Positions 1-64,000 of a stretch of 64,000 bases of DNA are shown piece by piece. The notes beneath the pieces were generated by a model. The model did no database searches, was not told the DNA's origin, and worked only from the letters and a program-made list of their open reading frames with translations. Positions within the stretch are counted from its first letter, which is position 1. Every line of letters begins with the position of its first letter. The DNA lies in the NCBI GenBank assembly GCA_947089145.1, contig CAMUJH010000022.1, positions 1 to 64,000 on the forward strand. The letters run 5' to 3'. Both the position numbers and the translations under genes were made by a program. The DNA is from an uncultured Hungatella sp. (lineage in GTDB: Bacteria > Bacillota > Clostridia > Lachnospirales > Lachnospiraceae).

Positions 1-71
1 TAAATTCTATTTTGAAAGATATCATGGGTGTGGCGGAACGCAATCCTGCCATTGCGGATCTTTTCGCCTAA
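1..71 (+). CDS. C-terminal end of an upstream gene, probably brxC (partial)
   Basis: Only the last 22 codons are in the window, reading NSILKDIMGVAERNPAIADL and two more residues before TAA at 69-71. The segment is too short to identify from sequence. In type 1 BREX loci the usual order is brxA-brxB-brxC-pglX-pglZ-brxL, so the gene before pglX would be the large P-loop ATPase brxC. That is inference from position only. The HNH remnant between this end and pglX means the usual order may already have been disturbed. Confidence 0.4.
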   Translation, partial: NSILKDIMGVAERNPAIADLFA

Positions 72-161
72 AGAGATGTTCGCAGAGTCAGGACAAAGGA
101 AGATCTAACTTGTGATAAACACAGGGAGAATACAGAATTTCGGAAAGTTGATCCGTGTAGG

Positions 162-461
162 AAGGAGACACTGGAGACAATTTTTTATACTTTAGACGGC
201 AGAATTGATGCATCAGATCCGGATGTACAGTTTGATTTAGTGAATACATTAAATCTGAACTGTGCATCCGCGCCTTTGATAGAAGAGCGGAAATCTGTTT
301 TAGACGCATTGATTGATGAGATTGGGAAGGTGGATATAAACCAGTTACATAGTTATTGTTGGCAGCTATTGAGGGGATTTATGGATGAGGGAGATCCCAA
401 GACGCCGTATGTTGGGATTTTAATCTGGTATCTGCAGACAATGATAAGGGCATTAGAATAG
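162..461 (+). pseudogene. C-terminal remnant of an HNH endonuclease (TIGR02646/PtuB-like)
   Basis: The frame is open from just after a stop at 159-161 to 461 and has no good ATG. The first in-frame GTG (240) would give 73 residues. The open frame reads ETIFYTLDGRIDASDPDVQF, then LNLNCASAPLIEERKSVLDA. From memory, this resembles the C-terminal part of the retron/Septu-type HNH endonucleases (a TLDG.I segment followed by LNLN..L...R). The HNH metal-binding half is absent: bases 72-161 hold no continuation in any frame that I can see. I read this as a truncated relic inserted between the upstream gene and pglX. A short independent gene with a non-standard start cannot be excluded. Confidence 0.5.
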
Positions 462-484
462 AACCGCTACAGAGGAGTAAGAAG

Positions 485-3400
485 ATGAATAAAACCGCAA
501 TCAAAAACTTTGCAGTCTGGGCGAGAAATAAGCTGATTGCAGATATACAATACAGGGCTGGACTTATGGGAATCGCACCTGAGGGTATACGCCATGCACT
601 GCCGCAGTCCACGAAGGAGACCGAGTTTTATGATATTGGGACTGCAAAACCTTATGCTGTTACAGGAACAGCTGTGAGACAGCGCAGAAGCCTTGTAAAT
701 GTTATCATGCAGAAAGCAGATGAGACAAGTTATCAGACTGCCTATAAGTATATTGTGGAGGGAGTGGCATACACTTGGTTTAACCGCCTGATTGCGGTTC
801 GCTTTATGGAGATTAATGACTATCTTCCGTCCCATATCCGCGTATTGTCCTCTGACAGCAAAAAAATAGAGCCGGATCTGGTGACAACCCCTTTTGACGC
901 GGACTTTACGTTTGCAGAAGAAGAAAAACAGGAGATTATGCGGCTGAAGGATGAAAATAAACTGGACGAATGTTTTCGTCTTCTGTTTATCAAACAGTGC
1001 AACGCCCTTAATGAGATACTTCCGGCGCTGTTTGAGAAGACGGCGGATTATACGGAGCTTTTGCTGAATATCTCTGCGACGGACAAGGACGGTGTGGTTT
1101 ATCATCTGGTAAATGACATTTCAGAGGATGATTTTAATATCGAAAAAGGCGGCCAGGTGGAGATCATCGGCTGGCTGTATCAGTATTACAATACCGAGCC
1201 CAAAAATGAGGCGTTTGCAAAGAGCGGAAAGATCACAAAGGAGGAGATTCCCGCCGTGACACAGCTCTTTACACCGGACTGGATTGTCCGCTATATGGTG
1301 GAGAACAGCCTTGGGCGGTTATGGGTGGAGGGACATCTGGATGAACTGCTGAAATCAAAATGGAGGTATTATCTGGAGGAGGCAGGGCAGGAGCAAAAGG
1401 TCCGGGAGGAGCTGGATGGAATACATAAAGAGTACGCAAAGCTGAACCCGGAGGATATTCGTTTTATTGATCCCTGTATGGGAAGCGGTCATATTCTTGT
1501 CTATGGGTTTGATGTGCTGATGCAGATTTATGAGTCTGTAGGCTATTCTCAGAGAGACGCTGCCAGGAGTATTCTTGAAAATAATCTTTATGGCCTGGAT
1601 ATTGATGACAGGGCATATCAGTTGACATACTTTGCGGTTATGATGAAAGCAAGACAGTACAACCGCCGGATATTATCAGCAGATACAGTCTGCCATGTGT
1701 ACTCTGTACCGGAGAGCAATCATGTGAATCGGAATCAGCTCATTTATTTTGGGGCAGGGCTTTCTGATGTAGAGAAAGGCAATGCTTTGGACCAGATTGG
1801 AGAATTGCTTGATACATTCAGGGATGGGAAAGAGTATGGTTCTATTTTAGATGTTGAGAATTATGACTGGGATTTGCTGAGACGATTTGCAGAGTCCTGC
1901 GATGTCGGCGGACAGATGACGCTGGATGCAGTGGGGACGGAGCAGACAAAGGAGGAGCTGCGGACGCTGATTGATGTCGGGGAGGCGATGGCGCAAAAAT
2001 ATGAGGTAGTTGTTACGAATCCGCCGTATATGGGGATTTCTAACGGGAATGCAAAACTAAATGGATATGTGAGAAAAAAATATCCTGACAGTAAGAGTGA
2101 TTTGTTTGCTGTATTTATCGAGCGATGTGGACAGCTGATAAAGGAAAATGGATACCAGGCTATGATTACACAGCACGCCTGGATGTTTTTGTCCAGCTAT
2201 GAAAAGCTGCGTGTAAAACTACAGATGACAGATACTGTAAATATGGCACATTTAGGGGCAAGGGCATTTGAGGAAATCGGCGGGGAAGTGGTGCAGACTG
2301 CCAGCTTTGTGATGCGGAAAAGCCATCTGGAAAATTATAAAGGTACTTATTTGAGGCTGATTGAGCCGACAACACAAAAAGGCAAGGAAGAGATGTTTCT
2401 TGCAGGGGAAAATCGTTATGTGGCGGTACAGGGGAATTTTAGGAAAATTCCGGGGAACCCGGTGGCGTATTGGGCTTCTCAAAAAGTTTTTTTAGCATAT
2501 CAGCAACCCAATATGGATAGTGTGGCACAGCCAAGACATGGTCTTGCAACTTCGGATAATGATAGATTCCTAAAATTATGGTATGAGATTAATATTAATA
2601 AAGGAAGTTTACAAACCAGGTGTCAAAAATCCAAAAAGTGGTTTCCGATGAGTAAGGGAGGCAGCTTCAGGAGATGGTATGGAAATCTGGAATGGGTGAT
2701 TAATTATGAGAATGATGGAAAGGAAATTAAGGATTTTGCTATTTCAATATATAAATGTTCTTCCAGAACAATTCAAAATACGCAGTTTTATTTTCAAGAA
2801 GGATTGACTTGGTCAGCATTAACATCAGGAGGCTTTTCAGTCCGATGGCAGGAAAAAGGGGCACTGTTTGGGTCGGGCGGATACTGTGCATTCGTAGATA
2901 AGAATTTAAGGTTCTATATACTAGCACTTTTAAATAGTAAAGTAACAGAGGCATTTGCCCAGTTTGTATCTCCAACCCTTAATTATGAAGTAGGACACAT
3001 TAAAACAATACCTGTAGTTGTAACAGAGAAAAATATGATTGTAACAGAATATGCATTAAACAATATACGACTTTCCCGTACGGACTGGGATTCATTCGAA
3101 ACTTCGTGGGACTTTAAAAGTCATCCATTTTTGACCATGAATCGGAAATCGCTGGATTTCGATGGTACAACTATTACAAAAGTTTCTGAGAGTTTCTATT
3201 TATGGAGAGACTATACAGACAGAGCATTTGAAAAATTGAAATATAACGAAGAAGAACTTAATCGTATCTTCATTGATATCTATGGATTACAAGATGAGCT
3301 CACACCAAAAGTGGAGGATAAAGATATTTCCATCCGTAAAGCCGATTTAGGCAGAGATATACGCAGTCTTATTTCCTATGCAGTAGGCTGCATGTTTGGA

Positions 3401-4156
3401 CGCTATTCCCTGGATATTGATGGCCTTGCATACGCAGGAGGCGATTGGGACAGCAGCAAATACAACACATTTATTCCTGATAAAGATAACATCATCCCAA
3501 TAACAGACGAGGAGTATTTTGAGGATGATATTCTTGGCTTATTTTGTAGTTGGTTAAAGAAGGTGTATGGAAGAGATACCCTGGAAAAGAACCTGGACTT
3601 TATAGCATCCGCATTGGGAAATAAAGGAAACACATCCAGAGAAACCATCAGAAATTATTTTCTAAATGATTTTTTCAAGGATCACTGTGCAACCTATTCT
3701 GTGACTGGATCTGGCAAGAGGCCTATTTACTGGCTTTTCGACAGTGGCAAACAGAACGGTTTTAAGGCATTAATCTATCTGCATCGCTACAATGCAGATA
3801 CCATCGGCAATCTGCGTATTGATTATCTGCACCGCATACAGAGAATATATGAATCTGAAATTGACCGCATGCAGGATATGATAGATCATAGTAAAAGCAG
3901 CCGTGAGGCAGGTTTTGCGAAAAAGCGAAAAGAAAAATTGCAGAAACAGCTTAAAGAATGCCGGGATTATGACGAGAGGATTGGACACTTGGCGTTGTCA
4001 CGGACAGAGCTGGATTTGGATGATGGTGTAAAGGTGAATTATCGTAAGATTCAGACGGCTTCAGATGGAAAGTTTTATGAGGTGCTTGCAGACTCCAAAA
4101 AAATCATGGGAAATAAAAGCGGGGGTAAGGAGACAGGAAATATATGGCAGAGTTAA
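485..4156 (+). CDS. pglX: BREX-1 adenine-specific DNA methyltransferase PglX
   Basis: 1223 residues, the usual size for type 1 PglX. The SAM-binding motif I is DPCMGSGH from residue 329. The catalytic motif IV is NPPY at 512-515, followed by MGISNGNAKL. This marks an N6-adenine methyltransferase of the gamma type, with a long C-terminal target-recognition half. In BREX, PglX methylates one strand of a non-palindromic site to mark self DNA and is needed for phage restriction. The start ATG at 485 follows a GAGGAGTAAGAAG ribosome site. The gene overlaps pglZ by 13 bp, which indicates translational coupling. No internal stop or frameshift is visible, so the product should be intact. Base use around 2480-3060 is more AT-rich than the rest, as is common in the variable recognition region. 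Confidence 0.93.
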   Translation: MNKTAIKNFAVWARNKLIADIQYRAGLMGIAPEGIRHALPQSTKETEFYDIGTAKPYAVTGTAVRQRRSLVNVIMQKADETSYQTAYKYIVEGVAYTWFNRLIAVRFMEINDYLPSHIRVLSSDSKKIEPDLVTTPFDADFTFAEEEKQEIMRLKDENKLDECFRLLFIKQCNALNEILPALFEKTADYTELLLNISATDKDGVVYHLVNDISEDDFNIEKGGQVEIIGWLYQYYNTEPKNEAFAKSGKITKEEIPAVTQLFTPDWIVRYMVENSLGRLWVEGHLDELLKSKWRYYLEEAGQEQKVREELDGIHKEYAKLNPEDIRFIDPCMGSGHILVYGFDVLMQIYESVGYSQRDAARSILENNLYGLDIDDRAYQLTYFAVMMKARQYNRRILSADTVCHVYSVPESNHVNRNQLIYFGAGLSDVEKGNALDQIGELLDTFRDGKEYGSILDVENYDWDLLRRFAESCDVGGQMTLDAVGTEQTKEELRTLIDVGEAMAQKYEVVVTNPPYMGISNGNAKLNGYVRKKYPDSKSDLFAVFIERCGQLIKENGYQAMITQHAWMFLSSYEKLRVKLQMTDTVNMAHLGARAFEEIGGEVVQTASFVMRKSHLENYKGTYLRLIEPTTQKGKEEMFLAGENRYVAVQGNFRKIPGNPVAYWASQKVFLAYQQPNMDSVAQPRHGLATSDNDRFLKLWYEININKGSLQTRCQKSKKWFPMSKGGSFRRWYGNLEWVINYENDGKEIKDFAISIYKCSSRTIQNTQFYFQEGLTWSALTSGGFSVRWQEKGALFGSGGYCAFVDKNLRFYILALLNSKVTEAFAQFVSPTLNYEVGHIKTIPVVVTEKNMIVTEYALNNIRLSRTDWDSFETSWDFKSHPFLTMNRKSLDFDGTTITKVSESFYLWRDYTDRAFEKLKYNEEELNRIFIDIYGLQDELTPKVEDKDISIRKADLGRDIRSLISYAVGCMFGRYSLDIDGLAYAGGDWDSSKYNTFIPDKDNIIPITDEEYFEDDILGLFCSWLKKVYGRDTLEKNLDFIASALGNKGNTSRETIRNYFLNDFFKDHCATYSVTGSGKRPIYWLFDSGKQNGFKALIYLHRYNADTIGNLRIDYLHRIQRIYESEIDRMQDMIDHSKSSREAGFAKKRKEKLQKQLKECRDYDERIGHLALSRTELDLDDGVKVNYRKIQTASDGKFYEVLADSKKIMGNKSGGKETGNIWQS

Positions 4157-6648
4157 ATCTAAGACAGATTATTGACAGGCTGAATGCAGAGTTTACAGGC
4201 GAGACGCGCCAGCTGGTCTTCTGGTATGATGATAAGGCGGAGTTTGCTGAGGATATGGAGTCTGTGGAACTTCAAAATGCGAAAATCTATCATTTGGAGC
4301 CGGATAATCAGTTTTATACCAAATATTTTTTGGAGAGAGTAGATTCAGAAACGAATTATCTGATTTACGCGCCCTTTCCCAAACCAGCGGTAGAGAATCA
4401 CCATCTGGAAGATATGATGCTGTATTCCAAAAGGTTTTTTGCGGACAGGGCATCGCTTTTGTCGGTTGATTTGGGCATAGAGGAGGAATATAAGCCGATT
4501 ATAGAGAAACATATCAAGTTCTTTGCAAATAAAGAACGGACACAGCGGTTTTATGATTTGGAAATTGAAAATTTCAACGAGGAGAATATCCTTGTTGGAC
4601 TGCTCAGCGCTGTCTGTAAGATAAAAATTTGTTCATTTGAAGAAGTTTTGCGAATTGTTATATCAGAGAATCCAGACACTGAAAACAAGTATCTTGAGGA
4701 GATGAAGAAGTATGAACTTCTTGAGCCTTTCTGGAAACTTTGTCAGCAGCAGCTGGGATATGTGGATACAAAGCCGACATTGGAAAGATTGGTGCTGACT
4801 TTGTTTGTTACCTATACAGAACGATATATTCAGGGGGCAATTCCCGAAGAATGGCGCTGTTTTGTTTCCATGAAGCAGGGTAATATTATTGCGTTTCTAA
4901 ACAATTTAATGAACAGTGTCCTTTACAAGGAAGATTATGACAGATTATCAGCCTATGCGGCCTATGTGTTAAAAGCAGAAGAGCATTTGTCCAAGTATGA
5001 CCCGGACTATGTGGTGCATTGTGACGGGTTTGCATTTTTCGATGAGATAATTCTGAAATGGATAGCAGGAAGACTGATATCGGAAGATATAGAGGCAAAG
5101 CTTGATGGGACAGGGGTGTGCCAGCTGTGTCGTATGCGCTCTAAGATGCATTTTGGGGAAAAATATAAAGACGCTTACAAGATGTTGGAGTACGCATATT
5201 TTATTGTAAAAGCTGCAAATTATGGCGGCACTGATGATATGAAGGAGATTGTAAAAAAATATCAGGATGAAGATTGGCAGATCGATTTTGCGTATCGAAA
5301 GTTTTACTATTATTATAATCGAATTCGTGACACCGGGACATATGAACAGCTGCAGACTCTTGTTGAGAACATTTACACCAATGAATATTTAAATGACCTG
5401 CTTCCAAGGTGGAATCAGGCGCTTTTGAGTAAAGACAGTCTGACTGTCCTGCCGCTTCAGAGAAATTTCTATAATCGTTTTATTAATCAGGCAAAAGAGA
5501 GGACGGTTGTTATTATCTCTGACGCAATGCGTTATGAGATTGGACAGGAACTGTTTCACAGAATGAAAGACCATCCCAGATGCGCTGCAAAACTATGGGC
5601 AATGATGAGCACGCTTCCCTCTTATACAAGACTTGGAATGGCAGCATTGCTTCCTCACAATTCATTGGTAATGAAGGATGATTATGAAGTATATGCAGAT
5701 GATATACTTTGCAATGATTTAGCCGGAAGACAGTCAGTCTTGGAGCGTTACAGTAAAGATTCTGTATGCGTGCAGTTTGATGATATTAAGAAATTAAAGA
5801 TTGCGGCGCTTAGAGATATTTTTACAGGCAGACAGGTGGTATACATTTATCACAATCAGATAGATGCCAGAGGCGATAAGACCAATACAGAGGATGAGGT
5901 ATTTAGTGCTTGTGAAGATGCAATCTGTGAGGTGATGGAATTGATACACAGGATCTCCACCAACGCAAATACTTATCATTTTATTGTGACGGCAGACCAT
6001 GGATTCCTGTACAAAAGGGATAAACTTGGGGAGAGCGATAAAATCGAGGGCATAGGAAAGAGAGATGCATGGGTAAACCGTCGGTATATTGTTTCGAAGG
6101 AGGCAATCCATGAGGATGGCGTACAGAATATCAGCCTTGGATACATTCTCGGGTATGAGGATGATAAGATTGTCACATTCCCTGTCAGCAGCAATGTGTT
6201 TAAAGCTGCCGGAGGCGGTCAGAACTTTGTACATGGCGGTTCCTCTCCTCAGGAAATGATTGTACCGGTTCTGGATGTTAAGATGGAACGCGGGCATATT
6301 GATACAAAACCTGTACAGATTAAGCTTGTAAGTATTGTGCAAAAGATTACAGACCTGATTACGTGCATGGATTTTATTCAATCTGAGCCAGTAAATGACA
6401 CGGCAAAGGAGGCGGTTTACCGGTTGGTATTTATGTCCGAAGATAATGAGCGCATTTCCAATGAGAATATCTATGTTGCAGACAGCCGTGAACCAGATTC
6501 GTCGAAGAGAATCTTTCGAATGCGCTTTAATTTTAGAAATCGGAAGTATGACAAGAATAAGCAATACTATTTGGTAGTAACTGATGACAAAACCGGGATG
6601 GAGCAGTTTAGGCATCCCGTGATTGTTGATATCGCATTTTTAGAATGA
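4144..6648 (+). CDS. pglZ: BREX-1 alkaline-phosphatase-superfamily protein PglZ
   Basis: 834 residues. The alkaline-phosphatase-type core is visible in the second half: VVIISDAMRYEIGQ with S459-D460 and R463, and FIVTADHGFLYKR with D618-H619-G620. These are the metal-site motifs of the PglZ family. PglZ is the conserved core partner in all BREX types. Its exact reaction is unsettled, although phosphodiesterase/nuclease-like activity has been proposed. The start at 4144 lies inside the end of pglX, in another frame, and follows a GGGGGTAAGGAGAC ribosome site. The gene appears intact. The expected next gene of a type 1 locus, brxL (Lon-like protease/ATPase), is not found downstream. A terminator-like hairpin follows instead, and then an unrelated gene on the other strand. 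Confidence 0.93.
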   Translation: MAELNLRQIIDRLNAEFTGETRQLVFWYDDKAEFAEDMESVELQNAKIYHLEPDNQFYTKYFLERVDSETNYLIYAPFPKPAVENHHLEDMMLYSKRFFADRASLLSVDLGIEEEYKPIIEKHIKFFANKERTQRFYDLEIENFNEENILVGLLSAVCKIKICSFEEVLRIVISENPDTENKYLEEMKKYELLEPFWKLCQQQLGYVDTKPTLERLVLTLFVTYTERYIQGAIPEEWRCFVSMKQGNIIAFLNNLMNSVLYKEDYDRLSAYAAYVLKAEEHLSKYDPDYVVHCDGFAFFDEIILKWIAGRLISEDIEAKLDGTGVCQLCRMRSKMHFGEKYKDAYKMLEYAYFIVKAANYGGTDDMKEIVKKYQDEDWQIDFAYRKFYYYYNRIRDTGTYEQLQTLVENIYTNEYLNDLLPRWNQALLSKDSLTVLPLQRNFYNRFINQAKERTVVIISDAMRYEIGQELFHRMKDHPRCAAKLWAMMSTLPSYTRLGMAALLPHNSLVMKDDYEVYADDILCNDLAGRQSVLERYSKDSVCVQFDDIKKLKIAALRDIFTGRQVVYIYHNQIDARGDKTNTEDEVFSACEDAICEVMELIHRISTNANTYHFIVTADHGFLYKRDKLGESDKIEGIGKRDAWVNRRYIVSKEAIHEDGVQNISLGYILGYEDDKIVTFPVSSNVFKAAGGGQNFVHGGSSPQEMIVPVLDVKMERGHIDTKPVQIKLVSIVQKITDLITCMDFIQSEPVNDTAKEAVYRLVFMSEDNERISNENIYVADSREPDSSKRIFRMRFNFRNRKYDKNKQYYLVVTDDKTGMEQFRHPVIVDIAFLE

Positions 6649-6889
6649 TTTTGGACTTTAAGAGAGATTATTGTGTCTGATAAATGGTGCAAATCTTGAC
6701 ATTCCGTCCCTGGCATGCGCCTGCGGGCAGGAAAGAACTGGACCTTCTGGCGGCAAAGCTGGGGTGAGATAAGGGAACCCATCCAGAGTTCCCTTCTTTT
6801 AAACAGAAACGGGAAGAACCGACAAGATTTTCAAGTATATAGATGAATTTTCAGTCAAGAATCCATCGCCAGGTTTGGCAGGCCATGGC
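6649..6889. other. Gap after pglZ without a recognisable gene
   Basis: All three forward frames were read for brxL or for remnants of it. Only short open stretches occur, such as a frame reading DKIFKYIDEFSVKNPSPGLA near 6829, and none matches BrxL as I know it. The gap contains the hairpin at 6771-6795. Confidence 0.5.
6771..6800 (+). terminator. Probable intrinsic terminator of the BREX operon
   Basis: Eight-base-pair stem AAGGGAAC (6771-6778) and GTTCCCTT (6788-6795), loop of 9, followed by CTTTT. It lies 122 bp after the pglZ stop codon. Confidence 0.55.
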
Positions 6890-7243
6890 TTATTCTACAA
6901 TGGCGTCATCTTTCGTGTAATCCTCAAGGGAATTAGCTTTTACCTGGATGCAGATAAAGCGGATGGGCGTATCCTCTGCAGCAAAGAACCGGCGTCTGGC
7001 AGCCGGGGCGATGGAAAGCCAATCGCCGGCGGAAAGTTCTACGGTTTCCCCGTCAATAACCGCCCTGCCTTTTCCCTCAAGAACCGCATAGATTTCTTCA
7101 TTGTTCTTATGGGCATGGACAAAAGGCACGCTTGCGCCTGCAGGGAGATGGTTGATGCTGATTTCCGCTCCGGTCAGGTTAAGCTGGTCGTGAAGTTCTG
7201 TTCTTGCATTGTCTGCTATAGTTACCTTGTTAAAATTTGCCAT
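6890..7243 (-). CDS. Small single-domain cupin protein
   Basis: 117 residues from the ATG at 7243 (protein MANFNKVTIADNARTELHDQ...), which follows a strong GGAGGT ribosome site. Reading could begin 15 codons earlier, but that start has no ribosome site. Cupin motif 1 is visible as PFVHAHKNNEEIYAVLEGKG, with two His and a Glu as metal ligands, and the GDWLSIAPAARRRFFA segment gives motif 2. A barrel of this kind binds a metal and a small ligand, often as a sugar-epimerase or dioxygenase-like domain. The substrate cannot be read from sequence. The gene stands alone, with its own promoter (-35 at 7314-7319). Confidence 0.85.
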   Translation of the reverse strand: MANFNKVTIADNARTELHDQLNLTGAEISINHLPAGASVPFVHAHKNNEEIYAVLEGKGRAVIDGETVELSAGDWLSIAPAARRRFFAAEDTPIRFICIQVKANSLEDYTKDDAIVE

Positions 7244-7280
7244 GGTGGGACCTCCGTTTAATTGATGTAATATTAATGAA

Positions 7281-7319
7281 TACAACAATATTTATAACAC
7301 GAAAATGTTGTAATGTCAA
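7281..7319 (-). promoter_or_regulatory. Promoter of the cupin gene with a flanking inverted repeat
   Basis: On the minus strand, TTGACA (7314-7319), spacer 17, TATAAA (7291-7296). An inverted repeat TACAACA (7281-7287)/TGTTGTA (7306-7312) brackets the -10 box and lies in the spacer, which is the position expected for a repressor site. The regulator is unknown. Confidence 0.7.
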
Positions 7320-7426
7320 TGGTTATAACAAAAAATTATCCGTTTGATCGAGAGGTTTGGCAGCCTGAGGATCTGCTGGACAGAGATATTTTACGGATGG
7401 CTCATGTCAGCATTGTGTTTTCTTAA
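7319..7426 (+). CDS. Possible 35-residue ORF or gene remnant
   Basis: The ATG at 7319 opens a frame that reads KNYPFDREVWQPEDLLDRDI and ends in HVSIVFS and TAA. There is no convincing ribosome site, and the ATG overlaps the -35 box of the divergent cupin promoter. The composition looks protein-like and may be the broken N-terminus of a longer gene. I do not recognise a family. The stretch 7427-7555 after it holds nothing else I can support. Confidence 0.25.
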   Translation: MVITKNYPFDREVWQPEDLLDRDILRMAHVSIVFS

Positions 7427-7555
7427 TGTGATGGATTGGGGTGATTGTATCACAAAACCAGGGGAAGGGGCGGATGGCCTAAAACGGAAAAAGCCACAGG
7501 GATATGATAGAATCAAGAGAAATGGGAGGGCGCAGCCTATCTTTTTGAGGAGGAG

Positions 7556-8332
7556 TTGAAGGACAGGGAGCGCAATTCTTTTCAGGGGATTGGAAGCGGG
7601 CTTCGGGTTTTGACCGCGCTGCTTGGAAGATACAATGGCCATGGCAGATATGAGGAGCTATTCAGGCGGGCAAAGAATGCCAATTTTGACTGCGCCTGCG
7701 GCTATGACCCGGAGGACGGGGTGGATGAAAACTTTGAGAACAACAGCCTGCTGGACTGCATCTATTTATGCCAGGAGATGGATTATAAGGATGTGATGGC
7801 CGAGATGGTGGATGAGTGGAAGCAGGATACAGAAAATGGGCCGGGCCGGGATGGCAGGCTCATTGAGTTTAACCGTTTTCTTGGCAGGGACAGGGAGAAC
7901 GAAGGGCTTTATAAAAAGCAGCTGGAAGAGGCTCTCAGGGCAAAGGACAGCAGGGTGAGGGATATTATTTCCGGATACCGGGATATGATACGGTATTATC
8001 TGCAGACAGGGGATTATGACAGGGGAGTGGCGTATTGTAAGATAGTCATAGAGACGACGGACTATGAAAAGATCCGTACTCTGCGCCTGTTCGGGGATAT
8101 TCTGGAGGAGTGTCTGGAGGTTATCGCCGGTATGGCCTGCAATGGCCATGACCCGGAGGAGGCCTCCGGCTTATGGCGGTGGACAAAGGAGGAGCTGGAG
8201 CGAAAATCCCGGACCAGCTGGTACGGAAACCTGTACACCAAGGGAATCGCTGCGGCGAAGGTGATGGATGAGGCGTATGCCGGGAAACTGGAGAAGGAGT
8301 ATGCAGAGTGGCGGAGAAAGTGCAGGATTTGA
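7556..8332 (+). CDS. Hypothetical helical protein
   Basis: 258 residues from a TTG at 7556 directly after GAGGAGGAG. The frame stays open upstream to a stop at 7508, adding NQEKWEGAAYLFEEE, so the true start is uncertain. Either the TTG is used or this is the C-terminal part of a once longer protein. The sequence is rich in Glu, Arg, Lys and aromatic residues and looks all-helical, possibly with TPR-like pairs (for example LLDCIYLCQEMDYKDVMAEM and YYLQTGDYDRGVAYCKIVIE). There is no signal peptide or membrane segment. I do not recognise the family. It is not clearly linked to its neighbours. Confidence 0.6.
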   Translation: MKDRERNSFQGIGSGLRVLTALLGRYNGHGRYEELFRRAKNANFDCACGYDPEDGVDENFENNSLLDCIYLCQEMDYKDVMAEMVDEWKQDTENGPGRDGRLIEFNRFLGRDRENEGLYKKQLEEALRAKDSRVRDIISGYRDMIRYYLQTGDYDRGVAYCKIVIETTDYEKIRTLRLFGDILEECLEVIAGMACNGHDPEEASGLWRWTKEELERKSRTSWYGNLYTKGIAAAKVMDEAYAGKLEKEYAEWRRKCRI

Positions 8333-8427
8333 GGAGGGAATGAGTCCGGTGACAGGGATCGTAAATGGCGTCGGGAAAATCAGGAGATAAATCAGGGCGG
8401 AAATAAAAAAGAAACGAGGAGGAGACT

Positions 8428-8559
8428 ATGTATCAGAAAAAGTTGGAGCGGGATATCCGCTGTCCCCTGGAGTACGGGTTTGAGATTTCTGGCGGCAAAT
8501 GCATATGCCAAAATGATAATCTGGCAGTGATTATCATTTTGGCATATTTTAATCTGTAG
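8428..8559 (+). pseudogene. Truncated HxlR-family transcriptional regulator
   Basis: A clean GAGGAGGAG ribosome site precedes the ATG at 8428. The first residues, MYQKKLERDIRCPLEYGFEI and then SGGK, match the N-terminus of HxlR-type winged-helix regulators (C..P.EYG...GGKW). After GGK the frame runs directly into an 18-bp inverted repeat and stops at 8557-8559, giving only 43 residues without the winged helix. The regulator is therefore dead, or the short peptide has another use. The convergent gene begins its 3' end 25 bp later. Confidence 0.7.
8503..8551. repeat. 18-bp perfect inverted repeat at the break of the HxlR gene
   Basis: Arms are 8503-8520 (starting ATATGCCAAAATGATAAT) and 8530-8547, with loop CTGGCAGTG. 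The right arm is followed by TTTAATC. It can act as a terminator for either strand. Because it sits exactly where the HxlR protein loses homology, it may be the scar or core of a small mobile palindrome. Confidence 0.75.
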
Positions 8560-8584
8560 GAAGAATAAAAGCTGATTGATTTAA

Positions 8585-8980
8585 TTATTCCGGCAATTCT
8601 ACCGGCTCAAATATGTCGCCCAAGGTTTCCAGGGCAGGAAGTAATTTTGTAACGCCGCATGTAAAGAAAATAATGCGGATCACCTCAAAAATTTCGTCAA
8701 TGGTAGCGCCATTGTCCATGGCAATCTTAGCATGGACTTTCATGGTAGTGTCAGTGCCTGTGGCCATACCGACAGCCATCACAATCAGCTCCCGATACTT
8801 TTTGGGAATGGAAATATCTTTCTTGTTGCAGTTCACATACTGCTGAAGAAACATGTTGATCAGATTTGGATCATTCCCCATTACCTGGTGTGAGGAAAGA
8901 AGGGTGCCCCCGCGGGCTTCCTTTAACTCCTGTAAAATATCCAGGGAGCGCTCCAATTTAGCTGCATCTGTTTGTTTCAT
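8585..8980 (-). CDS. Carboxymuconolactone decarboxylase/AhpD-like protein
   Basis: 131 residues with an AGGGGGAG ribosome site before the ATG at 8980. The CMD fold is recognisable from PKKYRELIVMAVGMATGTDT, then VHAKIAMDNGATIDEIFEVI and FFTCGVTKLLPALE. The AhpD-type CxxC is absent: the positions before the conserved His read TDTTMKVHA. A disulfide-peroxidase role is therefore unlikely, and a decarboxylase-like or unknown role is more probable. It lies 36 bp upstream of the 3' end of the carboxyltransferase gene, on the same strand. It may be the distal gene of that LacI-controlled transcript. Confidence 0.8.
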   Translation of the reverse strand: MKQTDAAKLERSLDILQELKEARGGTLLSSHQVMGNDPNLINMFLQQYVNCNKKDISIPKKYRELIVMAVGMATGTDTTMKVHAKIAMDNGATIDEIFEVIRIIFFTCGVTKLLPALETLGDIFEPVELPE

Positions 8981-9016
8981 ATGATTCTCCCCCTTATTTA
9001 TGTAGATTTTTAATCA

Positions 9017-10414
9017 TTATAAACGGTATTTACAGCGCAGGAAATCCGGCGCGTAGTTTGGGAAAAGAGCATAGGTCAGGATATCCTCTTCTGTCCTTGC
9101 CAGAGAACCCACTTCCGCCCGCGCGGTTTCAAAAACAGGCTCCAGCATATCTCCCGGCCGGGGGAAAGTGGGTTTTTCACCGTTAAGGGCCTTTTCCAGA
9201 AGTTCAGGGGCAATCGGTCCGGGAGGCATTCCGTACATCCCCCGGCAGTACTCTTTTAACTCTTTGCTTACCATGGCATAGCGGTTGCCGGTCAATACGT
9301 TGGTGGTGGCCTGTGCGCCGCACATCTGGCTGGAAGGGGTTGCAAGAGGCGGATAACCCATATCAGCACGCACCCGGGTAACCTCTTCAAGAACTTCCGG
9401 AAGCCGGTCATAAAGCTTCATGGCCGTAAGCTGGCTTTCCAGATTGGAGAGCATACCTCCTGGAACCTGGTGCTGCAGGCAGCCTACATCAACACCTACC
9501 AGTTTCGTCTCAAATTCCGCATATTTTTTTCTCAGCTTCATGAAATCGTCATTGATGGATTTAAACTGTCCCACATCAATTTTAGGGTCTCGGCTGGTTC
9601 CCTTTAATGCGGTAAGAAAGCTTTCAATGGGCGGGTGGGCAGGTCCCATGGACATAGAAGAAACGCATACATCCAGTCCGTCTACCCCGGCTCGGATAGC
9701 TTCCCAGTAAGCCATTTCAGCCATGCCGCCAGTGCAGTGGCAATGAAGATGGACCGGAATCTTCAATGCTTTCTTCAATGCGGAAATCAGATCATAGGCG
9801 GCCTGGGGTGTCATGAGCCCGGCCATATCTTCCACATGCATGAGACTGGCCCCCATCTTTTCCTGTTCCAGCGCGTTTTGTACGAAGACTTCCGTGGTAT
9901 GGAAGGGACTTACATTGTACTGGACAGAGCCCTCTATTTTTTTACCGGCTTTTTTTACGGCGCGGAAAGCAGATTCGCAGTTGCGTAAATCCTGCAAGGC
10001 GTCAAAAATCAGGAAAATATCAATTCCGGCCTCTGCCGCCTTTTCTACAAATTTTTCTACAATATCATCCGGGTACGCTTTATACCCTACGAGATTTTGG
10101 GCGCGAAGGACCATTTTCAGAGGAGTGTGTTTCATATATTTTTTAAATTCCCGCACGCGCTCCCAGGGGTCTTCCTTTAAAAATCGAACCGCCACATCAA
10201 AGGTAGCTCCGCCCCACATTTCCATGCTGTCATATCCAATGGCATCCATGCGGGTTAAAAGCGGAATCATGTCAGCCGTGGTCATACGTGTAGCAAACAA
10301 AGACTGCTGGCCGTCACGAAATTCCACGCTGTTGAATTTTAATGGCGTGCCGGAGCCGGCAAAGTCGGCGGCGCCAACGCCTTCCGGAAGCCTGGGCTTT
10401 CTATTCCAGAACAT
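9017..10414 (-). CDS. Oxaloacetate decarboxylase alpha / pyruvate carboxylase B-type carboxyltransferase subunit
   Basis: 465 residues from the ATG at 10414 (MFWNRKPRLPEG...), chosen because GGAAAGGAAGG precedes it. A longer reading to 10555 would run through the promoter and operator. The carboxyltransferase TIM barrel is clear: FNSVEFRDGQQSLFATRMTT at the N-terminus, EMWGGATFDVAVRFL, and the metal-binding VHLHCHCTGG. The C-terminal conserved domain ends at CKYRL, and no biotinyl (AMKM) domain follows, so a separate biotin carrier would be needed for biotin-dependent chemistry. Family members transfer CO2 between oxaloacetate or methylmalonyl-CoA and biotin. In this context it probably links oxaloacetate and pyruvate. 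It is divergent from the metallo-hydrolase gene and shares its operator region. Confidence 0.85.
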   Translation of the reverse strand: MFWNRKPRLPEGVGAADFAGSGTPLKFNSVEFRDGQQSLFATRMTTADMIPLLTRMDAIGYDSMEMWGGATFDVAVRFLKEDPWERVREFKKYMKHTPLKMVLRAQNLVGYKAYPDDIVEKFVEKAAEAGIDIFLIFDALQDLRNCESAFRAVKKAGKKIEGSVQYNVSPFHTTEVFVQNALEQEKMGASLMHVEDMAGLMTPQAAYDLISALKKALKIPVHLHCHCTGGMAEMAYWEAIRAGVDGLDVCVSSMSMGPAHPPIESFLTALKGTSRDPKIDVGQFKSINDDFMKLRKKYAEFETKLVGVDVGCLQHQVPGGMLSNLESQLTAMKLYDRLPEVLEEVTRVRADMGYPPLATPSSQMCGAQATTNVLTGNRYAMVSKELKEYCRGMYGMPPGPIAPELLEKALNGEKPTFPRPGDMLEPVFETARAEVGSLARTEEDILTYALFPNYAPDFLRCKYRL

Positions 10415-10572
10415 AATAAGCCTTCCTTTCCTTTTATTTACGGCTATGTGATTGCGAAAGTCAGAATATTCGTCAAGTTTTTCATTTTCAGCTTCGCCAA
10501 TGCCTATATTTACAGTTAGTTTAGAGATATGGAAGTTTTGGGAAAAAAGGTGCAATTTGCTTCCATGTAAAA

Positions 10573-10638
10573 TAAACGTTAAACTATATCGTTAAACTTA
10601 TTTATATAAACAATACTATATGAAATAAAATTTGTCAA
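10573..10638 (-). promoter_or_regulatory. Promoter of the carboxyltransferase gene with operator A
   Basis: On the minus strand, TTGACA (10633-10638), spacer 17, TATTGT (10610-10615). Just downstream lies operator A (10573-10600), built of CGTTAAACT at 10577-10585 and again at 10590-10598, 13 bp apart. The same 13-bp-spaced element recurs before the PFOR operon (12983-13010). Confidence 0.8.
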
Positions 10639-10656
10639 GAAAAGATTAAAAATTGG

Positions 10657-10715
10657 TTGATAATTATTTTATCAGGTTGTATTATATAGTATAACGTTGT
10701 ACAAATACGTTTTAC
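10657..10715 (+). promoter_or_regulatory. Promoter of the metallo-hydrolase gene with operator B
   Basis: TTGATA (10657-10662), spacer 17, TATTAT (10680-10685). Directly downstream, ACGTT at 10694-10698 and at 10707-10711 are again 13 bp apart. The reverse complement of the second half, AGTAAAACGTA, is repeated in the PFOR promoter. Confidence 0.75.
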
Positions 10716-10749
10716 TTAATTAAAAATCTAAAGAACAGGAGCATATCAG

Positions 10750-11646
10750 ATGAAAACTACGTTTTTAAAAAATGGTATCCGGCTGCGGTGGCTGAACACA
10801 GCAGGTTTTGAAATTGTTATGTCCAACGGCAGGCATATCTTGCTGGACCCGTTTTTATCCGGGGATATTGGCGGACTTTCTTGCTGGCCGGTTGAAGTGG
10901 ACAGTATTGAAAGCTGTGAATATCTTCTGTTAAGCCATATTCATTTTGACCATGGGGCGGATGTGGGGAGCATTCAGAAAAATTTCCCGGGATTAAAACT
11001 ATTTGTAGGGGATCTGTCGGCAGATCCTTTGTGTACGACACAGGAGATTGACTGCAGCAAGATGTATCGGGTGCGGCCGGGTGAAAAGTATCAATTTGAT
11101 GATCTTACCATAGAGGTTTTTGCAGGACGCCATACGGAAGCTTCAAAAGGTGTTTATAGAAAAAAGACCGTGAAACAGGATGGAAGCTTTGACGCAGCTA
11201 TGTGGTATGGCAGTCTGGAATTGCAGAATTATCTGTTGACTCTCTGCGATGGCACTAGGATTTTAGTGTGGGCCGGCATGACAAGTGAGGATCAGATGTA
11301 CCGGTTTGCAGGATTGAATCCGGATATTGCTCTTATGCATGTGAGCCCAAAGCAAAGCTTTGACGAATTTGCCAGATTGACAGCGGCTATTGGTCCTAAG
11401 GTAATTATTCCTCACCATTATGACTGTACAGAGGCTTTATTTCAGGCGGTACCGGAAACAATGAACCAGATGAATGAGGAGAACCGAAAAAAATTTGTAG
11501 TGGACGGCGTTTTTCAATTTCCCCTTTATCTGCAGTCTTTAGGACAGGCGTGTCAGGAGAAAAATCCCGGATCAGATTTGCTGCTGTTAGAACATCATAA
11601 ATGGTATCGGTTTGGATTTTGTGTGGAGAAAGAAGATGTGAATTAG
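10750..11646 (+). CDS. Metallo-beta-lactamase-fold hydrolase
   Basis: 298 residues. The metal signature HxHxDH is at H63-I-H65-F-D67-H68 (LLLSHIHFDHGADV), with later ligands in FAGRHTE and in PHHYD. The shape LRWLNTAGFEIVMSNGRHIL followed by LLDPF resembles UlaG-like lactonase or hydrolase members of the superfamily. It is probably cytoplasmic, since no signal peptide is seen. It has its own promoter with operator B, so it belongs to the LacI regulon. A lactone- or ester-opening step feeding the catabolic operon is an inference. The ribosome site is AGGAGC, 5 bp before the ATG. Confidence 0.8.
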   Translation: MKTTFLKNGIRLRWLNTAGFEIVMSNGRHILLDPFLSGDIGGLSCWPVEVDSIESCEYLLLSHIHFDHGADVGSIQKNFPGLKLFVGDLSADPLCTTQEIDCSKMYRVRPGEKYQFDDLTIEVFAGRHTEASKGVYRKKTVKQDGSFDAAMWYGSLELQNYLLTLCDGTRILVWAGMTSEDQMYRFAGLNPDIALMHVSPKQSFDEFARLTAAIGPKVIIPHHYDCTEALFQAVPETMNQMNEENRKKFVVDGVFQFPLYLQSLGQACQEKNPGSDLLLLEHHKWYRFGFCVEKEDVN

Positions 11647-11705
11647 TACTACAGCCCACACTTGAGATTCATATAGGCTAATTTCGAAATAGGGATAAAT
11701 AAAAG

Positions 11706-11743
11706 CAGACGGGAGCCTTAATATCAGGCTTCCCGTCTGTTTT
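11706..11743. terminator. Bidirectional terminator between the hydrolase gene and lacI
   Basis: Stem CAGACGGGAGCC (11706-11717) with GGCTTCCCGTCTG (11727-11739), one bulged base, followed by TTTT. On the minus strand it is followed by CTTTTATTT. It serves two convergent genes. Confidence 0.85.
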
Positions 11744-11754
11744 CACATTCTGAC

Positions 11755-12768
11755 CTACAGGCGAAAGCTGTCCCGGAGGATCAGGTTGGCTTTCAGCGTA
11801 ACATGTTTTGGTTCCAAACTGTTCATAGTGATTTTTTCATAAAGCAAATCAATAATCTGCTTGCCGATTTCCCGATTGGGCATTTCCAGGACGCTTAAGG
11901 GAGGAATTGCATATTCCGCATGGTCCGGGTCAAGCATAGCGATGGTTAAAAGCTCCGTCTCTTCGGGAACCTTGCGGCCCAACCGGTAAAAGGTATTCAA
12001 TGCTCCTATGGCAATGGTGTCAGAGTCGCAGAAGATTGCCTTGGGCGGATTGGGTGAACCGCAGTACCGCTCTGCGGCATGGCAGCCGCCGCTGATGGTA
12101 TTCGGGCATTTTATGATGTAATCTGCCATCACATTGATTCCCAGCTGGGAACAGGCAAAAAGAAACGCCTGGGTACGCTGGCCGGTAGCCACATAGGAGT
12201 GCTCAGAAGCAAAAACCACAGCCTCTTTGTACCCTTTCTGCTGAAACTGTCTTGCGGCGATAAATCCCACCTCACGGTTATCAACGCCGACGGTGGAGAA
12301 ACGCTCAGAGGTGCGGTTAATAAGAACCAAAGGCATCTGGGGCGAGAGGCTTTCCAGATATTCAAGGTCCATATAGGAGGAGGCGCCGATAATCATGCCG
12401 CTGTATCCGTTTTTTAAAATTAAAGAACCATATTGGTCCAGATGGTCATTTTCGTATGTCTGAACCACTAGCTCACAGTCAAAGTTCAGTTTTTGAATTT
12501 CCAGCTGCAGCGCATTCAAAAAAGATGCAAGGATAGAAGTTCGATAGTCAATGGGCCAGAAAAAAACAATGACAGGTTTTGGATTGTCCTGATACCGGAG
12601 GCGTCTGGCGCTTAAATTAGGCTGATATCCCAATTCGCGCATAGTTTCCTGGACCCGCCTGCAGGTTGCGTCTGAGATTTTGCGCTCCTGTGCTTTCCCA
12701 TTAATAATAATAGAAACCGTAGTGACTGATACGCCGGCAACTCTGGCAACATCTTTTATGGTAGCCAT
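11755..12768 (-). CDS. LacI-family transcriptional regulator
   Basis: 337 residues. The N-terminal helix-turn-helix is textbook (MATIKDVARVAGVSVTTVSI), followed by the hinge LGYQPNLSARRLR and a periplasmic-binding-protein-like effector domain (residues about 60-337). The ribosome site is AGAGGATG. It lies between the hydrolase gene and the PFOR operon. Four CG-centred repeat elements lie in the promoters on either side of it, so it is the obvious regulator of the whole island. The effector is unknown; a carboxylic acid imported by the 2HCT transporter is the natural guess. It has its own promoter on the minus strand. Confidence 0.93.
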   Translation of the reverse strand: MATIKDVARVAGVSVTTVSIIINGKAQERKISDATCRRVQETMRELGYQPNLSARRLRYQDNPKPVIVFFWPIDYRTSILASFLNALQLEIQKLNFDCELVVQTYENDHLDQYGSLILKNGYSGMIIGASSYMDLEYLESLSPQMPLVLINRTSERFSTVGVDNREVGFIAARQFQQKGYKEAVVFASEHSYVATGQRTQAFLFACSQLGINVMADYIIKCPNTISGGCHAAERYCGSPNPPKAIFCDSDTIAIGALNTFYRLGRKVPEETELLTIAMLDPDHAEYAIPPLSVLEMPNREIGKQIIDLLYEKITMNSLEPKHVTLKANLILRDSFRL

Positions 12769-12820
12769 ATATCATCCTCTTTCTGTAAAATCAAGAATCA
12801 TTTCTATTTTACTAAACTCT

Positions 12821-12849
12821 ATCTTAAATGGAAAAAATTTCTTTGTCAA
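12821..12849 (-). promoter_or_regulatory. Promoter of the lacI-type gene
   Basis: On the minus strand, TTGACA (12844-12849), spacer 17, TAAGAT (12821-12826). No copy of the operator overlaps it, so autoregulation is not evident. Confidence 0.75.
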
Positions 12850-12943
12850 GGAAAATTCCAGACTATCAGAGAACGAAATTATAAAAAATGCATAGGAAAT
12901 AACGGAGAAATTGTGCAAAAAGTAAAAAGTCAAAAATTATATC

Positions 12944-13010
12944 TTGACAACAGTAAAACGTAGTACTAATATAAATATATAGATAAACGTTAAACTAATA
13001 CGATAAACTT
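12944..13010 (+). promoter_or_regulatory. Promoter of the PFOR operon with operators C and D
   Basis: TTGACA (12944-12949), spacer 17, TAATAT (12967-12972). Operator C, AGTAAAACGTAGTACT (12952-12967), fills the spacer. Operator D (12983-13010) carries CGTTAAACT at 12988-12996 and CGATAAACT at 13001-13009, 13 bp apart, over the expected first transcribed bases. Both positions fit repression by a LacI protein. Confidence 0.88.
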
Positions 13011-13077
13011 AAACAAAATTGACAATGCAAACCACTTGGGGAAGAAGGGTTTGCGCAAAAAAGAAAGGCAGGACAAT

Positions 13078-16000
13078 ATGAGCAGAAAAGTAAGAAGAGC
13101 CATGGATGGCAACGAAGCTGCTGCATATGCTTCTTATGCGTTTACAGAAGTGGCAGCGATTTACCCGATTACCCCGTCTTCACCGATGGCGGAGCTGGTG
13201 GATAAATGGTCGGCAGGCGGTATGAAGAATATTTTTGGCCAGCAGGTAAAGCTGGTGGAGATGCAGTCAGAGTGCGGCGCCGTGTCCGCCATGCATGGGG
13301 CGCTGGACGGAGGAGTTTTGTCATCTTCCTATACCGCTTCCCAGGGACTCATGCTGATGATTCCCACCATGTACCGCATTGCGGGGCAGTTAAAGCCGGG
13401 AGTGATTCATGTGGCGTCCAGAAACGTGGCAACCCATGCAATCTCTATTTCCGCTGAGCAGTCCGATGTCATGGCCTGCCGTCAGACAGGGTTTGCCATG
13501 ATGGCGTCAGGGAGCGTCCAGGAGGCTATGGACCTGGGAGCGGTTTCCCATCTGGCTGCCATCAAAGGCCATGTGCCGTTTTTACATTTCTTTGACGGTT
13601 TCCGCACTTCCCATGAGATTCAGAAGGTGGACTGCTTAGACTATGAAGACCTGAAAGAGCTTGTTGACTGGGAAGAACTTGAAAAATTCCGTAACAATGC
13701 CTTAAATCCGGAGCATCCGGTTTTGCGCACCACAGGCCAGTATTCTGATACCTACTTCCAGAGTCGTGAAGCCTGCAACGCGTATTACGATAATCTGCCT
13801 GAAATCGTGTCGGAGTACATGGACAAGATCAACGGGATTACGGGGCGGAATTATAAGCCGTTTAATTACTATGGCGCTCCAGATGCCAGGGAAGTGATTG
13901 TGGTCATGGGCTCTTCCAGCGGATGCGTCCGTGAGACCGTTGACTATCTCCTGGCAAAAGGCGAAAAAGTGGGATACATAGACGTGCATCTGTATCGTCC
14001 GTTTTCGGCAAAGTATTTCCTGGAACAGCTTCCCGATACGGTAAAGGTAATCACGGTAAACGACAGGACCAAGGAGCCGGGAGCCGTAGGAGAGCCTTTG
14101 TATGAAGACGTGTGTTCCGTGATTCTGGAATCAGGAAGAGATATCCAGGTGCTGGCGTGCCGCTATGGTCTGGCAAGCAAAGACTATACGCCGGCTCAGG
14201 TAATTGCCCAGTACGAAAATATGAGGGCGGAAAAACCGAGAAACCACTACACCATCGGTATTTGTGATGATGTGACCCATCTTTCCCTTGAGGTTGGCGC
14301 TGAGGTGAATACGGTTCCGGAAGGAACTATCAGCTGTAAATTCTGGGGCCTGGGCTCTGACGGAACCGTGGGAGCAAACAAAAATACAATTAAGATTATT
14401 GGCGATCACACGGATTTAAACGTGCAGGCTTACTTTGAGTATGACGGCAAAAAATCCGGAGGCGTCACCAGATCTCACCTGCGCTTTGGAAAAGAACCGA
14501 TTCGTTCCACATATCTGGTTAATCACGCGGATTTTATTGCGTGCCACAACAAATCCTATCTGGACCGCTATGATATTCTGGCAGACGCCAAAGAGGGCGC
14601 CAATGTGCTGATTACCTGTGACTGGAAGGGGGAGGAGCTGGAGAAGCATCTGACTGTTGCGTTTAAAAAGGCGGCGGCACAGAAGAAGATTCATCTTTAT
14701 ACCATTGACTCCACGGCCATTGCGATGGAGTTGGGGCTGGGGAGCAGAACCAACACCATTTTGCAGGCAGCGTTTTTCAAGATTACCGGAATCATTCCCA
14801 CCCGCGAAGCCGTTGACTATATGAAAAAGGCAATCCTCAAATCCTACGGCAAAAAGGGCGACAAGGTAGTGAATATGAATTATGCCGCCGTAGACAAGGG
14901 GGTAGAGCTGGTGGAAGAGGTTCTGGTTCCGGCAAGATGGGCAGACCTTGAAGATGAGCCGGCAAAAATAGATGAAACCCTTCCAAAATGGATTCGCAAT
15001 ATCCAGATTCCGGTCAACGCCATGAAAGGCGATTTTATCCCTGTCAGTGAATTTACGGATCTGCCTGACGGAACCATGCCTCAGGGAACATCCAAGTATG
15101 AAAAGAGGGGAATCGCGGTCAAGGTTCCTGTGTGGGACAGCGAGAAATGTATTCAATGTAATATGTGTTCCTATGTGTGTCCCCACGCATGTATCAGGCC
15201 GTTTTTGGCGACTAAGGAAGAAGCAGGAAAAGGGCCGGACGGATTTACCATGGTTCAGGCGAAAGGCAAGGGATTGGAAGGTTATCAGTACCGGATTCAG
15301 ACTTCTGTTTTAGATTGTACCGGCTGCGGAAGCTGCGCAAGCGTATGTCCGTCTAAAGAGAAAGCCATTACCATGAAGCCTTTAGACGACCACAGAGACG
15401 AGGCGGAAAACTGGGAGTATGCCATTTCCCTGTCGCCCAAGGAGAATCCTCTGGGAGTTTCCACTGTAAAGGGGAGCCAGTTTGAGCAGCCTCTGTTAGA
15501 GTTCCCGGGAGCGTGCCCCGGCTGCGGCGAGACTCCTTACGCAAAGCTGATTACCCAGCTGTTCGGCGACCGGATGTATGTGGCCACTGCCACAGGCTGT
15601 TCCCAGGTGTGGGCCACCAGTTTTCCGTCCTTCCCCTACACCACCAACCACAAGGGGCAGGGACCGGCTGTGGGAGGTTCCCTTTTTGAAAATAACGCGG
15701 AGTACGGCATGGGGATCTGGCTGTCTGTGGAGCAGCAGAGAAGCAAGCTGGCTATGCATGTGAAAGCGCTGGCGGACACCACGAAAGACGAGGGATTAAA
15801 AGAAGCGGCTGAAAACTGGCTTGCAGGCATGAATGACACAAAGCAGTCAAAGGTATGCGGGGAGCGGTTGAAAGCAGCTGTGGAAAAATATGTTCCTGAA
15901 GAAAATGAGAAAGAAGCTGTGGAAGAGATCAAAGCTAATTATGAACATCTGACCAAGAAATCTGTTTGGTTCTTTGGCGGAGACGGATGGGCTTATGATA

Positions 16001-16602
16001 TCGGGTACGGCGGTCTGGACCATGTGCTGGCTTCAGGAGCCAATGTAAATGTGATGGTATTTGACACGGAGATTTATTCCAATACAGGAGGCCAGGCATC
16101 TAAGGCCACTCCTACAGGAGCGGTGGCCCAGTTTGCCGCAGCGGGAAAGAGAAATAAGAAAAAAGACCTTGGCATGATGGCCATGAGCTATGGCGATGTG
16201 TATGTGGCTCAGGTGGCCATGGGCGCGAATCCGGCTCAGTTTTTGAAGGCAGTCACAGAGGCAGAGAGGTTTGACGGGCCGTCTCTGATTATCGCCTATG
16301 CCCCGTGCATCAGCCATGGGCTTCGCTGCGGCATGGGAGACGTGCAGGGCGAGATTAAGAGGGCTGTGGAAGTGGGATACTGGCAGTTGTACCGCCATAA
16401 TCCGGAGCTGGCGGCAGAAGGGAAAAATCCCTTTGTGTTAGATTCCAAGGAGCCGGAGGGAGATTTCCGCGAATTTTTAAGAGGGGAAGTTCGGTTCTCT
16501 GCTCTGGAAAGGACGTTCCCGGAGGAAGCAGACGGTCTGTTTAAGAGAACGGAGCAGGAAGCCATGGCAAGATACGCGAAATATAAAGCGCTGGCACAAT
16601 AA
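13078..16602 (+). CDS. nifJ: Pyruvate:ferredoxin (flavodoxin) oxidoreductase, single-chain type
   Basis: 1174 residues, the typical length for homodimeric PFOR. It decarboxylates pyruvate or a related 2-oxo acid to acyl-CoA and reduces ferredoxin. Domain order: the N-terminal pyruvate-binding domain with YPITPSSPMAE, the gamma-type domain, two [4Fe-4S] motifs (C691-C694-C697-C701 and C747-C750-C753-C757), a CPGCGETPYAK motif near the third cluster, and the TPP domain with GGDGW at 967-971 and SNTGGQASK. The ATG at 13078 was preferred to an earlier TTG because homologues start with a short lead before RRAMDGNEAAAYASYAF. It is the first gene of the LacI-controlled operon. Its company (isomerase, dehydrogenase, acyl-phosphate enzymes) suggests that its 2-oxo acid need not be pyruvate. 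Confidence 0.95.
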   Translation: MSRKVRRAMDGNEAAAYASYAFTEVAAIYPITPSSPMAELVDKWSAGGMKNIFGQQVKLVEMQSECGAVSAMHGALDGGVLSSSYTASQGLMLMIPTMYRIAGQLKPGVIHVASRNVATHAISISAEQSDVMACRQTGFAMMASGSVQEAMDLGAVSHLAAIKGHVPFLHFFDGFRTSHEIQKVDCLDYEDLKELVDWEELEKFRNNALNPEHPVLRTTGQYSDTYFQSREACNAYYDNLPEIVSEYMDKINGITGRNYKPFNYYGAPDAREVIVVMGSSSGCVRETVDYLLAKGEKVGYIDVHLYRPFSAKYFLEQLPDTVKVITVNDRTKEPGAVGEPLYEDVCSVILESGRDIQVLACRYGLASKDYTPAQVIAQYENMRAEKPRNHYTIGICDDVTHLSLEVGAEVNTVPEGTISCKFWGLGSDGTVGANKNTIKIIGDHTDLNVQAYFEYDGKKSGGVTRSHLRFGKEPIRSTYLVNHADFIACHNKSYLDRYDILADAKEGANVLITCDWKGEELEKHLTVAFKKAAAQKKIHLYTIDSTAIAMELGLGSRTNTILQAAFFKITGIIPTREAVDYMKKAILKSYGKKGDKVVNMNYAAVDKGVELVEEVLVPARWADLEDEPAKIDETLPKWIRNIQIPVNAMKGDFIPVSEFTDLPDGTMPQGTSKYEKRGIAVKVPVWDSEKCIQCNMCSYVCPHACIRPFLATKEEAGKGPDGFTMVQAKGKGLEGYQYRIQTSVLDCTGCGSCASVCPSKEKAITMKPLDDHRDEAENWEYAISLSPKENPLGVSTVKGSQFEQPLLEFPGACPGCGETPYAKLITQLFGDRMYVATATGCSQVWATSFPSFPYTTNHKGQGPAVGGSLFENNAEYGMGIWLSVEQQRSKLAMHVKALADTTKDEGLKEAAENWLAGMNDTKQSKVCGERLKAAVEKYVPEENEKEAVEEIKANYEHLTKKSVWFFGGDGWAYDIGYGGLDHVLASGANVNVMVFDTEIYSNTGGQASKATPTGAVAQFAAAGKRNKKKDLGMMAMSYGDVYVAQVAMGANPAQFLKAVTEAERFDGPSLIIAYAPCISHGLRCGMGDVQGEIKRAVEVGYWQLYRHNPELAAEGKNPFVLDSKEPEGDFREFLRGEVRFSALERTFPEEADGLFKRTEQEAMARYAKYKALAQ

Positions 16603-16613
16603 GGAGGAAAGCT

Positions 16614-17753
16614 ATGGGTACGTTCGTTGAAACTCTGTTGGGAGGAGCCGCTGGTACGGTGGTGACTGTGGAACCGGACTATGTGGTGATTAATGACGGC
16701 GTAAGCCATGCCGCTGTGGATGAGATATCCACAGTGGCGGCGCCGGAGAAAGTGCTGGTGATTTACGACCATGATGTTCCCACTGGCAGGCCGGAAGCCG
16801 CCGGGATTCTGAAAAAGAACCTGGCGTTTGCGGAAAAGTTTGGATGTCAGTATATCCAGGCCCAGGGCGTGGGATACCAGTACATGGTAAATGACATAGT
16901 AAAGCCGGGCCAGATTATCATCGGCGGCGGAAGCCACGGCAGCATCTTCGGGGCAAAGGGGGCTCTTGGAATCAATGTGAGCATTCCGGAGCTGGCCAGG
17001 GTGACGGAGACAGGGCGCTACAGCATTGTGGTGCCTGAGACCGTAAAGGTCAAAGTGGAGGGACAGCTGAAGGAAGGCGTCACAATCATGGATGCTGCCC
17101 TGACATTTTTAGGGGAAAATAAAGGTTTAGAGAGAAAGGCCCTGGAATTTTTCTGCCCCTCTTTGAATCAGCACGAAAAAGAGGTATTGTGCAGCATGGC
17201 CTGCATGACAGGAGCGTATACGGCCTCCGTGACAGATGAGAACCCGGAATCAGAGGGACAGACAGAGAAGGTTCTGGGACTGGAACTGGAAAAGGCAGAG
17301 CCTATGGTTATGAAACCCTGTGAAAGCCGTGAAAGCCAGAAAAAGGCGGAAATCGTAAAGAGGGAAAGCCTCCATGGGATGAAGCTAAAAGCTGGCCAGA
17401 TAGGCGGTTATACCGGAGGGACCATTGAGGAACTGCGAAGAGCCGGGGAACTGATTGAGGGAAAGTCCCTGGCCTGGGGATTCCGCCTGACCGTCTGCCC
17501 GGCCACCAGCAAAGACTATATTCAGGCCATAGAGGAAGGAATCCTAGCGAAATTTATCGATTTCGGCGCTCAGATCAGCGCCGCCGGAGATCACAGCGTG
17601 GTAGTCCAGGGGCCTGGAGTCATGGGTCCCGGAGAGTATCTGGTGACCACCGGATTGTATACATTTGCAGGTGCCATGGGCTGTGAGGACGCACAGGTCT
17701 ATACCGCTTCGGTGGAGACTGTGATTGCCGCCGCCGTAAGCAGCCAGATATAG
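16614..17753 (+). CDS. Aconitase/LeuC-superfamily protein lacking the Fe-S cysteines
   Basis: 379 residues, with an AAGGAGG ribosome site, 11 bp after the PFOR gene. The start (MGTFVETLLGGAAGTVVTVE, then PDYVVINDGVS) and the end (GTIEELRRAGELIEGKSLAW, then CPATSKDYIQAIEEGILAKF) align by eye with isopropylmalate dehydratase large subunits. All three cluster-ligand positions are replaced. The SCTNG site reads GGYTGG (Y266), and the CGxC site reads AAGDHSVVVQGPG (326 onward). It therefore cannot bind the catalytic [4Fe-4S] cluster in the usual way. The chain is also about 40 residues shorter than LeuC. It may be a structural or regulatory partner of the intact isomerase encoded next, or an enzyme with changed chemistry. 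Confidence 0.75.
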   Translation: MGTFVETLLGGAAGTVVTVEPDYVVINDGVSHAAVDEISTVAAPEKVLVIYDHDVPTGRPEAAGILKKNLAFAEKFGCQYIQAQGVGYQYMVNDIVKPGQIIIGGGSHGSIFGAKGALGINVSIPELARVTETGRYSIVVPETVKVKVEGQLKEGVTIMDAALTFLGENKGLERKALEFFCPSLNQHEKEVLCSMACMTGAYTASVTDENPESEGQTEKVLGLELEKAEPMVMKPCESRESQKKAEIVKRESLHGMKLKAGQIGGYTGGTIEELRRAGELIEGKSLAWGFRLTVCPATSKDYIQAIEEGILAKFIDFGAQISAAGDHSVVVQGPGVMGPGEYLVTTGLYTFAGAMGCEDAQVYTASVETVIAAAVSSQI

Positions 17754-17760
17754 GAGGAGC

Positions 17761-19572
17761 ATGATGGAGAAAATATTTAGCGGGAAAATATGGAAATTCG
17801 GCGATGACATTGATACCGATACCATTATTCCAGGAAAGCGCGGCACCATTCCCACCATTGAGGAAATGAAAAAGTATGCTTTTGAGCTGTTAAAACCAGA
17901 GTTCGGTTCTACGGTTCAGCCGGGGGATATCCTTATTGCAGGCAGCAATTTCGGCTGCGGTTCCAGCAGGGAGCAGGCGGCCACGGTTCTTTCCGGCAAC
18001 GGAGTGCGCTGCATTATTGCAAAAAGCTTTGCCCGGATATTCTTCCGGAACGCTTTTAACAGCGGAATCCTGCTTTTGCAGTGTGACGGGATACAGGACG
18101 TGTGCGAGGGCGGAGACATTGTAACCGTAGATGTAGACGGCCGGACGGTCAGCGTCAATGGAAAAAGTTTTTCTGTAGGCGCCATACCGGAAAATCTCTT
18201 TAACATTGTAGCAAACGGCGGTCTGATTGAGGATACGAAACGGCGGATTGCGGCAGGAATCGGGAAATCGGAGATTAAGCCGCTGACCATAGAACAGTGC
18301 CGGAAAAAAGGCTATACCATGGCTGAGAAGCTGTTAAAGCGAAATGCCGGGAAAGAACATGTGGAGCCAGGGGACATTGTGATTACCAGGCCGGACATGA
18401 TGATGATTCATGATATTTATACCACCTACCTTCTGGATACCATGGAAAAAATCGGCGCAGACAAGATTGACGACCCGGACAAGGCGGTTATTGTATGGGA
18501 TCACTGTATGCCCACGGCTGTGGCCCAAAATGATTACAGCCATTATGACGCGGGGCTGGAACTGGCAAAGCGATATGGAATCAAAAAGCTGCATATCGGG
18601 GAAGGAATCTGTCACACCATTATGCATGAGGCCAAATACGCCAGGCCAGGGGATATAGCCACGGCCACGGACAGCCATACCACCACCTACGGAGGGGCCG
18701 GTAATTTCTGCAGCGGAATCGGTACGGCGGAAATGGCGGCGGCTCTGATTACAGGGGAGTTGTGGTTTAAAGTGCCAAGCGCCATTAAGATTGTCTTAAA
18801 CGGCCATCTTCAGGACGGAGTCATGTCAAAAGACGTGATCTTAAAGATTATGGGGGATATCAAGGCAGATGGAGGGCAGTACAAGTCTCTGGAATTTACA
18901 GGGCCCGCTGCCCATGAGATGAGCATGGAACAGAGATTTACTGTGGCTAACATGGCTCTGGAGGCGGGTGCAAAGTGCGGTTTGTTCGAGGCGGATGAAA
19001 AGACGGCCCGGTATTACGGCATGAATTTGGATGAGATTGACTGGATCTGTGTGGATGAAGAGGCAAAGTACGAGAAGGTGCTGACTTATGATGTGAGCCT
19101 GCTGGAACCCCAGCTTTCCTGTCCTCAGGGAGTGGACAATGTGCATCCCATCAGCCAGGTGCTGGGAACGAAGATTGATGAGGTGTATCTTGGCAGCTGT
19201 ACCAACGGAAGCATTGAGGATATGGCGGCGGCAGCAAAGATTATCAAAGGCAGGAAGGTGGCAGAGGGACTGCGGTTTGTAGTAGTTCCGGCAACCAACA
19301 CGATTTTTAAACAGTCCATGGAACTGGGATATATTAAGACGTTCATTGAAGCAGGAGCCGTTATCTGCCATCCCTGCTGCGGGCTTTGCTGCGGCATGCC
19401 TTATGGCCTGATGACAGATGATGAGAGGATTTTGTCCACCGCCAATCGGAACTTTATCGGAAGACAGGGAACCAAGAAGACCTTAAGCTACCTGTGCAGT
19501 CCCACAGTGGCGGCGGCCGCTGCAGTGGCGGGAGTTGTGACAGACCCCAGGAATCTGGAAGCCATGAAATAA
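17761..19572 (+). CDS. Fused small-large subunit hydro-lyase of the isopropylmalate/homoaconitate dehydratase family
   Basis: 603 residues. The N-terminal 165 residues are a LeuD-type swivel domain (DDIDTDTIIPGKRGTIP, GSNFGCGSSREQA from residue 61). A linker leads to a LeuC-type catalytic domain beginning MAEKLLKRNAGKEHVEPGDI. Cluster cysteines are present: YLGSC480TNGS and CHPCCGLCCG from residue 536. The order small-then-large in one chain is the reverse of aconitase A, where the swivel is C-terminal. It should isomerise a 2-hydroxy acid to a 3-hydroxy acid through an unsaturated intermediate. Starts at ATG 17761 or ATG 17764 are both possible after TAGGAGGAGC. The preceding cluster-less paralogue suggests a heteromeric complex. 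Confidence 0.85.
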   Translation: MMEKIFSGKIWKFGDDIDTDTIIPGKRGTIPTIEEMKKYAFELLKPEFGSTVQPGDILIAGSNFGCGSSREQAATVLSGNGVRCIIAKSFARIFFRNAFNSGILLLQCDGIQDVCEGGDIVTVDVDGRTVSVNGKSFSVGAIPENLFNIVANGGLIEDTKRRIAAGIGKSEIKPLTIEQCRKKGYTMAEKLLKRNAGKEHVEPGDIVITRPDMMMIHDIYTTYLLDTMEKIGADKIDDPDKAVIVWDHCMPTAVAQNDYSHYDAGLELAKRYGIKKLHIGEGICHTIMHEAKYARPGDIATATDSHTTTYGGAGNFCSGIGTAEMAAALITGELWFKVPSAIKIVLNGHLQDGVMSKDVILKIMGDIKADGGQYKSLEFTGPAAHEMSMEQRFTVANMALEAGAKCGLFEADEKTARYYGMNLDEIDWICVDEEAKYEKVLTYDVSLLEPQLSCPQGVDNVHPISQVLGTKIDEVYLGSCTNGSIEDMAAAAKIIKGRKVAEGLRFVVVPATNTIFKQSMELGYIKTFIEAGAVICHPCCGLCCGMPYGLMTDDERILSTANRNFIGRQGTKKTLSYLCSPTVAAAAAVAGVVTDPRNLEAMK

Positions 19573-19586
19573 AGGAGAGGGAAACC

Positions 19587-20480
19587 GTGATTAAGAATTT
19601 TGAGCAGTTAAAAGATATGCTTCGGTCAATGCCGGTAAAACGGCGCATGGCAGTGGTTCCTGCCCAGGATGAGCATACCCTGGAGGCAGTCTGCCATGCG
19701 TGGAAGGACGGCATGGTGGAGCCGGTATTAATCGGAGATAAGGAAGCCATAGAAGAGATTCTGGAAAAACTGGGAGTATGTTCAGAGAATATGACCATTC
19801 TGGATATGAAAGACCCTGCAGAAAGCATTCAGAAGGCAGCAGACATGGCCCGTGAGGGGGAAGTGGACTGCATCATGAAGGGAAAGACAGAGACCGGTGC
19901 GCTGATGAAGGTGCTGGTAAACAGGGAGAGAGGCATCCGGAAAAGAGATACTATGAGTCTGGTGGCTTTCATGGAAAGCCCCTATTACCACAAGGTGTTT
20001 GCCATTACCGACCCGGCTCTTCTTACATATCCCACAAAGGAGCAGAAAAAGGCAGCCATTATCAATGCGGTGGAAGCGTTTCATGTGCTGGGGGTGAAAG
20101 AACCTAAGGTGGCTGTCCTTGCAGCCGTGGAAAAGGTGAATCCCAAGATGAAGGAAACCGTGGAGGCCGGGGAGATTAAAGAAGAGGGCGTAGCCGGCTG
20201 CGTGATTGAAGGGCCTATCAGCTATGACCTGGCGTTGGACCCGGAGGCCGCAAAGGTAAAGGGATATGTAAGCCCGGTGGCGGGGGATGCGGACCTTTTG
20301 GTGGTTCCGGATCTGGTCAGCGGCAATATCGCGGCAAAGAGCATTACAGTGGCAGGCGGCGGACGGACCGGCGGAGTAGTGTTAGGCGCTAAGGTGCCGG
20401 TGCTTCTGGTATCCCGTGCGGCCAGTGCGGATGATAAATACATGTCCATCGTTTTGGCGGCATTGGTAGGGAAAAATTAG
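19587..20480 (+). CDS. ptb: Phosphate butyryl/acyl-transferase
   Basis: 297 residues from a GTG at 19587 after AAAGGAGAGG. A longer in-frame reading would overlap the isomerase gene and has no ribosome site. The protein follows the phosphotransbutyrylase/phosphotransacetylase fold: MKGKTETGALMKVLVNRERG, then KVNPKMKETVEAGEI, then DLLVVPDLVSGNIAAKSITV. It converts acyl-CoA and phosphate to acyl phosphate and CoA. Butyrate kinase is encoded two genes later, so the pair makes ATP from an acyl-CoA. The acyl group is probably the PFOR product. Straight or branched short chains cannot be distinguished by eye. Confidence 0.88.
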   Translation: MIKNFEQLKDMLRSMPVKRRMAVVPAQDEHTLEAVCHAWKDGMVEPVLIGDKEAIEEILEKLGVCSENMTILDMKDPAESIQKAADMAREGEVDCIMKGKTETGALMKVLVNRERGIRKRDTMSLVAFMESPYYHKVFAITDPALLTYPTKEQKKAAIINAVEAFHVLGVKEPKVAVLAAVEKVNPKMKETVEAGEIKEEGVAGCVIEGPISYDLALDPEAAKVKGYVSPVAGDADLLVVPDLVSGNIAAKSITVAGGGRTGGVVLGAKVPVLLVSRAASADDKYMSIVLAALVGKN

Positions 20481-20490
20481 GAGAAAAACA

Positions 20491-21825
20491 ATGAATAAAA
20501 AAATTAATTTTAAAGTTTGCGGACTATCTGAGAAATATTTTATCCCTTTTTTCGTTATTGTCATGGTCTGTGTGTATGCCGGATTCATGCCCACTGTGAA
20601 GATTTATTCCAATGACGCAGGGGCCTATGTGGCAACAAGTTTCATTATGACCATAGCTTTTTTGATGGCAGTGGGAGGATTTTTTTTCTGGCTGGGCAAT
20701 ACCGTTCCGATTGTAAACAACTACCTGGGCGGAGCTTGTCTTCTGCCGCTGCTTGGAGCGTCTTTTCTTAACTATATAGGATTGGTTCCCCAGGAACTGG
20801 TCAACGGGACGAAAGTGCTGATGTCAGGGGGATTTCAGGATGCATATATTGCCATGCTGCTGGTGGGTTCGATTTTGGTCATGGATCGGAAGATCCTTTT
20901 GGGGGCCACAGCCAGATATATGCCTACGATTTTAGGAAGCCAGCTGTTTGCCCTTGGATTCTGTGCCCTGGCAGGTCTGGTGACAGGCTTTGGCGTACCG
21001 GAAGCCCTGTTCAACATTGGAGCCCCGTGTATGTCCGGCGGTTCAGGGGGAGCTATGACCACCTTGCCGGCTCTTTACACCAGCTTATCCGGCACGGATA
21101 TGACTCCTTTGGCAGGACAATTTTTGTGCTATGCCTCTATTGCCAATGTGCTTGCGGTTGTAATGGCGGCAGTGGGGGGAGCAGTTACCTCAAAAGTAAA
21201 GGGACTAAACGGCAACGGAGATATCCTTCGCACAAAAGGCGCCTCTGTGCAGACCGAGGGGGAAAAGCGCCCGGCTACGTCAGCAGATTATGTGGCATTA
21301 GGTTCCGGTATCTTTATGAGCTTTTGTTTGTATCTTTTGGGGAATATATTCGGACAGCTTCCCGGGCTTAGCGTTATACCGGGGCTTGCCTGGACGATCA
21401 TATTCGGCATTGTTATTAAATGTACAGGGATTATTCCGGACAGCATCGGAGATAACTGTGTGTATTCCATGAATTTTGCTTTAAAATCCCTTCTTCCCAT
21501 GTTGATTGCAGGTATTGGAATTAATTCTCTGAAATTCGCAACACTGGCGGAATTTTTCAGTGTGGGAGCATTTGTTGTTATTTTTATGGCTGTACTGGGA
21601 GCATTTGTGGGCGCAATGCTTTTCGGGCGTCTGTCTGGTCTGTGGTCTTATGAAGCAGGGGTTACCGCAGGACTTTGCTGCTGCAATATCGGCGGCTCCG
21701 GCGACCTGGCAGTCCTGTCAGCGGCAAACCGTATGAACCTGCTGGCATTTGCCTCCATATCTACCAGAATCGGAGGTGCGCTGATGGTAATCTGGATAGG
21801 GCTTCTCTATCCGCTGTTCCATTAG
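20491..21825 (+). CDS. 2-hydroxycarboxylate transporter (2HCT/CitS family)
   Basis: 444 residues and about 11-12 hydrophobic segments. The two inverted-repeat signature loops are visible: GAPCMSGGSGGAMTTLPALY in the first half and CCCNIGGSGDLAVLSAANRM in the second, followed by RIGGAL. The 2HCT family moves citrate, malate, citramalate or related 2-hydroxy acids with Na+ or H+, or exchanges them for a product. The gene lies inside the catabolic operon between ptb and buk, so its substrate is probably the pathway substrate. The ribosome site is TAGGAGAAAAACA. A hairpin follows the gene. Confidence 0.9.
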   Translation: MNKKINFKVCGLSEKYFIPFFVIVMVCVYAGFMPTVKIYSNDAGAYVATSFIMTIAFLMAVGGFFFWLGNTVPIVNNYLGGACLLPLLGASFLNYIGLVPQELVNGTKVLMSGGFQDAYIAMLLVGSILVMDRKILLGATARYMPTILGSQLFALGFCALAGLVTGFGVPEALFNIGAPCMSGGSGGAMTTLPALYTSLSGTDMTPLAGQFLCYASIANVLAVVMAAVGGAVTSKVKGLNGNGDILRTKGASVQTEGEKRPATSADYVALGSGIFMSFCLYLLGNIFGQLPGLSVIPGLAWTIIFGIVIKCTGIIPDSIGDNCVYSMNFALKSLLPMLIAGIGINSLKFATLAEFFSVGAFVVIFMAVLGAFVGAMLFGRLSGLWSYEAGVTAGLCCCNIGGSGDLAVLSAANRMNLLAFASISTRIGGALMVIWIGLLYPLFH

Positions 21826-21870
21826 CTGATAAATTCAGAATCCAAATTTCTGCCAGAATATATGGATTAG

Positions 21871-21902
21871 AGGCATGGCATGATGTTTTGGCCATGCCTT
21901 TA
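21871..21902 (+). terminator. Intercistronic hairpin after the transporter gene
   Basis: Nine-base-pair stem AGGCATGGC (21871-21879)/GCCATGCCT (21891-21899) followed by TTATAAA. The T-run is weak, so partial termination or mRNA stabilisation is more likely than a full stop, because buk follows at once. Confidence 0.5.
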
Positions 21903-21927
21903 TAAACCAAAAAGGAGAGAAAATAAA

Positions 21928-23040
21928 ATGAAAGATTATAAAGTATTTGCAATTAATCCCGGTTCCACATCCACCAAGATTGCTATGTTTGAAGGAGATA
22001 ATTGCGTCTTTTCAGAAAATGTTACCCACGATGCCGACAAGCTGAAAGAATTTAAAGAAATCAGCGACCAGTTTGAGTATCGAAAGGAGACAATCCTGGC
22101 TAAACTGGAGGAGGCGGGACAGACATTACAGGGGGTAGCGGCTTTTGCGGCCAGAGGAGGAGGATTGGTGAATGTGGAAGGCGGAGTTTATAAAGTGGAA
22201 GAGACTCTTTTGGAGCATGCCAGAGTGGGATATACGGTAAAACATCCGGCCACGCTGGGAGCGCAGCTGGCAGACGCCTTTTCTAAAGAGTTCGGTGGCC
22301 GGCCTTTTGTGGTAAATCCGCCGGATGTAGATGAATTCTCTGATGTGGCCAGAGTAACAGGACTGAAGGGCATTTATCGGGAGAGCCGGATTCACGCTTT
22401 GAATCAGAAGGAAATCGGTATCCGGTATGGGAAACAGGTTGGAAAACGGTATGAGGATTTGAATCTGATTATCTGCCATATTGGCGGAGGCATTTCCGTG
22501 ACAGCCCATAACCACGGAAAGATGGTTGATTCCAATGACATCGCCAATGGGGACGGGCCCATGGCGCCTACCCGATGCGGACAGCTTCCAGTGAAAGACG
22601 TGATTACCATGTGCTACTCCGGAAAGTATACAGAGAAGGAGATGAGGGATAAGGTGACCAAGACCGGAGGCTTGGTGGACCATTTGGGAACCTCGGATGC
22701 CAGAGAAGTGGGGGAGATGATCCGCCAGGGAAACGGTTACGCCAAACTGATTTATGATGCCATGATCTATGAGATCGGTAAAACAGCGGGGGCTATGGCA
22801 GCGGTGTTGAAAGGAAGGGTAGACGCCATTATCCTGACAGGCGGGATTTCCCATGATAACTATGTGGTGGAATCTCTGACGGATATGTTGTCTTTTATTG
22901 CGCCTGTAAAGGTGATGGCAGGCGAGTTTGAGATGGAGGCCCTGGCGGCAGGAGCTGTCCGTGTGCTGGAAGGCGTGGAGGACGCGAAAACCTATACGGG
23001 AATCCCGGTATGGCAGGGATTTCAAACGCAAAAGGAATGA
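21928..23040 (+). CDS. buk: Butyrate kinase
   Basis: 370 residues from the ATG at 21928 after AAAAAGGAGAGAAAA. The acetokinase-family motifs are present: VFAINPGSTSTKIAMFEGDN at the start, LNLIICHIGGGISVTAHNHG in the middle and DAIILTGGISHDNYVV near the end. It converts butyryl (or a related acyl) phosphate and ADP to the free acid and ATP. It acts after the phosphate acyltransferase encoded two genes upstream. Length and motifs match the family, and no defect is seen. Confidence 0.92.
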   Translation: MKDYKVFAINPGSTSTKIAMFEGDNCVFSENVTHDADKLKEFKEISDQFEYRKETILAKLEEAGQTLQGVAAFAARGGGLVNVEGGVYKVEETLLEHARVGYTVKHPATLGAQLADAFSKEFGGRPFVVNPPDVDEFSDVARVTGLKGIYRESRIHALNQKEIGIRYGKQVGKRYEDLNLIICHIGGGISVTAHNHGKMVDSNDIANGDGPMAPTRCGQLPVKDVITMCYSGKYTEKEMRDKVTKTGGLVDHLGTSDAREVGEMIRQGNGYAKLIYDAMIYEIGKTAGAMAAVLKGRVDAIILTGGISHDNYVVESLTDMLSFIAPVKVMAGEFEMEALAAGAVRVLEGVEDAKTYTGIPVWQGFQTQKE

Positions 23041-23047
23041 AAAATTT

Positions 23048-23719
23048 ATGAAGATACCATGGCAATATTTTCTTAGACGATTATTCGTTTATGTGGCGGG
23101 CTTGCTGTTTTTAGCTTTTGGAGTTGCGTTTTCGGTCAATTCCAACTTGGGGGTTTCGCCAGTTAACTCCCTTCCTTACGTTGTGAGCCTTGTTTCCGGA
23201 ATCAATATGGGAACTTGTGTGATAGGCATTTTTAGTTTTTACATATTGGTACAGATTGTTTTATTGAGAGAGAATTTTCGCTGGATTAATCTGACTCAGC
23301 TAATTTTTTCAACAATATTCGGCTATTTTGTAGACTTCTCCAAATGGGCTGTAGGGGACTTGAGATTTCCTGGTTATGGAGGACGGCTGCTTATGTTGTT
23401 CTTTAGCATTATTCTTGTATCGGCAGGAGTGTGCCTGTATATGGATGCTAAGCTAGTCAATATGCCAATGGAAGGTATGACCTATGCGGTGAAGGAAACA
23501 TTTTTTCCCCGTAAGCCCTTTCCAGAGGTGAAAGTCTTTATGGATTGTCTGACAGTGGGTATCGGATTAGTTGTGCTGCTTTTGGGTTATGGAAAATTGG
23601 AGGGAATCCGTGAGGGAACGATTTTCTCTGCGGTATTGGTGGGGAAAATGATGACCCTCTTACAAAAAATCCTGAAACCCCAAATAAGCAGGTTCTGTTT
23701 TGAAGGAGGGATAGATTGA
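23048..23719 (+). CDS. YczE/YitT-like integral membrane protein
   Basis: 223 residues and about five or six hydrophobic segments. The start FLRRLFVYVAGLLFLAFGVA, then FSVNSNLGVSPVNSLPYVVS, is typical of the YczE/YyaS group of membrane proteins (known as DUF6198 as I recall it). The start ATG at 23048 uses AAGGAATG in the end of buk. The end overlaps the next start by 4 bp (TTGA). The function of the family is unknown to me. Position in the operon suggests export or uptake of a pathway intermediate or product. Confidence 0.8.
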   Translation: MKIPWQYFLRRLFVYVAGLLFLAFGVAFSVNSNLGVSPVNSLPYVVSLVSGINMGTCVIGIFSFYILVQIVLLRENFRWINLTQLIFSTIFGYFVDFSKWAVGDLRFPGYGGRLLMLFFSIILVSAGVCLYMDAKLVNMPMEGMTYAVKETFFPRKPFPEVKVFMDCLTVGIGLVVLLLGYGKLEGIREGTIFSAVLVGKMMTLLQKILKPQISRFCFEGGID

Positions 23720-24822
23720 AAACTGGAAAGAAACTGGAAATAGCGGTTATCAAGGGAGATGGAGTTGGATCGGAGATGATGGAGTCGGCGCTAATGGTAT
23801 TGAAAGCAGTGTGCGACAAATTCGGTCATGAATTAAAGCCGTATGTTACAGCTGCTTGCAACGAAAGCATAGAAGCATTTCAGAATCCGCTGCCAGAAGA
23901 ATCCCTCCACATATGCCAGGAATTGCCGGCGGTGATGTTTGGAAATACAGGACTAAAAAAGTATCAGTCTTTGCCATTGGACAAAAGGCCGGAGGCCGCC
24001 CTTATGGGGCTTCGGAAAGGGCTGAAGGTGACTACCAATATTCGTCCGGTAAAATATTATCCATCATTGTATTCTTTTTCTCCATTGAAACAGCAAATAC
24101 TTTCCAAAGGACTGGATTTTGTATTTGTCAGGGATATTATGGGCGGAGTGTTATGTTCAGATAAGTTCAGGACTCAAGGAGAGGATGGTATCGAAGCTTA
24201 TGAGTATGAGTACTACAATGAAAAAATTGTAGCCCAAACGGCAAAAACCGCTTTTGAGATAGCCGAAAAAAGAGGAAAAAGACTAGGAAACCTTGATAAG
24301 TCTAATGTTTTAGAAAGTTCCCGGCTCTGGAGACAGACCATAGAACATATCTCTGATCAATATCAGGATGTGACACTGGAACATTATTACATTGATCATG
24401 CCGCCATGAAAATTTTGGAGTGTCCATGGAAGTTTGATGTTATTGTGACATCAAATTTGTTTGGCGATATTATTTCTGATGAAGGGACACAGATGACAGG
24501 AACCCCTTATCTGTATGCTTCAGCAGAACTGGCGCAGGATGGCTGTGGAATCTATACGCCAAATCAACTTCACCATCCGGATGAATCCATCATAGGAAAA
24601 CAATTGGTAAATCCTATCGGGATGATCATGGCAGGAGCGCTGATGATGCGCTATACCTTTAAAATGGAGGAGGAGGCTGCACAGATAGAGACAGCCGTGG
24701 AACAGGTACTGCAATTTGGATATGCGACGAAAGACTTATATGAAGAAGGGAAAAAACTTGTTTCAACCAGTGAGATGGCAGAAAAAATTGTGGAACAAAT
24801 TAGGAAGCAAAGAAGCTTATGA
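23716..24822 (+). CDS. Isopropylmalate/isocitrate dehydrogenase-family beta-decarboxylating enzyme
   Basis: 368 residues from a TTG at 23716 that overlaps the previous stop. GAAGGAGGG precedes it. Family motifs are IAVIKGDGVGSEMM (substrate/NAD loop), RKGLKVTTNIRPVKYYPSLY, DKSNVLESSRLWRQ, the catalytic YIDHAAMKI, and DVIVTSNLFGDIISDEGTQM. It should oxidise a 3-hydroxy (iso)malate-type acid at C2 and release CO2 to give a 2-oxo acid. That is exactly the step after the LeuCD-type isomerase and before a 2-oxo acid oxidoreductase. Biosynthetic LeuB or catabolic use cannot be separated by eye. The LacI operon with kinase and transporter favours catabolism. It is the last gene before a 200-bp gap. 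Confidence 0.85.
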   Translation: MKTGKKLEIAVIKGDGVGSEMMESALMVLKAVCDKFGHELKPYVTAACNESIEAFQNPLPEESLHICQELPAVMFGNTGLKKYQSLPLDKRPEAALMGLRKGLKVTTNIRPVKYYPSLYSFSPLKQQILSKGLDFVFVRDIMGGVLCSDKFRTQGEDGIEAYEYEYYNEKIVAQTAKTAFEIAEKRGKRLGNLDKSNVLESSRLWRQTIEHISDQYQDVTLEHYYIDHAAMKILECPWKFDVIVTSNLFGDIISDEGTQMTGTPYLYASAELAQDGCGIYTPNQLHHPDESIIGKQLVNPIGMIMAGALMMRYTFKMEEEAAQIETAVEQVLQFGYATKDLYEEGKKLVSTSEMAEKIVEQIRKQRSL

Positions 24823-24933
24823 GTCTGCTTGGGCAGGAAGAGAAGGAGACGCGAAGAGTGCGCACTTGTCCGCACGGTGACGCTTTTGAGACCCGCCTGG
24901 TCCGAAAGCGGCTATCACGGAAGATGTGCAGAC
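24823..24933. other. Gap at the end of the catabolic operon
   Basis: No gene. A GTGCG/CGCAC stem with surrounding partial pairing lies near 24857-24890 and is followed by CTTTT, so it may terminate the operon, but the pairing is imperfect. Nothing else is seen before the Pho box. Confidence 0.4.
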
Positions 24934-24999
24934 TTTACATACATTTTACAAAACATTGGTGACAGATTTTACATGAAGTTGCTATTCTAAATGCATAAT
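24934..24999 (+). promoter_or_regulatory. Pho-box-like direct repeats and promoter of the Na/Pi operon
   Basis: TTTACA at 24934-24939 and 24945-24950, TTGGTG at 24956-24961 and TTTACA at 24968-24973 follow an 11-12-bp spacing. This is the architecture of PhoP boxes in Gram-positives (TTNACA repeats with 5-bp gaps). A -10 candidate TATTCT (24983-24988) or CATAAT (24994-24999) follows without a good -35, as is usual for activated promoters. Confidence 0.65.
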
Positions 25000-25024
25000 A
25001 ACGCTATGGAAAGGATCTGTCACT

Positions 25025-26791
25025 ATGGATATCTTTAACATTCTGACTCTCATTGGAGGATTAAGTCTCTTTCTGTTTGGCATGAGCCTTATGGGACAGG
25101 CTCTGGAGCGGAGGGCCGGGGATAGGCTCCGTCCCCTCTTTGAAAAGCTGGCCGCCGGAAAGATCGCCGGACTTCTGACAGGGATCGGCGTTACGGCGGT
25201 GATCCAGAGCTCCTCTGCGGCCACAGTCATGGTAGTTGGGTTTGTCAATTCCGGCCTGATGACTTTGAGACAGGCCATCAACATCATCATGGGAGCTAAT
25301 ATCGGCACCACGGTCACGGCGTGGATATTGAGCCTGGCGGGAATTGACAGCGGGAACGTGTTTGTCAGGCTCTTAAAGCCTTCCTCTTTCACACCTATAC
25401 TGGCGTTTGTTGGGATTATCTTATATATGTTCTGCAAAGGCGCAAAAAAGAGGGATACCGGAACGATCCTGCTGGGGTTCGCCACTTTGATGTTCGGCAT
25501 GGAAACCATGTCCGGCGCCGTGTCCGGCCTGCGGGATGTGCCGGCCTTTCAGCAGATGTTCCTGATGTTTAAAAATCCCATCCTGGGCGTCCTGGCCGGA
25601 GCGGTTCTCACCGCCATCATCCAGTCCAGTTCCGCCTCCGTGGGTATTTTGCAGGCATTGGCCGTTACGGGGCAGATTTCCTGCGGAGCGGCCATCCCTA
25701 TTATCATGGGTCAGAACATCGGCACCTGCGTGACAGCCATGCTCTCGGCTGTGGGGGCCAATAAAAATGCGAAGAGAGCCGCGCTGGTCCACCTTTCTTT
25801 CAATATCATCGGAACCGTGGCATGTCTGTCGGCATTTGCCCTGTTCAAAGCGGTTCTTCAGCCGGATTTCCTGAATGACCCGGTTTCCCGGCTGGGCATT
25901 GCCGTGACCCACTCGGTTTTCAACGTCTTATGTACCATTCTCATGCTGCCCCTGTCCGGTTTTCTGGAGCGGCTGGTTACCGCCCTGGTTCCGGATGCCA
26001 GGGAACCGGAGGTATTCGCACAACTGGATGAGCGTCTGTTAGCCACACCGTCTATCGCTTTGGAACGCTGCCATAAAGTAGCCGTGGACATGGCGGAGAC
26101 TGCCGCCTCTTCTTTGAAAGAGGCACTGGCTTCCCTGGAAGGCTTTTCATCGGATCTGGCTGCCTCCATTCGGGAAAAAGAGGATAAGACCGATCAGGAT
26201 GAGGATATTTTAGGGACTTACCTGGTGAAGTTAAGTGCGAGGCCCATCAGCGAGGCGGACAGCCGGGAGGCTGCGAAGCTGCTGAAACTGATCGGCGACT
26301 TTGAGCGGATCGCTGACCATGCGGTCAACATTTTGGGCTCTGCGGAGGAATTGGAGAACAAAGGGCTGCGGCTTACCGCCCCGGCAAAAGAGGAATTGGC
26401 AGCCATCTCTGAGGCTGTCAGGGATATTTTGGAGTTGTCTGTCCAGGCGTTCCTTAAGGACGATCTGACAGCCGCTGCGAAAGTGGAGCCATTGGGGCAG
26501 GTCATTGGCCGGCTGAAGGAGCAGCTGCGGACCCGCCATATCCTCCGTCTTCAAAAAGGCGGCTGTACCATTGATGCAGGTTTTGCGTGGCTGGATTTAC
26601 TGACTGATCTGGAGCGGACGGCGGCCCACTGCTCCAACATCGCCGGGTGCGTCATCGACATGGCTCATGACAATCTGAACCTCCATCAGTCTTTACGGGA
26701 TGTCCGCAGTTACAGCGAGGATTTTCAGGAGAGATATGCCAAATATACCCGCAAGTATTCATTTTCCGCTGCCAGCGGGAAAGTGGGATAG
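25025..26791 (+). CDS. Na+/phosphate cotransporter (NptA/YjbB type) with PhoU-like tail
   Basis: 588 residues. Two inverted Na/Pi repeats carry the diagnostic QSSSA motifs: GIGVTAVIQSSSAATVMVVG in the first and AVLTAIIQSSSASVGILQAL in the second, with GANIGTT and GQNIGTC partners. About nine membrane segments fill residues 1-310. From about residue 340 a cytoplasmic helical domain (LERCHKVAVDMAETAASSLK, then LLKLIGDFERIADHAVNILG) is PhoU-like. The protein should import phosphate with sodium. A Pho-box-like array precedes it, and a two-component system follows 96 bp later. The ribosome site is AAAGGATCTGTCACT. Confidence 0.9.
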   Translation: MDIFNILTLIGGLSLFLFGMSLMGQALERRAGDRLRPLFEKLAAGKIAGLLTGIGVTAVIQSSSAATVMVVGFVNSGLMTLRQAINIIMGANIGTTVTAWILSLAGIDSGNVFVRLLKPSSFTPILAFVGIILYMFCKGAKKRDTGTILLGFATLMFGMETMSGAVSGLRDVPAFQQMFLMFKNPILGVLAGAVLTAIIQSSSASVGILQALAVTGQISCGAAIPIIMGQNIGTCVTAMLSAVGANKNAKRAALVHLSFNIIGTVACLSAFALFKAVLQPDFLNDPVSRLGIAVTHSVFNVLCTILMLPLSGFLERLVTALVPDAREPEVFAQLDERLLATPSIALERCHKVAVDMAETAASSLKEALASLEGFSSDLAASIREKEDKTDQDEDILGTYLVKLSARPISEADSREAAKLLKLIGDFERIADHAVNILGSAEELENKGLRLTAPAKEELAAISEAVRDILELSVQAFLKDDLTAAAKVEPLGQVIGRLKEQLRTRHILRLQKGGCTIDAGFAWLDLLTDLERTAAHCSNIAGCVIDMAHDNLNLHQSLRDVRSYSEDFQERYAKYTRKYSFSAASGKVG

Positions 26792-26887
26792 GTTGATTGA
26801 GCGAGGCACTTATGATAAAATGGCTGGAAAAGAGCGGTGATTTTATGTGATGGGTATCCCAATACGGGTCTGGATTTAGGAGGTGGA

Positions 26888-27568
26888 TTGCCCTTGATTT
26901 TTTGTGTGGAAGACGATGAAAGCATTCGCAGCCTGGAGCTCTATACGCTGCAATCTGCCGGAATTGAGGCTAGGGGCTTTGGGGATGGCGCCTCTTTTTT
27001 GGCGGCGCTGCGTACACAGAAGCCGGAACTTGTGATCCTGGATGTGATGCTGCCGGGGGAAAGCGGCGTAGAGCTGCTTGGACGGATGAAAGCTTCCGGT
27101 GAAACTTGTGAGATCCCCGTTATTATGGCAACGGCCAGGGGAGCGGAGTACGACAAAATACAAAGCCTTGATCTGGGCGCCGACGATTATCTGGTGAAGC
27201 CTTTCGGCATGCTGGAGATGGTATCCCGCGTCAAAGCGGTGCTGCGCCGGTGCCGTCCGAAACAGAACCAGGAAATTCTGGCGGCGGGCGGACTGACAGT
27301 GGATCTGGCGGAACATACGGTCATGGCAGATGGCAGGCGGCTTACCCTTACTTTTAAGGAATATGAACTGCTGCGGCTGTTCCTTTCCCACCCCGGCGTG
27401 GCATTCACCAGGGAGCGGCTGCTGGACAGCATCTGGGGCGGGGGATACACTGGCGAAACCCGGACGGTGGATATGCACATCAGGACGCTCCGGCAGAAGC
27501 TGGGAAGCTATGGCGGGATGATAGAGACGGTTCGGGGCGTGGGGTATCGGCTGGAGAGACAGCCATGA
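26888..27568 (+). CDS. OmpR/PhoB-family response regulator
   Basis: 226 residues from the TTG at 26888. The TTG at 26894 is equally possible, being 9 bp after AGGAGGT. The receiver domain has acidic D9-D10, phospho-acceptor D52 (ELVILDVMLPGESG) and K in DYLVKPF. The C-terminal winged helix reads LTFKEYELLRLFLSHPGVAF and MHIRTLRQKLGSYGGMIETV. It overlaps the kinase gene by 4 bp (ATGA), so the two are coupled. Next to the Na/Pi transporter with a Pho-box array, the natural reading is a phosphate-starvation regulator of the PhoP/PhoB kind. Confidence 0.92.
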   Translation: MPLIFCVEDDESIRSLELYTLQSAGIEARGFGDGASFLAALRTQKPELVILDVMLPGESGVELLGRMKASGETCEIPVIMATARGAEYDKIQSLDLGADDYLVKPFGMLEMVSRVKAVLRRCRPKQNQEILAAGGLTVDLAEHTVMADGRRLTLTFKEYELLRLFLSHPGVAFTRERLLDSIWGGGYTGETRTVDMHIRTLRQKLGSYGGMIETVRGVGYRLERQP

Positions 27569-29244
27569 CAAGTAAAATCTTTCGGTCGATCCTGTTGGTT
27601 GTGACAGCGGCTCTTTTGGCAAACCTTTGCATCATTATGGGGTGCCTGTATGATTATTTTGCCTCCGTACAGGAACGCCGGCTTAAGGATGAGCTGCAGC
27701 TTGCGGCCTACGGGGTGGAGAGACAGGGGCAGGAGTATCTGGAGGCGCTGTCCGCTGGTGATTCCCAGGATACCTGGACGCCGGAGTACCGGCTGACCTG
27801 GGTGGCATGGGATGGGACCGTTTTGTTTGACACTGCCGAGTCTGCGAAAAACATGGAAAACCACAGAGAGCGCACGGAGATCCAGGAAGCCTTTGCCAAA
27901 GGCGAGAGCAGCAGTGTCCGTCACTCTGACACGCTGACAGAACGGACCCTGTACTATGCCAGGGCGTTGGACGATGGGACGGTACTGCGCATCTCTGTCA
28001 GCCAGGCAACGATATTTGCCTTGGCGATTGCCATGCTTTGGCCCATCCTGCTGGTAGGGCTTCTTGCCGTAAGCTTTTGTGCTGTCTGGGCCGGCCGGAT
28101 AGCCAAGAGGATTGTCCAGCCGATTAACACTCTGGATCTGGATCACCCGCTGGAAAATGACATTTATGAGGAATTGACCCCATTGCTGTGGCGCATCTGC
28201 CAGCAGCGCAGCCAGATCAGCGCCCAGATCCGTGAGCTGCGAACAAGGACCGATGAATTTGAGCAGATTACAAAGAGCATGAACGAGGGGCTGGTGGTGC
28301 TTGACCAGAAAGGAATGATCCTCAGCATCAACCCGGCGGCGCAGAAGCTGCTTGGCGCAGACGGCTCCTGCATCCGGAGGGACTTTTTAACGGTAGACCA
28401 GGGCCATGAAATGAGCCATGCCATTCTGTCCGCCCTGGAGAACGGGCACGGGGAAGTCCGGTTGGATAGAGACGGCAGGGAGGTGCAGGTCGACGTCAGC
28501 CGCATCCAGTCGGAGGGGGCGGTGATGGGGACCGTGCTTCTGGCCTTTGATGTGACAGAGCAGGCATGTGCCGAGCGCATCCGCCGGGAATTTACCGCCA
28601 ACGTGTCCCACGAGCTGAAAACGCCGCTGCAGTCCATCCTGGGCAGCGCAGAGCTTTTGAAAAGCGGGATGGTCAGGCAGGAGGATCTTTCGGATTTTTC
28701 CGATTTGATCTACAAAGAGGCCGCCCGGCTGGTGGCGCTGGTGGAGGACATTATCCATCTCTCTTTGCTGGACGAGGGCAGCGTCATGGAATGGGAACAG
28801 ACAGATCTTTTGGAGATTGCCGGCAGCGTGGCATCCGCCCTGGAGGACAGGGCAAAGAAAAAGCGCGTCCGGATCTTCACTGCAGGGGAAAGCGCCCGGA
28901 TGGAGGGAGTGCGGGGCCTTCTCTACGAGATGACCTACAACCTTTGTGACAATGCCATTCAATATAATAAAGAAAACGGCACAGTGGAGCTTGCCGTTTC
29001 CAAAGAGCCTGGGAGCGTGGTTCTTACGGTTAGGGATACGGGCATCGGCATTCCGGCAGAATTTCAGTCTCGTGTGTTTGAACGGTTTTTCCGGGTGGAC
29101 AAAAGCCGCTCCAAAGCCTCTGGCGGCACCGGGCTGGGCCTTTCCATCGTCAAGCATGTGGTGCAATATCACCATGGGGAGATCCAACTGCACAGTGATC
29201 CTGGCTTTGGCACAACCATTTCCGTCCGGTTCCCGGATCTGTGA
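27565..29244 (+). CDS. PhoR-like sensor histidine kinase
   Basis: 559 residues. A transmembrane segment (SILLVVTAALLANLCIIMGC) is followed by an extracytoplasmic domain of about 120 residues, a second membrane segment (ALAIAMLWPILLVGLLAVSF), a PAS-like region (ITKSMNEGLVVLDQKGMILS), HisKA with H349 (NVSHELKTPLQSIL) and the ATPase domain (N-box NLCDNAIQYN, DTGIGIP, GTGLGLSIV). This layout is that of PhoR. It partners with the response regulator whose gene it overlaps. The gap 29245-29436 after it holds no gene and no clear terminator. Confidence 0.92.
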   Translation: MTSKIFRSILLVVTAALLANLCIIMGCLYDYFASVQERRLKDELQLAAYGVERQGQEYLEALSAGDSQDTWTPEYRLTWVAWDGTVLFDTAESAKNMENHRERTEIQEAFAKGESSSVRHSDTLTERTLYYARALDDGTVLRISVSQATIFALAIAMLWPILLVGLLAVSFCAVWAGRIAKRIVQPINTLDLDHPLENDIYEELTPLLWRICQQRSQISAQIRELRTRTDEFEQITKSMNEGLVVLDQKGMILSINPAAQKLLGADGSCIRRDFLTVDQGHEMSHAILSALENGHGEVRLDRDGREVQVDVSRIQSEGAVMGTVLLAFDVTEQACAERIRREFTANVSHELKTPLQSILGSAELLKSGMVRQEDLSDFSDLIYKEAARLVALVEDIIHLSLLDEGSVMEWEQTDLLEIAGSVASALEDRAKKKRVRIFTAGESARMEGVRGLLYEMTYNLCDNAIQYNKENGTVELAVSKEPGSVVLTVRDTGIGIPAEFQSRVFERFFRVDKSRSKASGGTGLGLSIVKHVVQYHHGEIQLHSDPGFGTTISVRFPDL

Positions 29245-29436
29245 TACGGGGGAGGAAGGCTTTGGACAAAGAAAGGCTGGTCGTGGAGCCGCAGCGTCAC
29301 AAGACGTATACCCAAGGGCACACCTGAATGCATGCTCCTGCGGAGCGGGGGCACTGCGTGCCAAAAAGTATGGGAATCGGCAAACGGACAGTAATGCCTG
29401 AAACGTAACGAAAAAAGGACAGTTCCTTATGCCCTC
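29245..29436. other. Gap between convergent genes
   Basis: I see no gene, RNA or convincing terminator. The frames are short. Confidence 0.4.
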
Positions 29437-30000
29437 TCAGACGTAAATCACATCAGAATAATGACGCTTTGGATGCTTTGGGTATTCCCCGTCGCAATAC
29501 CCCAACGTAATGTACGCCTGTGGAACTATTTCTTCGGGAATGCCCATTTCTTTTTGAAGCCGTTTTCCCCTCTCTGTTGCCAGGGAGTTTAAGACCTCCC
29601 CGACAATACAGGTTGATACATTCTGTTCAAAAGCGGAAAGAGTGATATTCTGCGCCATGATATACGCATCCGCTGATGAAAAATAAAAGTTTTTCGCCCC
29701 AAATAGCGCCACAACTGTCTGCGCATTATGAAAGGCGCTTTCCGATGCTGCTATTTCTTCTTCAGACGGCAGTTTCGTAATTCCCTTATTAAAATTTTTG
29801 ATAATTACCATATGGGATTTTCCAATATAGTCAATGACAGCACGGTCTGTTATCACAGCGATTTTTGTGGAATTGCGGTTTCCCGCATTGGGACAGTAGT
29901 CCACTACCTCAAGTATTTTTTCAATCGTTTCTCTCGATACAGGGGAATCTGTAAATTTCCTGACAGACCTTCTTCCTCTGATAGCATCTGATAATTCCAT
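29437..30000 (-). CDS. Nitroreductase-family flavoprotein
   Basis: 187 residues. The FMN-binding start is typical (MELSDAIRGRRSVRKFTDSP, then VSRETIEKILEVVDYCPNAG). SADAYIMAQNITLSAFEQNV and the C-terminal ITLGYCDGEYPK complete the fold. It acts as an NAD(P)H-dependent flavin oxidoreductase in the cytoplasm. It is the last gene of the peptide cluster 29437-32089, 12 bp after the preceding gene, with an AGGAGGGGTC ribosome site. In RiPP clusters such enzymes oxidise or dehydrogenate the modified peptide, which is a possible role here. Confidence 0.88.
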   Translation of the reverse strand: MELSDAIRGRRSVRKFTDSPVSRETIEKILEVVDYCPNAGNRNSTKIAVITDRAVIDYIGKSHMVIIKNFNKGITKLPSEEEIAASESAFHNAQTVVALFGAKNFYFSSADAYIMAQNITLSAFEQNVSTCIVGEVLNSLATERGKRLQKEMGIPEEIVPQAYITLGYCDGEYPKHPKRHYSDVIYV

Positions 30001-30012
30001 AATGACCCCTCC

Positions 30013-30630
30013 TCAATACCTTTTTATCGCTTCCGCAGGACAATTCTCGAAACAATTTCCACACTGCAGACAATTATTCTGCCGTATGACATAAGGTTTT
30101 GGAGCTCCTTTGTCTACCGCATTCTGAGGACAGACTTTTACACATTTCCCACACCCAATGCAGGCATCTGTAATCCTGTATCCTTTGGTTTTCAAAACCC
30201 CATCGCCTACTGTAAAATATTCCCTTGTAATTGGCCTGGTGGACAGGCAGAAATACTCGATTGTATAATCTCTTATTACAAATATGGTATCAATGTTCTT
30301 ACTATCGCCCGGATATACATTTTCCAGATACGGCTGCTCCTGATACAGAATATCCCGCCATTTGATCTGCTCATCCGCCGGCACTTCCACAGCTTTTCCC
30401 GACACGCGAATTGTTTCTTTGTATCTGGTGTAGCCGGATATCTGCACCCTGCCGTCCGCATAAAGCTGTCTGGCAAAAGATTTTCCCCTTGCCGTCAGAA
30501 AGTATATATCCGTTCCTTCATAGTGGATTGCGCTGATATTCCTGACCTGGGGCGCTCGGCATTCGTCAACCGTAGCAAAATTCAGCACACCCACATATCC
30601 CAGTTTTTCTATACAGGTTTTAACATCCAT
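30013..30630 (-). CDS. Pyridoxamine-phosphate-oxidase-like flavin protein fused to a 2[4Fe-4S] ferredoxin
   Basis: 205 residues. Residues 1-135 form a split-barrel flavin-binding domain (LGYVGVLNFATVDECRAPQV, then IYFLTARGKSFARQLYADGR). The C-terminal 60 residues carry two clusters: CIGCGKCVKVCP and CLQCGNCFENCP. It probably passes electrons between ferredoxin and flavin. Its place between the radical SAM maturase and the nitroreductase suggests that it supplies electrons to one of them. The split gap to the maturase gene is 33 bp. The start is MDVKTCIEK at 30630. Confidence 0.87.
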   Translation of the reverse strand: MDVKTCIEKLGYVGVLNFATVDECRAPQVRNISAIHYEGTDIYFLTARGKSFARQLYADGRVQISGYTRYKETIRVSGKAVEVPADEQIKWRDILYQEQPYLENVYPGDSKNIDTIFVIRDYTIEYFCLSTRPITREYFTVGDGVLKTKGYRITDACIGCGKCVKVCPQNAVDKGAPKPYVIRQNNCLQCGNCFENCPAEAIKRY

Positions 30631-30663
30631 TTTAATAATTAATCCTTTTTCAAAATCTGTGCA

Positions 30664-31734
30664 TTACGCTTTTTTCGGCTTGATAAGACCGCTTTCTTCC
30701 GTTGCCCAGCATTGTGGATCGTCTGCATAGAAATCCCCGCAGCTTCCCTTCGCCACAGCGGGGCAGCCTCTGCACCATGAAAGCAGCTTACATCTTGAAC
30801 ATTTGCTGAATTTCCCATAATCGCGGTATTGCTCCATGCTTGAGATCCATACATCTGCGATGCGGTCTTCAAAGACATTCCCAACCCTGCTGTCCGCCAC
30901 GCGGCGGCAGGCATAGATTTCCCCGGACGGCAGAATCGTCAGATGACAATTTCCACAGTTGCAGCCGCCATAAATCATTCCTTCTTTTGCATCCCCCGGA
31001 ATTTCGAAATTACCGTTTTCGTACTCATAAAGCGTCCATAAGTGATCTTTTTTGTTAAAATATGTCTGACAGCCCTCTTCCTCGTATTCCTTAAATTTCT
31101 TATCACATATGGCAAGCAGCTCCCTGTATTCCTGCGCCGTCATGGTGGCATCCAGATCTCCGCCGCTTGGCACATATCTGGAAAAGGCGAAAACATTCGC
31201 CCCGGCCTGAACCGCCGCATCTATGATTCCCGGCACCTCCATGCGGTTTGTCTTAGATACAGTAGTCATAATGACACTGCGTATTCCTGCATTACTGATC
31301 ACTGGGATTTTCTCAAGGGTGCAGTCATACGATCCAGGCTTTCTAAACCAGTCATGTGTCTTACAGAGCCCGTCCAGAGAAAGCTGATACTTTTCGCAGC
31401 CGTACCATTTCAATTCCCGGCAAACCTGTTCATTCAGATGAAAAGGGTTTCCAAGTATTGTAAACTTTATGCGATGTTCATGTATGAGCTTTAAAAGATT
31501 CCAAAAATCCGGATGCAGAATCGGATCACCGCCAGTAATGTAAAAATACGGGGTTCGCCCGTACATTTGGCAGAAATCCAGACAATTATAGAATGTATCC
31601 TCCATCTGCTTCCATGTCATGGATAACAGGCAGTCATGTTCTCCTGATGAATAAATGTAGCAGTGCTTACACCGCTGGTCACATTCATCTGTGATATGCC
31701 ACTGAAATGAAAAATAAGACTTCATCTTTTTCAT
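30664..31734 (-). CDS. Radical SAM/SPASM peptide maturase (ACGX-type system)
   Basis: 356 residues from the ATG at 31734, placed after GGAGGAACG. A start five codons earlier has no better site. The radical SAM cluster is C18-D-Q-R-C22-K-H-C25 (HITDECDQRCKHCYIY). The barrel shows YITGGDPILHPDFWNLL. The SPASM region is rich in Cys: GGCNCGNCHLTILPSGEIYA, then CRRVADSRVGNVFED, and finally CSRCKLLSWCRGCPAVAKGS. These enzymes modify ribosomal peptides. A Cys-rich repeat peptide is encoded 130 bp upstream on the same strand and is the expected substrate. I recall annotation of such pairs as an ACGX system. The chemistry is not known to me. Confidence 0.9.
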   Translation of the reverse strand: MKKMKSYFSFQWHITDECDQRCKHCYIYSSGEHDCLLSMTWKQMEDTFYNCLDFCQMYGRTPYFYITGGDPILHPDFWNLLKLIHEHRIKFTILGNPFHLNEQVCRELKWYGCEKYQLSLDGLCKTHDWFRKPGSYDCTLEKIPVISNAGIRSVIMTTVSKTNRMEVPGIIDAAVQAGANVFAFSRYVPSGGDLDATMTAQEYRELLAICDKKFKEYEEEGCQTYFNKKDHLWTLYEYENGNFEIPGDAKEGMIYGGCNCGNCHLTILPSGEIYACRRVADSRVGNVFEDRIADVWISSMEQYRDYGKFSKCSRCKLLSWCRGCPAVAKGSCGDFYADDPQCWATEESGLIKPKKA

Positions 31735-31788
31735 CGTTCCTCCAACCATCTATACAAAACAGCTTCACAGCTGCTATATTCAGAATGA

Positions 31789-31817
31789 GTCCTCCAAAGC
31801 CCTTACAGCCGGAGGAC
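31789..31817 (-). terminator. Hairpin between precursor and maturase genes
   Basis: GTCCTCC (31789-31795) pairs with GGAGGAC (31811-31817). There is no T-run on the minus strand, so it may be an mRNA-stabilising or attenuating hairpin that keeps precursor message above maturase message. Confidence 0.4.
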
Positions 31818-31864
31818 CCGTCATGGTATAGGAATCGCTCTGTCCGTTGTTAAGGATGCTTTTC

Positions 31865-32089
31865 CTATTTATCGCCTGCGCCGCATGCAGAGCTGCACGC
31901 CGCAGGTTTCTCTTCCGGCTTGTCGCCTGCGCCGCATGCAGAGCCGCACGCCGCAGGTTTTTCTTCCGGCTTGTCGCCTGCGCCGCATGCAGAGCCGCAT
32001 GCCGCAGGTTTTTCTTCCGGTTTGTCAGATACTCCGCAAGCGCTTCCCGCCCCATTTTCGTTCCAACCAGCTATGTTTGCTAATGCCAT
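31865..32089 (-). CDS. Cys-rich ACG-repeat RiPP precursor peptide
   Basis: 74 residues from the ATG at 32089, 8 bp after AGGAGGT. A leader-like start (MALANIAGWNENGAG) is followed by tandem 17-residue units of the pattern SACGAGDKPEEKPAACG. There are three full units and a last partial SACGAGDK. The first unit has VS for AG, and the third ends in ACS. Seven Cys lie in ACG or ACS contexts separated by a charged DKPEEKP linker. Repeated cores of this kind are typical of substrates that are modified at each repeat. The unit is also a 51-bp DNA repeat. A frame-shifted reading gives Arg/His-rich repeats, but it has no ribosome site. Confidence 0.88.
   Translation of the reverse strand: MALANIAGWNENGAGSACGVSDKPEEKPAACGSACGAGDKPEEKPAACGSACGAGDKPEEKPAACSSACGAGDK
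31872..32030. repeat. 51-bp tandem repeat inside the precursor gene
   Basis: Three near-identical copies encode the 17-residue units. The period is a multiple of three, so copy number can change without a frameshift. Confidence 0.85.
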
Positions 32090-32151
32090 TTCATGATACC
32101 TCCTGTTATAGAAATTTGTTTCAGCTGGCACAATTGCCTTCTGTAATGCCC

Positions 32152-32220
32152 ATTATACCGACTGGCGGGCATTCCACAAGTACGCACTTTTGAGTAACCC
32201 AGGTTACCTTCTGGTAACAA
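32152..32220 (-). promoter_or_regulatory. Promoter of the peptide cluster with GTAACC/GGTTAC repeats upstream
   Basis: On the minus strand, TTGTGG (32174-32179), spacer 16, TATAAT (32152-32157). Just upstream of the -35 box, between 32192 and 32220, lie GTAACC, GGTTAC and GGTAAC motifs forming two overlapping palindromes. This is a likely site for the divergently encoded HxlR regulator. Confidence 0.65.
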
Positions 32221-32286
32221 TTGGATAAACATGCGGTTTCTGGCCCATAAAGTATGTAACAATTTTTTAATGTATTGTATGCCATA

Positions 32287-32315
32287 TTGACAGGGAAAGT
32301 ATATAACACTATAAT
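32287..32315 (+). promoter_or_regulatory. Promoter of the HxlR gene
   Basis: TTGACA (32287-32292), spacer 17, TATAAT (32310-32315): a consensus promoter. The start codon is 221 bp further on, leaving a long leader. Confidence 0.88.
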
Positions 32316-32351
32316 TAGAGTGTTACATATAATTTTGAATATATTGTATGT

Positions 32352-32526
32352 ATTCTCGGAATCTCTCCTGCACCTGCCTTTGCGGCTGATTTTCCCTCAG
32401 ATGCACATAAATTTAATCAACGTACGTTCTACGTATGCCTCATAAATTTATGTACGTCTGACAAAAAATCATCTGACAAAATCAGGCACAGAGCGACTCC
32501 GAGAGTGCATTTGTCAGATGAGGAGG
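32352..32526 (+). promoter_or_regulatory. Structured leader of the HxlR gene
   Basis: Nested inverted repeats: CATAAATTTA/TAAATTTATG around 32404-32452, CATCTGACAAA (32471-32481)/TTTGTCAGATG (about 32510-32520) whose right arm abuts the GAGGAGG ribosome site, and a longer-range TCTCGGA/TCCGAGA pair. It could hide the ribosome site or act as operators. No known riboswitch class is recognised. Confidence 0.5.
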
Positions 32527-32536
32527 ATTAAAACAC

Positions 32537-32863
32537 ATGAGAAAAAAAGAAGACTTACCCAACTGCCCTGTAGCTACTACCGTCAGTATGATTGGAAATA
32601 AATGGAAGCTTCTTATTATACGCAACCTTATATCCCGCCCATGGCGGTTCAATGAGCTTCAACGGGATCTGGAAGGCATCAGCCAGAAGGTTCTGACTGA
32701 CAGCCTGCGTTCCATGGAAGCAGACGGAATTATCACAAGGACTGTCTATCCGGAGGTTCCGCCCAGAGTGGAATATGCTCTGAGCGAACTTGGAAAATCT
32801 CTATGTCCGGTTATTGAAGAAATGAAAAAATGGGGGCTTATGTATAAAGAGCTTGCGAAATAG
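32537..32863 (+). CDS. HxlR-family transcriptional regulator
   Basis: 108 residues, the normal size. The winged helix-turn-helix reads CPVATTVSMIGNKWKLLIIR, then RPWRFNELQRDLEGISQKVL, then DGIITRTVYPEVPPRVEYAL. An N-terminal Cys (C10) lies at the position used for redox or electrophile sensing in several HxlR proteins. It is divergent from the ACG-repeat peptide cluster and shares its promoter region, so it probably controls that cluster. The ATG at 32537 follows GAGGAGGATTAAAACAC. Confidence 0.9.
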   Translation: MRKKEDLPNCPVATTVSMIGNKWKLLIIRNLISRPWRFNELQRDLEGISQKVLTDSLRSMEADGIITRTVYPEVPPRVEYALSELGKSLCPVIEEMKKWGLMYKELAK

Positions 32864-32980
32864 GAAAAAAGACGGTCAGCAAAAGCCTAATTAACAATTC
32901 TTAAACAATTCCCAAACAAAATCCCAACAAATATCTGCTACCATATGGTACAAACTCAGTACCAGAGGAGGTGGGGCAAA

Positions 32981-33901
32981 TTGAAAGGCCGGCTTTTGTC
33001 TTTTATTCACAATATGAACCGGCATCTCACGAGAAGGAATCAGTGCATAATCGTTTTGCTCACCATTGCCGCCTGCGCTGCATCCATCTTTGATGCCGCC
33101 AGTGATTTTTTCCCGGAACCGGTCAGTATTACCCTGTATGTTTTTGCCTGCGCCGGGCTTGCGCTGAGTTGTACGATCTGGGTGAAAGCCGCCCGGCTTT
33201 TTGTAGGTTCCGTGTGGGTGCCGTTTACAAAAAGCAATAAAATAGCCAATACGCTTATAGAGGACAGCCGCCTGCGGACCGTAGTGACCACGCTGCCGGG
33301 AATGGGACTGAACCTGATCTATGCTGTCTTCAACGGCGTCATAGGCATTACAGGCCACAGCGCCTGGTACGGTTCCCTTTCCGTCTATTACCTGCTTCTG
33401 TGCGCCATGCGTTTTCTGGCCGTTTCCTACGGAAGGCAGATCTATGTGACAAAGAGGCGGGAACATGATTTAGAAAAACGGGAACTAAAGGTGTACCAAA
33501 ACTGCGGGATCATGCTTTCCGCTATGACCATCGCCCTGGGCGGAGCCGTCATCATGCTGGCCCACGGGGAGGGCGGGAAAACCTACCCCGGACTGATGAT
33601 CTACGCGGCGGCCACATACACCTTTTACAAGCTTGCCATGTCCATTGCAGGCATGGTGAAAGCCAGAAGGAAAAAGTCTGTGCTGCTGATCACCCTGCGA
33701 AATATCGGGTATTCGGATTCCCTGGTTTCGCTGCTCTCTTTACAGACAGCGCTGCTTGCGGCCTTCGGGCAGGAGGCGGGGGATTCTGTACCCATGATGA
33801 ATGCTCTCACCGGCATGGGCGTCTGCCTGATCATACTGGGGCTGGGGATTTATATGGCCCGCAGCGGCGCAAGACGGCTGAAAGCATGGGCGCAGGCATA
33901 G
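32981..33901 (+). CDS. Polytopic membrane protein of unknown function
   Basis: 306 residues from the TTG at 32981, 7-8 bp after GAGGAGGTG. An in-frame ATG at 32945 exists but lacks a ribosome site. Seven or eight hydrophobic segments are visible, among them CIIVLLTIAACAASIFDAAS, SITLYVFACAGLALSCTIWV, YYLLLCAMRFLAVSYG and ALTGMGVCLIILGLGIYMAR, with a basic loop YVTKRREHDLEKRELKVYQN. I do not recognise a family. It heads a group with a two-component system and a small membrane protein, separated from them by a 14-bp tandem repeat, so it may be the target or sensor partner of that system. Confidence 0.75.
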   Translation: MKGRLLSFIHNMNRHLTRRNQCIIVLLTIAACAASIFDAASDFFPEPVSITLYVFACAGLALSCTIWVKAARLFVGSVWVPFTKSNKIANTLIEDSRLRTVVTTLPGMGLNLIYAVFNGVIGITGHSAWYGSLSVYYLLLCAMRFLAVSYGRQIYVTKRREHDLEKRELKVYQNCGIMLSAMTIALGGAVIMLAHGEGGKTYPGLMIYAAATYTFYKLAMSIAGMVKARRKKSVLLITLRNIGYSDSLVSLLSLQTALLAAFGQEAGDSVPMMNALTGMGVCLIILGLGIYMARSGARRLKAWAQA

Positions 33902-33970
33902 AAAAGCAGAGATAGAAAAGCAGAGATAGAAAAGCAGAGATAGAAAAGCAGGCATAGAAAAGCAGCCATA
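33901..33970. repeat. 14-bp tandem repeat, five copies
   Basis: Unit GAAAAGCAGAGATA at 33901, 33915 and 33929, then variants ending GGCATA (33943) and GCCATA (33957). It begins in the stop codon of the membrane gene and ends 16 bp before the response-regulator ATG. Copy-number change would alter the leader length. Confidence 0.9.
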
Positions 33971-33986
33971 GAAAGGAGAGGATTCC

Positions 33987-34658
33987 ATGATACGCATACT
34001 TGTTGTGGATGACGACAGACATTTAAACCAGACCGTGTGTACCTACTTAAATGACTGCGGGTTTCAGACAAAAAGCGTTTTAAGCGCCAATGAAGCCTAT
34101 GAGGAGATGTATAACAGCTTATATGACCTGATTGTTTCCGACATTATGATGCCGGAGGTGGACGGATTTGAATTTGCCGGGCATGTGCGGAAGGTCAACC
34201 GGCATATCCCCATTTTGTTCATGTCGGCAAAAGACGACATTCCGTCCAAGAAGAAGGGATTCCAGCTGGGGATTGACGATTATATGGTAAAGCCGGTGGA
34301 GCTGGCGGAGCTGGAGATGCGGGTCCGCGCACTGCTCAGACGGGCCAATATTGAGATGGACCGGAAGCTGACAGCAGGCAATCTGGAACTGGATGCGGAC
34401 GGCATGACCGCCTTAGTTGACGGGGAGGAGATCCCGGTGACCACAAGGGAGTTTAACATTCTGTATAAACTGCTGTCTTACCCCAAAAAGACCTTTACCA
34501 GGGCCCAGCTGATGGACGAGTTCTGGGGAATTGACTCAGGAACCAGCCTGCGGGCGGTGGACGTGTACGTGACAAAGCTGAGGGATAAATTTTCGGCCTG
34601 CGACGGGTTTGAGATCAAGACTGTCAGGGGGCTTGGGTATAAGGCGGTGCTGCTGTGA
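33987..34658 (+). CDS. OmpR-family response regulator
   Basis: 223 residues. Receiver domain with D8-D9-D10, phospho-acceptor D52 (LYDLIVSDIMMPEVDGFEF) and K in DYMVKPV, then a winged helix (VTTREFNILYKLLSYPKKTF, VYVTKLRDKFSACDGFEIKT). The ribosome site is AAAGGAGAGGATTCC. It overlaps the kinase gene by 4 bp (GTGA). It probably controls the flanking membrane proteins. The effector genes are not otherwise visible. Confidence 0.92.
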   Translation: MIRILVVDDDRHLNQTVCTYLNDCGFQTKSVLSANEAYEEMYNSLYDLIVSDIMMPEVDGFEFAGHVRKVNRHIPILFMSAKDDIPSKKKGFQLGIDDYMVKPVELAELEMRVRALLRRANIEMDRKLTAGNLELDADGMTALVDGEEIPVTTREFNILYKLLSYPKKTFTRAQLMDEFWGIDSGTSLRAVDVYVTKLRDKFSACDGFEIKTVRGLGYKAVLL

Positions 34659-35737
34659 AGGAAAAGAAATCCGTGGAACCTGGCATCAAAGACTCCAGAT
34701 TTCCCCCTTCCCTTTTCTTCGTGTATTTGATCGTGCTTCTTCTGATGTCCGGCATGCACACCGGACTGCTGGTTGGAATGGGCCGGCTTGGGTGGAATCG
34801 GGTTTTCCAGGTCACGGCGCCTGTTTTATACTGGGCGGCGGTTGCCATAGGCCTGACCTTGTTCACCCGCAGACAGATAAGAAGGACCTATGAGGAGCCT
34901 ATGCACAAATTGGCGGAGGCCACGAAAAAGGTGGCGGAGGGGGATTTTTCGATTTATGTGGCCCCGCTGAACACCCTGGAGAAGAGGGATTATCTGGATA
35001 AGATGCTGATTGACTTCAATAAAATGGTGGAGGAGCTGGGGAGCATGGAAACCATGAAAACGGATTTTTTGTCCAATGTCTCCCATGAGCTGAAAACGCC
35101 TCTTGCCATTATCCAGAACAACGCGGAGCTGTTGTGCGCAGGGGAGCTGACCGGGGAGCAGAGGCAGCGAGCCGATATTATTTTTTCGGCGTCCCGAAGG
35201 CTTGGGGATCTGATCAGCAATATATTGAAGTTAAATAAGCTGGAGAAGCAGACCATCGCCCCCACTACGGAAACTTACAATCTGTGTGAGCAGCTTGCGG
35301 AGTGCGCACTGAACTATGAGCCGGCGTGGGAGCGGCAGGGACTGGAATTTGAGGCGGATATGGAGGACTGTGTCAAGATTAGCGCCGACCCGGCGCTGAT
35401 GGAGCTGGTGTGGAACAATCTGTTTTCCAATGCGGTGAAGTTTACAAAGCCTGGAGGGAAGATCAGTTTGACACAACAATCAGACGGTGAAACCATCCGT
35501 GTAACCGTAAAGGATACGGGCTGCGGCATGACGGAGGAAACCAAAAAGCATATGTTTGAAAAATTTTATCAGGGCGATACCTCCCATTCCACGGCGGGGA
35601 ACGGCCTAGGACTTGCCCTGGCCCTGCGGGTACTCCAGCTGAACGGATTTCTGATTAAAGTGGAAAGCGAACCGGGAAAAGGCAGCGCTTTTACTGTCAT
35701 CATGCCAAAGGCAGAGAAGGAGGTTATGCCGGGATGA
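34655..35737 (+). CDS. Sensor histidine kinase
   Basis: 360 residues from the GTG at 34655. Two membrane segments (SLFFVYLIVLLLMSGMHTGL and APVLYWAAVAIGLTLF) enclose only a short external loop, so the sensing region is within or near the membrane. A HAMP-like segment (EPMHKLAEATKKVAEGDFSI) leads to HisKA with H144 (NVSHELKTPLAIIQ) and the ATPase domain (NLFSNAVKF, DTGCGM, GNGLGLAL). It is coupled to the preceding regulator and overlaps the following gene by 4 bp. Confidence 0.92.
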   Translation: MKEKKSVEPGIKDSRFPPSLFFVYLIVLLLMSGMHTGLLVGMGRLGWNRVFQVTAPVLYWAAVAIGLTLFTRRQIRRTYEEPMHKLAEATKKVAEGDFSIYVAPLNTLEKRDYLDKMLIDFNKMVEELGSMETMKTDFLSNVSHELKTPLAIIQNNAELLCAGELTGEQRQRADIIFSASRRLGDLISNILKLNKLEKQTIAPTTETYNLCEQLAECALNYEPAWERQGLEFEADMEDCVKISADPALMELVWNNLFSNAVKFTKPGGKISLTQQSDGETIRVTVKDTGCGMTEETKKHMFEKFYQGDTSHSTAGNGLGLALALRVLQLNGFLIKVESEPGKGSAFTVIMPKAEKEVMPG

Positions 35738-36258
35738 ATGAGCGTAAATTTGACAGCTTTGACTATCTGAAGGTTACGGTGGAGGAAGAGTTTCTCTCCC
35801 AGTATATAGACGGTTATGAGAAATTCGGCTGGAATATGGATGAAAACCGGCAGCAGGAGAAGGGCATGGGAAAAGTTACCCTTTATATGAAACGGAGCCG
35901 GCATATTATCAACAAAGTGGAGCTTACCCGCCTGCAGCAGCACTTTGAAGCCTGCATGGAAGAAATCCGTACCCTGAAGGCGTCGGTCAATTCGGTGCCG
36001 GCCATGGTTTCTCTGACCTGCGGGCTGACAGGCTGCGGGTTTATGGCTGGCTCCGTGTTTGCGGTGACAGCCGCGCCGCCGATTGTGTGGCTGACAGTGC
36101 TTCTGGCCATTCCCGGATTCCTTCTGTGGGCGGCGGCGTATTTTTCCTATAGAGGGGTGCGACAGAAGCGGAGCAAAAAGGTGGCGCCGCTGATTGAGAC
36201 AAAGTATGACGAAGCCTGCGGGGTCTGTGAAAAGGCGTTTCGGCTTTTGGGGGAATAG
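35734..36258 (+). CDS. Small membrane protein of unknown function linked to the two-component system
   Basis: 174 residues whose ATG overlaps the kinase stop. Residues 1-90 are soluble and charged (FDYLKVTVEEEFLSQYIDGY, then KRSRHIINKVELTRLQQHFE). Two hydrophobic segments follow (VSLTCGLTGCGFMAGSVFAV and VWLTVLLAIPGFLLWAAAYF), ending in a basic-to-acidic cytoplasmic tail. I do not recognise a family. Translational coupling to the kinase suggests an accessory or target protein. Confidence 0.75.
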   Translation: MNERKFDSFDYLKVTVEEEFLSQYIDGYEKFGWNMDENRQQEKGMGKVTLYMKRSRHIINKVELTRLQQHFEACMEEIRTLKASVNSVPAMVSLTCGLTGCGFMAGSVFAVTAAPPIVWLTVLLAIPGFLLWAAAYFSYRGVRQKRSKKVAPLIETKYDEACGVCEKAFRLLGE

Positions 36259-36426
36259 GAAAGTTTGAGGAAGCATACACCAAATTTAGATACCCTATTA
36301 ATAGTAACTAGAAATATGGCAGGGGCATGGTCAGGAAGTTGATCTTGGCAGTGACGGAGGCGGGGAAGGTTCCTTTCGGCGAGCTCTACGGGGAGAGGAG
36401 GGCTGATCTAAAACAGGCTTAGGACA
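36259..36426. other. Gap with no supported feature
   Basis: A 28-codon frame from ATG 36327 ends at about 36420 and has no ribosome site or recognisable product. Probably decayed DNA next to the aminotransferase remnant. Confidence 0.3.
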
Positions 36427-36826
36427 ATGTCATTCAGTGCTTTGAGGAATGATATGAGTGTTCTTTCCATGCATGCCCTGGTGGGGGCTTACACGCCTGA
36501 GGGACATAAGTGGGTGGATGAGCTGTGCCAGACCATAGCAGCTAATGTGGACTGGGCAGGAGAGTATATTGCCTCCCGCTATGAGGGTGTAACCTTTACA
36601 AAACCGCAGGGAACGTATATGCTGTGGCTGGACTGTTCAAAATGGTGCGATATCCATGGTAAGAGTCTTGACTGGGTGGAGAAAGCCGGCAGGGACGTGG
36701 GCGTAGCCTGGCAGGACGGCAGGATGTTTCATGGGTCTTGTCACATCCGAATGAATCTGGCCCTCCCCCCTGTCCCGGGTCCGGGAGGCTTTCCGGCAGC
36801 TGGATGAGTATGTGTTTAATGGGTGA
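36427..36826 (+). pseudogene. C-terminal remnant of a PatB/MalY-type aminotransferase (C-S lyase)
   Basis: The frame reads MSVLSMHALVGAYTPEGHKW, then PQGTYMLWLDCSKWCDIHGK, then WQDGRMFHGSCHIRMNLALP. This is the C-terminal third of a class I/II PLP aminotransferase of the cystathionine beta-lyase-like group. The PLP lysine and the N-terminal two thirds are missing. Inside a C6 run at 36765-36770 the frame shifts. Removing one C restores LSRVREAFRQLDEYVFNG and a stop at 36824-36826, so the gene broke at both ends. Confidence 0.85.
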
Positions 36827-36855
36827 AATTCTGTTATGGTAGTGTAGATTTGAGG

Positions 36856-36901
36856 GCTGCCGCGGTGATGGTTTTTGTCATCGCGGCAGCTTTGTTTTTC
36901 C
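36856..36901 (+). terminator. Strong intrinsic terminator
   Basis: GCTGCCGCGGTGA (from 36856) pairs with TCATCGCGGCAGC (36878-36890), followed by TTTGTTTTTC. It terminates the former aminotransferase gene. The stretch 36902-37087 holds no gene. Confidence 0.85.
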
Positions 36902-37087
36902 GTGAGCAGCAAACAAGGCCGCTGTCTTTTTAGGGAACCATCAGCACATCAGCATTTGGCGCTTGCGTTTTTTATGGGGATCTGTTATAGTAGTTACATA
37001 AATCAGGGGACTTCTTTTCCCCCAATTCTTAGTGGTCATTGCAGTATCTGCATTTGTTCCGGAGAATTTAATTTAAATAAAATTCAG

Positions 37088-37116
37088 TTGAGATATGCCG
37101 GAAGAATGGGTATAAT
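37088..37116 (+). promoter_or_regulatory. Promoter of the Rpn-type nuclease gene
   Basis: TTGAGA (37088-37093), spacer 17, TATAAT (37111-37116), 60 bp before the ATG. Confidence 0.75.
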
Positions 37117-37176
37117 GGAAGGGACAGATCGTCTTACAGGATCCCCGCTTATTTCCGGTATGGGAAAGGAGAGAGG

Positions 37177-38082
37177 ATGATCATATCACCCAAATACGAC
37201 GATTTTGTAAAGGAAATGTTTCGCAATGAAACCGTGAGGAGGCACTTTATCGGCGATGTCCTGGGAATCGGACAGGAGAAGATCCGCTCCGTGCAGCTAA
37301 AGAATACGTTTCTTGGTAGACGGCGACGGAGGCAGAAGCTGGGCATACTGGACATTGTGGTGGAGCTTAATGACAGCGAGGTGATAGACATTGAGCTGCA
37401 GGTGAAGATGGTCAGGGAATGGGATAAGAGGGAGTTGTTTTATCTGGCCAAGCTGTACACAGAGGATATCCGGGCGGGAATGGATTACAGGCGGCTCAAA
37501 AGGTGCATCGGGATCAGCATTCTGGACTTTAACCTGACAGACCGGGAAGATTACCACAGCGTATACCGGTTGAGAGATGAGAAGGGCAATGAGTTTACGG
37601 ATCTTCTGGAGATCCATGTGATCGAGTTAAAGAAGGAAGTGACCGGCCAGGGGGAAGTGGAGGACTGGATACGATTTTTTAATATAGAGACGGAGGCGGA
37701 TATGAAGATGATAAAATCAAAGACGAAAAATCCCGGGATCGTGGAAGCCATCAATACGCTGCGGGTCATGAGTATGAACAGCGGCCTGCGCTTTCGGTAC
37801 GAGGCGTACTTAAAGCGTGTGGCGGATGAGAGAGCACGGGAAGGATATGTGTGGGATCAGGGGAGAGAGGCAGGGCTGAAAGAGGGAATCGAAGCGGGAA
37901 AGGCTGAAGGAAAAAACGAAGGAATAGCCACGGGAAAGGCTGAAGGCGAGCAGCTTCTGGCAGATCTGATGGAGCGTCTGATTTCTGATAACCGGATGGA
38001 GGATGTGAAGCTGGCAGTCAGAGATGAACAGGCGCGGAGGCGGCTTTACAGAGAATATGGAATAGAAGATACCGGGAAGTGA
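37177..38082 (+). CDS. Rpn-family PD-(D/E)XK nuclease (putative transposase-like)
   Basis: 301 residues with a GGAAAGGAGAGAGG ribosome site. The start SPKYDDFVKEMFRNETVRRH and the core LGILDIVVELNDSEVIDIEL followed by QVKM give the PD-(D/E)XK catalytic set (D, then E-x-Q). FYLAKLYTEDIRAGMDYRRL and CIGISILDF are also characteristic of the recombination-promoting nuclease family. The C-terminus has a Gly-Lys-Glu-rich repeat (GLKEGIEAGKAEGKNEGIAT, then GKAEGEQ), as is usual in these proteins. Members are widespread, variable, and promote recombination in E. coli. No flanking inverted repeats are seen. A second, broken Rpn copy lies at 60921-61157. Confidence 0.88.
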   Translation: MIISPKYDDFVKEMFRNETVRRHFIGDVLGIGQEKIRSVQLKNTFLGRRRRRQKLGILDIVVELNDSEVIDIELQVKMVREWDKRELFYLAKLYTEDIRAGMDYRRLKRCIGISILDFNLTDREDYHSVYRLRDEKGNEFTDLLEIHVIELKKEVTGQGEVEDWIRFFNIETEADMKMIKSKTKNPGIVEAINTLRVMSMNSGLRFRYEAYLKRVADERAREGYVWDQGREAGLKEGIEAGKAEGKNEGIATGKAEGEQLLADLMERLISDNRMEDVKLAVRDEQARRRLYREYGIEDTGK

Positions 38083-38124
38083 AAGAAGAATAGAAGAACA
38101 GAAGAACGGAGACAGAAAGAATCC

Positions 38125-38796
38125 ATGGCCGGACAGGAATATTTTAGACAGGCATTAGCGAATTTTACTTTTGAGACAGCCAGCGGCGGAGCCATCCGCC
38201 ATCTGGCGGATCACGGCTATACTGTGGAGGAGATTTCGAAAAAGCTGGCTTTTCCCACACCTTTGGACCGGATTCAGAATACGGTGTGGAAGTATTTTCT
38301 TGATAAAGGGATCCTTCTTTTGCATGAGCCCGGAACGGGAACGGAACAGAAGTCCTATGATTTCGTGGCGGAATACGACTGTTACGGCCGAAAAACTTTC
38401 CGCAGGGTGACGGTTCAGGACTTTGGCGGGGAGACAATCCGGTGGAGGGAAGCTGCTTTCTGCGAAGAGAGGGACGGAACGCTTTTTGGCTTTTTGTCAA
38501 AGCATTGTGACTGCTGTGGGCAAAAAGCTTCCGCATATATTTCCTGTGATTTCGGTCTGCGAATCCGAAGGGAGCCGGAGAGGTTTTATCAGCAATTGGA
38601 AGTTTTGGACAGGCCGGATTGCGATTATATTCTGGGACTGCCGTGGGAGAGAGGGATGGTTTACCACAGGCTGGATCAGAGGATGTGCCGGATCGTGTCC
38701 AGGCTGTACAGCGGCTATGGGTATCAGGGGTGGTGTTATCTGATCGATGAGCAGGAGAAGGTACAGATTGGAAAGAAAGAGGCGTCAGCATTTTAA
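38125..38796 (+). CDS. Hypothetical protein
   Basis: 223 residues. An early helical part (ALANFTFETASGGAIRHLAD, then HGYTVEEISKKLAF) looks like a helix-turn-helix. It is followed by a Cys-containing part (SKHCDCCGQKASAYISCDFG) that could hold a metal and an aromatic-rich end (YSGYGYQGWCYLIDEQEKVQ). There is no signal or membrane segment. It starts 42 bp after the Rpn gene, probably on the same transcript. The ribosome site is weak (AGAAAGAATCC). I do not recognise the family with certainty. Confidence 0.65.
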   Translation: MAGQEYFRQALANFTFETASGGAIRHLADHGYTVEEISKKLAFPTPLDRIQNTVWKYFLDKGILLLHEPGTGTEQKSYDFVAEYDCYGRKTFRRVTVQDFGGETIRWREAAFCEERDGTLFGFLSKHCDCCGQKASAYISCDFGLRIRREPERFYQQLEVLDRPDCDYILGLPWERGMVYHRLDQRMCRIVSRLYSGYGYQGWCYLIDEQEKVQIGKKEASAF

Positions 38797-39380
38797 GGAT
38801 CGCCCTCTGATTATCTTTAGACAAATATTTGGAAAAGCCAAACATCACGGCTGTGACGGGGCGTCAGGGCATGAGGAAGGAGGCTGCGGCGGCATTTATG
38901 CATTTTGGCAGGTCAAAAATAGACAATACAGTATCAGATGGTGAGCAGATCGATCTGACATTGGCTCAATTCATCTGCCGTCTCCTTGGGGATACATACA
39001 CCCAAATTCACATACCCAATGAATGGTAACCGGTATTTTGTGAAAATCAAAATTGGGGATTAATAAGAATTGAAAAATAGCTCATCATCAATCATAAGAA
39101 ATGGGTTTTTACCGTACATCTTGTTACGGCTTGCTCGTTTCTTTTTTTATTGCCAAAAGCTCATACGGATATTTCCTGCCATTTTCAGCATGATTAATCA
39201 AAAGACGGGCATGGAAGATATTGTATATGATAAGCACATGTATTGTTTCCAGGTGGTCAAATTTCCCCATAATTAACAATTCATAAACACAATTCAAGCA
39301 ATTCATAAACAGAGCCGCGGTATGATAGGTTCAGAAACAACGAGTAAGCAAAAAGTTACCGCGGGAAAGGAGGGCAGGCC
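38797..39380. other. Gene-poor stretch with short open frames
   Basis: A 66-codon frame (38829-39029, for example RSKIDNTVSDGEQIDLTLAQ) and a few others have no ribosome sites or recognisable family. I treat them as decayed DNA. No RNA gene or palindrome stands out. Confidence 0.35.
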
Positions 39381-39476
39381 ATGAAAAAAGTAATTGCTGC
39401 TGTTATAGTAAGCATGATCAGTGCCGGGGCAATCATTGCCAGTATTGTCACGCTGCTGAGAGGGATGGATGATTAA
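39381..39476 (+). CDS. 31-residue single-pass membrane peptide
   Basis: ATG at 39381 after AAAGGAGGG. The peptide MKKVIAAVIVSMISAGAIIA followed by SIVTLLRGMDD is one hydrophobic helix with a basic N-terminus and an acidic tail. The excellent ribosome site and the next two small genes support it as real. It might be a membrane microprotein or a type I toxin-like peptide. No antisense RNA signal was identified. Confidence 0.6.
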   Translation: MKKVIAAVIVSMISAGAIIASIVTLLRGMDD

Positions 39477-39547
39477 GAAGTTTTGGATAACTGACGCTGC
39501 ATAGTGTAGCATGGGTACAGTCAAAACAGAGAAAGAGAGGTTTCAAT

Positions 39548-39799
39548 ATGGCAAAATCAAAACTGGTAACAGCAAATGAGAAGATCGCCGAGAAAGTGAT
39601 AGGCGGGTACAAAAAGGTGGGGGAAGGCGTGGTCGGCGGCTACAAGAAGGTAGAGCAAAGCGTGGTGGGCGGCTATAAGAAAATTGAGGACGCCTTTGTG
39701 GATCAGTATCTTACCCATGAGGGGGAGACTGTGGAGGAGGCCAAGGCAAGGCTGAACGCAGAGCAGGAGGCGCTGCGGGCGGGGGATCAAAAACAATAA
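39548..39799 (+). CDS. Small repeat protein with GGYKKV units
   Basis: 83 residues with a GAGAGAGG ribosome site. Three 11-residue repeats (VIGGYKKVGEG, VVGGYKKVEQS, VVGGYKKIEDA) make an amphipathic, Lys-rich segment, followed by FVDQYLTHEGETVEEAKARL and a charged helix. There is no membrane segment. Short proteins of this shape seem common in Lachnospiraceae, but I know no function. It is followed 19 bp later by a small membrane protein gene, probably in one transcript. Confidence 0.7.
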   Translation: MAKSKLVTANEKIAEKVIGGYKKVGEGVVGGYKKVEQSVVGGYKKIEDAFVDQYLTHEGETVEEAKARLNAEQEALRAGDQKQ

Positions 39800-39818
39800 G
39801 AAAGAGAGGATTCTGAAT

Positions 39819-40190
39819 ATGAAAAAAAGTAATTTTGCGGCATTGGTTTTAGGGACGATCAGCGGTGTGTTTTTTGCCCTTGGGATGTGCATGGCGCTTT
39901 TGCCGGAATGGGGGATGAGAACCCAGGGAATTGTCAGCGGAGCCGTCGGCATGGCTCTCATGGTGATAACAGTCATGGCTTGGCGCAAGATGGAGGGCAA
40001 GGCGCCTGTCAGGATCAGCAAAAAGGCGGCAGGAGGAACGCTGCTTGGCGTATTTGGCGCCCTGCTTCTGGGGGTTGGCATGTGTTTGAGCATGGTATTT
40101 GCCAAGATGATGCTGGGTATTGTAATCGGCATAATCGGTATCGTGGTGCTTCTTATGTTGATCCCGCTGCTGAAAGGGCTGCATGATTAG
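39819..40190 (+). CDS. Small integral membrane protein
   Basis: 123 residues with four hydrophobic segments (FAALVLGTISGVFFALGMCM, GIVSGAVGMALMVITVMAW, LLGVFGALLLGVGMCLSMVF, GIVIGIIGIVVLLMLIPLLK), with a basic loop between the second and third. The ribosome site is AGAGAGGATTCTGAAT. Function unknown. It probably shares a transcript with the two small genes before it. Confidence 0.75.
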   Translation: MKKSNFAALVLGTISGVFFALGMCMALLPEWGMRTQGIVSGAVGMALMVITVMAWRKMEGKAPVRISKKAAGGTLLGVFGALLLGVGMCLSMVFAKMMLGIVIGIIGIVVLLMLIPLLKGLHD

Positions 40191-40282
40191 GAGATAGGAG
40201 ATTTCAAAAAGGGGCTGTTGCACTAAAATCGTATTTCAGTCACATCAATGTATAAAAAATCATAGGGTATCAAACCAAAAAA

Positions 40283-40313
40283 AAGAGCCGGCTCTTCCAA
40301 AAATCCGGCTCTT
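40283..40313. terminator. Terminator, strongest on the minus strand
   Basis: Nine-base-pair stem AAGAGCCGG (40283-40291)/CCGGCTCTT (40305-40313). On the minus strand it is followed by a run of eight T, ending the lipoprotein gene at 40406. On the plus strand the tail is only GTTGT. Confidence 0.8.
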
Positions 40314-40405
40314 GTTGTAAAATATATGTATGAGAAACATATTTAGAGATAACGTAGCCACGAGAGGGACATTAACTAAATGACATTGACATGTAAACAG
40401 TAACA

Positions 40406-42031
40406 TTAATCGAAAAACCGCAGGCCTGAAAACACTTCCGCTGCAGGCTTGTTCAGTTCCACAACGTTTCCGTCCTCCACAAGCATATAGCCCTGACTGC
40501 CGTCCTTACCCTTTACCAGGATCCATCCTTCCCTGTCCGTGCTAAGGAAAAACACCTCCCTCTGAGCCGGAATCACCGCAGCGGCGGATGTTTCATCCCA
40601 CTCACAATACACTGGCAGCTCTTCATATAATACGTGGCTGGCAGACGGCACAAAATCATACCACTTTATTCCCAAATCCACGATCCTGCTGCCGTCATAC
40701 CACCGATTATCCTGCAGATATGCGGTCTCTATCAGGTCAACCCTGGATTCTCCTGCAATATTGCCGAATCCGTTAAAGCCATTCACTCCTCCGTTCAAAT
40801 CGGCAAAAGGAATTCCCGGAACCAGCCCGATGCAGGACAATGTACCGTCATATTGAAAAAAATAGGTAACCGGGTCTTCACTGGGCCCTTCGTCAAGGAC
40901 GGCAATCTCTAAACAACCGTCATTTTCCAAAATATCCGAGATAAAAAAACAGTCCATGGTGGGATTTAACATGATTCCCTCTGATTGAGAACAGACCAGC
41001 TCATTGGCGGTATACGTTTCACCGTTGACGGTAATTGTGCAGAGAGTCTCCCTGCTTTCCTGTTCCGTCACCTGATAACGGATCTGCTCCGCCGTGCCGT
41101 CGCCGTTCAGATCCTCCCTGGCAGTTTCCGATGCCTGATATCGGCTGGGATACGGATGCCGTCTGTCGTATTCCTTCTCGGCAGCCAGCAGAAGCTCCAG
41201 GTTCTCTTTTTCCATCTGGTTTAACACATTTTCCTGAAAATTCTGGGGCGGTATTTCCCCTTTATACCAGGTACACCGGTTAAAGTACTGCTGCAGGTAC
41301 CAATTATCAAACTGTCTGCCATGTCTGGCATATATCTCATTTCTTGCAATCCACAGGATATTATCTGACATTTCCGCCAATACTGCTGGATCCAGTTTAT
41401 AAATGCTGCTGGTTGGAAAAATGTATTCGTCCGCATTGCCGTGAACACCGGGAACCGCAATCTGCAGGGAGGCCTTCAGCTGCGGCACCTGCTGGCACAT
41501 TCTCACATATTCTCCCAGAATTATATCATCCCCTGAATTACAGGCAACATCCCCCGGCTGAACCAGATAATAGAGCGTTCCCTCATCCGTATAGGCGATG
41601 ATTTCCTTGCCGTAATCGTATTCCACAGGCTCCTGGGTATGGAAAAAGCTGCAGATATATCCGGATGAATCATCGCTTTCATAGGACGCCTTCTGATAGA
41701 TGGAAAAACCGGCTTCGTTCTCCTCCATAACGCAGCGTCCAACCCATTCCTTTGGCAGTGTGATTGTATATTCCTGCCAGGTATACTGCTGTTCTTCTGT
41801 AGAACTTTCCCCGTTTTCCGTATTTTTATCAGTATTCATCTCCCTGGAAGTGTCTTCCGTATTTTTCTCAGTATAGATTTCCCCGGAAGTGTCTTCCGTA
41901 TTCTTTTCCGTATTCATTTGCCCGGAAGTGATTTCCTTCCCGGCAAAGTCCGGGTCAGCCTTCTCCCCGGCGCCGCACCCTGTTAACGCCATCATTCCCG
42001 CTGTCACAAACAAAATTATTTTTTTCTTCAT
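40406..42031 (-). CDS. YARHG-domain lipoprotein
   Basis: 541 residues from the ATG at 42031 after GAGGGGGC. It begins with a lipoprotein signal (KKKIILFVTAGMMALTGC, lipobox LTGC). A low-complexity linker carries 16-residue repeats (TEKNTEDTSGEIY and TEKNTEDTSREMN). A YARHG domain follows in the middle (DNILWIARNEIYARHGRQFD, then FNRCTWYKGEIPPQNF). The last 60 residues look SH3-like (EGWILVKGKDGSQGYMLVED). It should be anchored outside the membrane. YARHG proteins are extracellular and of unclear role. The upstream small membrane protein gene overlaps its start by 77 bp. Confidence 0.85.
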   Translation of the reverse strand: MKKKIILFVTAGMMALTGCGAGEKADPDFAGKEITSGQMNTEKNTEDTSGEIYTEKNTEDTSREMNTDKNTENGESSTEEQQYTWQEYTITLPKEWVGRCVMEENEAGFSIYQKASYESDDSSGYICSFFHTQEPVEYDYGKEIIAYTDEGTLYYLVQPGDVACNSGDDIILGEYVRMCQQVPQLKASLQIAVPGVHGNADEYIFPTSSIYKLDPAVLAEMSDNILWIARNEIYARHGRQFDNWYLQQYFNRCTWYKGEIPPQNFQENVLNQMEKENLELLLAAEKEYDRRHPYPSRYQASETAREDLNGDGTAEQIRYQVTEQESRETLCTITVNGETYTANELVCSQSEGIMLNPTMDCFFISDILENDGCLEIAVLDEGPSEDPVTYFFQYDGTLSCIGLVPGIPFADLNGGVNGFNGFGNIAGESRVDLIETAYLQDNRWYDGSRIVDLGIKWYDFVPSASHVLYEELPVYCEWDETSAAAVIPAQREVFFLSTDREGWILVKGKDGSQGYMLVEDGNVVELNKPAAEVFSGLRFFD

Positions 42032-42341
42032 AAGCCCCCTCAAACTTTTTCCCCATGTTTTTTCCCTTTCGGGCCACAAAATACCAAAGCCATGCAGCTC
42101 CATATCCCAAAGCCGCAGCGCATCCGCCAATAAGCCAAAGGACAGCCTCAATGACGTCAAGTCCGCCGAACATATCTTTGCACCGGGTTAACAGCAGAAT
42201 AGCCCCCGTTGCCATGGAAATTATGGTAAAAAGCAGTGCGCCGTAACTCAATATCCTTCTCTTTGTCTTATGGCACAATACTGTCTGGGTCAGAAAGGAT
42301 ACGGCTCCTGGGACAATAAAACACAAAAAGAGATACTTCAT
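41955..42341 (-). CDS. Small membrane protein overlapping the lipoprotein gene
   Basis: 128 residues from the ATG at 42341 (MKYLFLCFIVPGAVSFLTQT). Three hydrophobic segments end at AWLWYFVARKGKNMG. The last 35 residues are hydrophilic and read through the start of the lipoprotein gene in another frame. A 77-bp overlap is unusual. The natural protein may have ended near residue 93, the present tail being the result of a lost stop or a frameshift. Function unknown. Confidence 0.6.
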   Translation of the reverse strand: MKYLFLCFIVPGAVSFLTQTVLCHKTKRRILSYGALLFTIISMATGAILLLTRCKDMFGGLDVIEAVLWLIGGCAAALGYGAAWLWYFVARKGKNMGKKFEGAYEEKNNFVCDSGNDGVNRVRRRGEG

Positions 42342-42397
42342 TTTTCCACTCTCCCGGTATAACGCCACTTTTACATGGCACTGTTTCTGCTATCTAT

Positions 42398-42427
42398 ATC
42401 TTACCATAAGACAGCGGCATTAGTAAA
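42398..42427 (-). promoter_or_regulatory. Promoter of the membrane protein-lipoprotein pair
   Basis: On the minus strand, TTTACT (42422-42427), spacer 18, TAAGAT (42398-42403). Confidence 0.5.
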
Positions 42428-42446
42428 TGGAAATTCAGTAAACATA

Positions 42447-42610
42447 TCACAGTTTTTCTTCTGTCACGGTCAGCCTACCCGCTTCCATCCCATAAACCTG
42501 GTCGCAAAGAATATGAATATACTGTGGATTATGGCTGGCAAGCAGAATCACTTTCCCCTCGTTCTTCAGTTCAAGAAACAGACTCCGCAGAGGGCCCAAT
42601 GTCATTAAGA
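42447..42610 (-). pseudogene. C-terminal fragment of an ABC transporter ATPase
   Basis: The frame reads LRSLFLELKNEGKVILLASH, then NPQYIHILCDQVYGMEAGRL. It has the H-loop His in LLASHN and the end of a typical ABC ATPase. Walker A, signature and Walker B motifs are missing, so only the last quarter survives. Confidence 0.8.
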
Positions 42611-42661
42611 AAGGGAAAAATTGCAGCAAAATAGGGCATTTTTTTACTTAACAGGTTTTAG

Positions 42662-42823
42662 ATAATTGTTGCGAACAAGAATTTCAGAGTGGAAGATGCA
42701 GATTATGAGAAGCTGTTAAAGGGAATCAGACGGCATACCGTGCCAGTCAGATCAGACAGACAAAACAAACGGGATTTGAAAGCCAAAGGCTTTGCAGGCT
42801 TTACATATCGGGTGTCATCATAA
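42662..42823 (+). pseudogene. Unidentified C-terminal gene remnant
   Basis: An open frame without a start reads NKNFRVEDADYEKLLKGIRR, then DLKAKGFAGFTYRVSS and TAA. A terminator follows six bp later, so this looks like the true end of a lost gene. Family not recognised. Confidence 0.4.
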
Positions 42824-42828
42824 CCCGG

Positions 42829-42857
42829 AGGGAAGGAAAATTTAAGCCTTCCCTTCT
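42829..42857 (+). terminator. Intrinsic terminator after the remnant
   Basis: AGGGAAGG (42829-42836)/CCTTCCCT (42847-42854), then TCTCAT. The T-run is weak. The stretch 42858-43369 is AT-rich and holds no gene I can support. Confidence 0.55.
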
Positions 42858-43369
42858 CATAACTTAACGCCCATACTGATTAAGGGACGCATAGAAATTA
42901 TATAACATGTTCTACGAATATAACCCAAAATTCCTTTGTTTACAAAGGTCAGGCAATAGGAAAGTAGAAAATCAAAATATAACAAGTACGCTCTTATATA
43001 GCGATTTTTGGAAAAATCTATGGAAAATTAAGAATCTCTAAATTTCCACGTCATATTTTTATGCTGTTGACCACAAAAAAGGCATGAAATTCCATAAATT
43101 CCCCCTATAATTGCAACTGTTGTTTATGATAAGCAGACCATGTTTTCCACGGCTTTCTTTAGAAAAAGCCGGAAAATCAAAGAAAAACAACGAGAAAAAG
43201 CCATTCCCAATACCGATAGACAGATTTTCAGGGAATAAACAAATGCTTAGAAAACTATATCTATTTTCTGAATATTATTGCTATGATATACAAAAATAAA
43301 TATTCTATTTTTGGAATTATACAAACCATGGTATAGTTATATATAAATCGGGATTTGAAGGAGTAACTT

Positions 43370-43894
43370 ATGGGAACAGGAATTATTATATGTGGTTTAA
43401 ACGGCACTGGTAAGAGTACACTGGGAAAAGCGCTTGCAGAGAAGTTGCATTTTTATTTTATAGATAATGAAGACTTATATTTTCCTAAAACAAACCTTGG
43501 CTATATTTATGCCGCTCCACGTACTCGTGAAAAGGTTGAAAAGCTTCTATTCAATAAGATTGAAAAACATGAAAATTTTGTTTTTGCGTCTGTAAAGGGT
43601 GACTATGGAGAAGCTATTTATCCCTTTTTTCAATATGCTGTATTGATTGATGCCTCCAAAGAAATCCGGATAGAGCGAGTTAAAAATCGTTCTTTTCAGA
43701 AATTTGGCAATAGAATGTTATTTGGTGGAGATTTATATGAACAGGAAGAACGTTTTTTTGATTTAGTCAAATCAAGAGCTGAGGATACCGTCGAAAAATG
43801 GATACAGTCTTTAAAATGTCCTATCATAAGAATTGACGGAACAAAACCCATTAAAGAAAATATAAATCTTGTAATAGAACAGATACAAAGCTAA
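43370..43894 (+). CDS. P-loop kinase-like AAA/shikimate-kinase-fold protein
   Basis: 174 residues with a GAAGGAGTAACTT ribosome site. The Walker A motif is GLNGTGKST at residues 8-16 (GIIICGLNGTGKSTLGKALA), and a lid-like segment RIERVKNRSFQKFGNRM follows. Such small P-loop proteins phosphorylate nucleosides, sugars or unknown small molecules. The substrate is not evident. The gene is AT-rich compared with its neighbours, in keeping with acquired DNA. It stands alone between gene remnants. Confidence 0.8.
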   Translation: MGTGIIICGLNGTGKSTLGKALAEKLHFYFIDNEDLYFPKTNLGYIYAAPRTREKVEKLLFNKIEKHENFVFASVKGDYGEAIYPFFQYAVLIDASKEIRIERVKNRSFQKFGNRMLFGGDLYEQEERFFDLVKSRAEDTVEKWIQSLKCPIIRIDGTKPIKENINLVIEQIQS

Positions 43895-43967
43895 ATTCAC
43901 AAACAGTTCCGAAAGTACAGACAGATAAACATTCATCACTGTTACATTTAGAGACATTGGGAACATG

Positions 43968-44014
43968 AAAAAAGCCCACCTGTTTGCATTGTATATGGTA
44001 GGTGGGCTTTTTTC
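43968..44014. terminator. Bidirectional intrinsic terminator
   Basis: Thirteen-base-pair stem AAAAAAGCCCACC (43968-43980) with GGTGGGCTTTTTT (44001-44013). Confidence 0.9.
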
Positions 44015-44040
44015 TTTGCTTATAGAAACGATTATCTTAA

Positions 44041-44389
44041 TGACATTGAGCCAGGAGGTGGCCCTTTCCGCATACGGCAGCATCGACGTGTCTTCCCAGC
44101 TCATGCGGGAAACCCCCATTGATACGCCATCCGGCCAGGTGGTCCGTCTCTCTGACGTGACCTCTTTTCTAAACCTGGTGCGGGAGGATGCGGACACGCT
44201 CAGTCGCTACAACGGGGAGGAGAGCTATCTTCTGGGCTTCCGCTGATTTTTGGAGGAGACGGCGGGATGGCCATGATGAAGGAGATGGCTTACATCATTG
44301 TGGGAGGTCTGGCTGCCTCCACGGTTCTGGCTATGTTTCTGATGCCGGCTTTCTACCTTCTGATGAAGGGGGAGCGGTTTGAGAGATGA
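44041..44389 (+). pseudogene. Fragments of an RND/MMPL-type efflux permease
   Basis: One piece reads TPIDTPSGQVVRLSDVTSFL, then LVREDADTLSRYNGEE (about 44041-44246). After a frame change, a second piece reads GDGGMAMMKEMAYIIVGGLA, then STVLAMFLMPAFYLLMKGER to the stop at 44387-44389. Both resemble parts of a resistance-nodulation-division pump, the second being its C-terminal membrane helix. More than 90% of the gene is missing. Confidence 0.7.
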
Positions 44390-44558
44390 AGCTTTAAACA
44401 GCAGGACAGGTATAATTGATTGCAGCAGATCTTGGACGCCGTTTTTGCAGATAAATTTTACAGATAAATGACAAAAATTTCAGAGAAAATATAAGAACAG
44501 ATATGGTATTGGCGTAAAAACTATGGTATACTTGGTTCAAAATGGGGAGCGGGGGAAA

Positions 44559-47500
44559 ATGAACGGGAATCCTTACGTTACATATATCGAAAAGAAATAT
44601 ATCCAGAAATGCGAGAAAAACGGCAATAGCGCAGATGTTAAATCTGATTGGGAGAGCAAAAAACTCCTTTACAGAGAGATGACCAAAACCACCATCTATG
44701 AATTTATGAATTACAGCATGCATGACGAATCACACTCCATACATATTCTGGAAAGCATCGAGATGGTTTTGGGAAGAAAGCGGATTAATGATTTAAGCCG
44801 AAGCGATCTGTGGCTTTTACTGAATGCTGCCTATGCCCATGATATCGGGATGGTGACGGAATATAAAAAACTGGAAGATTTATGGTCCGATGAGGCATTC
44901 CGGAATTACTTAAAAGAAACCAGGGATTCGCTTAATAAGGATGATGCAGCCGCTGCGAAGTTCTATGCGCTGCTTAATGATTTTTTGCTTAACGGTATGG
45001 AGAAGGGGGCTTCTCAGTCTCCTTCAGGCATTAATTTTAAAATGCATGACGCATGGCCCCTGGAGTTTCGGAAAGATATAACGCTGTTAATGTCCAATTT
45101 TATCAGAGACAGGCATGGAGAGCTTACTAAGGAGTTTTTTGAAAATCCTGAAAAAACCAATAACTACATTGTAGAAGACAGGCTGTACAGGCTGATTGGC
45201 CGCATTGCCAGCTGCCATACCCTGGGGCAGAGCAGCGTGGAAGAACTTCCATGCAGGTGCAAAGGATTCGGCACGGATTGGATGCATCCTCGTTTTGTTG
45301 CCATGCTTCTTCGGCTTGGAGATTTGCTGGATCTGGATAATAACCGCTTCGATGTCTTCAGCATGAAACATTTTGGCGTGCTGCCGGATATAAGCGTAGC
45401 TCATTACAAAAAACATAAATCAATCACCCATTTTCATATTGAGCCTAAGGTTATTGAGATTACTGCAAAGTCATTTGACTTTGAAGTTTGTAAACTGAAT
45501 CAGATATGGTTCCAGTATATACGAGACGATATTAAGTATCTGATTACTCACTGGAGCATCGTGGCGCCTAAAAAGCTGAAGGGGTGCCTTCTTGGTTTGC
45601 CAAAACTGGAGGTGTTCCATGGAAATTCCCGTTTTACGGAGAGCTCCATGACAAGATTTGTTCTGGAGAAACAAAAGCTTTTGCGGCTGTTTACCGGCAA
45701 CAATCTTTACTCCAGCAACCTGGCCTTTATCCGGGAATACATGCAGAATGCTTTTGACGCCAGCAGGCTCCAATTATTTTATGAGCTTCTGCCCATAGAG
45801 AAGGATTCCCATAAAACCAGTTTTTCGTCAAAAGCGGAGGTTTATCTGCAGAATCCGGGAGTGGATTTGAAAAGGCTGAAACCCTTCGATATAAACAGTA
45901 TGGCCTATGAGACTTTTGCGATCTTGATTACCATAAAGCCGGACCCTAAAGATTCCAGCAAATTTATTCTGCAGATCACAGACAGGGGAATCGGGATTGA
46001 CAAGGAAGGGATCGAGGCTATTGTCAATGTGGGAAGCGGATGGGAAAGGCGAAATAGCCACAAAAAAGCCATAAAGGAAATGAGAGAGTGGATGCGCCCT
46101 ACTGGCGGATTCGGAATTGGCCTGCAATCCGCTTACCTGATTACAGATGAAGCCCGCCTGTATACCAAGTCTTCTTTTGAGGAAGGCCGCTGCATTATTC
46201 TGTCTGAATATTCTAACGAAAAAAACGTGCTGGTGGAGATTGACAGGGATAATCTTTACAGAGGGACTACCGCTCAATTCAGGATTGATTTTAACAGGAT
46301 GCAGCAGCCCTCTATTATAGAGCAGTTTTTCAAGAAAAATCTGGATGATTTCGACGCTTTCAGTCTGAAAGGGAAATTGGAGATCGTGTACCACATTATT
46401 GCGGAATATGTCCGCAAAACGTTTCCCATGTCTTTATTTCCCATAAAAATGCAGCTGCTGAATCAAGAGGGGTATGAGGAGATACCCAAAAATACCATCG
46501 TTGGCCCCTATCTCTGCATTAGGGGAGAGACGGGAAAAGGGAAGGTTCCTCTGTTTCATAATTGCGGGACACAGAATTCCGCAGATGCGCAGTTATCCCA
46601 ACTGGAAAAAGTGTTTTATGATTTTATCAGGGAGGAACATGATACGCCTGGAAAAGTGTATTTTTACCTCTATGGGGAGAGGCTGTATGTATGGGATGAC
46701 GGCCCCCAGATTCTTTATAGTTTTTCACTGCCAGCAGGAAGAGAGAGCGTGAATGTTCTGGCAAACTATAAAAATGTCCTGGTGCAGGACAATACGAGAA
46801 ACGTTTTATTAAGCAATACAAAACATCCGGAGTTTCTGGAGACGGCTTATGACGTTATGGGTCTGATCGTAGAAAAATGTCTGGTGGTAAGCCGGAATAA
46901 GTTTCGGGAAGATGTCTTGGCCCAGGAGCAGATCCGGATAGATCTATTTACCAGGGCCTATGCGCATTTGCTTTTGTATATGGCGCTAAGCAATAATACC
47001 AGCATTCCCGGGGATATTCTGCTAAATTCCTGTATCATTGAATCAGACAAGGAGCTGGTGAGGAAGGTTGCAAAAGCATGCAGGACGGTTCTGTCTGATC
47101 AGACTTACACATCATGGGGGTTTGATTTTGGCGAGGGAAAATGGGAGATGGATCGGAGGGTAACATCGGCGCTTACCATGCTGGAAAACCTGCCTGAAAC
47201 AGTTTTGATGGCTGAGATAGGAAATCCGGAGGAGAAGAGTGCGCAGTTTGAATATGGCTGCGGGACGCTTTCAGAGACAAACGGCATCTGCCTGCAGCCC
47301 AGGGATATGAGTTCCAGCCAGACAGGGCCTATACTGGATCAGCGTACAGTGATTGTCAGTGACAAGAAGATCTATGAGATTTTGGCCAAATACAGCAAGA
47401 AAGAGCCGGAGATTTTTGTGGATTTTTTTAGAACGATGACCAAGCAGCCTATGAAGGCATATATTATAAATACGGAGTCAGAGAAGATTAGCGGTTTAAT

Positions 47501-47963
47501 ACAGGGACAAAAAAGGGATAATAAGTCTTCTTCCCAAGCGAAGAAAGACATTGACCATAAAAATACGTTTAAGCGCAGATACATGGCGGTTGATTTACAG
47601 GAGGACGACCCGCTGTCCCCTCTCATGGTGTCCAGAAGGCCCTTTGGATTAGAGGATTCGGAAACATACATTATAAGCCCTTATACCTTTGAGACAGGCA
47701 TGATAATTGCAAAGATGCCGGTTGACGATCAGGCTTTAAAGCGCACAAAACAGCTGATTCGCCTCATAGAACAAGATCCGTCTTATGAAGAGCTTTGCCA
47801 ATGGGTATATTACAACCAAAAACCGGGGCGCAGGAAAAAATATTCCATCTCAGAGATAAAAGAGGCCTATAGAGAATTGATCCGGCGGGATTTGGAGGCA
47901 AGAAGCGGCGGAGAGGATTTATTGGATACTAATAGGCTGCGGATAGGGGGAAGCAGACATTGA
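44559..47963 (+). CDS. HD-domain + HSP90-like (GHKL) ATPase protein
   Basis: 1134 residues from the ATG at 44559 after GCGGGGGAAA. An in-frame ATG at 44523 overlaps a possible -10 box (TATACT 44527-44532) and is less likely. An N-terminal HD-type domain has H55-D56 (SMHDESHSIHILESIEMV) and H94-D95 (AYAHDIGMV). From about residue 380 an HSP90/GHKL ATPase follows: N-box E393..N397 (REYMQNAFDASR), G1 box D475-R-G-I-G479 (ITDRGIGID) and lid G516-GFGIGLQSAYLI. The remaining C-terminal 500 residues are unassigned. There is no signal or membrane segment. This architecture fits chaperone-like ATPases that I associate with bacterial conflict systems. The next two genes are coupled to it. Its true function is unknown. 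Confidence 0.85.
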   Translation: MNGNPYVTYIEKKYIQKCEKNGNSADVKSDWESKKLLYREMTKTTIYEFMNYSMHDESHSIHILESIEMVLGRKRINDLSRSDLWLLLNAAYAHDIGMVTEYKKLEDLWSDEAFRNYLKETRDSLNKDDAAAAKFYALLNDFLLNGMEKGASQSPSGINFKMHDAWPLEFRKDITLLMSNFIRDRHGELTKEFFENPEKTNNYIVEDRLYRLIGRIASCHTLGQSSVEELPCRCKGFGTDWMHPRFVAMLLRLGDLLDLDNNRFDVFSMKHFGVLPDISVAHYKKHKSITHFHIEPKVIEITAKSFDFEVCKLNQIWFQYIRDDIKYLITHWSIVAPKKLKGCLLGLPKLEVFHGNSRFTESSMTRFVLEKQKLLRLFTGNNLYSSNLAFIREYMQNAFDASRLQLFYELLPIEKDSHKTSFSSKAEVYLQNPGVDLKRLKPFDINSMAYETFAILITIKPDPKDSSKFILQITDRGIGIDKEGIEAIVNVGSGWERRNSHKKAIKEMREWMRPTGGFGIGLQSAYLITDEARLYTKSSFEEGRCIILSEYSNEKNVLVEIDRDNLYRGTTAQFRIDFNRMQQPSIIEQFFKKNLDDFDAFSLKGKLEIVYHIIAEYVRKTFPMSLFPIKMQLLNQEGYEEIPKNTIVGPYLCIRGETGKGKVPLFHNCGTQNSADAQLSQLEKVFYDFIREEHDTPGKVYFYLYGERLYVWDDGPQILYSFSLPAGRESVNVLANYKNVLVQDNTRNVLLSNTKHPEFLETAYDVMGLIVEKCLVVSRNKFREDVLAQEQIRIDLFTRAYAHLLLYMALSNNTSIPGDILLNSCIIESDKELVRKVAKACRTVLSDQTYTSWGFDFGEGKWEMDRRVTSALTMLENLPETVLMAEIGNPEEKSAQFEYGCGTLSETNGICLQPRDMSSSQTGPILDQRTVIVSDKKIYEILAKYSKKEPEIFVDFFRTMTKQPMKAYIINTESEKISGLIQGQKRDNKSSSQAKKDIDHKNTFKRRYMAVDLQEDDPLSPLMVSRRPFGLEDSETYIISPYTFETGMIIAKMPVDDQALKRTKQLIRLIEQDPSYEELCQWVYYNQKPGRRKKYSISEIKEAYRELIRRDLEARSGGEDLLDTNRLRIGGSRH

Positions 47964-49720
47964 ACGGCCTGAAACAGGAGGAACAGCCAGACAGCTGGTC
48001 CGATCGATATATAGATTTTTTGAATTCCATATCAGGTAAGACCTATGATTTTTATATTGCGGTTACCAGAAAGGGCTACTATTTTGCGCAGATTCAATGC
48101 AAAAGAGAGTCTTTTGGAGGGAAATCGGACTTTAAAGAGAAGCTAATAAGGGATCGGGACATTTATAAATGTTTTGATCCAAAGATTTTTGCTGATAAAA
48201 AGGTACTGCTGTTTGATGACACTGTCAGCACTGGCGAGACGTTAAGAAAATTGAGGGATTTTCTGTTCCAAAAAACAAATTACAAGATTGAGATCGACAT
48301 AGCCGCTTTTGCGGTTAGCCACGAAGTGCTTAAAAAAAATGAAAATGGATCGCTATTTGGAGACAGCAGCCTGTTTTTTCAATACTCTCTCAGCGAGGAC
48401 GAAATGTCAGAGTTTTCTCTGTATGAGCTCCATCAGATTCATGATCTGATGACGCCTTATGTCATAGATCTGCCCTTGTTTGAAAGTGTTGAGCTGACAG
48501 AGGAACAATTTCGCAATTTGTCGAATATTGCCGGTAGAAACTGGAGCTTTCACGATTATTCTTTTAAACTGCAGAATACAACATATACAAACGGATTTTT
48601 TTTGTATGAGAATTCCGTTATGGAAGAGATTTTTGGCAGCGGACTGCTGGCATGCGTGGTGAAATGCCGCTATAAGCGTTTTGCGGAAAAAGGGATCTGT
48701 AAATATAAAATTGTTTTTACGCCTTTTGTCATGCTGAAAAGCATGCTCTATGAGGATATGCGCAGCTGCCTTCTTAATCTCTATGACAATACGGAATATG
48801 GGGACTTTGTTCGGGGGAAGGCCCCTTCTGCGGAACAGAAGAACAATTTTGTGGGGATCTACAGAGACGTGATCTATAATCTCAGCTATTTTGTGGGAGA
48901 AGTCTTTCGCCAGTATTTTGGGGAAAGGTATGGCGTGTCTTTAACCTGGAATAAAAATCTGACAAAGAATCCGCAAAATGAAATTATGGAAAAAAGCATA
49001 GATAAAATGTTCAAAGATTTTTCTGCTGAGAAGTATTTGAACCGCTTGTACAGATGCCGCTTTTTCTATCAGAGGAAACCTGATATAGAAATTACGCCGT
49101 ATGGGGATACGAAATTCACGGACGTGCGGGATTTTATATTGGGACAGATCGCATTATGGAGGGTCGGGGAACTTGGCAAGCTGGAGAAAGGCGCTTATTT
49201 GCCGGGAGGATATATCCTGTTTGAAAGCATAGAGGATATTATGGCCAGTGAATTTAGCTTTCAAAGCGAAAGGCAATTTGCCCAGTATTTTGCCCGCATT
49301 ATATTGTTAGCTTTGGACTGCAGCGTTATGTCCAACGATCTGATTCTTGAAAATGGAGAGATAAAGCGCGTCTTCCGATATGGAGAGGGAAGCGAAATAT
49401 ATTTTGGATATGACATAACTCTTTTTTACCAGGCCGTCTATGCATACTACAATAACGTGGGAGCGGATAATAAAGCATACCATAGGCATTATGAATCGTT
49501 TATAACGTCGCTGTATAATTACCTTCAGAGCAATAATTATTTTAATGCGGAATATATTTCCCGCATGGCATTTTTGTATTTTGCCAGCTACTTTAATCTG
49601 GAGGGCTCTGTATTGGAGCGGGAGATCCGAAACAAACGGTTTGTTTTAGAAAGTAATGAACAAAAGAATCCGTATTACAGAGCGGTGGGGAACTTTGTTT
49701 CCAACTTAAAATTTGACTAG
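47960..49720 (+). CDS. Large protein with an orphan phosphoribosyltransferase-like domain
   Basis: 586 residues from a TTG at 47960 that overlaps the preceding stop (TTGA). AGGGGGAAG precedes it. The N-terminal 130 residues form a PRTase-like fold: YDFYIAVTRKGYYFAQIQCK and the PRPP-binding loop D86-D87-T-V-S-T-G92 (KKVLLFDDTVSTGETLRK). The remaining 450 residues are aromatic-rich, helical and unassigned (for example EKSIDKMFKDFSAEKYLNRL). A PRTase without a nearby nucleotide pathway, coupled to an HD/HSP90-type ATPase, suggests nucleotide- or RNA-directed chemistry in a defence or repair system. That is inference. Confidence 0.75.
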   Translation: MNGLKQEEQPDSWSDRYIDFLNSISGKTYDFYIAVTRKGYYFAQIQCKRESFGGKSDFKEKLIRDRDIYKCFDPKIFADKKVLLFDDTVSTGETLRKLRDFLFQKTNYKIEIDIAAFAVSHEVLKKNENGSLFGDSSLFFQYSLSEDEMSEFSLYELHQIHDLMTPYVIDLPLFESVELTEEQFRNLSNIAGRNWSFHDYSFKLQNTTYTNGFFLYENSVMEEIFGSGLLACVVKCRYKRFAEKGICKYKIVFTPFVMLKSMLYEDMRSCLLNLYDNTEYGDFVRGKAPSAEQKNNFVGIYRDVIYNLSYFVGEVFRQYFGERYGVSLTWNKNLTKNPQNEIMEKSIDKMFKDFSAEKYLNRLYRCRFFYQRKPDIEITPYGDTKFTDVRDFILGQIALWRVGELGKLEKGAYLPGGYILFESIEDIMASEFSFQSERQFAQYFARIILLALDCSVMSNDLILENGEIKRVFRYGEGSEIYFGYDITLFYQAVYAYYNNVGADNKAYHRHYESFITSLYNYLQSNNYFNAEYISRMAFLYFASYFNLEGSVLEREIRNKRFVLESNEQKNPYYRAVGNFVSNLKFD

Positions 49721-49733
49721 AGAAGAGGGGATC

Positions 49734-50354
49734 ATGGGGCATTGGGAAGCATTGGCTCTATTCATTAGCCATTACATTACGTTGATGAAAAAATTTAAAA
49801 TGCCTGTCTATGCCGAAGGCAGGGCATCTGTCTTAGATAATATCAGAAGCGAGCTTCTGCACAAAATTTTCTTTATTTATTGCCATGTGGGGTTAAAACC
49901 TGCAGTCAAGTGTACCATGCACGACATTGAGACGGCAGCTTTGGCCCAGTTTCACAACGCCTCCGCAGATGATACAGATTACAAAATCAGTTCGTTTACC
50001 ATGACTGTGTGGGGAAAGGAGATGAATAAAGCGGAGATATTCGCTTTGCAGCTGCTCTTAATTATGCAGCTGGAGGCCCCGTATCCGCAATACAGGCAAT
50101 GGCATTACTTTTTAATAGATGTTCCTATTTTCGTTTTGCAGATGAAAGATGAAGATGCAGACAGAAAGGGGAGTAGAAAGATAGATATAGAAAAAGGCAT
50201 GGCGTGTCTGGAAGCAATGATTAAAAAGTATAAGGATATCTTATATCCTGTGGAATATGAAGAATATCGTATGGATTTGGCATGGATAAAAATTATTTAT
50301 GAAAATTTCTTCTACCTTTGGAAATATAATGTAAACCAGGGGGAGATAAATTAA
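49734..50354 (+). CDS. Unknown helical protein, third gene of the HD/HSP90-PRTase operon
   Basis: 206 residues from the ATG at 49734 after AGAAGAGGGGATC. A TTG at 49713 would overlap the previous gene. The sequence is helical and aromatic (MGHWEALALFISHYITLMKK, then NAEQ-poor segments such as AEIFALQLLLIMQLEAPYPQ), with no signal peptide, membrane segment or catalytic motif. I do not recognise a family. The 13-bp gap to the PRTase gene indicates one operon. It may be a structural or regulatory partner. Confidence 0.7.
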   Translation: MGHWEALALFISHYITLMKKFKMPVYAEGRASVLDNIRSELLHKIFFIYCHVGLKPAVKCTMHDIETAALAQFHNASADDTDYKISSFTMTVWGKEMNKAEIFALQLLLIMQLEAPYPQYRQWHYFLIDVPIFVLQMKDEDADRKGSRKIDIEKGMACLEAMIKKYKDILYPVEYEEYRMDLAWIKIIYENFFYLWKYNVNQGEIN

Positions 50355-50382
50355 TTAAACAGGGATAATAAGAGGAGTGGGC

Positions 50383-50922
50383 ATGTTGTACACCATGCAT
50401 TATGATTCTCCCATTGGCAGGCTGCTGCTTGTGGAGAGGGAGGAGGCGCTTGCAGGACTCTGGATGGAAGGCCAGAAATATTTTCTCGGCGCGCTGCGTG
50501 AAAACATGGAAGAAAAAACGGATTCTTTCATTTTAAATAGAACAAAGGATTGGCTTGACCGCTATTTCAGAGGCGAAAAACCGCAGATCAGTGAATTGGC
50601 TCTTGCGCCTGCGGGAAGCGGATTCCGCAAAGCGGTGTGGAAGATCCTCTGTGAGATTCCCTATGGGGAAGTGACGACCTACGGCGAGATATCGCGAAAG
50701 ATTGCAGCCAGCCGGGGCATTGACAGAATGTCGGCCCAGGCTGTCGGCGGAGCAGTAGGCCATAATCCGATCTCCATCATTATTCCCTGCCATCGCGTAG
50801 TGGGAAGCAGCGGAAGCCTGACCGGGTACGCGGGAGGCCTGCAGAGAAAAGTCAGGCTGCTTACCCTGGAAGGAGTCAATATGGAAAACCTGTTCGTTCC
50901 CGCAAAAGGGACGGCGCTGTAA
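50383..50922 (+). CDS. ogt: Methylated-DNA-protein-cysteine S-methyltransferase
   Basis: 179 residues from the ATG at 50383 after AAGAGGAG. A GTG at 50377 is too close to that site. The protein removes O6-alkyl groups from guanine by transfer to its own cysteine. Active site C136 lies in IIIPCHRVVGSSG, and the DNA-binding helix region reads EIPYGEVTTYGEISRKI. The N-terminal LYTMHYDSPIGRLLLVERE is typical of Ogt. It stands 28 bp after the HD/HSP90-PRTase operon and may share its transcript. A strong terminator follows. Confidence 0.93.
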   Translation: MLYTMHYDSPIGRLLLVEREEALAGLWMEGQKYFLGALRENMEEKTDSFILNRTKDWLDRYFRGEKPQISELALAPAGSGFRKAVWKILCEIPYGEVTTYGEISRKIAASRGIDRMSAQAVGGAVGHNPISIIIPCHRVVGSSGSLTGYAGGLQRKVRLLTLEGVNMENLFVPAKGTAL

Positions 50923-50927
50923 GGAGA

Positions 50928-50977
50928 AAGGGGAGTACCCCGGGACCGTAAATGAGGTCCTGGGGTACTCCCCTTTT
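50928..50977. terminator. Strong terminator between ogt and the LysR gene
   Basis: Long stem AAGGGGAGTACCCCGGGACC (from 50928) with GGTCCTGGGGTACTCCCCTT (ending 50975), then TT. It works on both strands for the convergent genes. Confidence 0.9.
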
Positions 50978-50979
50978 GG

Positions 50980-52920
50980 CTATCCGCTCTGTAAGGGCAC
51001 AAGCGGTAATTGGGAATGAGTAAAATAAGCGCTGAATACATGATCCAGGAGCCGTGATAAATCTTTTACGGGAAGAGGAAGCGTGCGGCCTGGATGATGT
51101 ACTTTCAGGAGATAATAGTACTGCGGATCTGGAAAAGAAATGCAGCGGGATAAAGAATTCAGGGACAAAAAACGCTTTGGCAGAATCGTATCTGCCGTTC
51201 CGATATCAGCCAATGTCTGCAGAATATGAGGATGAGCTTCGCAGACAATGGATGGACAGGCATCAGACAGGCTTTCCAGAATCCGGTTTTGTTCCATGCG
51301 CAGCGCGGTTTTTTCCGGTGCAAGCATAATGGGACGGGATGAAAGCAAGCCGGAGGGCGGTTCAGGGGATGCTTTGTCTGCCCCAAAGCAGTACACCAGC
51401 TCATCTTCGGCTACAATGCGGCTGTCTAAAATCGGGTGTTCTTCTTCGCAGGAAAAGTAGAGGCCGTAATCTGCCGATGCGTTTAACAGCGCCTCCTGAA
51501 CTGCCTGCCGATGGCTTTCCACCACATGGAGCTGCATATCCGGATGCAGCCTGTGAAATGCCGGCGCCACCTGGATGCGGATCATGTGAGCCAGCGCAGG
51601 GTCGCACTGAAGGTAGATGCCGCCGCCATGGCCTTTTCGGTATGTCTCGATATGCTTCTTCATATCAGCGTCAATCTGCAGCATGTTGCGGGCGAAATTG
51701 ACAAATACCTTTCCGGCATTGGTAGGGAGAAGGCGGTTGTGCACTCTGGTAAACAGTTTGGCGCACACCATGTCCTCTACATTGTGAAGATAGCGGGAAA
51801 GGGCGGGCTGAGACAGAAAAAATTTGTCTGCGGCCTTTGTCAGGCTCTTTTCATCTACAATGGCAATGATATATTTGAGAAGAGGAGTGCTCAGATTGAT
51901 TTGAGGCGGGGTATGGCGGGCAGCACAAAGCAGCGTATCTTTCTGCTGCGGGGCGGCGAAAGACGGATATTCCCCCTCACCCATATCCGCATCCGCAAAC
52001 TGAACCAGCTCCCTGGCTTCCTCCAGGGGATTAGCCCGGTAGCGGGGGTCAGACAGGCGTTCCCGTATGAGAAGGCCGGCCAAATAGCGTTCCGGCTCTG
52101 TCAGGGTGTGGCCGAGAGGATATCGGATATGGAGAGTCTGATGGACAGGCGGATCTAAAGGCCGGTAGACCAGCTCGTCACAGGGAAATACATGTGCCTG
52201 GGAAACAAGCCCGGCGCCTGCCGCCTGATGCATCATGGAATCCACTAAAATCACGTCATTGGATTCAAACGTGACTACCGGGCTGAATCCGGCTTCCTGG
52301 AACAGTTCTTCTGCCAGGATTCGGATGCTGTGCCGCGGACCCTGGAGGACAAAAGGCGTGTCTTTTAGATCAGCCAGCCGTATCCTTTCCCGAAAAGCCA
52401 TTGGATGGGATACGGGAAGGGATACCAGAAGCTCTTCATGGGCAAAGGGCAGATCAGCCACTTTGTCAGAGGTCTTTCCGGCGCCGAGAGCAATATCGAT
52501 CTGGCCATGCTGAATTGCGCCGGGCTGCTCGCTGGCATACAGTTCTGTAAGAGAAAGGGAAATGTCCGGGTATCTTCTGGAAAACGGGTTATAAATGCGG
52601 CTGTAAATAATGGCTCCCCGGTTGGGAGCCGTTGCCAGGCGAATCAGGGAATGGCTGCTGTCTGTCAGGGCTCTCAGGCTCTGAAGCATGCGGGTCTGCT
52701 CATCCAGGATCTTCTGGGCGCATTCAATAACATACCGCCCGACGGCAGTAGGCGTCAGCTTTCGCTGATACCGCAAAAATAAAAGAAAACCGAGAGAATT
52801 CTCATACTCTGTCAGGAATTTGCTTAAAGCCGGCTGTGAGATTCCAAGCACCTGCGCCGCATTTGACAGATTGGCCATGTCTGCGATGGTTACCAGATAA
52901 TAAAGCTGCTTTGTAGTCAA
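50980..52920 (-). CDS. Double LysR-family regulator (two LysR units in one chain)
   Basis: 646 residues, about twice the normal LysR length. Unit 1 (1-300) starts with the winged helix MTTKQLYYLVTIADMANLSN, then AAQVLGISQPALSKFLTEYE, followed by an effector domain. Unit 2 begins near residue 350 with a second winged helix (LLKYIIAIVDEKSLTKAADK, then FFLSQPALSRYLHNVEDMVC) and a second effector domain to the end. There is no stop or frameshift between them. The gene is divergent from the TTT transporter operon and is probably its regulator. One chain could occupy two half-sites and read two ligands. Confidence 0.88.
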   Translation of the reverse strand: MTTKQLYYLVTIADMANLSNAAQVLGISQPALSKFLTEYENSLGFLLFLRYQRKLTPTAVGRYVIECAQKILDEQTRMLQSLRALTDSSHSLIRLATAPNRGAIIYSRIYNPFSRRYPDISLSLTELYASEQPGAIQHGQIDIALGAGKTSDKVADLPFAHEELLVSLPVSHPMAFRERIRLADLKDTPFVLQGPRHSIRILAEELFQEAGFSPVVTFESNDVILVDSMMHQAAGAGLVSQAHVFPCDELVYRPLDPPVHQTLHIRYPLGHTLTEPERYLAGLLIRERLSDPRYRANPLEEARELVQFADADMGEGEYPSFAAPQQKDTLLCAARHTPPQINLSTPLLKYIIAIVDEKSLTKAADKFFLSQPALSRYLHNVEDMVCAKLFTRVHNRLLPTNAGKVFVNFARNMLQIDADMKKHIETYRKGHGGGIYLQCDPALAHMIRIQVAPAFHRLHPDMQLHVVESHRQAVQEALLNASADYGLYFSCEEEHPILDSRIVAEDELVYCFGADKASPEPPSGLLSSRPIMLAPEKTALRMEQNRILESLSDACPSIVCEAHPHILQTLADIGTADTILPKRFLSLNSLSRCISFPDPQYYYLLKVHHPGRTLPLPVKDLSRLLDHVFSAYFTHSQLPLVPLQSG

Positions 52921-53058
52921 GACATTTCCTCCTCATGGCGGCGGTTTTGACGCCGGCGATCTTATGATGTTTTTCATGATAAAGAGATTTGTATTTTCTG
53001 TCAAGATAAATTGAAATTGTATAACTAAAATGGTATGAACAGCATAACCAAATGGGTT

Positions 53059-53087
53059 TTGTAAAATATTTATCAATATAATATAAT
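53059..53087 (+). promoter_or_regulatory. Promoter of the TTT transporter-pectin operon
   Basis: TTGTAA (53059-53064), spacer 17, TATAAT (53082-53087). Upstream, 53015-53045 holds ATAACTAAAATGGTATGA-type AT-rich DNA suited to LysR binding. Confidence 0.75.
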
Positions 53088-53111
53088 CTGAATTATAAAG
53101 ATGCATGCAGT

Positions 53112-53151
53112 AAAAAGCAGGCAAAACATACAAAAGACAGGCTGCTTTTTT
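53112..53151 (+). terminator. Terminator-like hairpin in the operon leader (possible attenuator)
   Basis: AAAAAGCAG (53112-53120)/CTGCTTTTT (53142-53150) followed by T. It lies about 20 bp after the expected transcription start and 80 bp before tctC. Confidence 0.6.
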
Positions 53152-53165
53152 ATCGAAATGCATCA

Positions 53166-53177
53166 GGAACCGGTTCC
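53166..53177. promoter_or_regulatory. 12-bp palindrome GGAACCGGTTCC
   Basis: A perfect palindrome with central CCGG, 53 bp before the tctC ATG, of the LacI-operator style. A second layer of control is possible. Confidence 0.4.
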
Positions 53178-53229
53178 AAAAATGGCAGGTAAGCTCTGCC
53201 GGTAAAACTTAAATAAGGAGAGAAATGTT

Positions 53230-54285
53230 ATGAAAAAAAGCGTGAAGTGTATTTTATTATCTGGTATTTTGGCGATTTCAATGTTGGGCGCGGCCGGGTG
53301 CGGCAATGGCAAGGCAGAAGAAACTTCTGTGGCGCCGGCGGCGGGACAGGCATCAGCAGCAGACGGCATCGGCTTTCCAAAGGATGAAACCATTACGCTG
53401 GTGGTGCCGGGGAAAGCGGGAGGCGGTTCTGATCTGGGAATCCGCTATTACAGCGAGGGTCTGAACCGCCTGTACGGATTAAAAACCACCGTGACCAACT
53501 ATGACAGCAATACGGTAGGCCACCAGACCGTAGCGGCGTCGAAAGCCGACGGCACTACCCTGACCATAGCCACTTCCGCCTTGAACATCCAGTACATAAC
53601 CGGGAATGCCCAGGTGAGTCCCTTAAATGACTTTACCCTGATCGCCTGCCTCCAGGACAATGGCTTCTCCACCCTGGCAGTGCCTGCGGATGCTCCCTAT
53701 GACGACTTTGCAGGCTTTGTGGAGTATGCCAAGGCGCATCCGGGTGAACTGAATGCGGGCATGCCTGCGGCAGGCGCCAATACGTTCCTGTTTGGCATGA
53801 TTACCGGAACCACAGGCATTGAACTGAACTCTGTGGAGTGCGCATCTGAATCCGACAGGCTGACCAATCTGGCAGGCGGATTTATTGATATCGGAGTAGT
53901 GGGCGTGGGCAATGCCCTGGAGTATGAGAAAGCCGGCAAACTGAAAGTCATAGGAACCGTATCTTCCGACGGCACGGTGATCGCCCAGTATCCGGAAGAA
54001 CTGCCGGAGAACTACAAGACGCTTCAGGAACAGGGATTTGAAGACTGTGTGTTATCCGTTTACCATTACCTGTTAGGGCCTGCCGGCATGGACGAGACTA
54101 TGGTTGCCCAGATGAATGCCGCAATGCAGGCGGTTGTGGAAGACGAGACGGTAAATGCAGGGATTGCCGGAATCGGCAATATTCCCGGATGGCATGACCT
54201 GGCCGAATCCAGGGAAATCCGGGACGGCGAGTATTCCCAGTTTGTCGAAATTGCAAAAGAGCTGGACATGTTTGTCCAGGAGTAA
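53230..54285 (+). CDS. tctC: TTT transporter substrate-binding lipoprotein (TctC/BugT type)
   Basis: 351 residues with a lipoprotein signal (KKSVKCILLSGILAISMLGA, lipobox AAGC). The tripartite tricarboxylate transporter binding fold is indicated by ITLVVPGKAGGGSDLGIRYY, VGHQTVAASKADGTTLTIAT and LVVP-type loops that contact a carboxylate. It captures the substrate outside the membrane and hands it to TctA/TctB. The ribosome site is AAGGAGAGAAATGTT. It is first in an operon that continues with the two membrane subunits and pectin enzymes, which points to a uronate-type substrate. Confidence 0.92.
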   Translation: MKKSVKCILLSGILAISMLGAAGCGNGKAEETSVAPAAGQASAADGIGFPKDETITLVVPGKAGGGSDLGIRYYSEGLNRLYGLKTTVTNYDSNTVGHQTVAASKADGTTLTIATSALNIQYITGNAQVSPLNDFTLIACLQDNGFSTLAVPADAPYDDFAGFVEYAKAHPGELNAGMPAAGANTFLFGMITGTTGIELNSVECASESDRLTNLAGGFIDIGVVGVGNALEYEKAGKLKVIGTVSSDGTVIAQYPEELPENYKTLQEQGFEDCVLSVYHYLLGPAGMDETMVAQMNAAMQAVVEDETVNAGIAGIGNIPGWHDLAESREIRDGEYSQFVEIAKELDMFVQE

Positions 54286-54297
54286 CCGGCGACAGAG

Positions 54298-54324
54298 TCC
54301 CGGAAGGCGAAAAACTTTCCGGGA
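54298..54324 (+). terminator. Intercistronic hairpin between tctC and tctB
   Basis: TCCCGGAA (54298-54305)/TTCCGGGA (54317-54324) without a T-run. Likely to stabilise the binding-protein message above that of the membrane subunits. Confidence 0.6.
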
Positions 54325-54353
54325 TATGAAGATAGAAAGGGGATTATCCGGCT

Positions 54354-54821
54354 ATGAAAATGCGTAGGGATACCAAGACCGGAATCGCAGGCCTTATAGG
54401 CTGTGCATTCTTCTTATTTGCAAGTCAGTCCATCAAGCAGCCAGCCAAGCTGCTGGAGCCGGGGCCGCGGCTGTTTCCATATGTGGCGATTACCCTGATT
54501 GCCATAAGCTCCGTTGCTTTGATAATTAAGGGCGTAAAAGAGCGGGCGGTTGAAGAGAAACCGTATTTTCCCAAGGGCGGAATCTTAAAAATCAGCAAAA
54601 GCTATGGGATGCTGGTGATTTACGCCGTTGCCATGAACTGGCTGGGATTTCTTATTACGACGCCCCTTGCCACTGTGGCGTTTATCTATGACCTGAAGGG
54701 CAGCAGCAAGGTAAAGCTGATCCCGTCTGTCATCATTGCCGTGCTGGTGACGGCAGGCCTGTATGGCATGTTTGTGTTTGGATTTCAGGTAAAGCTGCCT
54801 TTGGGCATCTTGTTTGAGTAG
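54354..54821 (+). CDS. tctB: TTT transporter small membrane subunit TctB
   Basis: 155 residues and four hydrophobic segments (TGIAGLIGCAFFLFASQSIK, LFPYVAITLIAISSVALIIK, YGMLVIYAVAMNWLGFLITT, IPSVIIAVLVTAGLYGMFVF). The PGPRLFPY motif in the first loop is typical of TctB. The ribosome site is AGAAAGGGG. It ends 13 bp before the tctA start. Confidence 0.88.
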   Translation: MKMRRDTKTGIAGLIGCAFFLFASQSIKQPAKLLEPGPRLFPYVAITLIAISSVALIIKGVKERAVEEKPYFPKGGILKISKSYGMLVIYAVAMNWLGFLITTPLATVAFIYDLKGSSKVKLIPSVIIAVLVTAGLYGMFVFGFQVKLPLGILFE

Positions 54822-54834
54822 GAGGGCAGGGACT

Positions 54835-56355
54835 GTGAATGAATATATAAGCGCATTAATGATATGTCTGCAGCCAATCAATCTGCTGCTGATTGTTGCA
54901 ATGGTTTCTTTAGGAATTGTATTTGGCGCGATTCCGGGCCTGTCTGCTACCCTGGGCATTGCGCTGCTGCTTCCGGTAACATTCGGACTTTCGACGGAGA
55001 CATCCTTTGTGCTGCTTCTTGCCATCTGGATCGGCGGCGTATCCGGAACCTTTATTTCGGCAGTGCTTATTGGGATACCAGGCTCCTCGTCTGCCATTGC
55101 CACTTGTTTTGACGGGTTCCCCATGACGAAAAACGGGCAGGCGGGAAAGGCCCTGGGAATCGGAATGACAGCGTCCTTTATCGGTACCGTAGGATCAGTG
55201 GCGCTGGCCACGGTGCTTTCTCCGGTTATCGCTGACTTTGCCCTGCACCTGGGGCCGTGGGAGTATTTTTCCCTCTGCTTCTGCGCCATAACCCTGGTGG
55301 CTTCCCTTTCCAAAGGAAATATTTTTAAAGGCATCACGGCTGCGGGCATCGGGCTTTTAATGGGCTGCATAGGCATGGACCCTATTAACGGCGCAACGCG
55401 CTTTACTTTTGGAAATGTATACCTGACTGCCGGGATCAGTACCGTGGCCCAGATGCTGGGAATGTTTGCCATGTGTCAGATCATCCGTGATTCCGCAAAA
55501 GGGGAGGCTTCCATGCCGGATGCGGATGTGGGCAGCATGAAAGGCCTTGGCGTAGGCATAAAAGATATTATAGAGCACCTGAAAACCATTGTGTTCGCTT
55601 TTGCGTCCGGAGTCTGGATCGGTTTTCTTCCAGGCATGGGATCTGGCATTTCCAATATGGTTGCCTACGGGTATGCCAAGAGCATCAGTAAAGATCCCGA
55701 CAGCTTTGGAAAGGGCAATCCGGCAGGGGTATGGGCTTCTGAGGTGGCAAACAACGCCTCTCTAGGCGGCGCTCTGATTCCCATGATGGCACTGGGAATT
55801 CCCGGCGACGGCATTACGGCCATGCTGATTGCGGGGCTGACCATTCACGGGCTGCAGGCAGGGCCGCTGTTTATGACAGAACAGCCTGACTTGGCCATGC
55901 TGATTTTTGCCTGCGTCATGGTGTCCGCCATTGTGACATACCTCATCCAGATTGCAACCAAGAGATGGTTCCCGTATATCCTGAAAGTTCCCTACCATTA
56001 TCTGTATACGGTGATTCTGGTTATCTGCTATATTGGCGGCTACGGGATTTCCAATACCATGTTTAATATTTATGTGATGCTGGCTCTCTGCTTTCTGGCT
56101 ATTTTTATGAGCGTAGCCGGGCTGCCCACTTCGCCTTTGGTGCTTGCGTTTATTTTGTCCAGCAAGCTGGAGCGCTATTTCCGCCAGGGAATCAGCTACG
56201 CCCATGGCAGCTACAGAGAGTTTTTTACCAGGCCTTTGTCTGCAACCCTGCTCCTGATCTCGGTACTGTGCGTAATCTGGCCCATATATTCTGAACACAA
56301 GAAGAAAAAGCCGGCCGCATCGGTTTCTGTCCAGAGTGATGTAAATGATGACTAA
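54835..56355 (+). CDS. tctA: TTT transporter large membrane subunit TctA
   Basis: 506 residues from the GTG at 54835 after GGAGGGCAGG. A reading from 54814 would overlap tctB. About 12 membrane segments. TctA signatures are VFGAIPGLSATLGIALLLPV, IGIPGSSSAIATCFDGFPMT and GFLPGMGSGISNMVAYGYAK. It forms the transport channel of the tripartite tricarboxylate system driven by an ion gradient. Its end overlaps the hydrolase gene by 11 bp. Confidence 0.92.
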   Translation: MNEYISALMICLQPINLLLIVAMVSLGIVFGAIPGLSATLGIALLLPVTFGLSTETSFVLLLAIWIGGVSGTFISAVLIGIPGSSSAIATCFDGFPMTKNGQAGKALGIGMTASFIGTVGSVALATVLSPVIADFALHLGPWEYFSLCFCAITLVASLSKGNIFKGITAAGIGLLMGCIGMDPINGATRFTFGNVYLTAGISTVAQMLGMFAMCQIIRDSAKGEASMPDADVGSMKGLGVGIKDIIEHLKTIVFAFASGVWIGFLPGMGSGISNMVAYGYAKSISKDPDSFGKGNPAGVWASEVANNASLGGALIPMMALGIPGDGITAMLIAGLTIHGLQAGPLFMTEQPDLAMLIFACVMVSAIVTYLIQIATKRWFPYILKVPYHYLYTVILVICYIGGYGISNTMFNIYVMLALCFLAIFMSVAGLPTSPLVLAFILSSKLERYFRQGISYAHGSYREFFTRPLSATLLLISVLCVIWPIYSEHKKKKPAASVSVQSDVNDD

Positions 56356-57442
56356 TGAAAAAGCGGATCTGCCTAAAATAGATACCTGCTATGGAACTCT
56401 TTCGTCCATGCTGCGCAAATATGATAAATATGCCCGGAAGGACTGCTTTACCGGGCATACAAAAGAAGAATTTGAATCGTGGAGAGAAACATCCCTGGAA
56501 ATGCTGAAGGGGCTTTTAGGGCTTGAAAAAATGGAAAAATCTTCCTTGAATCCGGTGACGGAAGAGGTTAGAATATTACCGGGAAACATAAAGAGGGAGC
56601 ATGTGCGGATTCAGGTGGAACCGGATGTCTGGATGCCCATGTATCTGCTGATTCCTCTGTCTGCCAATTCCCGCACCCGCCTGTTTCTATGTCCCCCCGG
56701 ACACAACGGCGCTGGAAAGTACACGGTGGCAGGAGTCAGGTCATACCGGCAGGTGGAGGAAAAGATCCGGCAGTATCACTACGACTATGGCATGCAGCTG
56801 GCAGAACTGGGCTACGTAGCCGTCTGCCCTGACAGCCGGGGATTCGGCGAACGCCGGGAAAATCCGGAAAGCACCCGGGACCCCATATGGGCTTTAAAGG
56901 GAGACTGCCGTCTTCTGGCCCACATGGGGGAGCCTTTGGGGATTCCGGTGGCAGGAATGCTGGCCTGGGATTTGATGCGGGCAGTGGATTACCTTGAATG
57001 GCGGGGACAGTGGGATGTGGGCCATGCAGGGTGCATGGGGTTTTCCGGCGGCGGCATGCAGACCATGTGGATCTCCGCTCTGGATAACCGGATAAAGCTG
57101 GCTGTTATCAGCGGATACCTGTATGGATGCAGAGACGCTCTCCTGGCTATGAACGAAAATTGTTCCTGCAATTATGTTCCCCATCTCTGGGAACATCTGG
57201 ATATGGGAGACATTGCAAGTCTCATAGCGCCAAAACCTTTGCTTGTGCAGTCGTGTTCAGAAGATCGGTTAAACGGACAGCGGGGGCTCGCCAATGTGTT
57301 GGAGCAGGTAAATATCATAAAGAAGGCATATGAGGTATATGGCGCCAGGGACAATTTTGTCCATGACATATGCCGCGGCGGCCATCAGTGGCACGGGGAA
57401 CATTTAAAGGAACAGTTAGAGTATCTGATTAATATGGAATAG
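56345..57442 (+). CDS. Alpha/beta-hydrolase (esterase-like, acetylxylan/pectin esterase type)
   Basis: 365 residues. The nucleophile elbow is GFSGGGMQ with S234, the oxyanion region FLCPPGHNGAGKY, and the catalytic His is in CRGGHQWHG near the end. It resembles the large intracellular esterases of carbohydrate operons (dienelactone-hydrolase-like). There is no signal peptide. With GH28 and GH105 downstream, removal of acetyl or methyl groups from imported galacturonides is a reasonable but unproved role. The start overlaps the end of tctA, and ATG 56348 is an alternative. Confidence 0.8.
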   Translation: MMTNEKADLPKIDTCYGTLSSMLRKYDKYARKDCFTGHTKEEFESWRETSLEMLKGLLGLEKMEKSSLNPVTEEVRILPGNIKREHVRIQVEPDVWMPMYLLIPLSANSRTRLFLCPPGHNGAGKYTVAGVRSYRQVEEKIRQYHYDYGMQLAELGYVAVCPDSRGFGERRENPESTRDPIWALKGDCRLLAHMGEPLGIPVAGMLAWDLMRAVDYLEWRGQWDVGHAGCMGFSGGGMQTMWISALDNRIKLAVISGYLYGCRDALLAMNENCSCNYVPHLWEHLDMGDIASLIAPKPLLVQSCSEDRLNGQRGLANVLEQVNIIKKAYEVYGARDNFVHDICRGGHQWHGEHLKEQLEYLINME

Positions 57443-57453
57443 GAGATTTTTTC

Positions 57454-59532
57454 ATGGATAAATTACAGCTGCACAGGGAGATCTTAAAGCGGATTGAGAA
57501 GCCTGTCATGAAATCCGCCCAGTACTCGGTTCTGGAGTTTGGGGCGATGCCGGACAGTGAAGCGATACAGACCGGATTTTTCCAGAAAGCCATTGACGCC
57601 GTCAGCGAAAAGGGGGGCGGTCAGGTGCGAATCCCGGCAGGGCGTTACCGCACAGGCGCGCTGCATCTGAAAAGCGGGGTGGAGCTGCATCTGGAAAGCG
57701 AAGAAACCGTGCTTTCTTTTGTAAATGAAAATGTTGCAGTTCATTATCCAGTAGTCTTTGGCCATTGGGAGGCATCGCCCTGCTACAATTTCAGCGCCCT
57801 TATTTATGCCTGTGACGCTCATGATATTGCAGTGACCGGCAGAGGCACCCTGGACGGAGGGGCGGACAGCAGACACTGGTGGAACTGGCATCACCAGGTT
57901 GAGGACGCCTGGTCTTCCAATGAGACAGATCTGCAGCTGGCAGACAGGAAAGCGCTGAGAAGGATGAATGAGGAAGGGGTTCCGGCAAAAGAGAGGGTAT
58001 TTGGGCCGGGCCATTTTTTGCGGCCGAATTTCGTGCAGCTTGTCAGGTGCAGACGGGTTCTTCTGCAGGGAATTATCCTGAAAAACAGCCCTATGTGGCA
58101 GCTTAATCCAGTGATGTGCGAAAGCCTTACGATAGACGGGCTGACGCTTTCAAGCCATGGGGCGAATAATGACGGGTGTGATCCGGAAAGCTGCAGCGGC
58201 GTACATATTTTAAACTGCCGGTTCGACACAGGGGATGACTGCATCAGCTTAAAGTCCGGCCGTGACCGGGATGGGCGCATGGCTGACAAGCCCTGTGAAT
58301 ATGTGCTTATTGAGAACAATGAGTTTGCTGACGGCCATGGAGGAGTGGCTCTGGGAAGCGAGATGAGCGGGGGAATCCGATGTGTCCTGGCCTGGCATAA
58401 CCGTTTCAGCAGCCCGAATCTGACTTATGCCCTGCGCCTGAAGACAAATGCAAAAAGAGGCGGCAAAGTAGAGGATATTATTCTGGCGGACAGCGTCATG
58501 GAACATGTCCAGGGTGCGGCAATCCACGGAACCATGCTTTATGAAGACGGAAGAAACGGCGACGATCTGCCAGTGTTTCGAAACATTACCATTGAAAATA
58601 TTACAGCTTATGGGGGAGATTACGGGATCTTTCTGGAGGCTTTTGACGAGGTGCCGATTACCGGGCTGATTCTCAGAAATATTACCATTGACGGGGCGGC
58701 TCGGACCATGAGGGCCATGAACTGGAAAAGACCGGTTATAGAGAACGTAACGATTAACGGGCAGAGATTTCCGCGTCCGGGAAAGGTGCGCATCCTGGGC
58801 GTTCCTATGGAAGGGCAGCAGGTGGCGGCGTCTGCGGAGTTCTGCGGCGGGCAGGGAGACTGCGCCTTTATCTGGGAGGTATCGGAGGATGGAACGGCGT
58901 GGGACAGGGCCGGAGAAGGGCCGGCGTTCACGGTTCCTGGAAATTATGGATTTGTCCGGACAACAGCCTGGGACAGAGACGGCAATGGGGAGAGAAGCCG
59001 CAGATACAGAGTGCTCTCTCAAAAGGCCGGAAAAGAAGAGATAAGCTGCGAGCGGCTGCGCCTGGCCTGCCGGGAGATGATGGAGGACGGCGACACAACA
59101 GAGGACGGCGCACTGATTACCAGGGAGAAGCTGGCCGGGATGCTGATGCCCCTTATAAGCCTTAATCCGGGCCGGCAGGATCATAAGCGGGGGGAAACAG
59201 GCAGGGAATGTCTTCACATTGCCGTGGCTGAGGGCTTCCTTGACAAAGGAAGGGATGGAGACGAGCTGCCGGGAGGACATCTGACCCGCCAGGAGATGGC
59301 CACGGTAGCCATGCAGGCCTGCGGAATTAACTACCGCAATGCTTCCAGCACCATGCCGGTCTGTACGGATGGAGATAAGGTCAGCAATAATTATGGTACG
59401 AATGTGGCCCGGGCATTGTATTTTGGGTTTATGGAAACGGACAAAAATGGTTTTTTCGGCCCGGAGGAATTGGTAACTGTGGGTGAAGCGGTGAAGATTT
59501 TGAACCGGACTGCAGATTTTGCAGGAATTTAG
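57454..59532 (+). CDS. GH28 polygalacturonase-family enzyme with a C-terminal SLH-like region
   Basis: 692 residues, longer than usual GH28 (about 450). The right-handed helix starts SVLEFGAMPDSEAIQTGFFQ. Catalytic motifs are N-N-D240-G-C-D243 (HGANNDGCDPES), DTGD261-D262C and GH295GG. Residues 1-450 form the catalytic part. A fibronectin/bacterial-Ig-like segment (VRILGVPMEGQQVAASAEFC) follows, then from about residue 540 a region like S-layer-homology repeats (LTRQEMATVAMQACGINYRN, FGPEELVTVGEAVKILNR). There is no signal peptide, which contrasts with an SLH-like tail. It probably cleaves oligogalacturonides inside the cell. Confidence 0.85.
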   Translation: MDKLQLHREILKRIEKPVMKSAQYSVLEFGAMPDSEAIQTGFFQKAIDAVSEKGGGQVRIPAGRYRTGALHLKSGVELHLESEETVLSFVNENVAVHYPVVFGHWEASPCYNFSALIYACDAHDIAVTGRGTLDGGADSRHWWNWHHQVEDAWSSNETDLQLADRKALRRMNEEGVPAKERVFGPGHFLRPNFVQLVRCRRVLLQGIILKNSPMWQLNPVMCESLTIDGLTLSSHGANNDGCDPESCSGVHILNCRFDTGDDCISLKSGRDRDGRMADKPCEYVLIENNEFADGHGGVALGSEMSGGIRCVLAWHNRFSSPNLTYALRLKTNAKRGGKVEDIILADSVMEHVQGAAIHGTMLYEDGRNGDDLPVFRNITIENITAYGGDYGIFLEAFDEVPITGLILRNITIDGAARTMRAMNWKRPVIENVTINGQRFPRPGKVRILGVPMEGQQVAASAEFCGGQGDCAFIWEVSEDGTAWDRAGEGPAFTVPGNYGFVRTTAWDRDGNGERSRRYRVLSQKAGKEEISCERLRLACREMMEDGDTTEDGALITREKLAGMLMPLISLNPGRQDHKRGETGRECLHIAVAEGFLDKGRDGDELPGGHLTRQEMATVAMQACGINYRNASSTMPVCTDGDKVSNNYGTNVARALYFGFMETDKNGFFGPEELVTVGEAVKILNRTADFAGI

Positions 59533-59642
59533 ATAAATGCCGCAGCAAAGCGCAGACTCAAATGCGCCCGACTGCTCTATGTGCGGCAGCGGGTCTGCAG
59601 CTGGGCGCATGCAGGCTTAGAAAAGAGAAAGGGGATGTCCAC

Positions 59643-60764
59643 ATGTGGCTCGAATATTTTGAAAAATATCTGGAAACTGCGTTTCCTCGATTTTTGGAGA
59701 TGAAACCATGGAACTATAAAGACGACCTTTGCGTCATCGGCGCATCTTATATGGCAAAGGCGACAGGTGATGGAAAATGGAATGACTATATAACGGCAAA
59801 CAGCAGATGGCTGGTGGGGGAGGACGGGAAAGTTGCAAACTGGAACGAGGGAGAACACAATATAGACAAGGTCAGCTTCGGCAGATCCTTACGGATCTTG
59901 CGGGATTTGACCGGTGATGACCGCTATGAAAAGGCGGTGAAAAAGGCTTTTGATTTCTTAAAAGACTATCCCAGGACAGAGACGGGAAATTTCTGGCATA
60001 AAGACATTTATCCCAATCAGGTCTGGCTGGACGGGCTTTACATGGCTATGCCGTTTTATGCAAAGACTTTGGCAGAAACGGGGCAGGATGGCTGGGATGA
60101 CATTGTCGATCAGTTTTTAAGCGCCCACAGGCTTTTGTGGGATGAGTCTTTGGGGCTGTATGTCCATGGCTGTGACATAAGCCGTAAGGCGGACTGGGCC
60201 GATCCGGCAACAGGACGGAGCACATCCGTGTGGCTGAGGGCGGAGGGATGGTATCTGATGGCGCTGGCTGACGTGTATGAACTGGCAGAAGACAGGACTG
60301 GCAGGGCCGGAGAACTGGCAGAGCTTTTGGAAAATGGAATAGAAGGTCTTTTGAAATATCAGGACAAAGCTACGGGGATGTTTTATCAGGTAGTGGATAA
60401 AGCCGATTTCCCCGGGAATTATCTTGAGACATCCGGAAGTGCCATGGCAGCCTATGCGCTGATGAAGGGAGTCCGTCTGGGAATTTTGCACAAAGGGCAT
60501 GGAGAAATAGGCTCCAGGATTTTGGACGGCATATGTAATACGTATTTGAAGAGAGAGGAAGATGGCTGCCATCTGTACGGGATCTGCGCCAGCGCAGGCC
60601 TTGGACAGGGACCAGATCCCCATAACCGCAAAGATCGGACAGGCAGGCCGGAGTACTACGTAAGCGAAGCCCAGATGCGGGATAACCAGCACGGAACCGC
60701 TGCCTGCATGATGGCGGTCAGTGAACAGCTGAGACGACGGGAAGGATGTTCATGCTGCAATTAG
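59643..60764 (+). CDS. GH105 unsaturated rhamnogalacturonyl hydrolase (YteR type)
   Basis: 373 residues from the ATG at 59643 after GAAAGGGG. A longer reading upstream has no ribosome site. The (alpha/alpha)6 barrel is indicated by VWLDGLYMAMPFYAKTLAET with the proposed catalytic D130, VWLRAEGWYLMALADVYELA, and YLETSGSAMAAYALMKGVRL. It removes unsaturated galacturonic acid from the ends of rhamnogalacturonan or pectin fragments in the cytoplasm. It is the last gene of the operon 53230-60764. The stretch 60765-60909 holds no gene. Confidence 0.88.
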   Translation: MWLEYFEKYLETAFPRFLEMKPWNYKDDLCVIGASYMAKATGDGKWNDYITANSRWLVGEDGKVANWNEGEHNIDKVSFGRSLRILRDLTGDDRYEKAVKKAFDFLKDYPRTETGNFWHKDIYPNQVWLDGLYMAMPFYAKTLAETGQDGWDDIVDQFLSAHRLLWDESLGLYVHGCDISRKADWADPATGRSTSVWLRAEGWYLMALADVYELAEDRTGRAGELAELLENGIEGLLKYQDKATGMFYQVVDKADFPGNYLETSGSAMAAYALMKGVRLGILHKGHGEIGSRILDGICNTYLKREEDGCHLYGICASAGLGQGPDPHNRKDRTGRPEYYVSEAQMRDNQHGTAACMMAVSEQLRRREGCSCCN

Positions 60765-60909
60765 GTCTGCGCTTTCAAGCATCCTGCTGACCCGGCTGCG
60801 CTGACGCCGGAGCATGCCCATTATTATGGGCAGCGGTACTTTTCTCTGTAAAGAAGAACACGAGTCCTGTCACTGCGGTATCAGATGACCGATGCCCGTG
60901 CCAGGAGCA

Positions 60910-60958
60910 CGTCTGCGAAGCTAGATGTACGGTCCACTACACCGTCGCTTCGCAGACG
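60910..60958. repeat. Long palindrome at the break of the Rpn remnant
   Basis: Perfect 12-bp arms CGTCTGCGAAGC (60910-60921) and GCTTCGCAGACG (60947-60958). Inside, ACGGT/ACCGT pair again around CCACTAC. It is a REP-like or mobile-palindrome shape and could also act as a terminator. Confidence 0.8.
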
Positions 60959-61157
60959 CACACCTGACGCACATCTGACGGAAAGCAATTTTCAAACACG
61001 CTCTAGCCATATCTCCCTCAAAACACTTTGTGAAGAAATCATCATCAAGCAGGCGAAAACCTCTTAGCCTCTGTAAATCTTCCTGATGCTTCTGGTCTAT
61101 CTGTTCTGTTACTGTCAGTTTTTCCACCTGCTTTCCCTTCTGTTTTCGTATCTCCAT
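60921..61157 (-). pseudogene. N-terminal remnant of a second Rpn-family nuclease
   Basis: The frame starts at the ATG at 61157 after AGGAGG and reads TEQIDQKHQEDLQRLRGFRL, then LDDDFFTKCFEGDMA, as in the N-terminus of large Rpn/PD-(D/E)XK proteins. It then runs into the palindrome at 60910-60958 and stops at 78 residues, before the nuclease core. The protein cannot be active. Confidence 0.75.
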
Positions 61158-61209
61158 ACTACCATAAACCTCCTGATTTTACAAGCCGGGAGCCAAAGGC
61201 TGAATACAT

Positions 61210-61238
61210 TTTACATGGACAGAAGAACCTGTTAGAAT
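61210..61238 (+). promoter_or_regulatory. Promoter of the sigma-factor gene
   Basis: TTTACA (61210-61215), spacer 17, TAGAAT (61233-61238), 150 bp before the ATG. A GCTGTT/AACAGC hairpin lies in the leader at about 61362-61378. Confidence 0.6.
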
Positions 61239-61388
61239 AAGGGTATCCCCTTTAAGCGGGCAGATAAAACCAACACTGTGAAAATAAAAAATATTTTCTG
61301 TCACACACCGTATTTTCAGATGTCTAATAGAATGCAGGATATAAATTCCTGACAAAAGGCTGTTTTACAAACAGCGGAAAGAGAGGAA

Positions 61389-62237
61389 ATGATGAATCAA
61401 CCAACTGACAAGGAATTGCAGGCGCTGATCGACCAGGCTACGGCCGGTGACAAAGAGTCCTTAGAAACGCTGCTTCTGGGCGTGCAGGATCTGGTATTTA
61501 ACCTTTCCCTGAGGATGCTCGGGACATTTTCCGATGCTGAGGACGCTTCCCAGGACATTTTGCTGAAGGTCATGACCCACCTGTCTTCTTTTAAGAAAGA
61601 GAGTTCCTTTTCTACCTGGGTATTTGCCATTGCACTGAACCATTTGAAAAGCTATAAGAAGCACATGTTTGCCAAGTATCCATTAAGCTTTGACTATTAC
61701 GGGGATGACATTCTGCACGCAAAGACCCTGGAGGTGCCGGACCTGACTCAGGATGTGGAAAAGGCCATTCTGGCAGAAGAGCTGAAGCTGTCCTGCACCA
61801 ATGTGATGCTGCAGTGCCTGGACACGGAAAGCAGATGCATCTTTATTCTGGGAACCATGTTCCAGGCGGACAGCCGGATCGCCGGAGATATTTTGGGAAT
61901 TACGCCGGAAGCATACCGGCAGCGGCTGTCAAGAGTGCGGAAGAAGATGGCGGATTTTTTAACCGAATACTGCGGAGAGTACGGAAAGGGAACCTGCCAC
62001 TGTGAGGACAGGGTCAATTACGCAATCAAAAACCACAGGATTCATCCGTCCAGACTGGACTTTTACAATGCAGTGCCAAAGCAGGTTGCTCTTGACGTGA
62101 CAGCGGCCATGGAGGAAATTGATGACATTTCTCAGGAGTTTTCCTTCTGCCGGACCTACGAGTCCCCCAAGATGCTGAAACAGTTTCTTGAAGACTTCTT
62201 AAACGGGGAACCCTTTTCGGCGGTGAAGAACGGGTAG
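61389..62237 (+). CDS. ECF-type RNA polymerase sigma factor with a C-terminal extension
   Basis: 282 residues; ATG 61392 is also possible. The sigma-2 region reads NLSLRMLGTFSDAEDASQDI, then LLKVMTHLSSFKKESSFSTW, and the sigma-4 region reads IAGDILGITPEAYRQRLSRV. The last 80 residues, beyond the usual ECF length of about 190, are extra and contain CHCEDRVNYAIKNHRIHPSR, perhaps a metal-binding or sensory domain. No membrane anti-sigma gene is adjacent, so control may be built into the extension. Confidence 0.85.
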   Translation: MMNQPTDKELQALIDQATAGDKESLETLLLGVQDLVFNLSLRMLGTFSDAEDASQDILLKVMTHLSSFKKESSFSTWVFAIALNHLKSYKKHMFAKYPLSFDYYGDDILHAKTLEVPDLTQDVEKAILAEELKLSCTNVMLQCLDTESRCIFILGTMFQADSRIAGDILGITPEAYRQRLSRVRKKMADFLTEYCGEYGKGTCHCEDRVNYAIKNHRIHPSRLDFYNAVPKQVALDVTAAMEEIDDISQEFSFCRTYESPKMLKQFLEDFLNGEPFSAVKNG

Positions 62238-62354
62238 GGAAGAGGCCGCCATGAAACGGATTTTCATAACCGGAACATGCTTTGAAGGCTGGAGCATGTC
62301 AGGCAATGCACTGCGGCGCACGCTGATAGCCATACACAATAGGGGGTAGAAAAT

Positions 62355-63038
62355 ATGGACACGCATAAGATTTTAACTTATCTGGAGCATTTAAGTGAAA
62401 ATAATAACCGGGAGTGGTATCACGCCCATAAACAGGAGTACAAGGAAGCCAATGAGGAGTTTGAGGCTTTGATACAGGAGCTGATTGCGGGGATCGGAGC
62501 ATTTGATACAAGTGTTCTCCACAATGTCCCAAAGGATCTGACCTTTAAGCTGGTGAGGGATACCCGGTTCAGCCATGACAAATCGCCGTACAATCCGGCA
62601 TTTCGGGCCCATATCTCTGCCAAGGGAAAGCTTCCGGTGCCGGTGGGGTATTATCTGATGATCAGGCCGGGCAACGCATCTTTTCTGGGAGGCGGGCTGT
62701 TTGCGGATATGTTTAAGGATGCCACATCTATGGTGAGAAATTTCATTGCCGAAAACGGCAGGGAGTGGGAAGAAATTCTTCAGGCGCCGGATTTTCAGAA
62801 AGCGTTTACCGTGCAGGGAACGTCACTGAAAAACGTGCCGGCTGGCTTTGACAAAGAGCACCCTCAGGCTGCTTACTTGAAATTTAAAAGCTGGTATTTG
62901 GAATATCCGGTTTCAGATGAAGACGTTATGGCGGGAGAGGCGTTTGTCAGACAGGCTGTAAAGACGTTTGAGCTTATGAAGCCTTTTAACGACTACCTGA
63001 ACCGGGCTCTTGACGGCTTTTCGATGCCTGCAAGGTAG
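62355..63038 (+). CDS. DUF2461 family protein
   Basis: 227 residues. The motifs NNREWYHAHKQEYKEANEEF, then FKLVRDTRFSHDKSPYNPAF and FLGGGLFADMFKDATSMVRN are typical of the DUF2461/TIGR02453 family. Function unknown, no signal peptide. The ribosome site is AGGGGGTAG. It lies 117 bp after the sigma gene, perhaps on the same transcript. The stretch 63039-63184 holds no gene. Confidence 0.9.
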   Translation: MDTHKILTYLEHLSENNNREWYHAHKQEYKEANEEFEALIQELIAGIGAFDTSVLHNVPKDLTFKLVRDTRFSHDKSPYNPAFRAHISAKGKLPVPVGYYLMIRPGNASFLGGGLFADMFKDATSMVRNFIAENGREWEEILQAPDFQKAFTVQGTSLKNVPAGFDKEHPQAAYLKFKSWYLEYPVSDEDVMAGEAFVRQAVKTFELMKPFNDYLNRALDGFSMPAR

Positions 63039-63184
63039 ACAGCCAGACTGAGGGAAAAGGGGCTGTACCCGGCATGCTCGTCCAAGACAGGGAAGCGCAT
63101 TCATTAATAATTTATTGTCTTTTCCAAAGTTATCTCCGAACATAAAACTTAAAGAGAAACGGTGATTTTCTTGCTGAGTTTTTA

Positions 63185-63213
63185 TTGACACATTCATCAG
63201 GTTTGTATATAAT
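63185..63213 (+). promoter_or_regulatory. Promoter of the response regulator-GGDEF gene
   Basis: TTGACA (63185-63190), spacer 17, TATAAT (63208-63213): consensus. Confidence 0.9.
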
Positions 63214-63267
63214 TCTATTTTGACTAGAACAACAAGTATACTTAGAAAACCGCACAGGGGAGTAGAC

Positions 63268-64000
63268 ATGGAAAAAATATTGATTGTTGATGACAGCCCC
63301 ACACAGGCTCTTCAACTGAAATCTATTTTGGATGATGAATATGACATTACCGTTGCCCAGACGGCCCAGGAGGGGCTTTTGCATGCAAGCTCCGGGGATT
63401 TTTCTCTGATTCTTTTGGATGTGGTTATGCCGGGAATGGACGGCTTCACGCTGTTAAAAAAGCTGCAGGAGGAGATCATTACCCGGAGCGTTCCGGTAAT
63501 TCTGATTACAAGCCTTTCGGATATCCAGCACGAGCAGCTTGGGCTGACATTAGGGGCCGTTGATTACATATCGAAGCCTTTCCATCCCATGATCGTTAAG
63601 GCGAGAGTCAATACCCACATAAAACTATACAGATACCGAAAGCAGGTTGAGCACCAGTCCATGACTGACCAGCTGACAGGAATCGCCAACAGGCGGCAGC
63701 ACGACTGCTACAGCACGGTAAAATGGAATGAGGCCACTCGGCTGAAAGTCCCGTTTTCCGTGTGCATGTTTGACATAGATTATTTTAAAGAGTACAATGA
63801 CACCTTTGGACACCCTGCCGGAGACAAGGTTATCGCCAGCGTGGCAAAGGTAATTGCCTCCCATCTGCAGCGCAGCACGGATTTTCTGGCCCGCTACGGG
63901 GGAGAGGAGTTTGTGGCCTTCTTTTTGCAGGACAGCGCGGCTTCGGCCTTTGAGCATCTGAAGAAAATACGCAAGGCGGTGGAGGATCTGAGGATTCCTC
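63268..64000 (+). CDS. Response regulator-diguanylate cyclase (partial, cut by window end)
   Basis: The ATG at 63268 follows CAGGGGAGTAGAC, and the frame is open to the end of the window. The receiver domain has D8-D9 and phospho-acceptor D51 (LILLDVVMPGMDGFTLLKKL), with K in DYISKPF. The GGDEF domain starts MTDQLTGIANRRQHD, then FDIDYFKEYNDTFGHPAGDK, with the active-site loop GGEEF at residues 211-215. It should make cyclic di-GMP on phosphorylation. No C-terminal end is visible, so a further domain is possible. Confidence 0.93.
   Translation, partial: MEKILIVDDSPTQALQLKSILDDEYDITVAQTAQEGLLHASSGDFSLILLDVVMPGMDGFTLLKKLQEEIITRSVPVILITSLSDIQHEQLGLTLGAVDYISKPFHPMIVKARVNTHIKLYRYRKQVEHQSMTDQLTGIANRRQHDCYSTVKWNEATRLKVPFSVCMFDIDYFKEYNDTFGHPAGDKVIASVAKVIASHLQRSTDFLARYGGEEFVAFFLQDSAASAFEHLKKIRKAVEDLRIP

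Follow-up and report, generated by a model that had tools for sequence, protein, structure and literature searches.

Three linked genes of a gut-type bacterium (W1, W2, and W3) within the 64,000-nucleotide stretch of DNA that was analyzed (hereafter, the window) probably form a little-studied phage-defense system. Our preferred interpretation, held at slightly better than even confidence, is that W1-W2-W3 defends against phages or other invading DNA and is of the HD-CE/HSP90 kind, with an ATPase that would switch nucleotide attack by an HD-CE domain. All three reading frames are open on the forward strand across the coordinates in Table 1. The coupling of the genes in the original prediction was confirmed at both junctions, namely the TTGA overlap of W1 and W2 and the 13-bp gap between the W2 stop and the W3 start. 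For W3, the ATG was preferred over a TTG at 49713 because the homolog in locus L118 begins at about that ATG.

Table 1. Features of the three-gene operon and of the genes that flank it in the window.
Feature	Position	Strand	Description
AcrB-type pump gene, C-terminal remnant, outside the system	44267..44389	+	Below family cut-off (ACR_tran 991-1020; 20.0 bits, cut-off 28)
W1	44559..47963	+	HD-CE domain, HSP90-like (GHKL) ATPase, and unassigned C-terminal half; 1134 aa; start ATG 44559, stop TGA 47961-47963
HD-CE domain of W1 (PF24391)	44709..45527	+	Pfam, 148.6 bits (cut-off 27), E 3.6e-43; 4.7e-43 at the coordinates given
HSP90-like ATPase region of W1	45699..46277	+	E393..N397, D475xGxG, FGIGLQS
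W1 stop/W2 start overlap	47960..47963	+	TTGA; the W2 TTG overlaps the W1 stop
W2	47960..49720	+	Type I PRTase-like N-terminal domain and unassigned tail of ~450 residues; 586 aa; start TTG 47960, stop TAG 49718-49720
PRPP-binding loop of W2	48203..48244	+	VLLFDDTVSTGETL, residues 82-95
W3	49734..50354	+	Third gene of the operon; family not recognized; start ATG 49734
O6-methylguanine-DNA methyltransferase gene, probably outside the system	50377..50922	+	Pfam

The predicted union of an HD-type domain with an HSP90-like ATPase in W1 was borne out by both profile matches and conserved motifs. W1 far exceeds the gathering cut-off of the Pfam HD-CE family, and its homologs in loci L118 and L119 likewise exceed it. 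W1 proteins of the six-member clade described below share 28–38% identity with that of the window, and residues H55, D56, H59, H94, D95, R183, H186, H220, H243, D255, and D258 are identical in all six, including those by which an intact HD-CE domain was judged (H55, D56, H59, H94, D95, H220, D255, and D258). To judge from sequence, individual residues among these may bind metal. The GHKL motifs of the ATPase are equally well kept, with E393 and N397 (N box), D475, G477, and G479 (DxGxG), G519 and G521 (GxGxG-type), and Q523 identical in all six members. Across a 12-row W1 alignment, which includes a homolog (L087) with a missing N-terminus, H94, D95, E393, N397, D475, G477, G479, G519, and G521 are invariant and H55 and D56 are nearly so.

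HSP90-like ATPases are familiar mainly as chaperones. The ATPase region of W1 matches HSP90 chains in the PDB (best 4e-6), and an NCBIfam HSP90 family matches a stretch of W1 at an E of 2.7e-12 while falling under that model's whole-protein cut-off; Pfam HATPase models score below their cut-offs (16.6 vs. 26.4 and 15.2 vs. 25). W1 was considered and rejected as an HSP90/HtpG chaperone, given scores of 46 vs. 455 and 27.2 vs. 371 bits (NCBIfam) and a match limited to the ATPase region. The HD domain raises a separate matter, that of substrate. HD domains act on varied phosphohydrolase substrates, and this variety, together with a match of W1 residues 63–307 to the HD part of PADLOC RT_UG24 (2.8e-13), would suit an HD-CE domain that targets a nucleic acid or a cyclic nucleotide signal and not free nucleotides. 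However, none of Pfam, NCBIfam, and PADLOC recognized a nucleic-acid-binding domain in W1-W3, and we regard such a target as quite improbable.

In the preferred interpretation, the sensing of infection would cause a change of state in the HSP90-like ATPase of W1, acting as an ATP-dependent clamp or switch, and this change would turn on the fused HD-CE phosphohydrolase. HD-CE might then attack nucleotides, with a depleted pool, arrested growth, or abortive infection as the outcome. W2 would be a PRTase-fold partner that either shares in the nucleotide attack or reads a PRPP/nucleotide signal, with a tail that may dock on W1, and W3 may be a small accessory subunit. Other systems offer precedents for a GHKL ATPase that gates a defense nuclease, where E27A abolished protection (PMC12137116), and for an HD dNTPase, that of Clover (PMC12265719). 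If this interpretation is correct, an HSP90-like ATPase would be the ATP-operated switch within an immune protein of bacteria, as STAND and GTPase modules are, and W1 would provide a compact test case in which sensor, switch, and effector reside in one chain of 1134 residues with a linked partner.

Phylogenetic reconstruction of 93 W1 homologs (a ‘quick’ tree without bootstraps, from which five duplicate loci were dropped) placed the window and loci L118, L119, L120, L121, and L125 in one group (SH-aLRT 100). A W2 homolog adjoins W1 in five of these six members (phmmer: L118, 5.6e-89; L119, 5.2e-23; L120, 5.4e-24; L125, 1.4e-17; and the window itself), and the contig of the sixth, L121, is too short for the presence of W2 to be judged. 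The linked W2 homologs are 23–37% identical to that of the window. Gene order varies inside the clade while W2 still lies beside W1, and therefore the linkage has outlived rearrangement. Locus L118 encodes the same three genes in the same order at identities of 38% (W1), 37% (W2), and 26% (W3), which argues that the three-gene arrangement is more than chance.

Co-occurrence in other genomes, the test set beforehand for the original prediction, thus held for W1 and W2 and only in part for W3. A clear W3 match was found in L118 alone. The candidate in L119 is weak, outscoring 300 control ORFs (22.4 vs. at most 20.5) at an hhalign probability of only 3.3%; two ORFs of L125 do not exceed the control ORFs, and the L120 locus has no W3 homolog. 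W3 itself matched no family at an E of 0.1 or better (best Pfam, 0.15). Beyond the clade, none of the remaining 87 tree rows, of which 57 are flanked by 2.3 kb or more in each direction, has a W2 homolog at an E of 0.01 (a marginal W2-profile match in L191, E 0.015, was not counted), and no W2 or W3 homolog was found in the first 40 W1-type and HD-CE loci. The W1-W2 linkage is therefore a property of W1's closest relatives, a small clade of six rows with one cut short, and the prevalence of W1 homologs that lack W2 indicates that W2 is dispensable for the W1 design.

The predicted PRPP loop of W2, the mark of a type I PRTase, was also confirmed, with D86, D87, and G92 invariant in the five homologs. 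A W2 profile matches PRTases in the PDB (best 1.6e-4), PyrR among them, and W2 scores 20.3 bits against Pfam Pribosyltran, below the cut-off of 26.3. Just before the glycine of the loop, the window and L118 have T, whereas L119, L120, and L125 have N, K, or E; this replacement in three of five homologs speaks against a family-wide PRPP chemistry of the ordinary kind. W2 was rejected as a member of PRTase-CE (PF24390), with no Pfam match at an E of 1 and none in its genome at 0.001; the L118 homolog scores 19.2 bits against that model (cut-off 27), and generic PRTases score as high.

These data bear on whether W2 might instead be a toxic PRTase effector that is held inactive by, or activated through, W1, with the HD domain of W1 serving in signaling or self-limitation. 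For type III-A retrons and shosTA-type pairs, a PRTase effector has been proposed, and PRTases are termed probable effectors (PMC9122126; PMC12548924); PADLOC comparisons yielded matches to PRTase_III-A for the W2 homolog of L118 (1.6e-4) and to ShosT for that of L119 (0.0078) and for W2 of the window (0.028). However, these matches are weak, the PRPP loop is common to all type I PRTases, and the substituted loops noted above point away from ordinary PRPP chemistry; we consider it unlikely that W2 is the toxic effector. Also unlikely, in our view, is a sensor version of the HD-CE/HSP90 interpretation, in which W2, with a PRPP loop that has drifted from catalysis in most homologs, would sense PRPP or nucleotides, use its tail to dock on the HSP90-like clamp, and release the HD-CE hydrolase when phage replication disturbs the pool. 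The same pool would then be both read and destroyed, in a distinct two-sided nucleotide defense. Were the defense interpretation true, the operon would tell whether PRTase-fold proteins in defense operons are enzymes or ligand sensors.

The distribution of W1 homologs is patchy. A single-sequence search of genome contigs with W1 returned no match, and an alignment-based scan returned 179 relatives, the 80 best of which were retained for inspection; at E < 1e-40, 2 of 61 genomes have a W1 homolog, and W1 homologs are carried by plasmids and prophages. W2 had no match in plasmids or phages by tblastn and no relatives in viral contigs by single sequence or alignment, and W3 had no match in plasmids. 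Among 391 genomes of the class, W2 matched its own locus and three others (3.0e-4 to 9.3e-4). A W2 profile matched 72 of 397 same-family genomes at 0.001, with 777 bits for its own locus and 44.6 for the next best; as read from coordinates, nearly all of the remaining matches come from other PRTases and are short, at the PRPP loop, and at ortholog level W2 was found at its own locus alone among the 397.

The setting of W1 homologs is of a defense type, while the window's own locus differs. In two IMG/VR contigs (L200 and L202), a W1 homolog sits between gpA- and gpQ-type genes of P2-like prophages, a spot described as a hotspot of anti-phage genes in P2-like phages (PMC9122126). In L118, the genes just upstream include one of DUF4231 and one for a Thoeris ThsB-like TIR protein (1.4e-67). 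SLATT-like DUF4231 genes account for 8 of 905 other ORFs of at least 100 aa in 92 loci, and all eight lie within two ORFs of a W1 homolog, as do 309 of the 905 (hypergeometric P of 1.7e-4, which counts related loci as independent). Nearest neighbors of W1 homologs (106 ORFs) include four type I restriction specificity subunits and two integrases, and many are ordinary metabolic genes. Control far ORFs also matched 31 defense families, against 183 near W1 homologs; the figure of 183 is too high, since dozens of models are hit by every single specificity subunit. Collectively, the prophage spot and the adjacent specificity and DUF4231 genes support defense. They also weigh, with the ThsB-like gene of L118, the patchy distribution, and the plasmid and prophage carriage, against the operon being a cellular stress or nucleotide-regulation module. 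The absence of a recognized defense gene beside the operon in the window would fit such a module, as would the PyrR matches of W2, since PRTase-fold proteins often regulate nucleotide genes; on balance, we rate it quite improbable.

The general design is not new, and the first proposal of an undescribed system does not hold in full: the main domain belongs to HD-CE, a curated family of Pfam, and in 2023 Nicastro et al. reportedly predicted effectors that target nucleotides and are coupled to HSP90. Our literature search found no paper on this gene combination, although one may exist. As in HD-CE systems, said to couple an HSP90-type module to HD-CE, W1 scores far over the HD-CE cut-off, whereas its partner W2 is not PRTase-CE by Pfam. 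W2 shares a type I PRTase fold, a PRPP loop, and a defense-like operon with PRTase-CE and the retron III-A PRTase of PADLOC but differs in its 450-residue tail and in that no reverse transcriptase was recognized in Pfam scans of W1-W3 and scanned neighbors. The Shedu type with a GHKL domain (VcSduA) likewise joins a GHKL ATPase, a residue of which is needed for defense, to an effector in one protein (PMC12137116), but there a PD-(D/E)XK nuclease takes the place of HD as effector, and VcSduA is described without a PRTase partner. Clover (CloA, an HD dNTPase, with the NTase CloB) also pairs an HD-type nucleotide hydrolase effector with a regulatory partner (PMC12265719); it is set apart by a nucleotidyltransferase regulator and by the lack of an HSP90-like ATPase. 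In DprA-PRTase and shosTA pairs the PRTase is the probable effector (PMC9122126), but the partner is DprA-like and not HD-HSP90, and the sequence match of W2 is marginal.

Around the operon lie ordinary genes, together with a PD-(D/E)XK transposase-type gene and what is left of the pump gene. The original statement that no metabolic pathway gene is near was too loose: the methyltransferase gene begins 22 bp downstream of W3 and is followed by genes that were assigned to the LysR and Tct types on visual inspection. The methyltransferase was rejected as a system member, since 24 of 26 same-genus genomes have a homolog and none was seen after the W3 homolog of L118. Gene order around it is not kept among nine same-genus loci (compared by matches of > 50 residues), and therefore no empty site is definable. 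The decayed interval that was predicted around the operon holds for the upstream side, where the AcrB-type remnant lies, and not beyond it. On that side, an in-frame ATG at 44523, upstream of the W1 start, would add 12 residues.

W1, the first of the three linked genes of the putative phage-defense operon, scored 148.6 bits against the Pfam HD-CE model (cut-off of 27) and carries an HSP90-type ATPase region C-terminal to HD-CE (NCBIfam HSP90 family, E 2.7e-12; 46 bits relative to a whole-protein cut-off of 455). The PDB matches listed for this region are HSP90-family N-domains (best E 4e-6). Pfam HATPase models scored below their cut-offs. In an alignment of 12 W1 homologs from several phyla, residues H94, D95, E393, N397, D475, G477, G479, G519, and G521 are invariant, so both sites have been kept across the W1 family. 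No domain could be assigned to the C-terminal half of W1. These observations bear out the original prediction that an HD domain and an HSP90-like ATPase are joined in W1. The window takes up most of contig C22 (65,426 bp) of the 4.46 Mb draft genome. A methyltransferase gene lies downstream of W3, and no tRNA genes were found in the window.

Coordinates of the operon, its surroundings, and loci compared with it
Feature	Location	Strand	Description
W1	44559-47963	+	ORF, 1134 aa
W2	47960-49720	+	ORF, 586 aa; TTG start within W1 stop
W3	49734-50354	+	ORF, same strand as W1 and W2
Pump-gene remnant	44267-44389		Upstream of W1; ACR_tran match below cut-off
Transposase-type gene	37177-38082	+	PD-(D/E)XK nuclease family, PF12784, 2.8e-40; farther upstream than pump remnant
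DUF4231 gene of L118	L118:75-722		34 bp before W1' (L118 counterpart of W1)
Distant W1 homolog	L018:4481-7666	+	Same-genus genome
Tandem HD-CE genes	L086:4148-7264 and 7370-10714	-	One contig
Second PRTase-like protein	L224:6835-8637 (G000:C1 ~100834-102636)	-	Window's own genome; 600 aa
PRTase-like protein	L223:6326-9592	-	Same-family genome; 1088 aa

HD-CE scored above its cut-off in 37 of the 397 genomes of the same family and in 17 of 398 from the phylum. One contig encodes two tandem HD-CE genes, and a distant W1 homolog in a same-genus genome lies among genes that appear recombinase-like by eye, without W2. No homologs of W2 or W3 were detected at 1e-3 in the first 40 HD-CE or plasmid loci.

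Scanning of genome_contigs with the W1 alignment, where the best 80 of 179 relatives were kept, identified a W2 homolog adjoining the W1 homolog in four metagenome-assembled genomes (MAGs), the contigs of which may be mis-binned, L118 (9.1 kb) most of all: an uncultured Bacteroides (L118, E 5.6e-89), a Butyrivibrio (L119, E 5.2e-23; W1 homolog split over two overlapping frames), a Firmicutes (L120, E 5.4e-24), and a Clostridiales (L125, E 1.4e-17). These loci, the window, and L121 form a single clade (SH-aLRT of 100) in a quick tree of 93 W1 homologs from which five duplicates were dropped; the L121 contig comprises 236 bp 5' of W1 and ends within W1, and is thus too short to show a W2 neighbor. 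The other 87 homologs in the tree, 57 of which are flanked on each side by 2.3 kb or more, yielded no W2 match at E 0.01 (nearest, L191 at 0.015). Since all linked loci belong to one clade, the W1-W2 linkage has one origin rather than several. The window and L118 share the gene order W1-W2-W3, L119 and L125 have W2-third gene-W1, and L120 has W2-W1; W2 identity to the window is 37% (L118), 25% (L119), 24% (L120), and 23% (L125). That linkage was kept through such rearrangement and divergence implies that W1 and W2 may function jointly.

The third gene of L118 occupies the same position as W3 after an identical 13-bp gap (E 0.0043, 26% identity), and that of L119 outscores all 300 control ORFs, with a low match probability. 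Two short overlapping ORFs with no detectable likeness to W3 occupy this place in L125, and L120 has no third gene at the W1-W2 locus. Thus, of the anticipated co-occurrence of three genes, the W1-W2 pair holds in four homolog loci of one clade, whereas W3 appears to be an accessory and not a fixed member.

The PRPP loop of W2 (VLLFDDTVSTGETL) and PDB matches of the W2 family profile to type I PRTases, hypoxanthine PRTases among them (best 1.6e-4), indicate that the first ~125 residues comprise a PRTase-like domain. Scores against the Pfam PRTase model (20.3 bits, cut-off of 26.3) and DUF7683 (21.8 bits, cut-off of 27) were below the cut-offs. Assignment to PRTase-CE was ruled out by the Pfam test; the L118 counterpart of W2 reached 19.2 bits (cut-off of 27), a level that unrelated PRTases also reach. 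The TG of the loop, found in the window and L118, is replaced by NG in L119, KG in L120, and EG in L125, which makes PRTase catalysis doubtful for part of the W2 family.

Homologs of W1 were identified in four plasmid records and on five IMG/VR contigs, including one (L201) whose W1 protein is the same as in a Cellvibrio locus (L185). In two P2-like prophages (L200 and L202), the HD-CE-HSP90 gene lies between a gpA-type nicking gene and a gpQ-type portal gene, an interval that Rousset et al. describe as a hotspot of anti-phage genes in P2-like phages (PMC9122126). This placement is the strongest single pointer to a defense role for the W1 family. At the DNA level, the homolog from this interval matched nothing among E. 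coli genomes and one fragmentary phage record.

Genes of the DUF4231 family adjoin W1 homologs on the same strand in eight distinct loci (L118, L122, L137, L175, L190, L191, L195, and L095) that are spread over several branches of the W1 tree. Of 905 other ORFs (92 loci), eight are DUF4231 genes, and every one of them stands no more than two ORFs from W1 (P 1.7e-4, although L191 and L195 are close relatives). DUF4231 is SLATT-like: of four other members scanned, one exceeded the Pfam SLATT_1 cut-off and two had weaker SLATT_1 matches. DUF4231 is a candidate for the standard effector of the HD-CE-HSP90 family; no DUF4231 gene was recognized beside W1 in the window. L118 also encodes a ThsB-like TIR gene (PADLOC, 1.4e-67), and L116 has a DUF4231 gene beside a stand-alone HD-CE gene. 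Among the 106 nearest-neighbor ORFs (25 of 79 families listed) were four type I specificity subunits, four DUF4231, three Fic, and two integrases, together with many ordinary genes. At 1e-10, PADLOC matched 183 families in these 106 ORFs versus 31 in 94 ORFs > 5 kb away, although these are model counts swollen by specificity subunits and the far set also holds defense genes.

Read from its anatomy, the HSP90-like ATPase would be an ATP-driven switch that licenses the HD-CE phosphohydrolase, and W2 would be a partner that acts on or senses nucleotides; we infer the substrate, the trigger, and the role of W2. HD-CE and PRTase-CE are curated families, and Nicastro et al. 2023, who named both, reportedly suggested that modules related to HSP90 serve as switches of effectors that target nucleotides, so the general design had been predicted before. 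The part that may be new is a W1 clade with a PRTase partner other than PRTase-CE and with W3, a combination that was not found in the literature searched, which is weak evidence of newness. Precedents for this mechanism exist in VcSduA, where the GHKL domain is needed for defense (PMC12137116), and in the HD dNTPase of Clover (PMC12265719). Figure legends of DefensePredictor (PMC13092281) list a PRTase in one validated system and a HATPase in one predicted system, which may or may not be related to W1 or W2.

Other PRTase-like proteins were also observed. In a same-family genome, a protein of 1088 aa whose N-terminal domain is PRTase-like is encoded amid glycosyltransferase-like genes (38 bits against the W2 profile, with strong composition bias). 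The window's own genome encodes a second PRTase-like protein (36 bits) flanked by proteins of 293 and 316 aa with no Pfam family above the cut-off, and this locus is possibly another such system.
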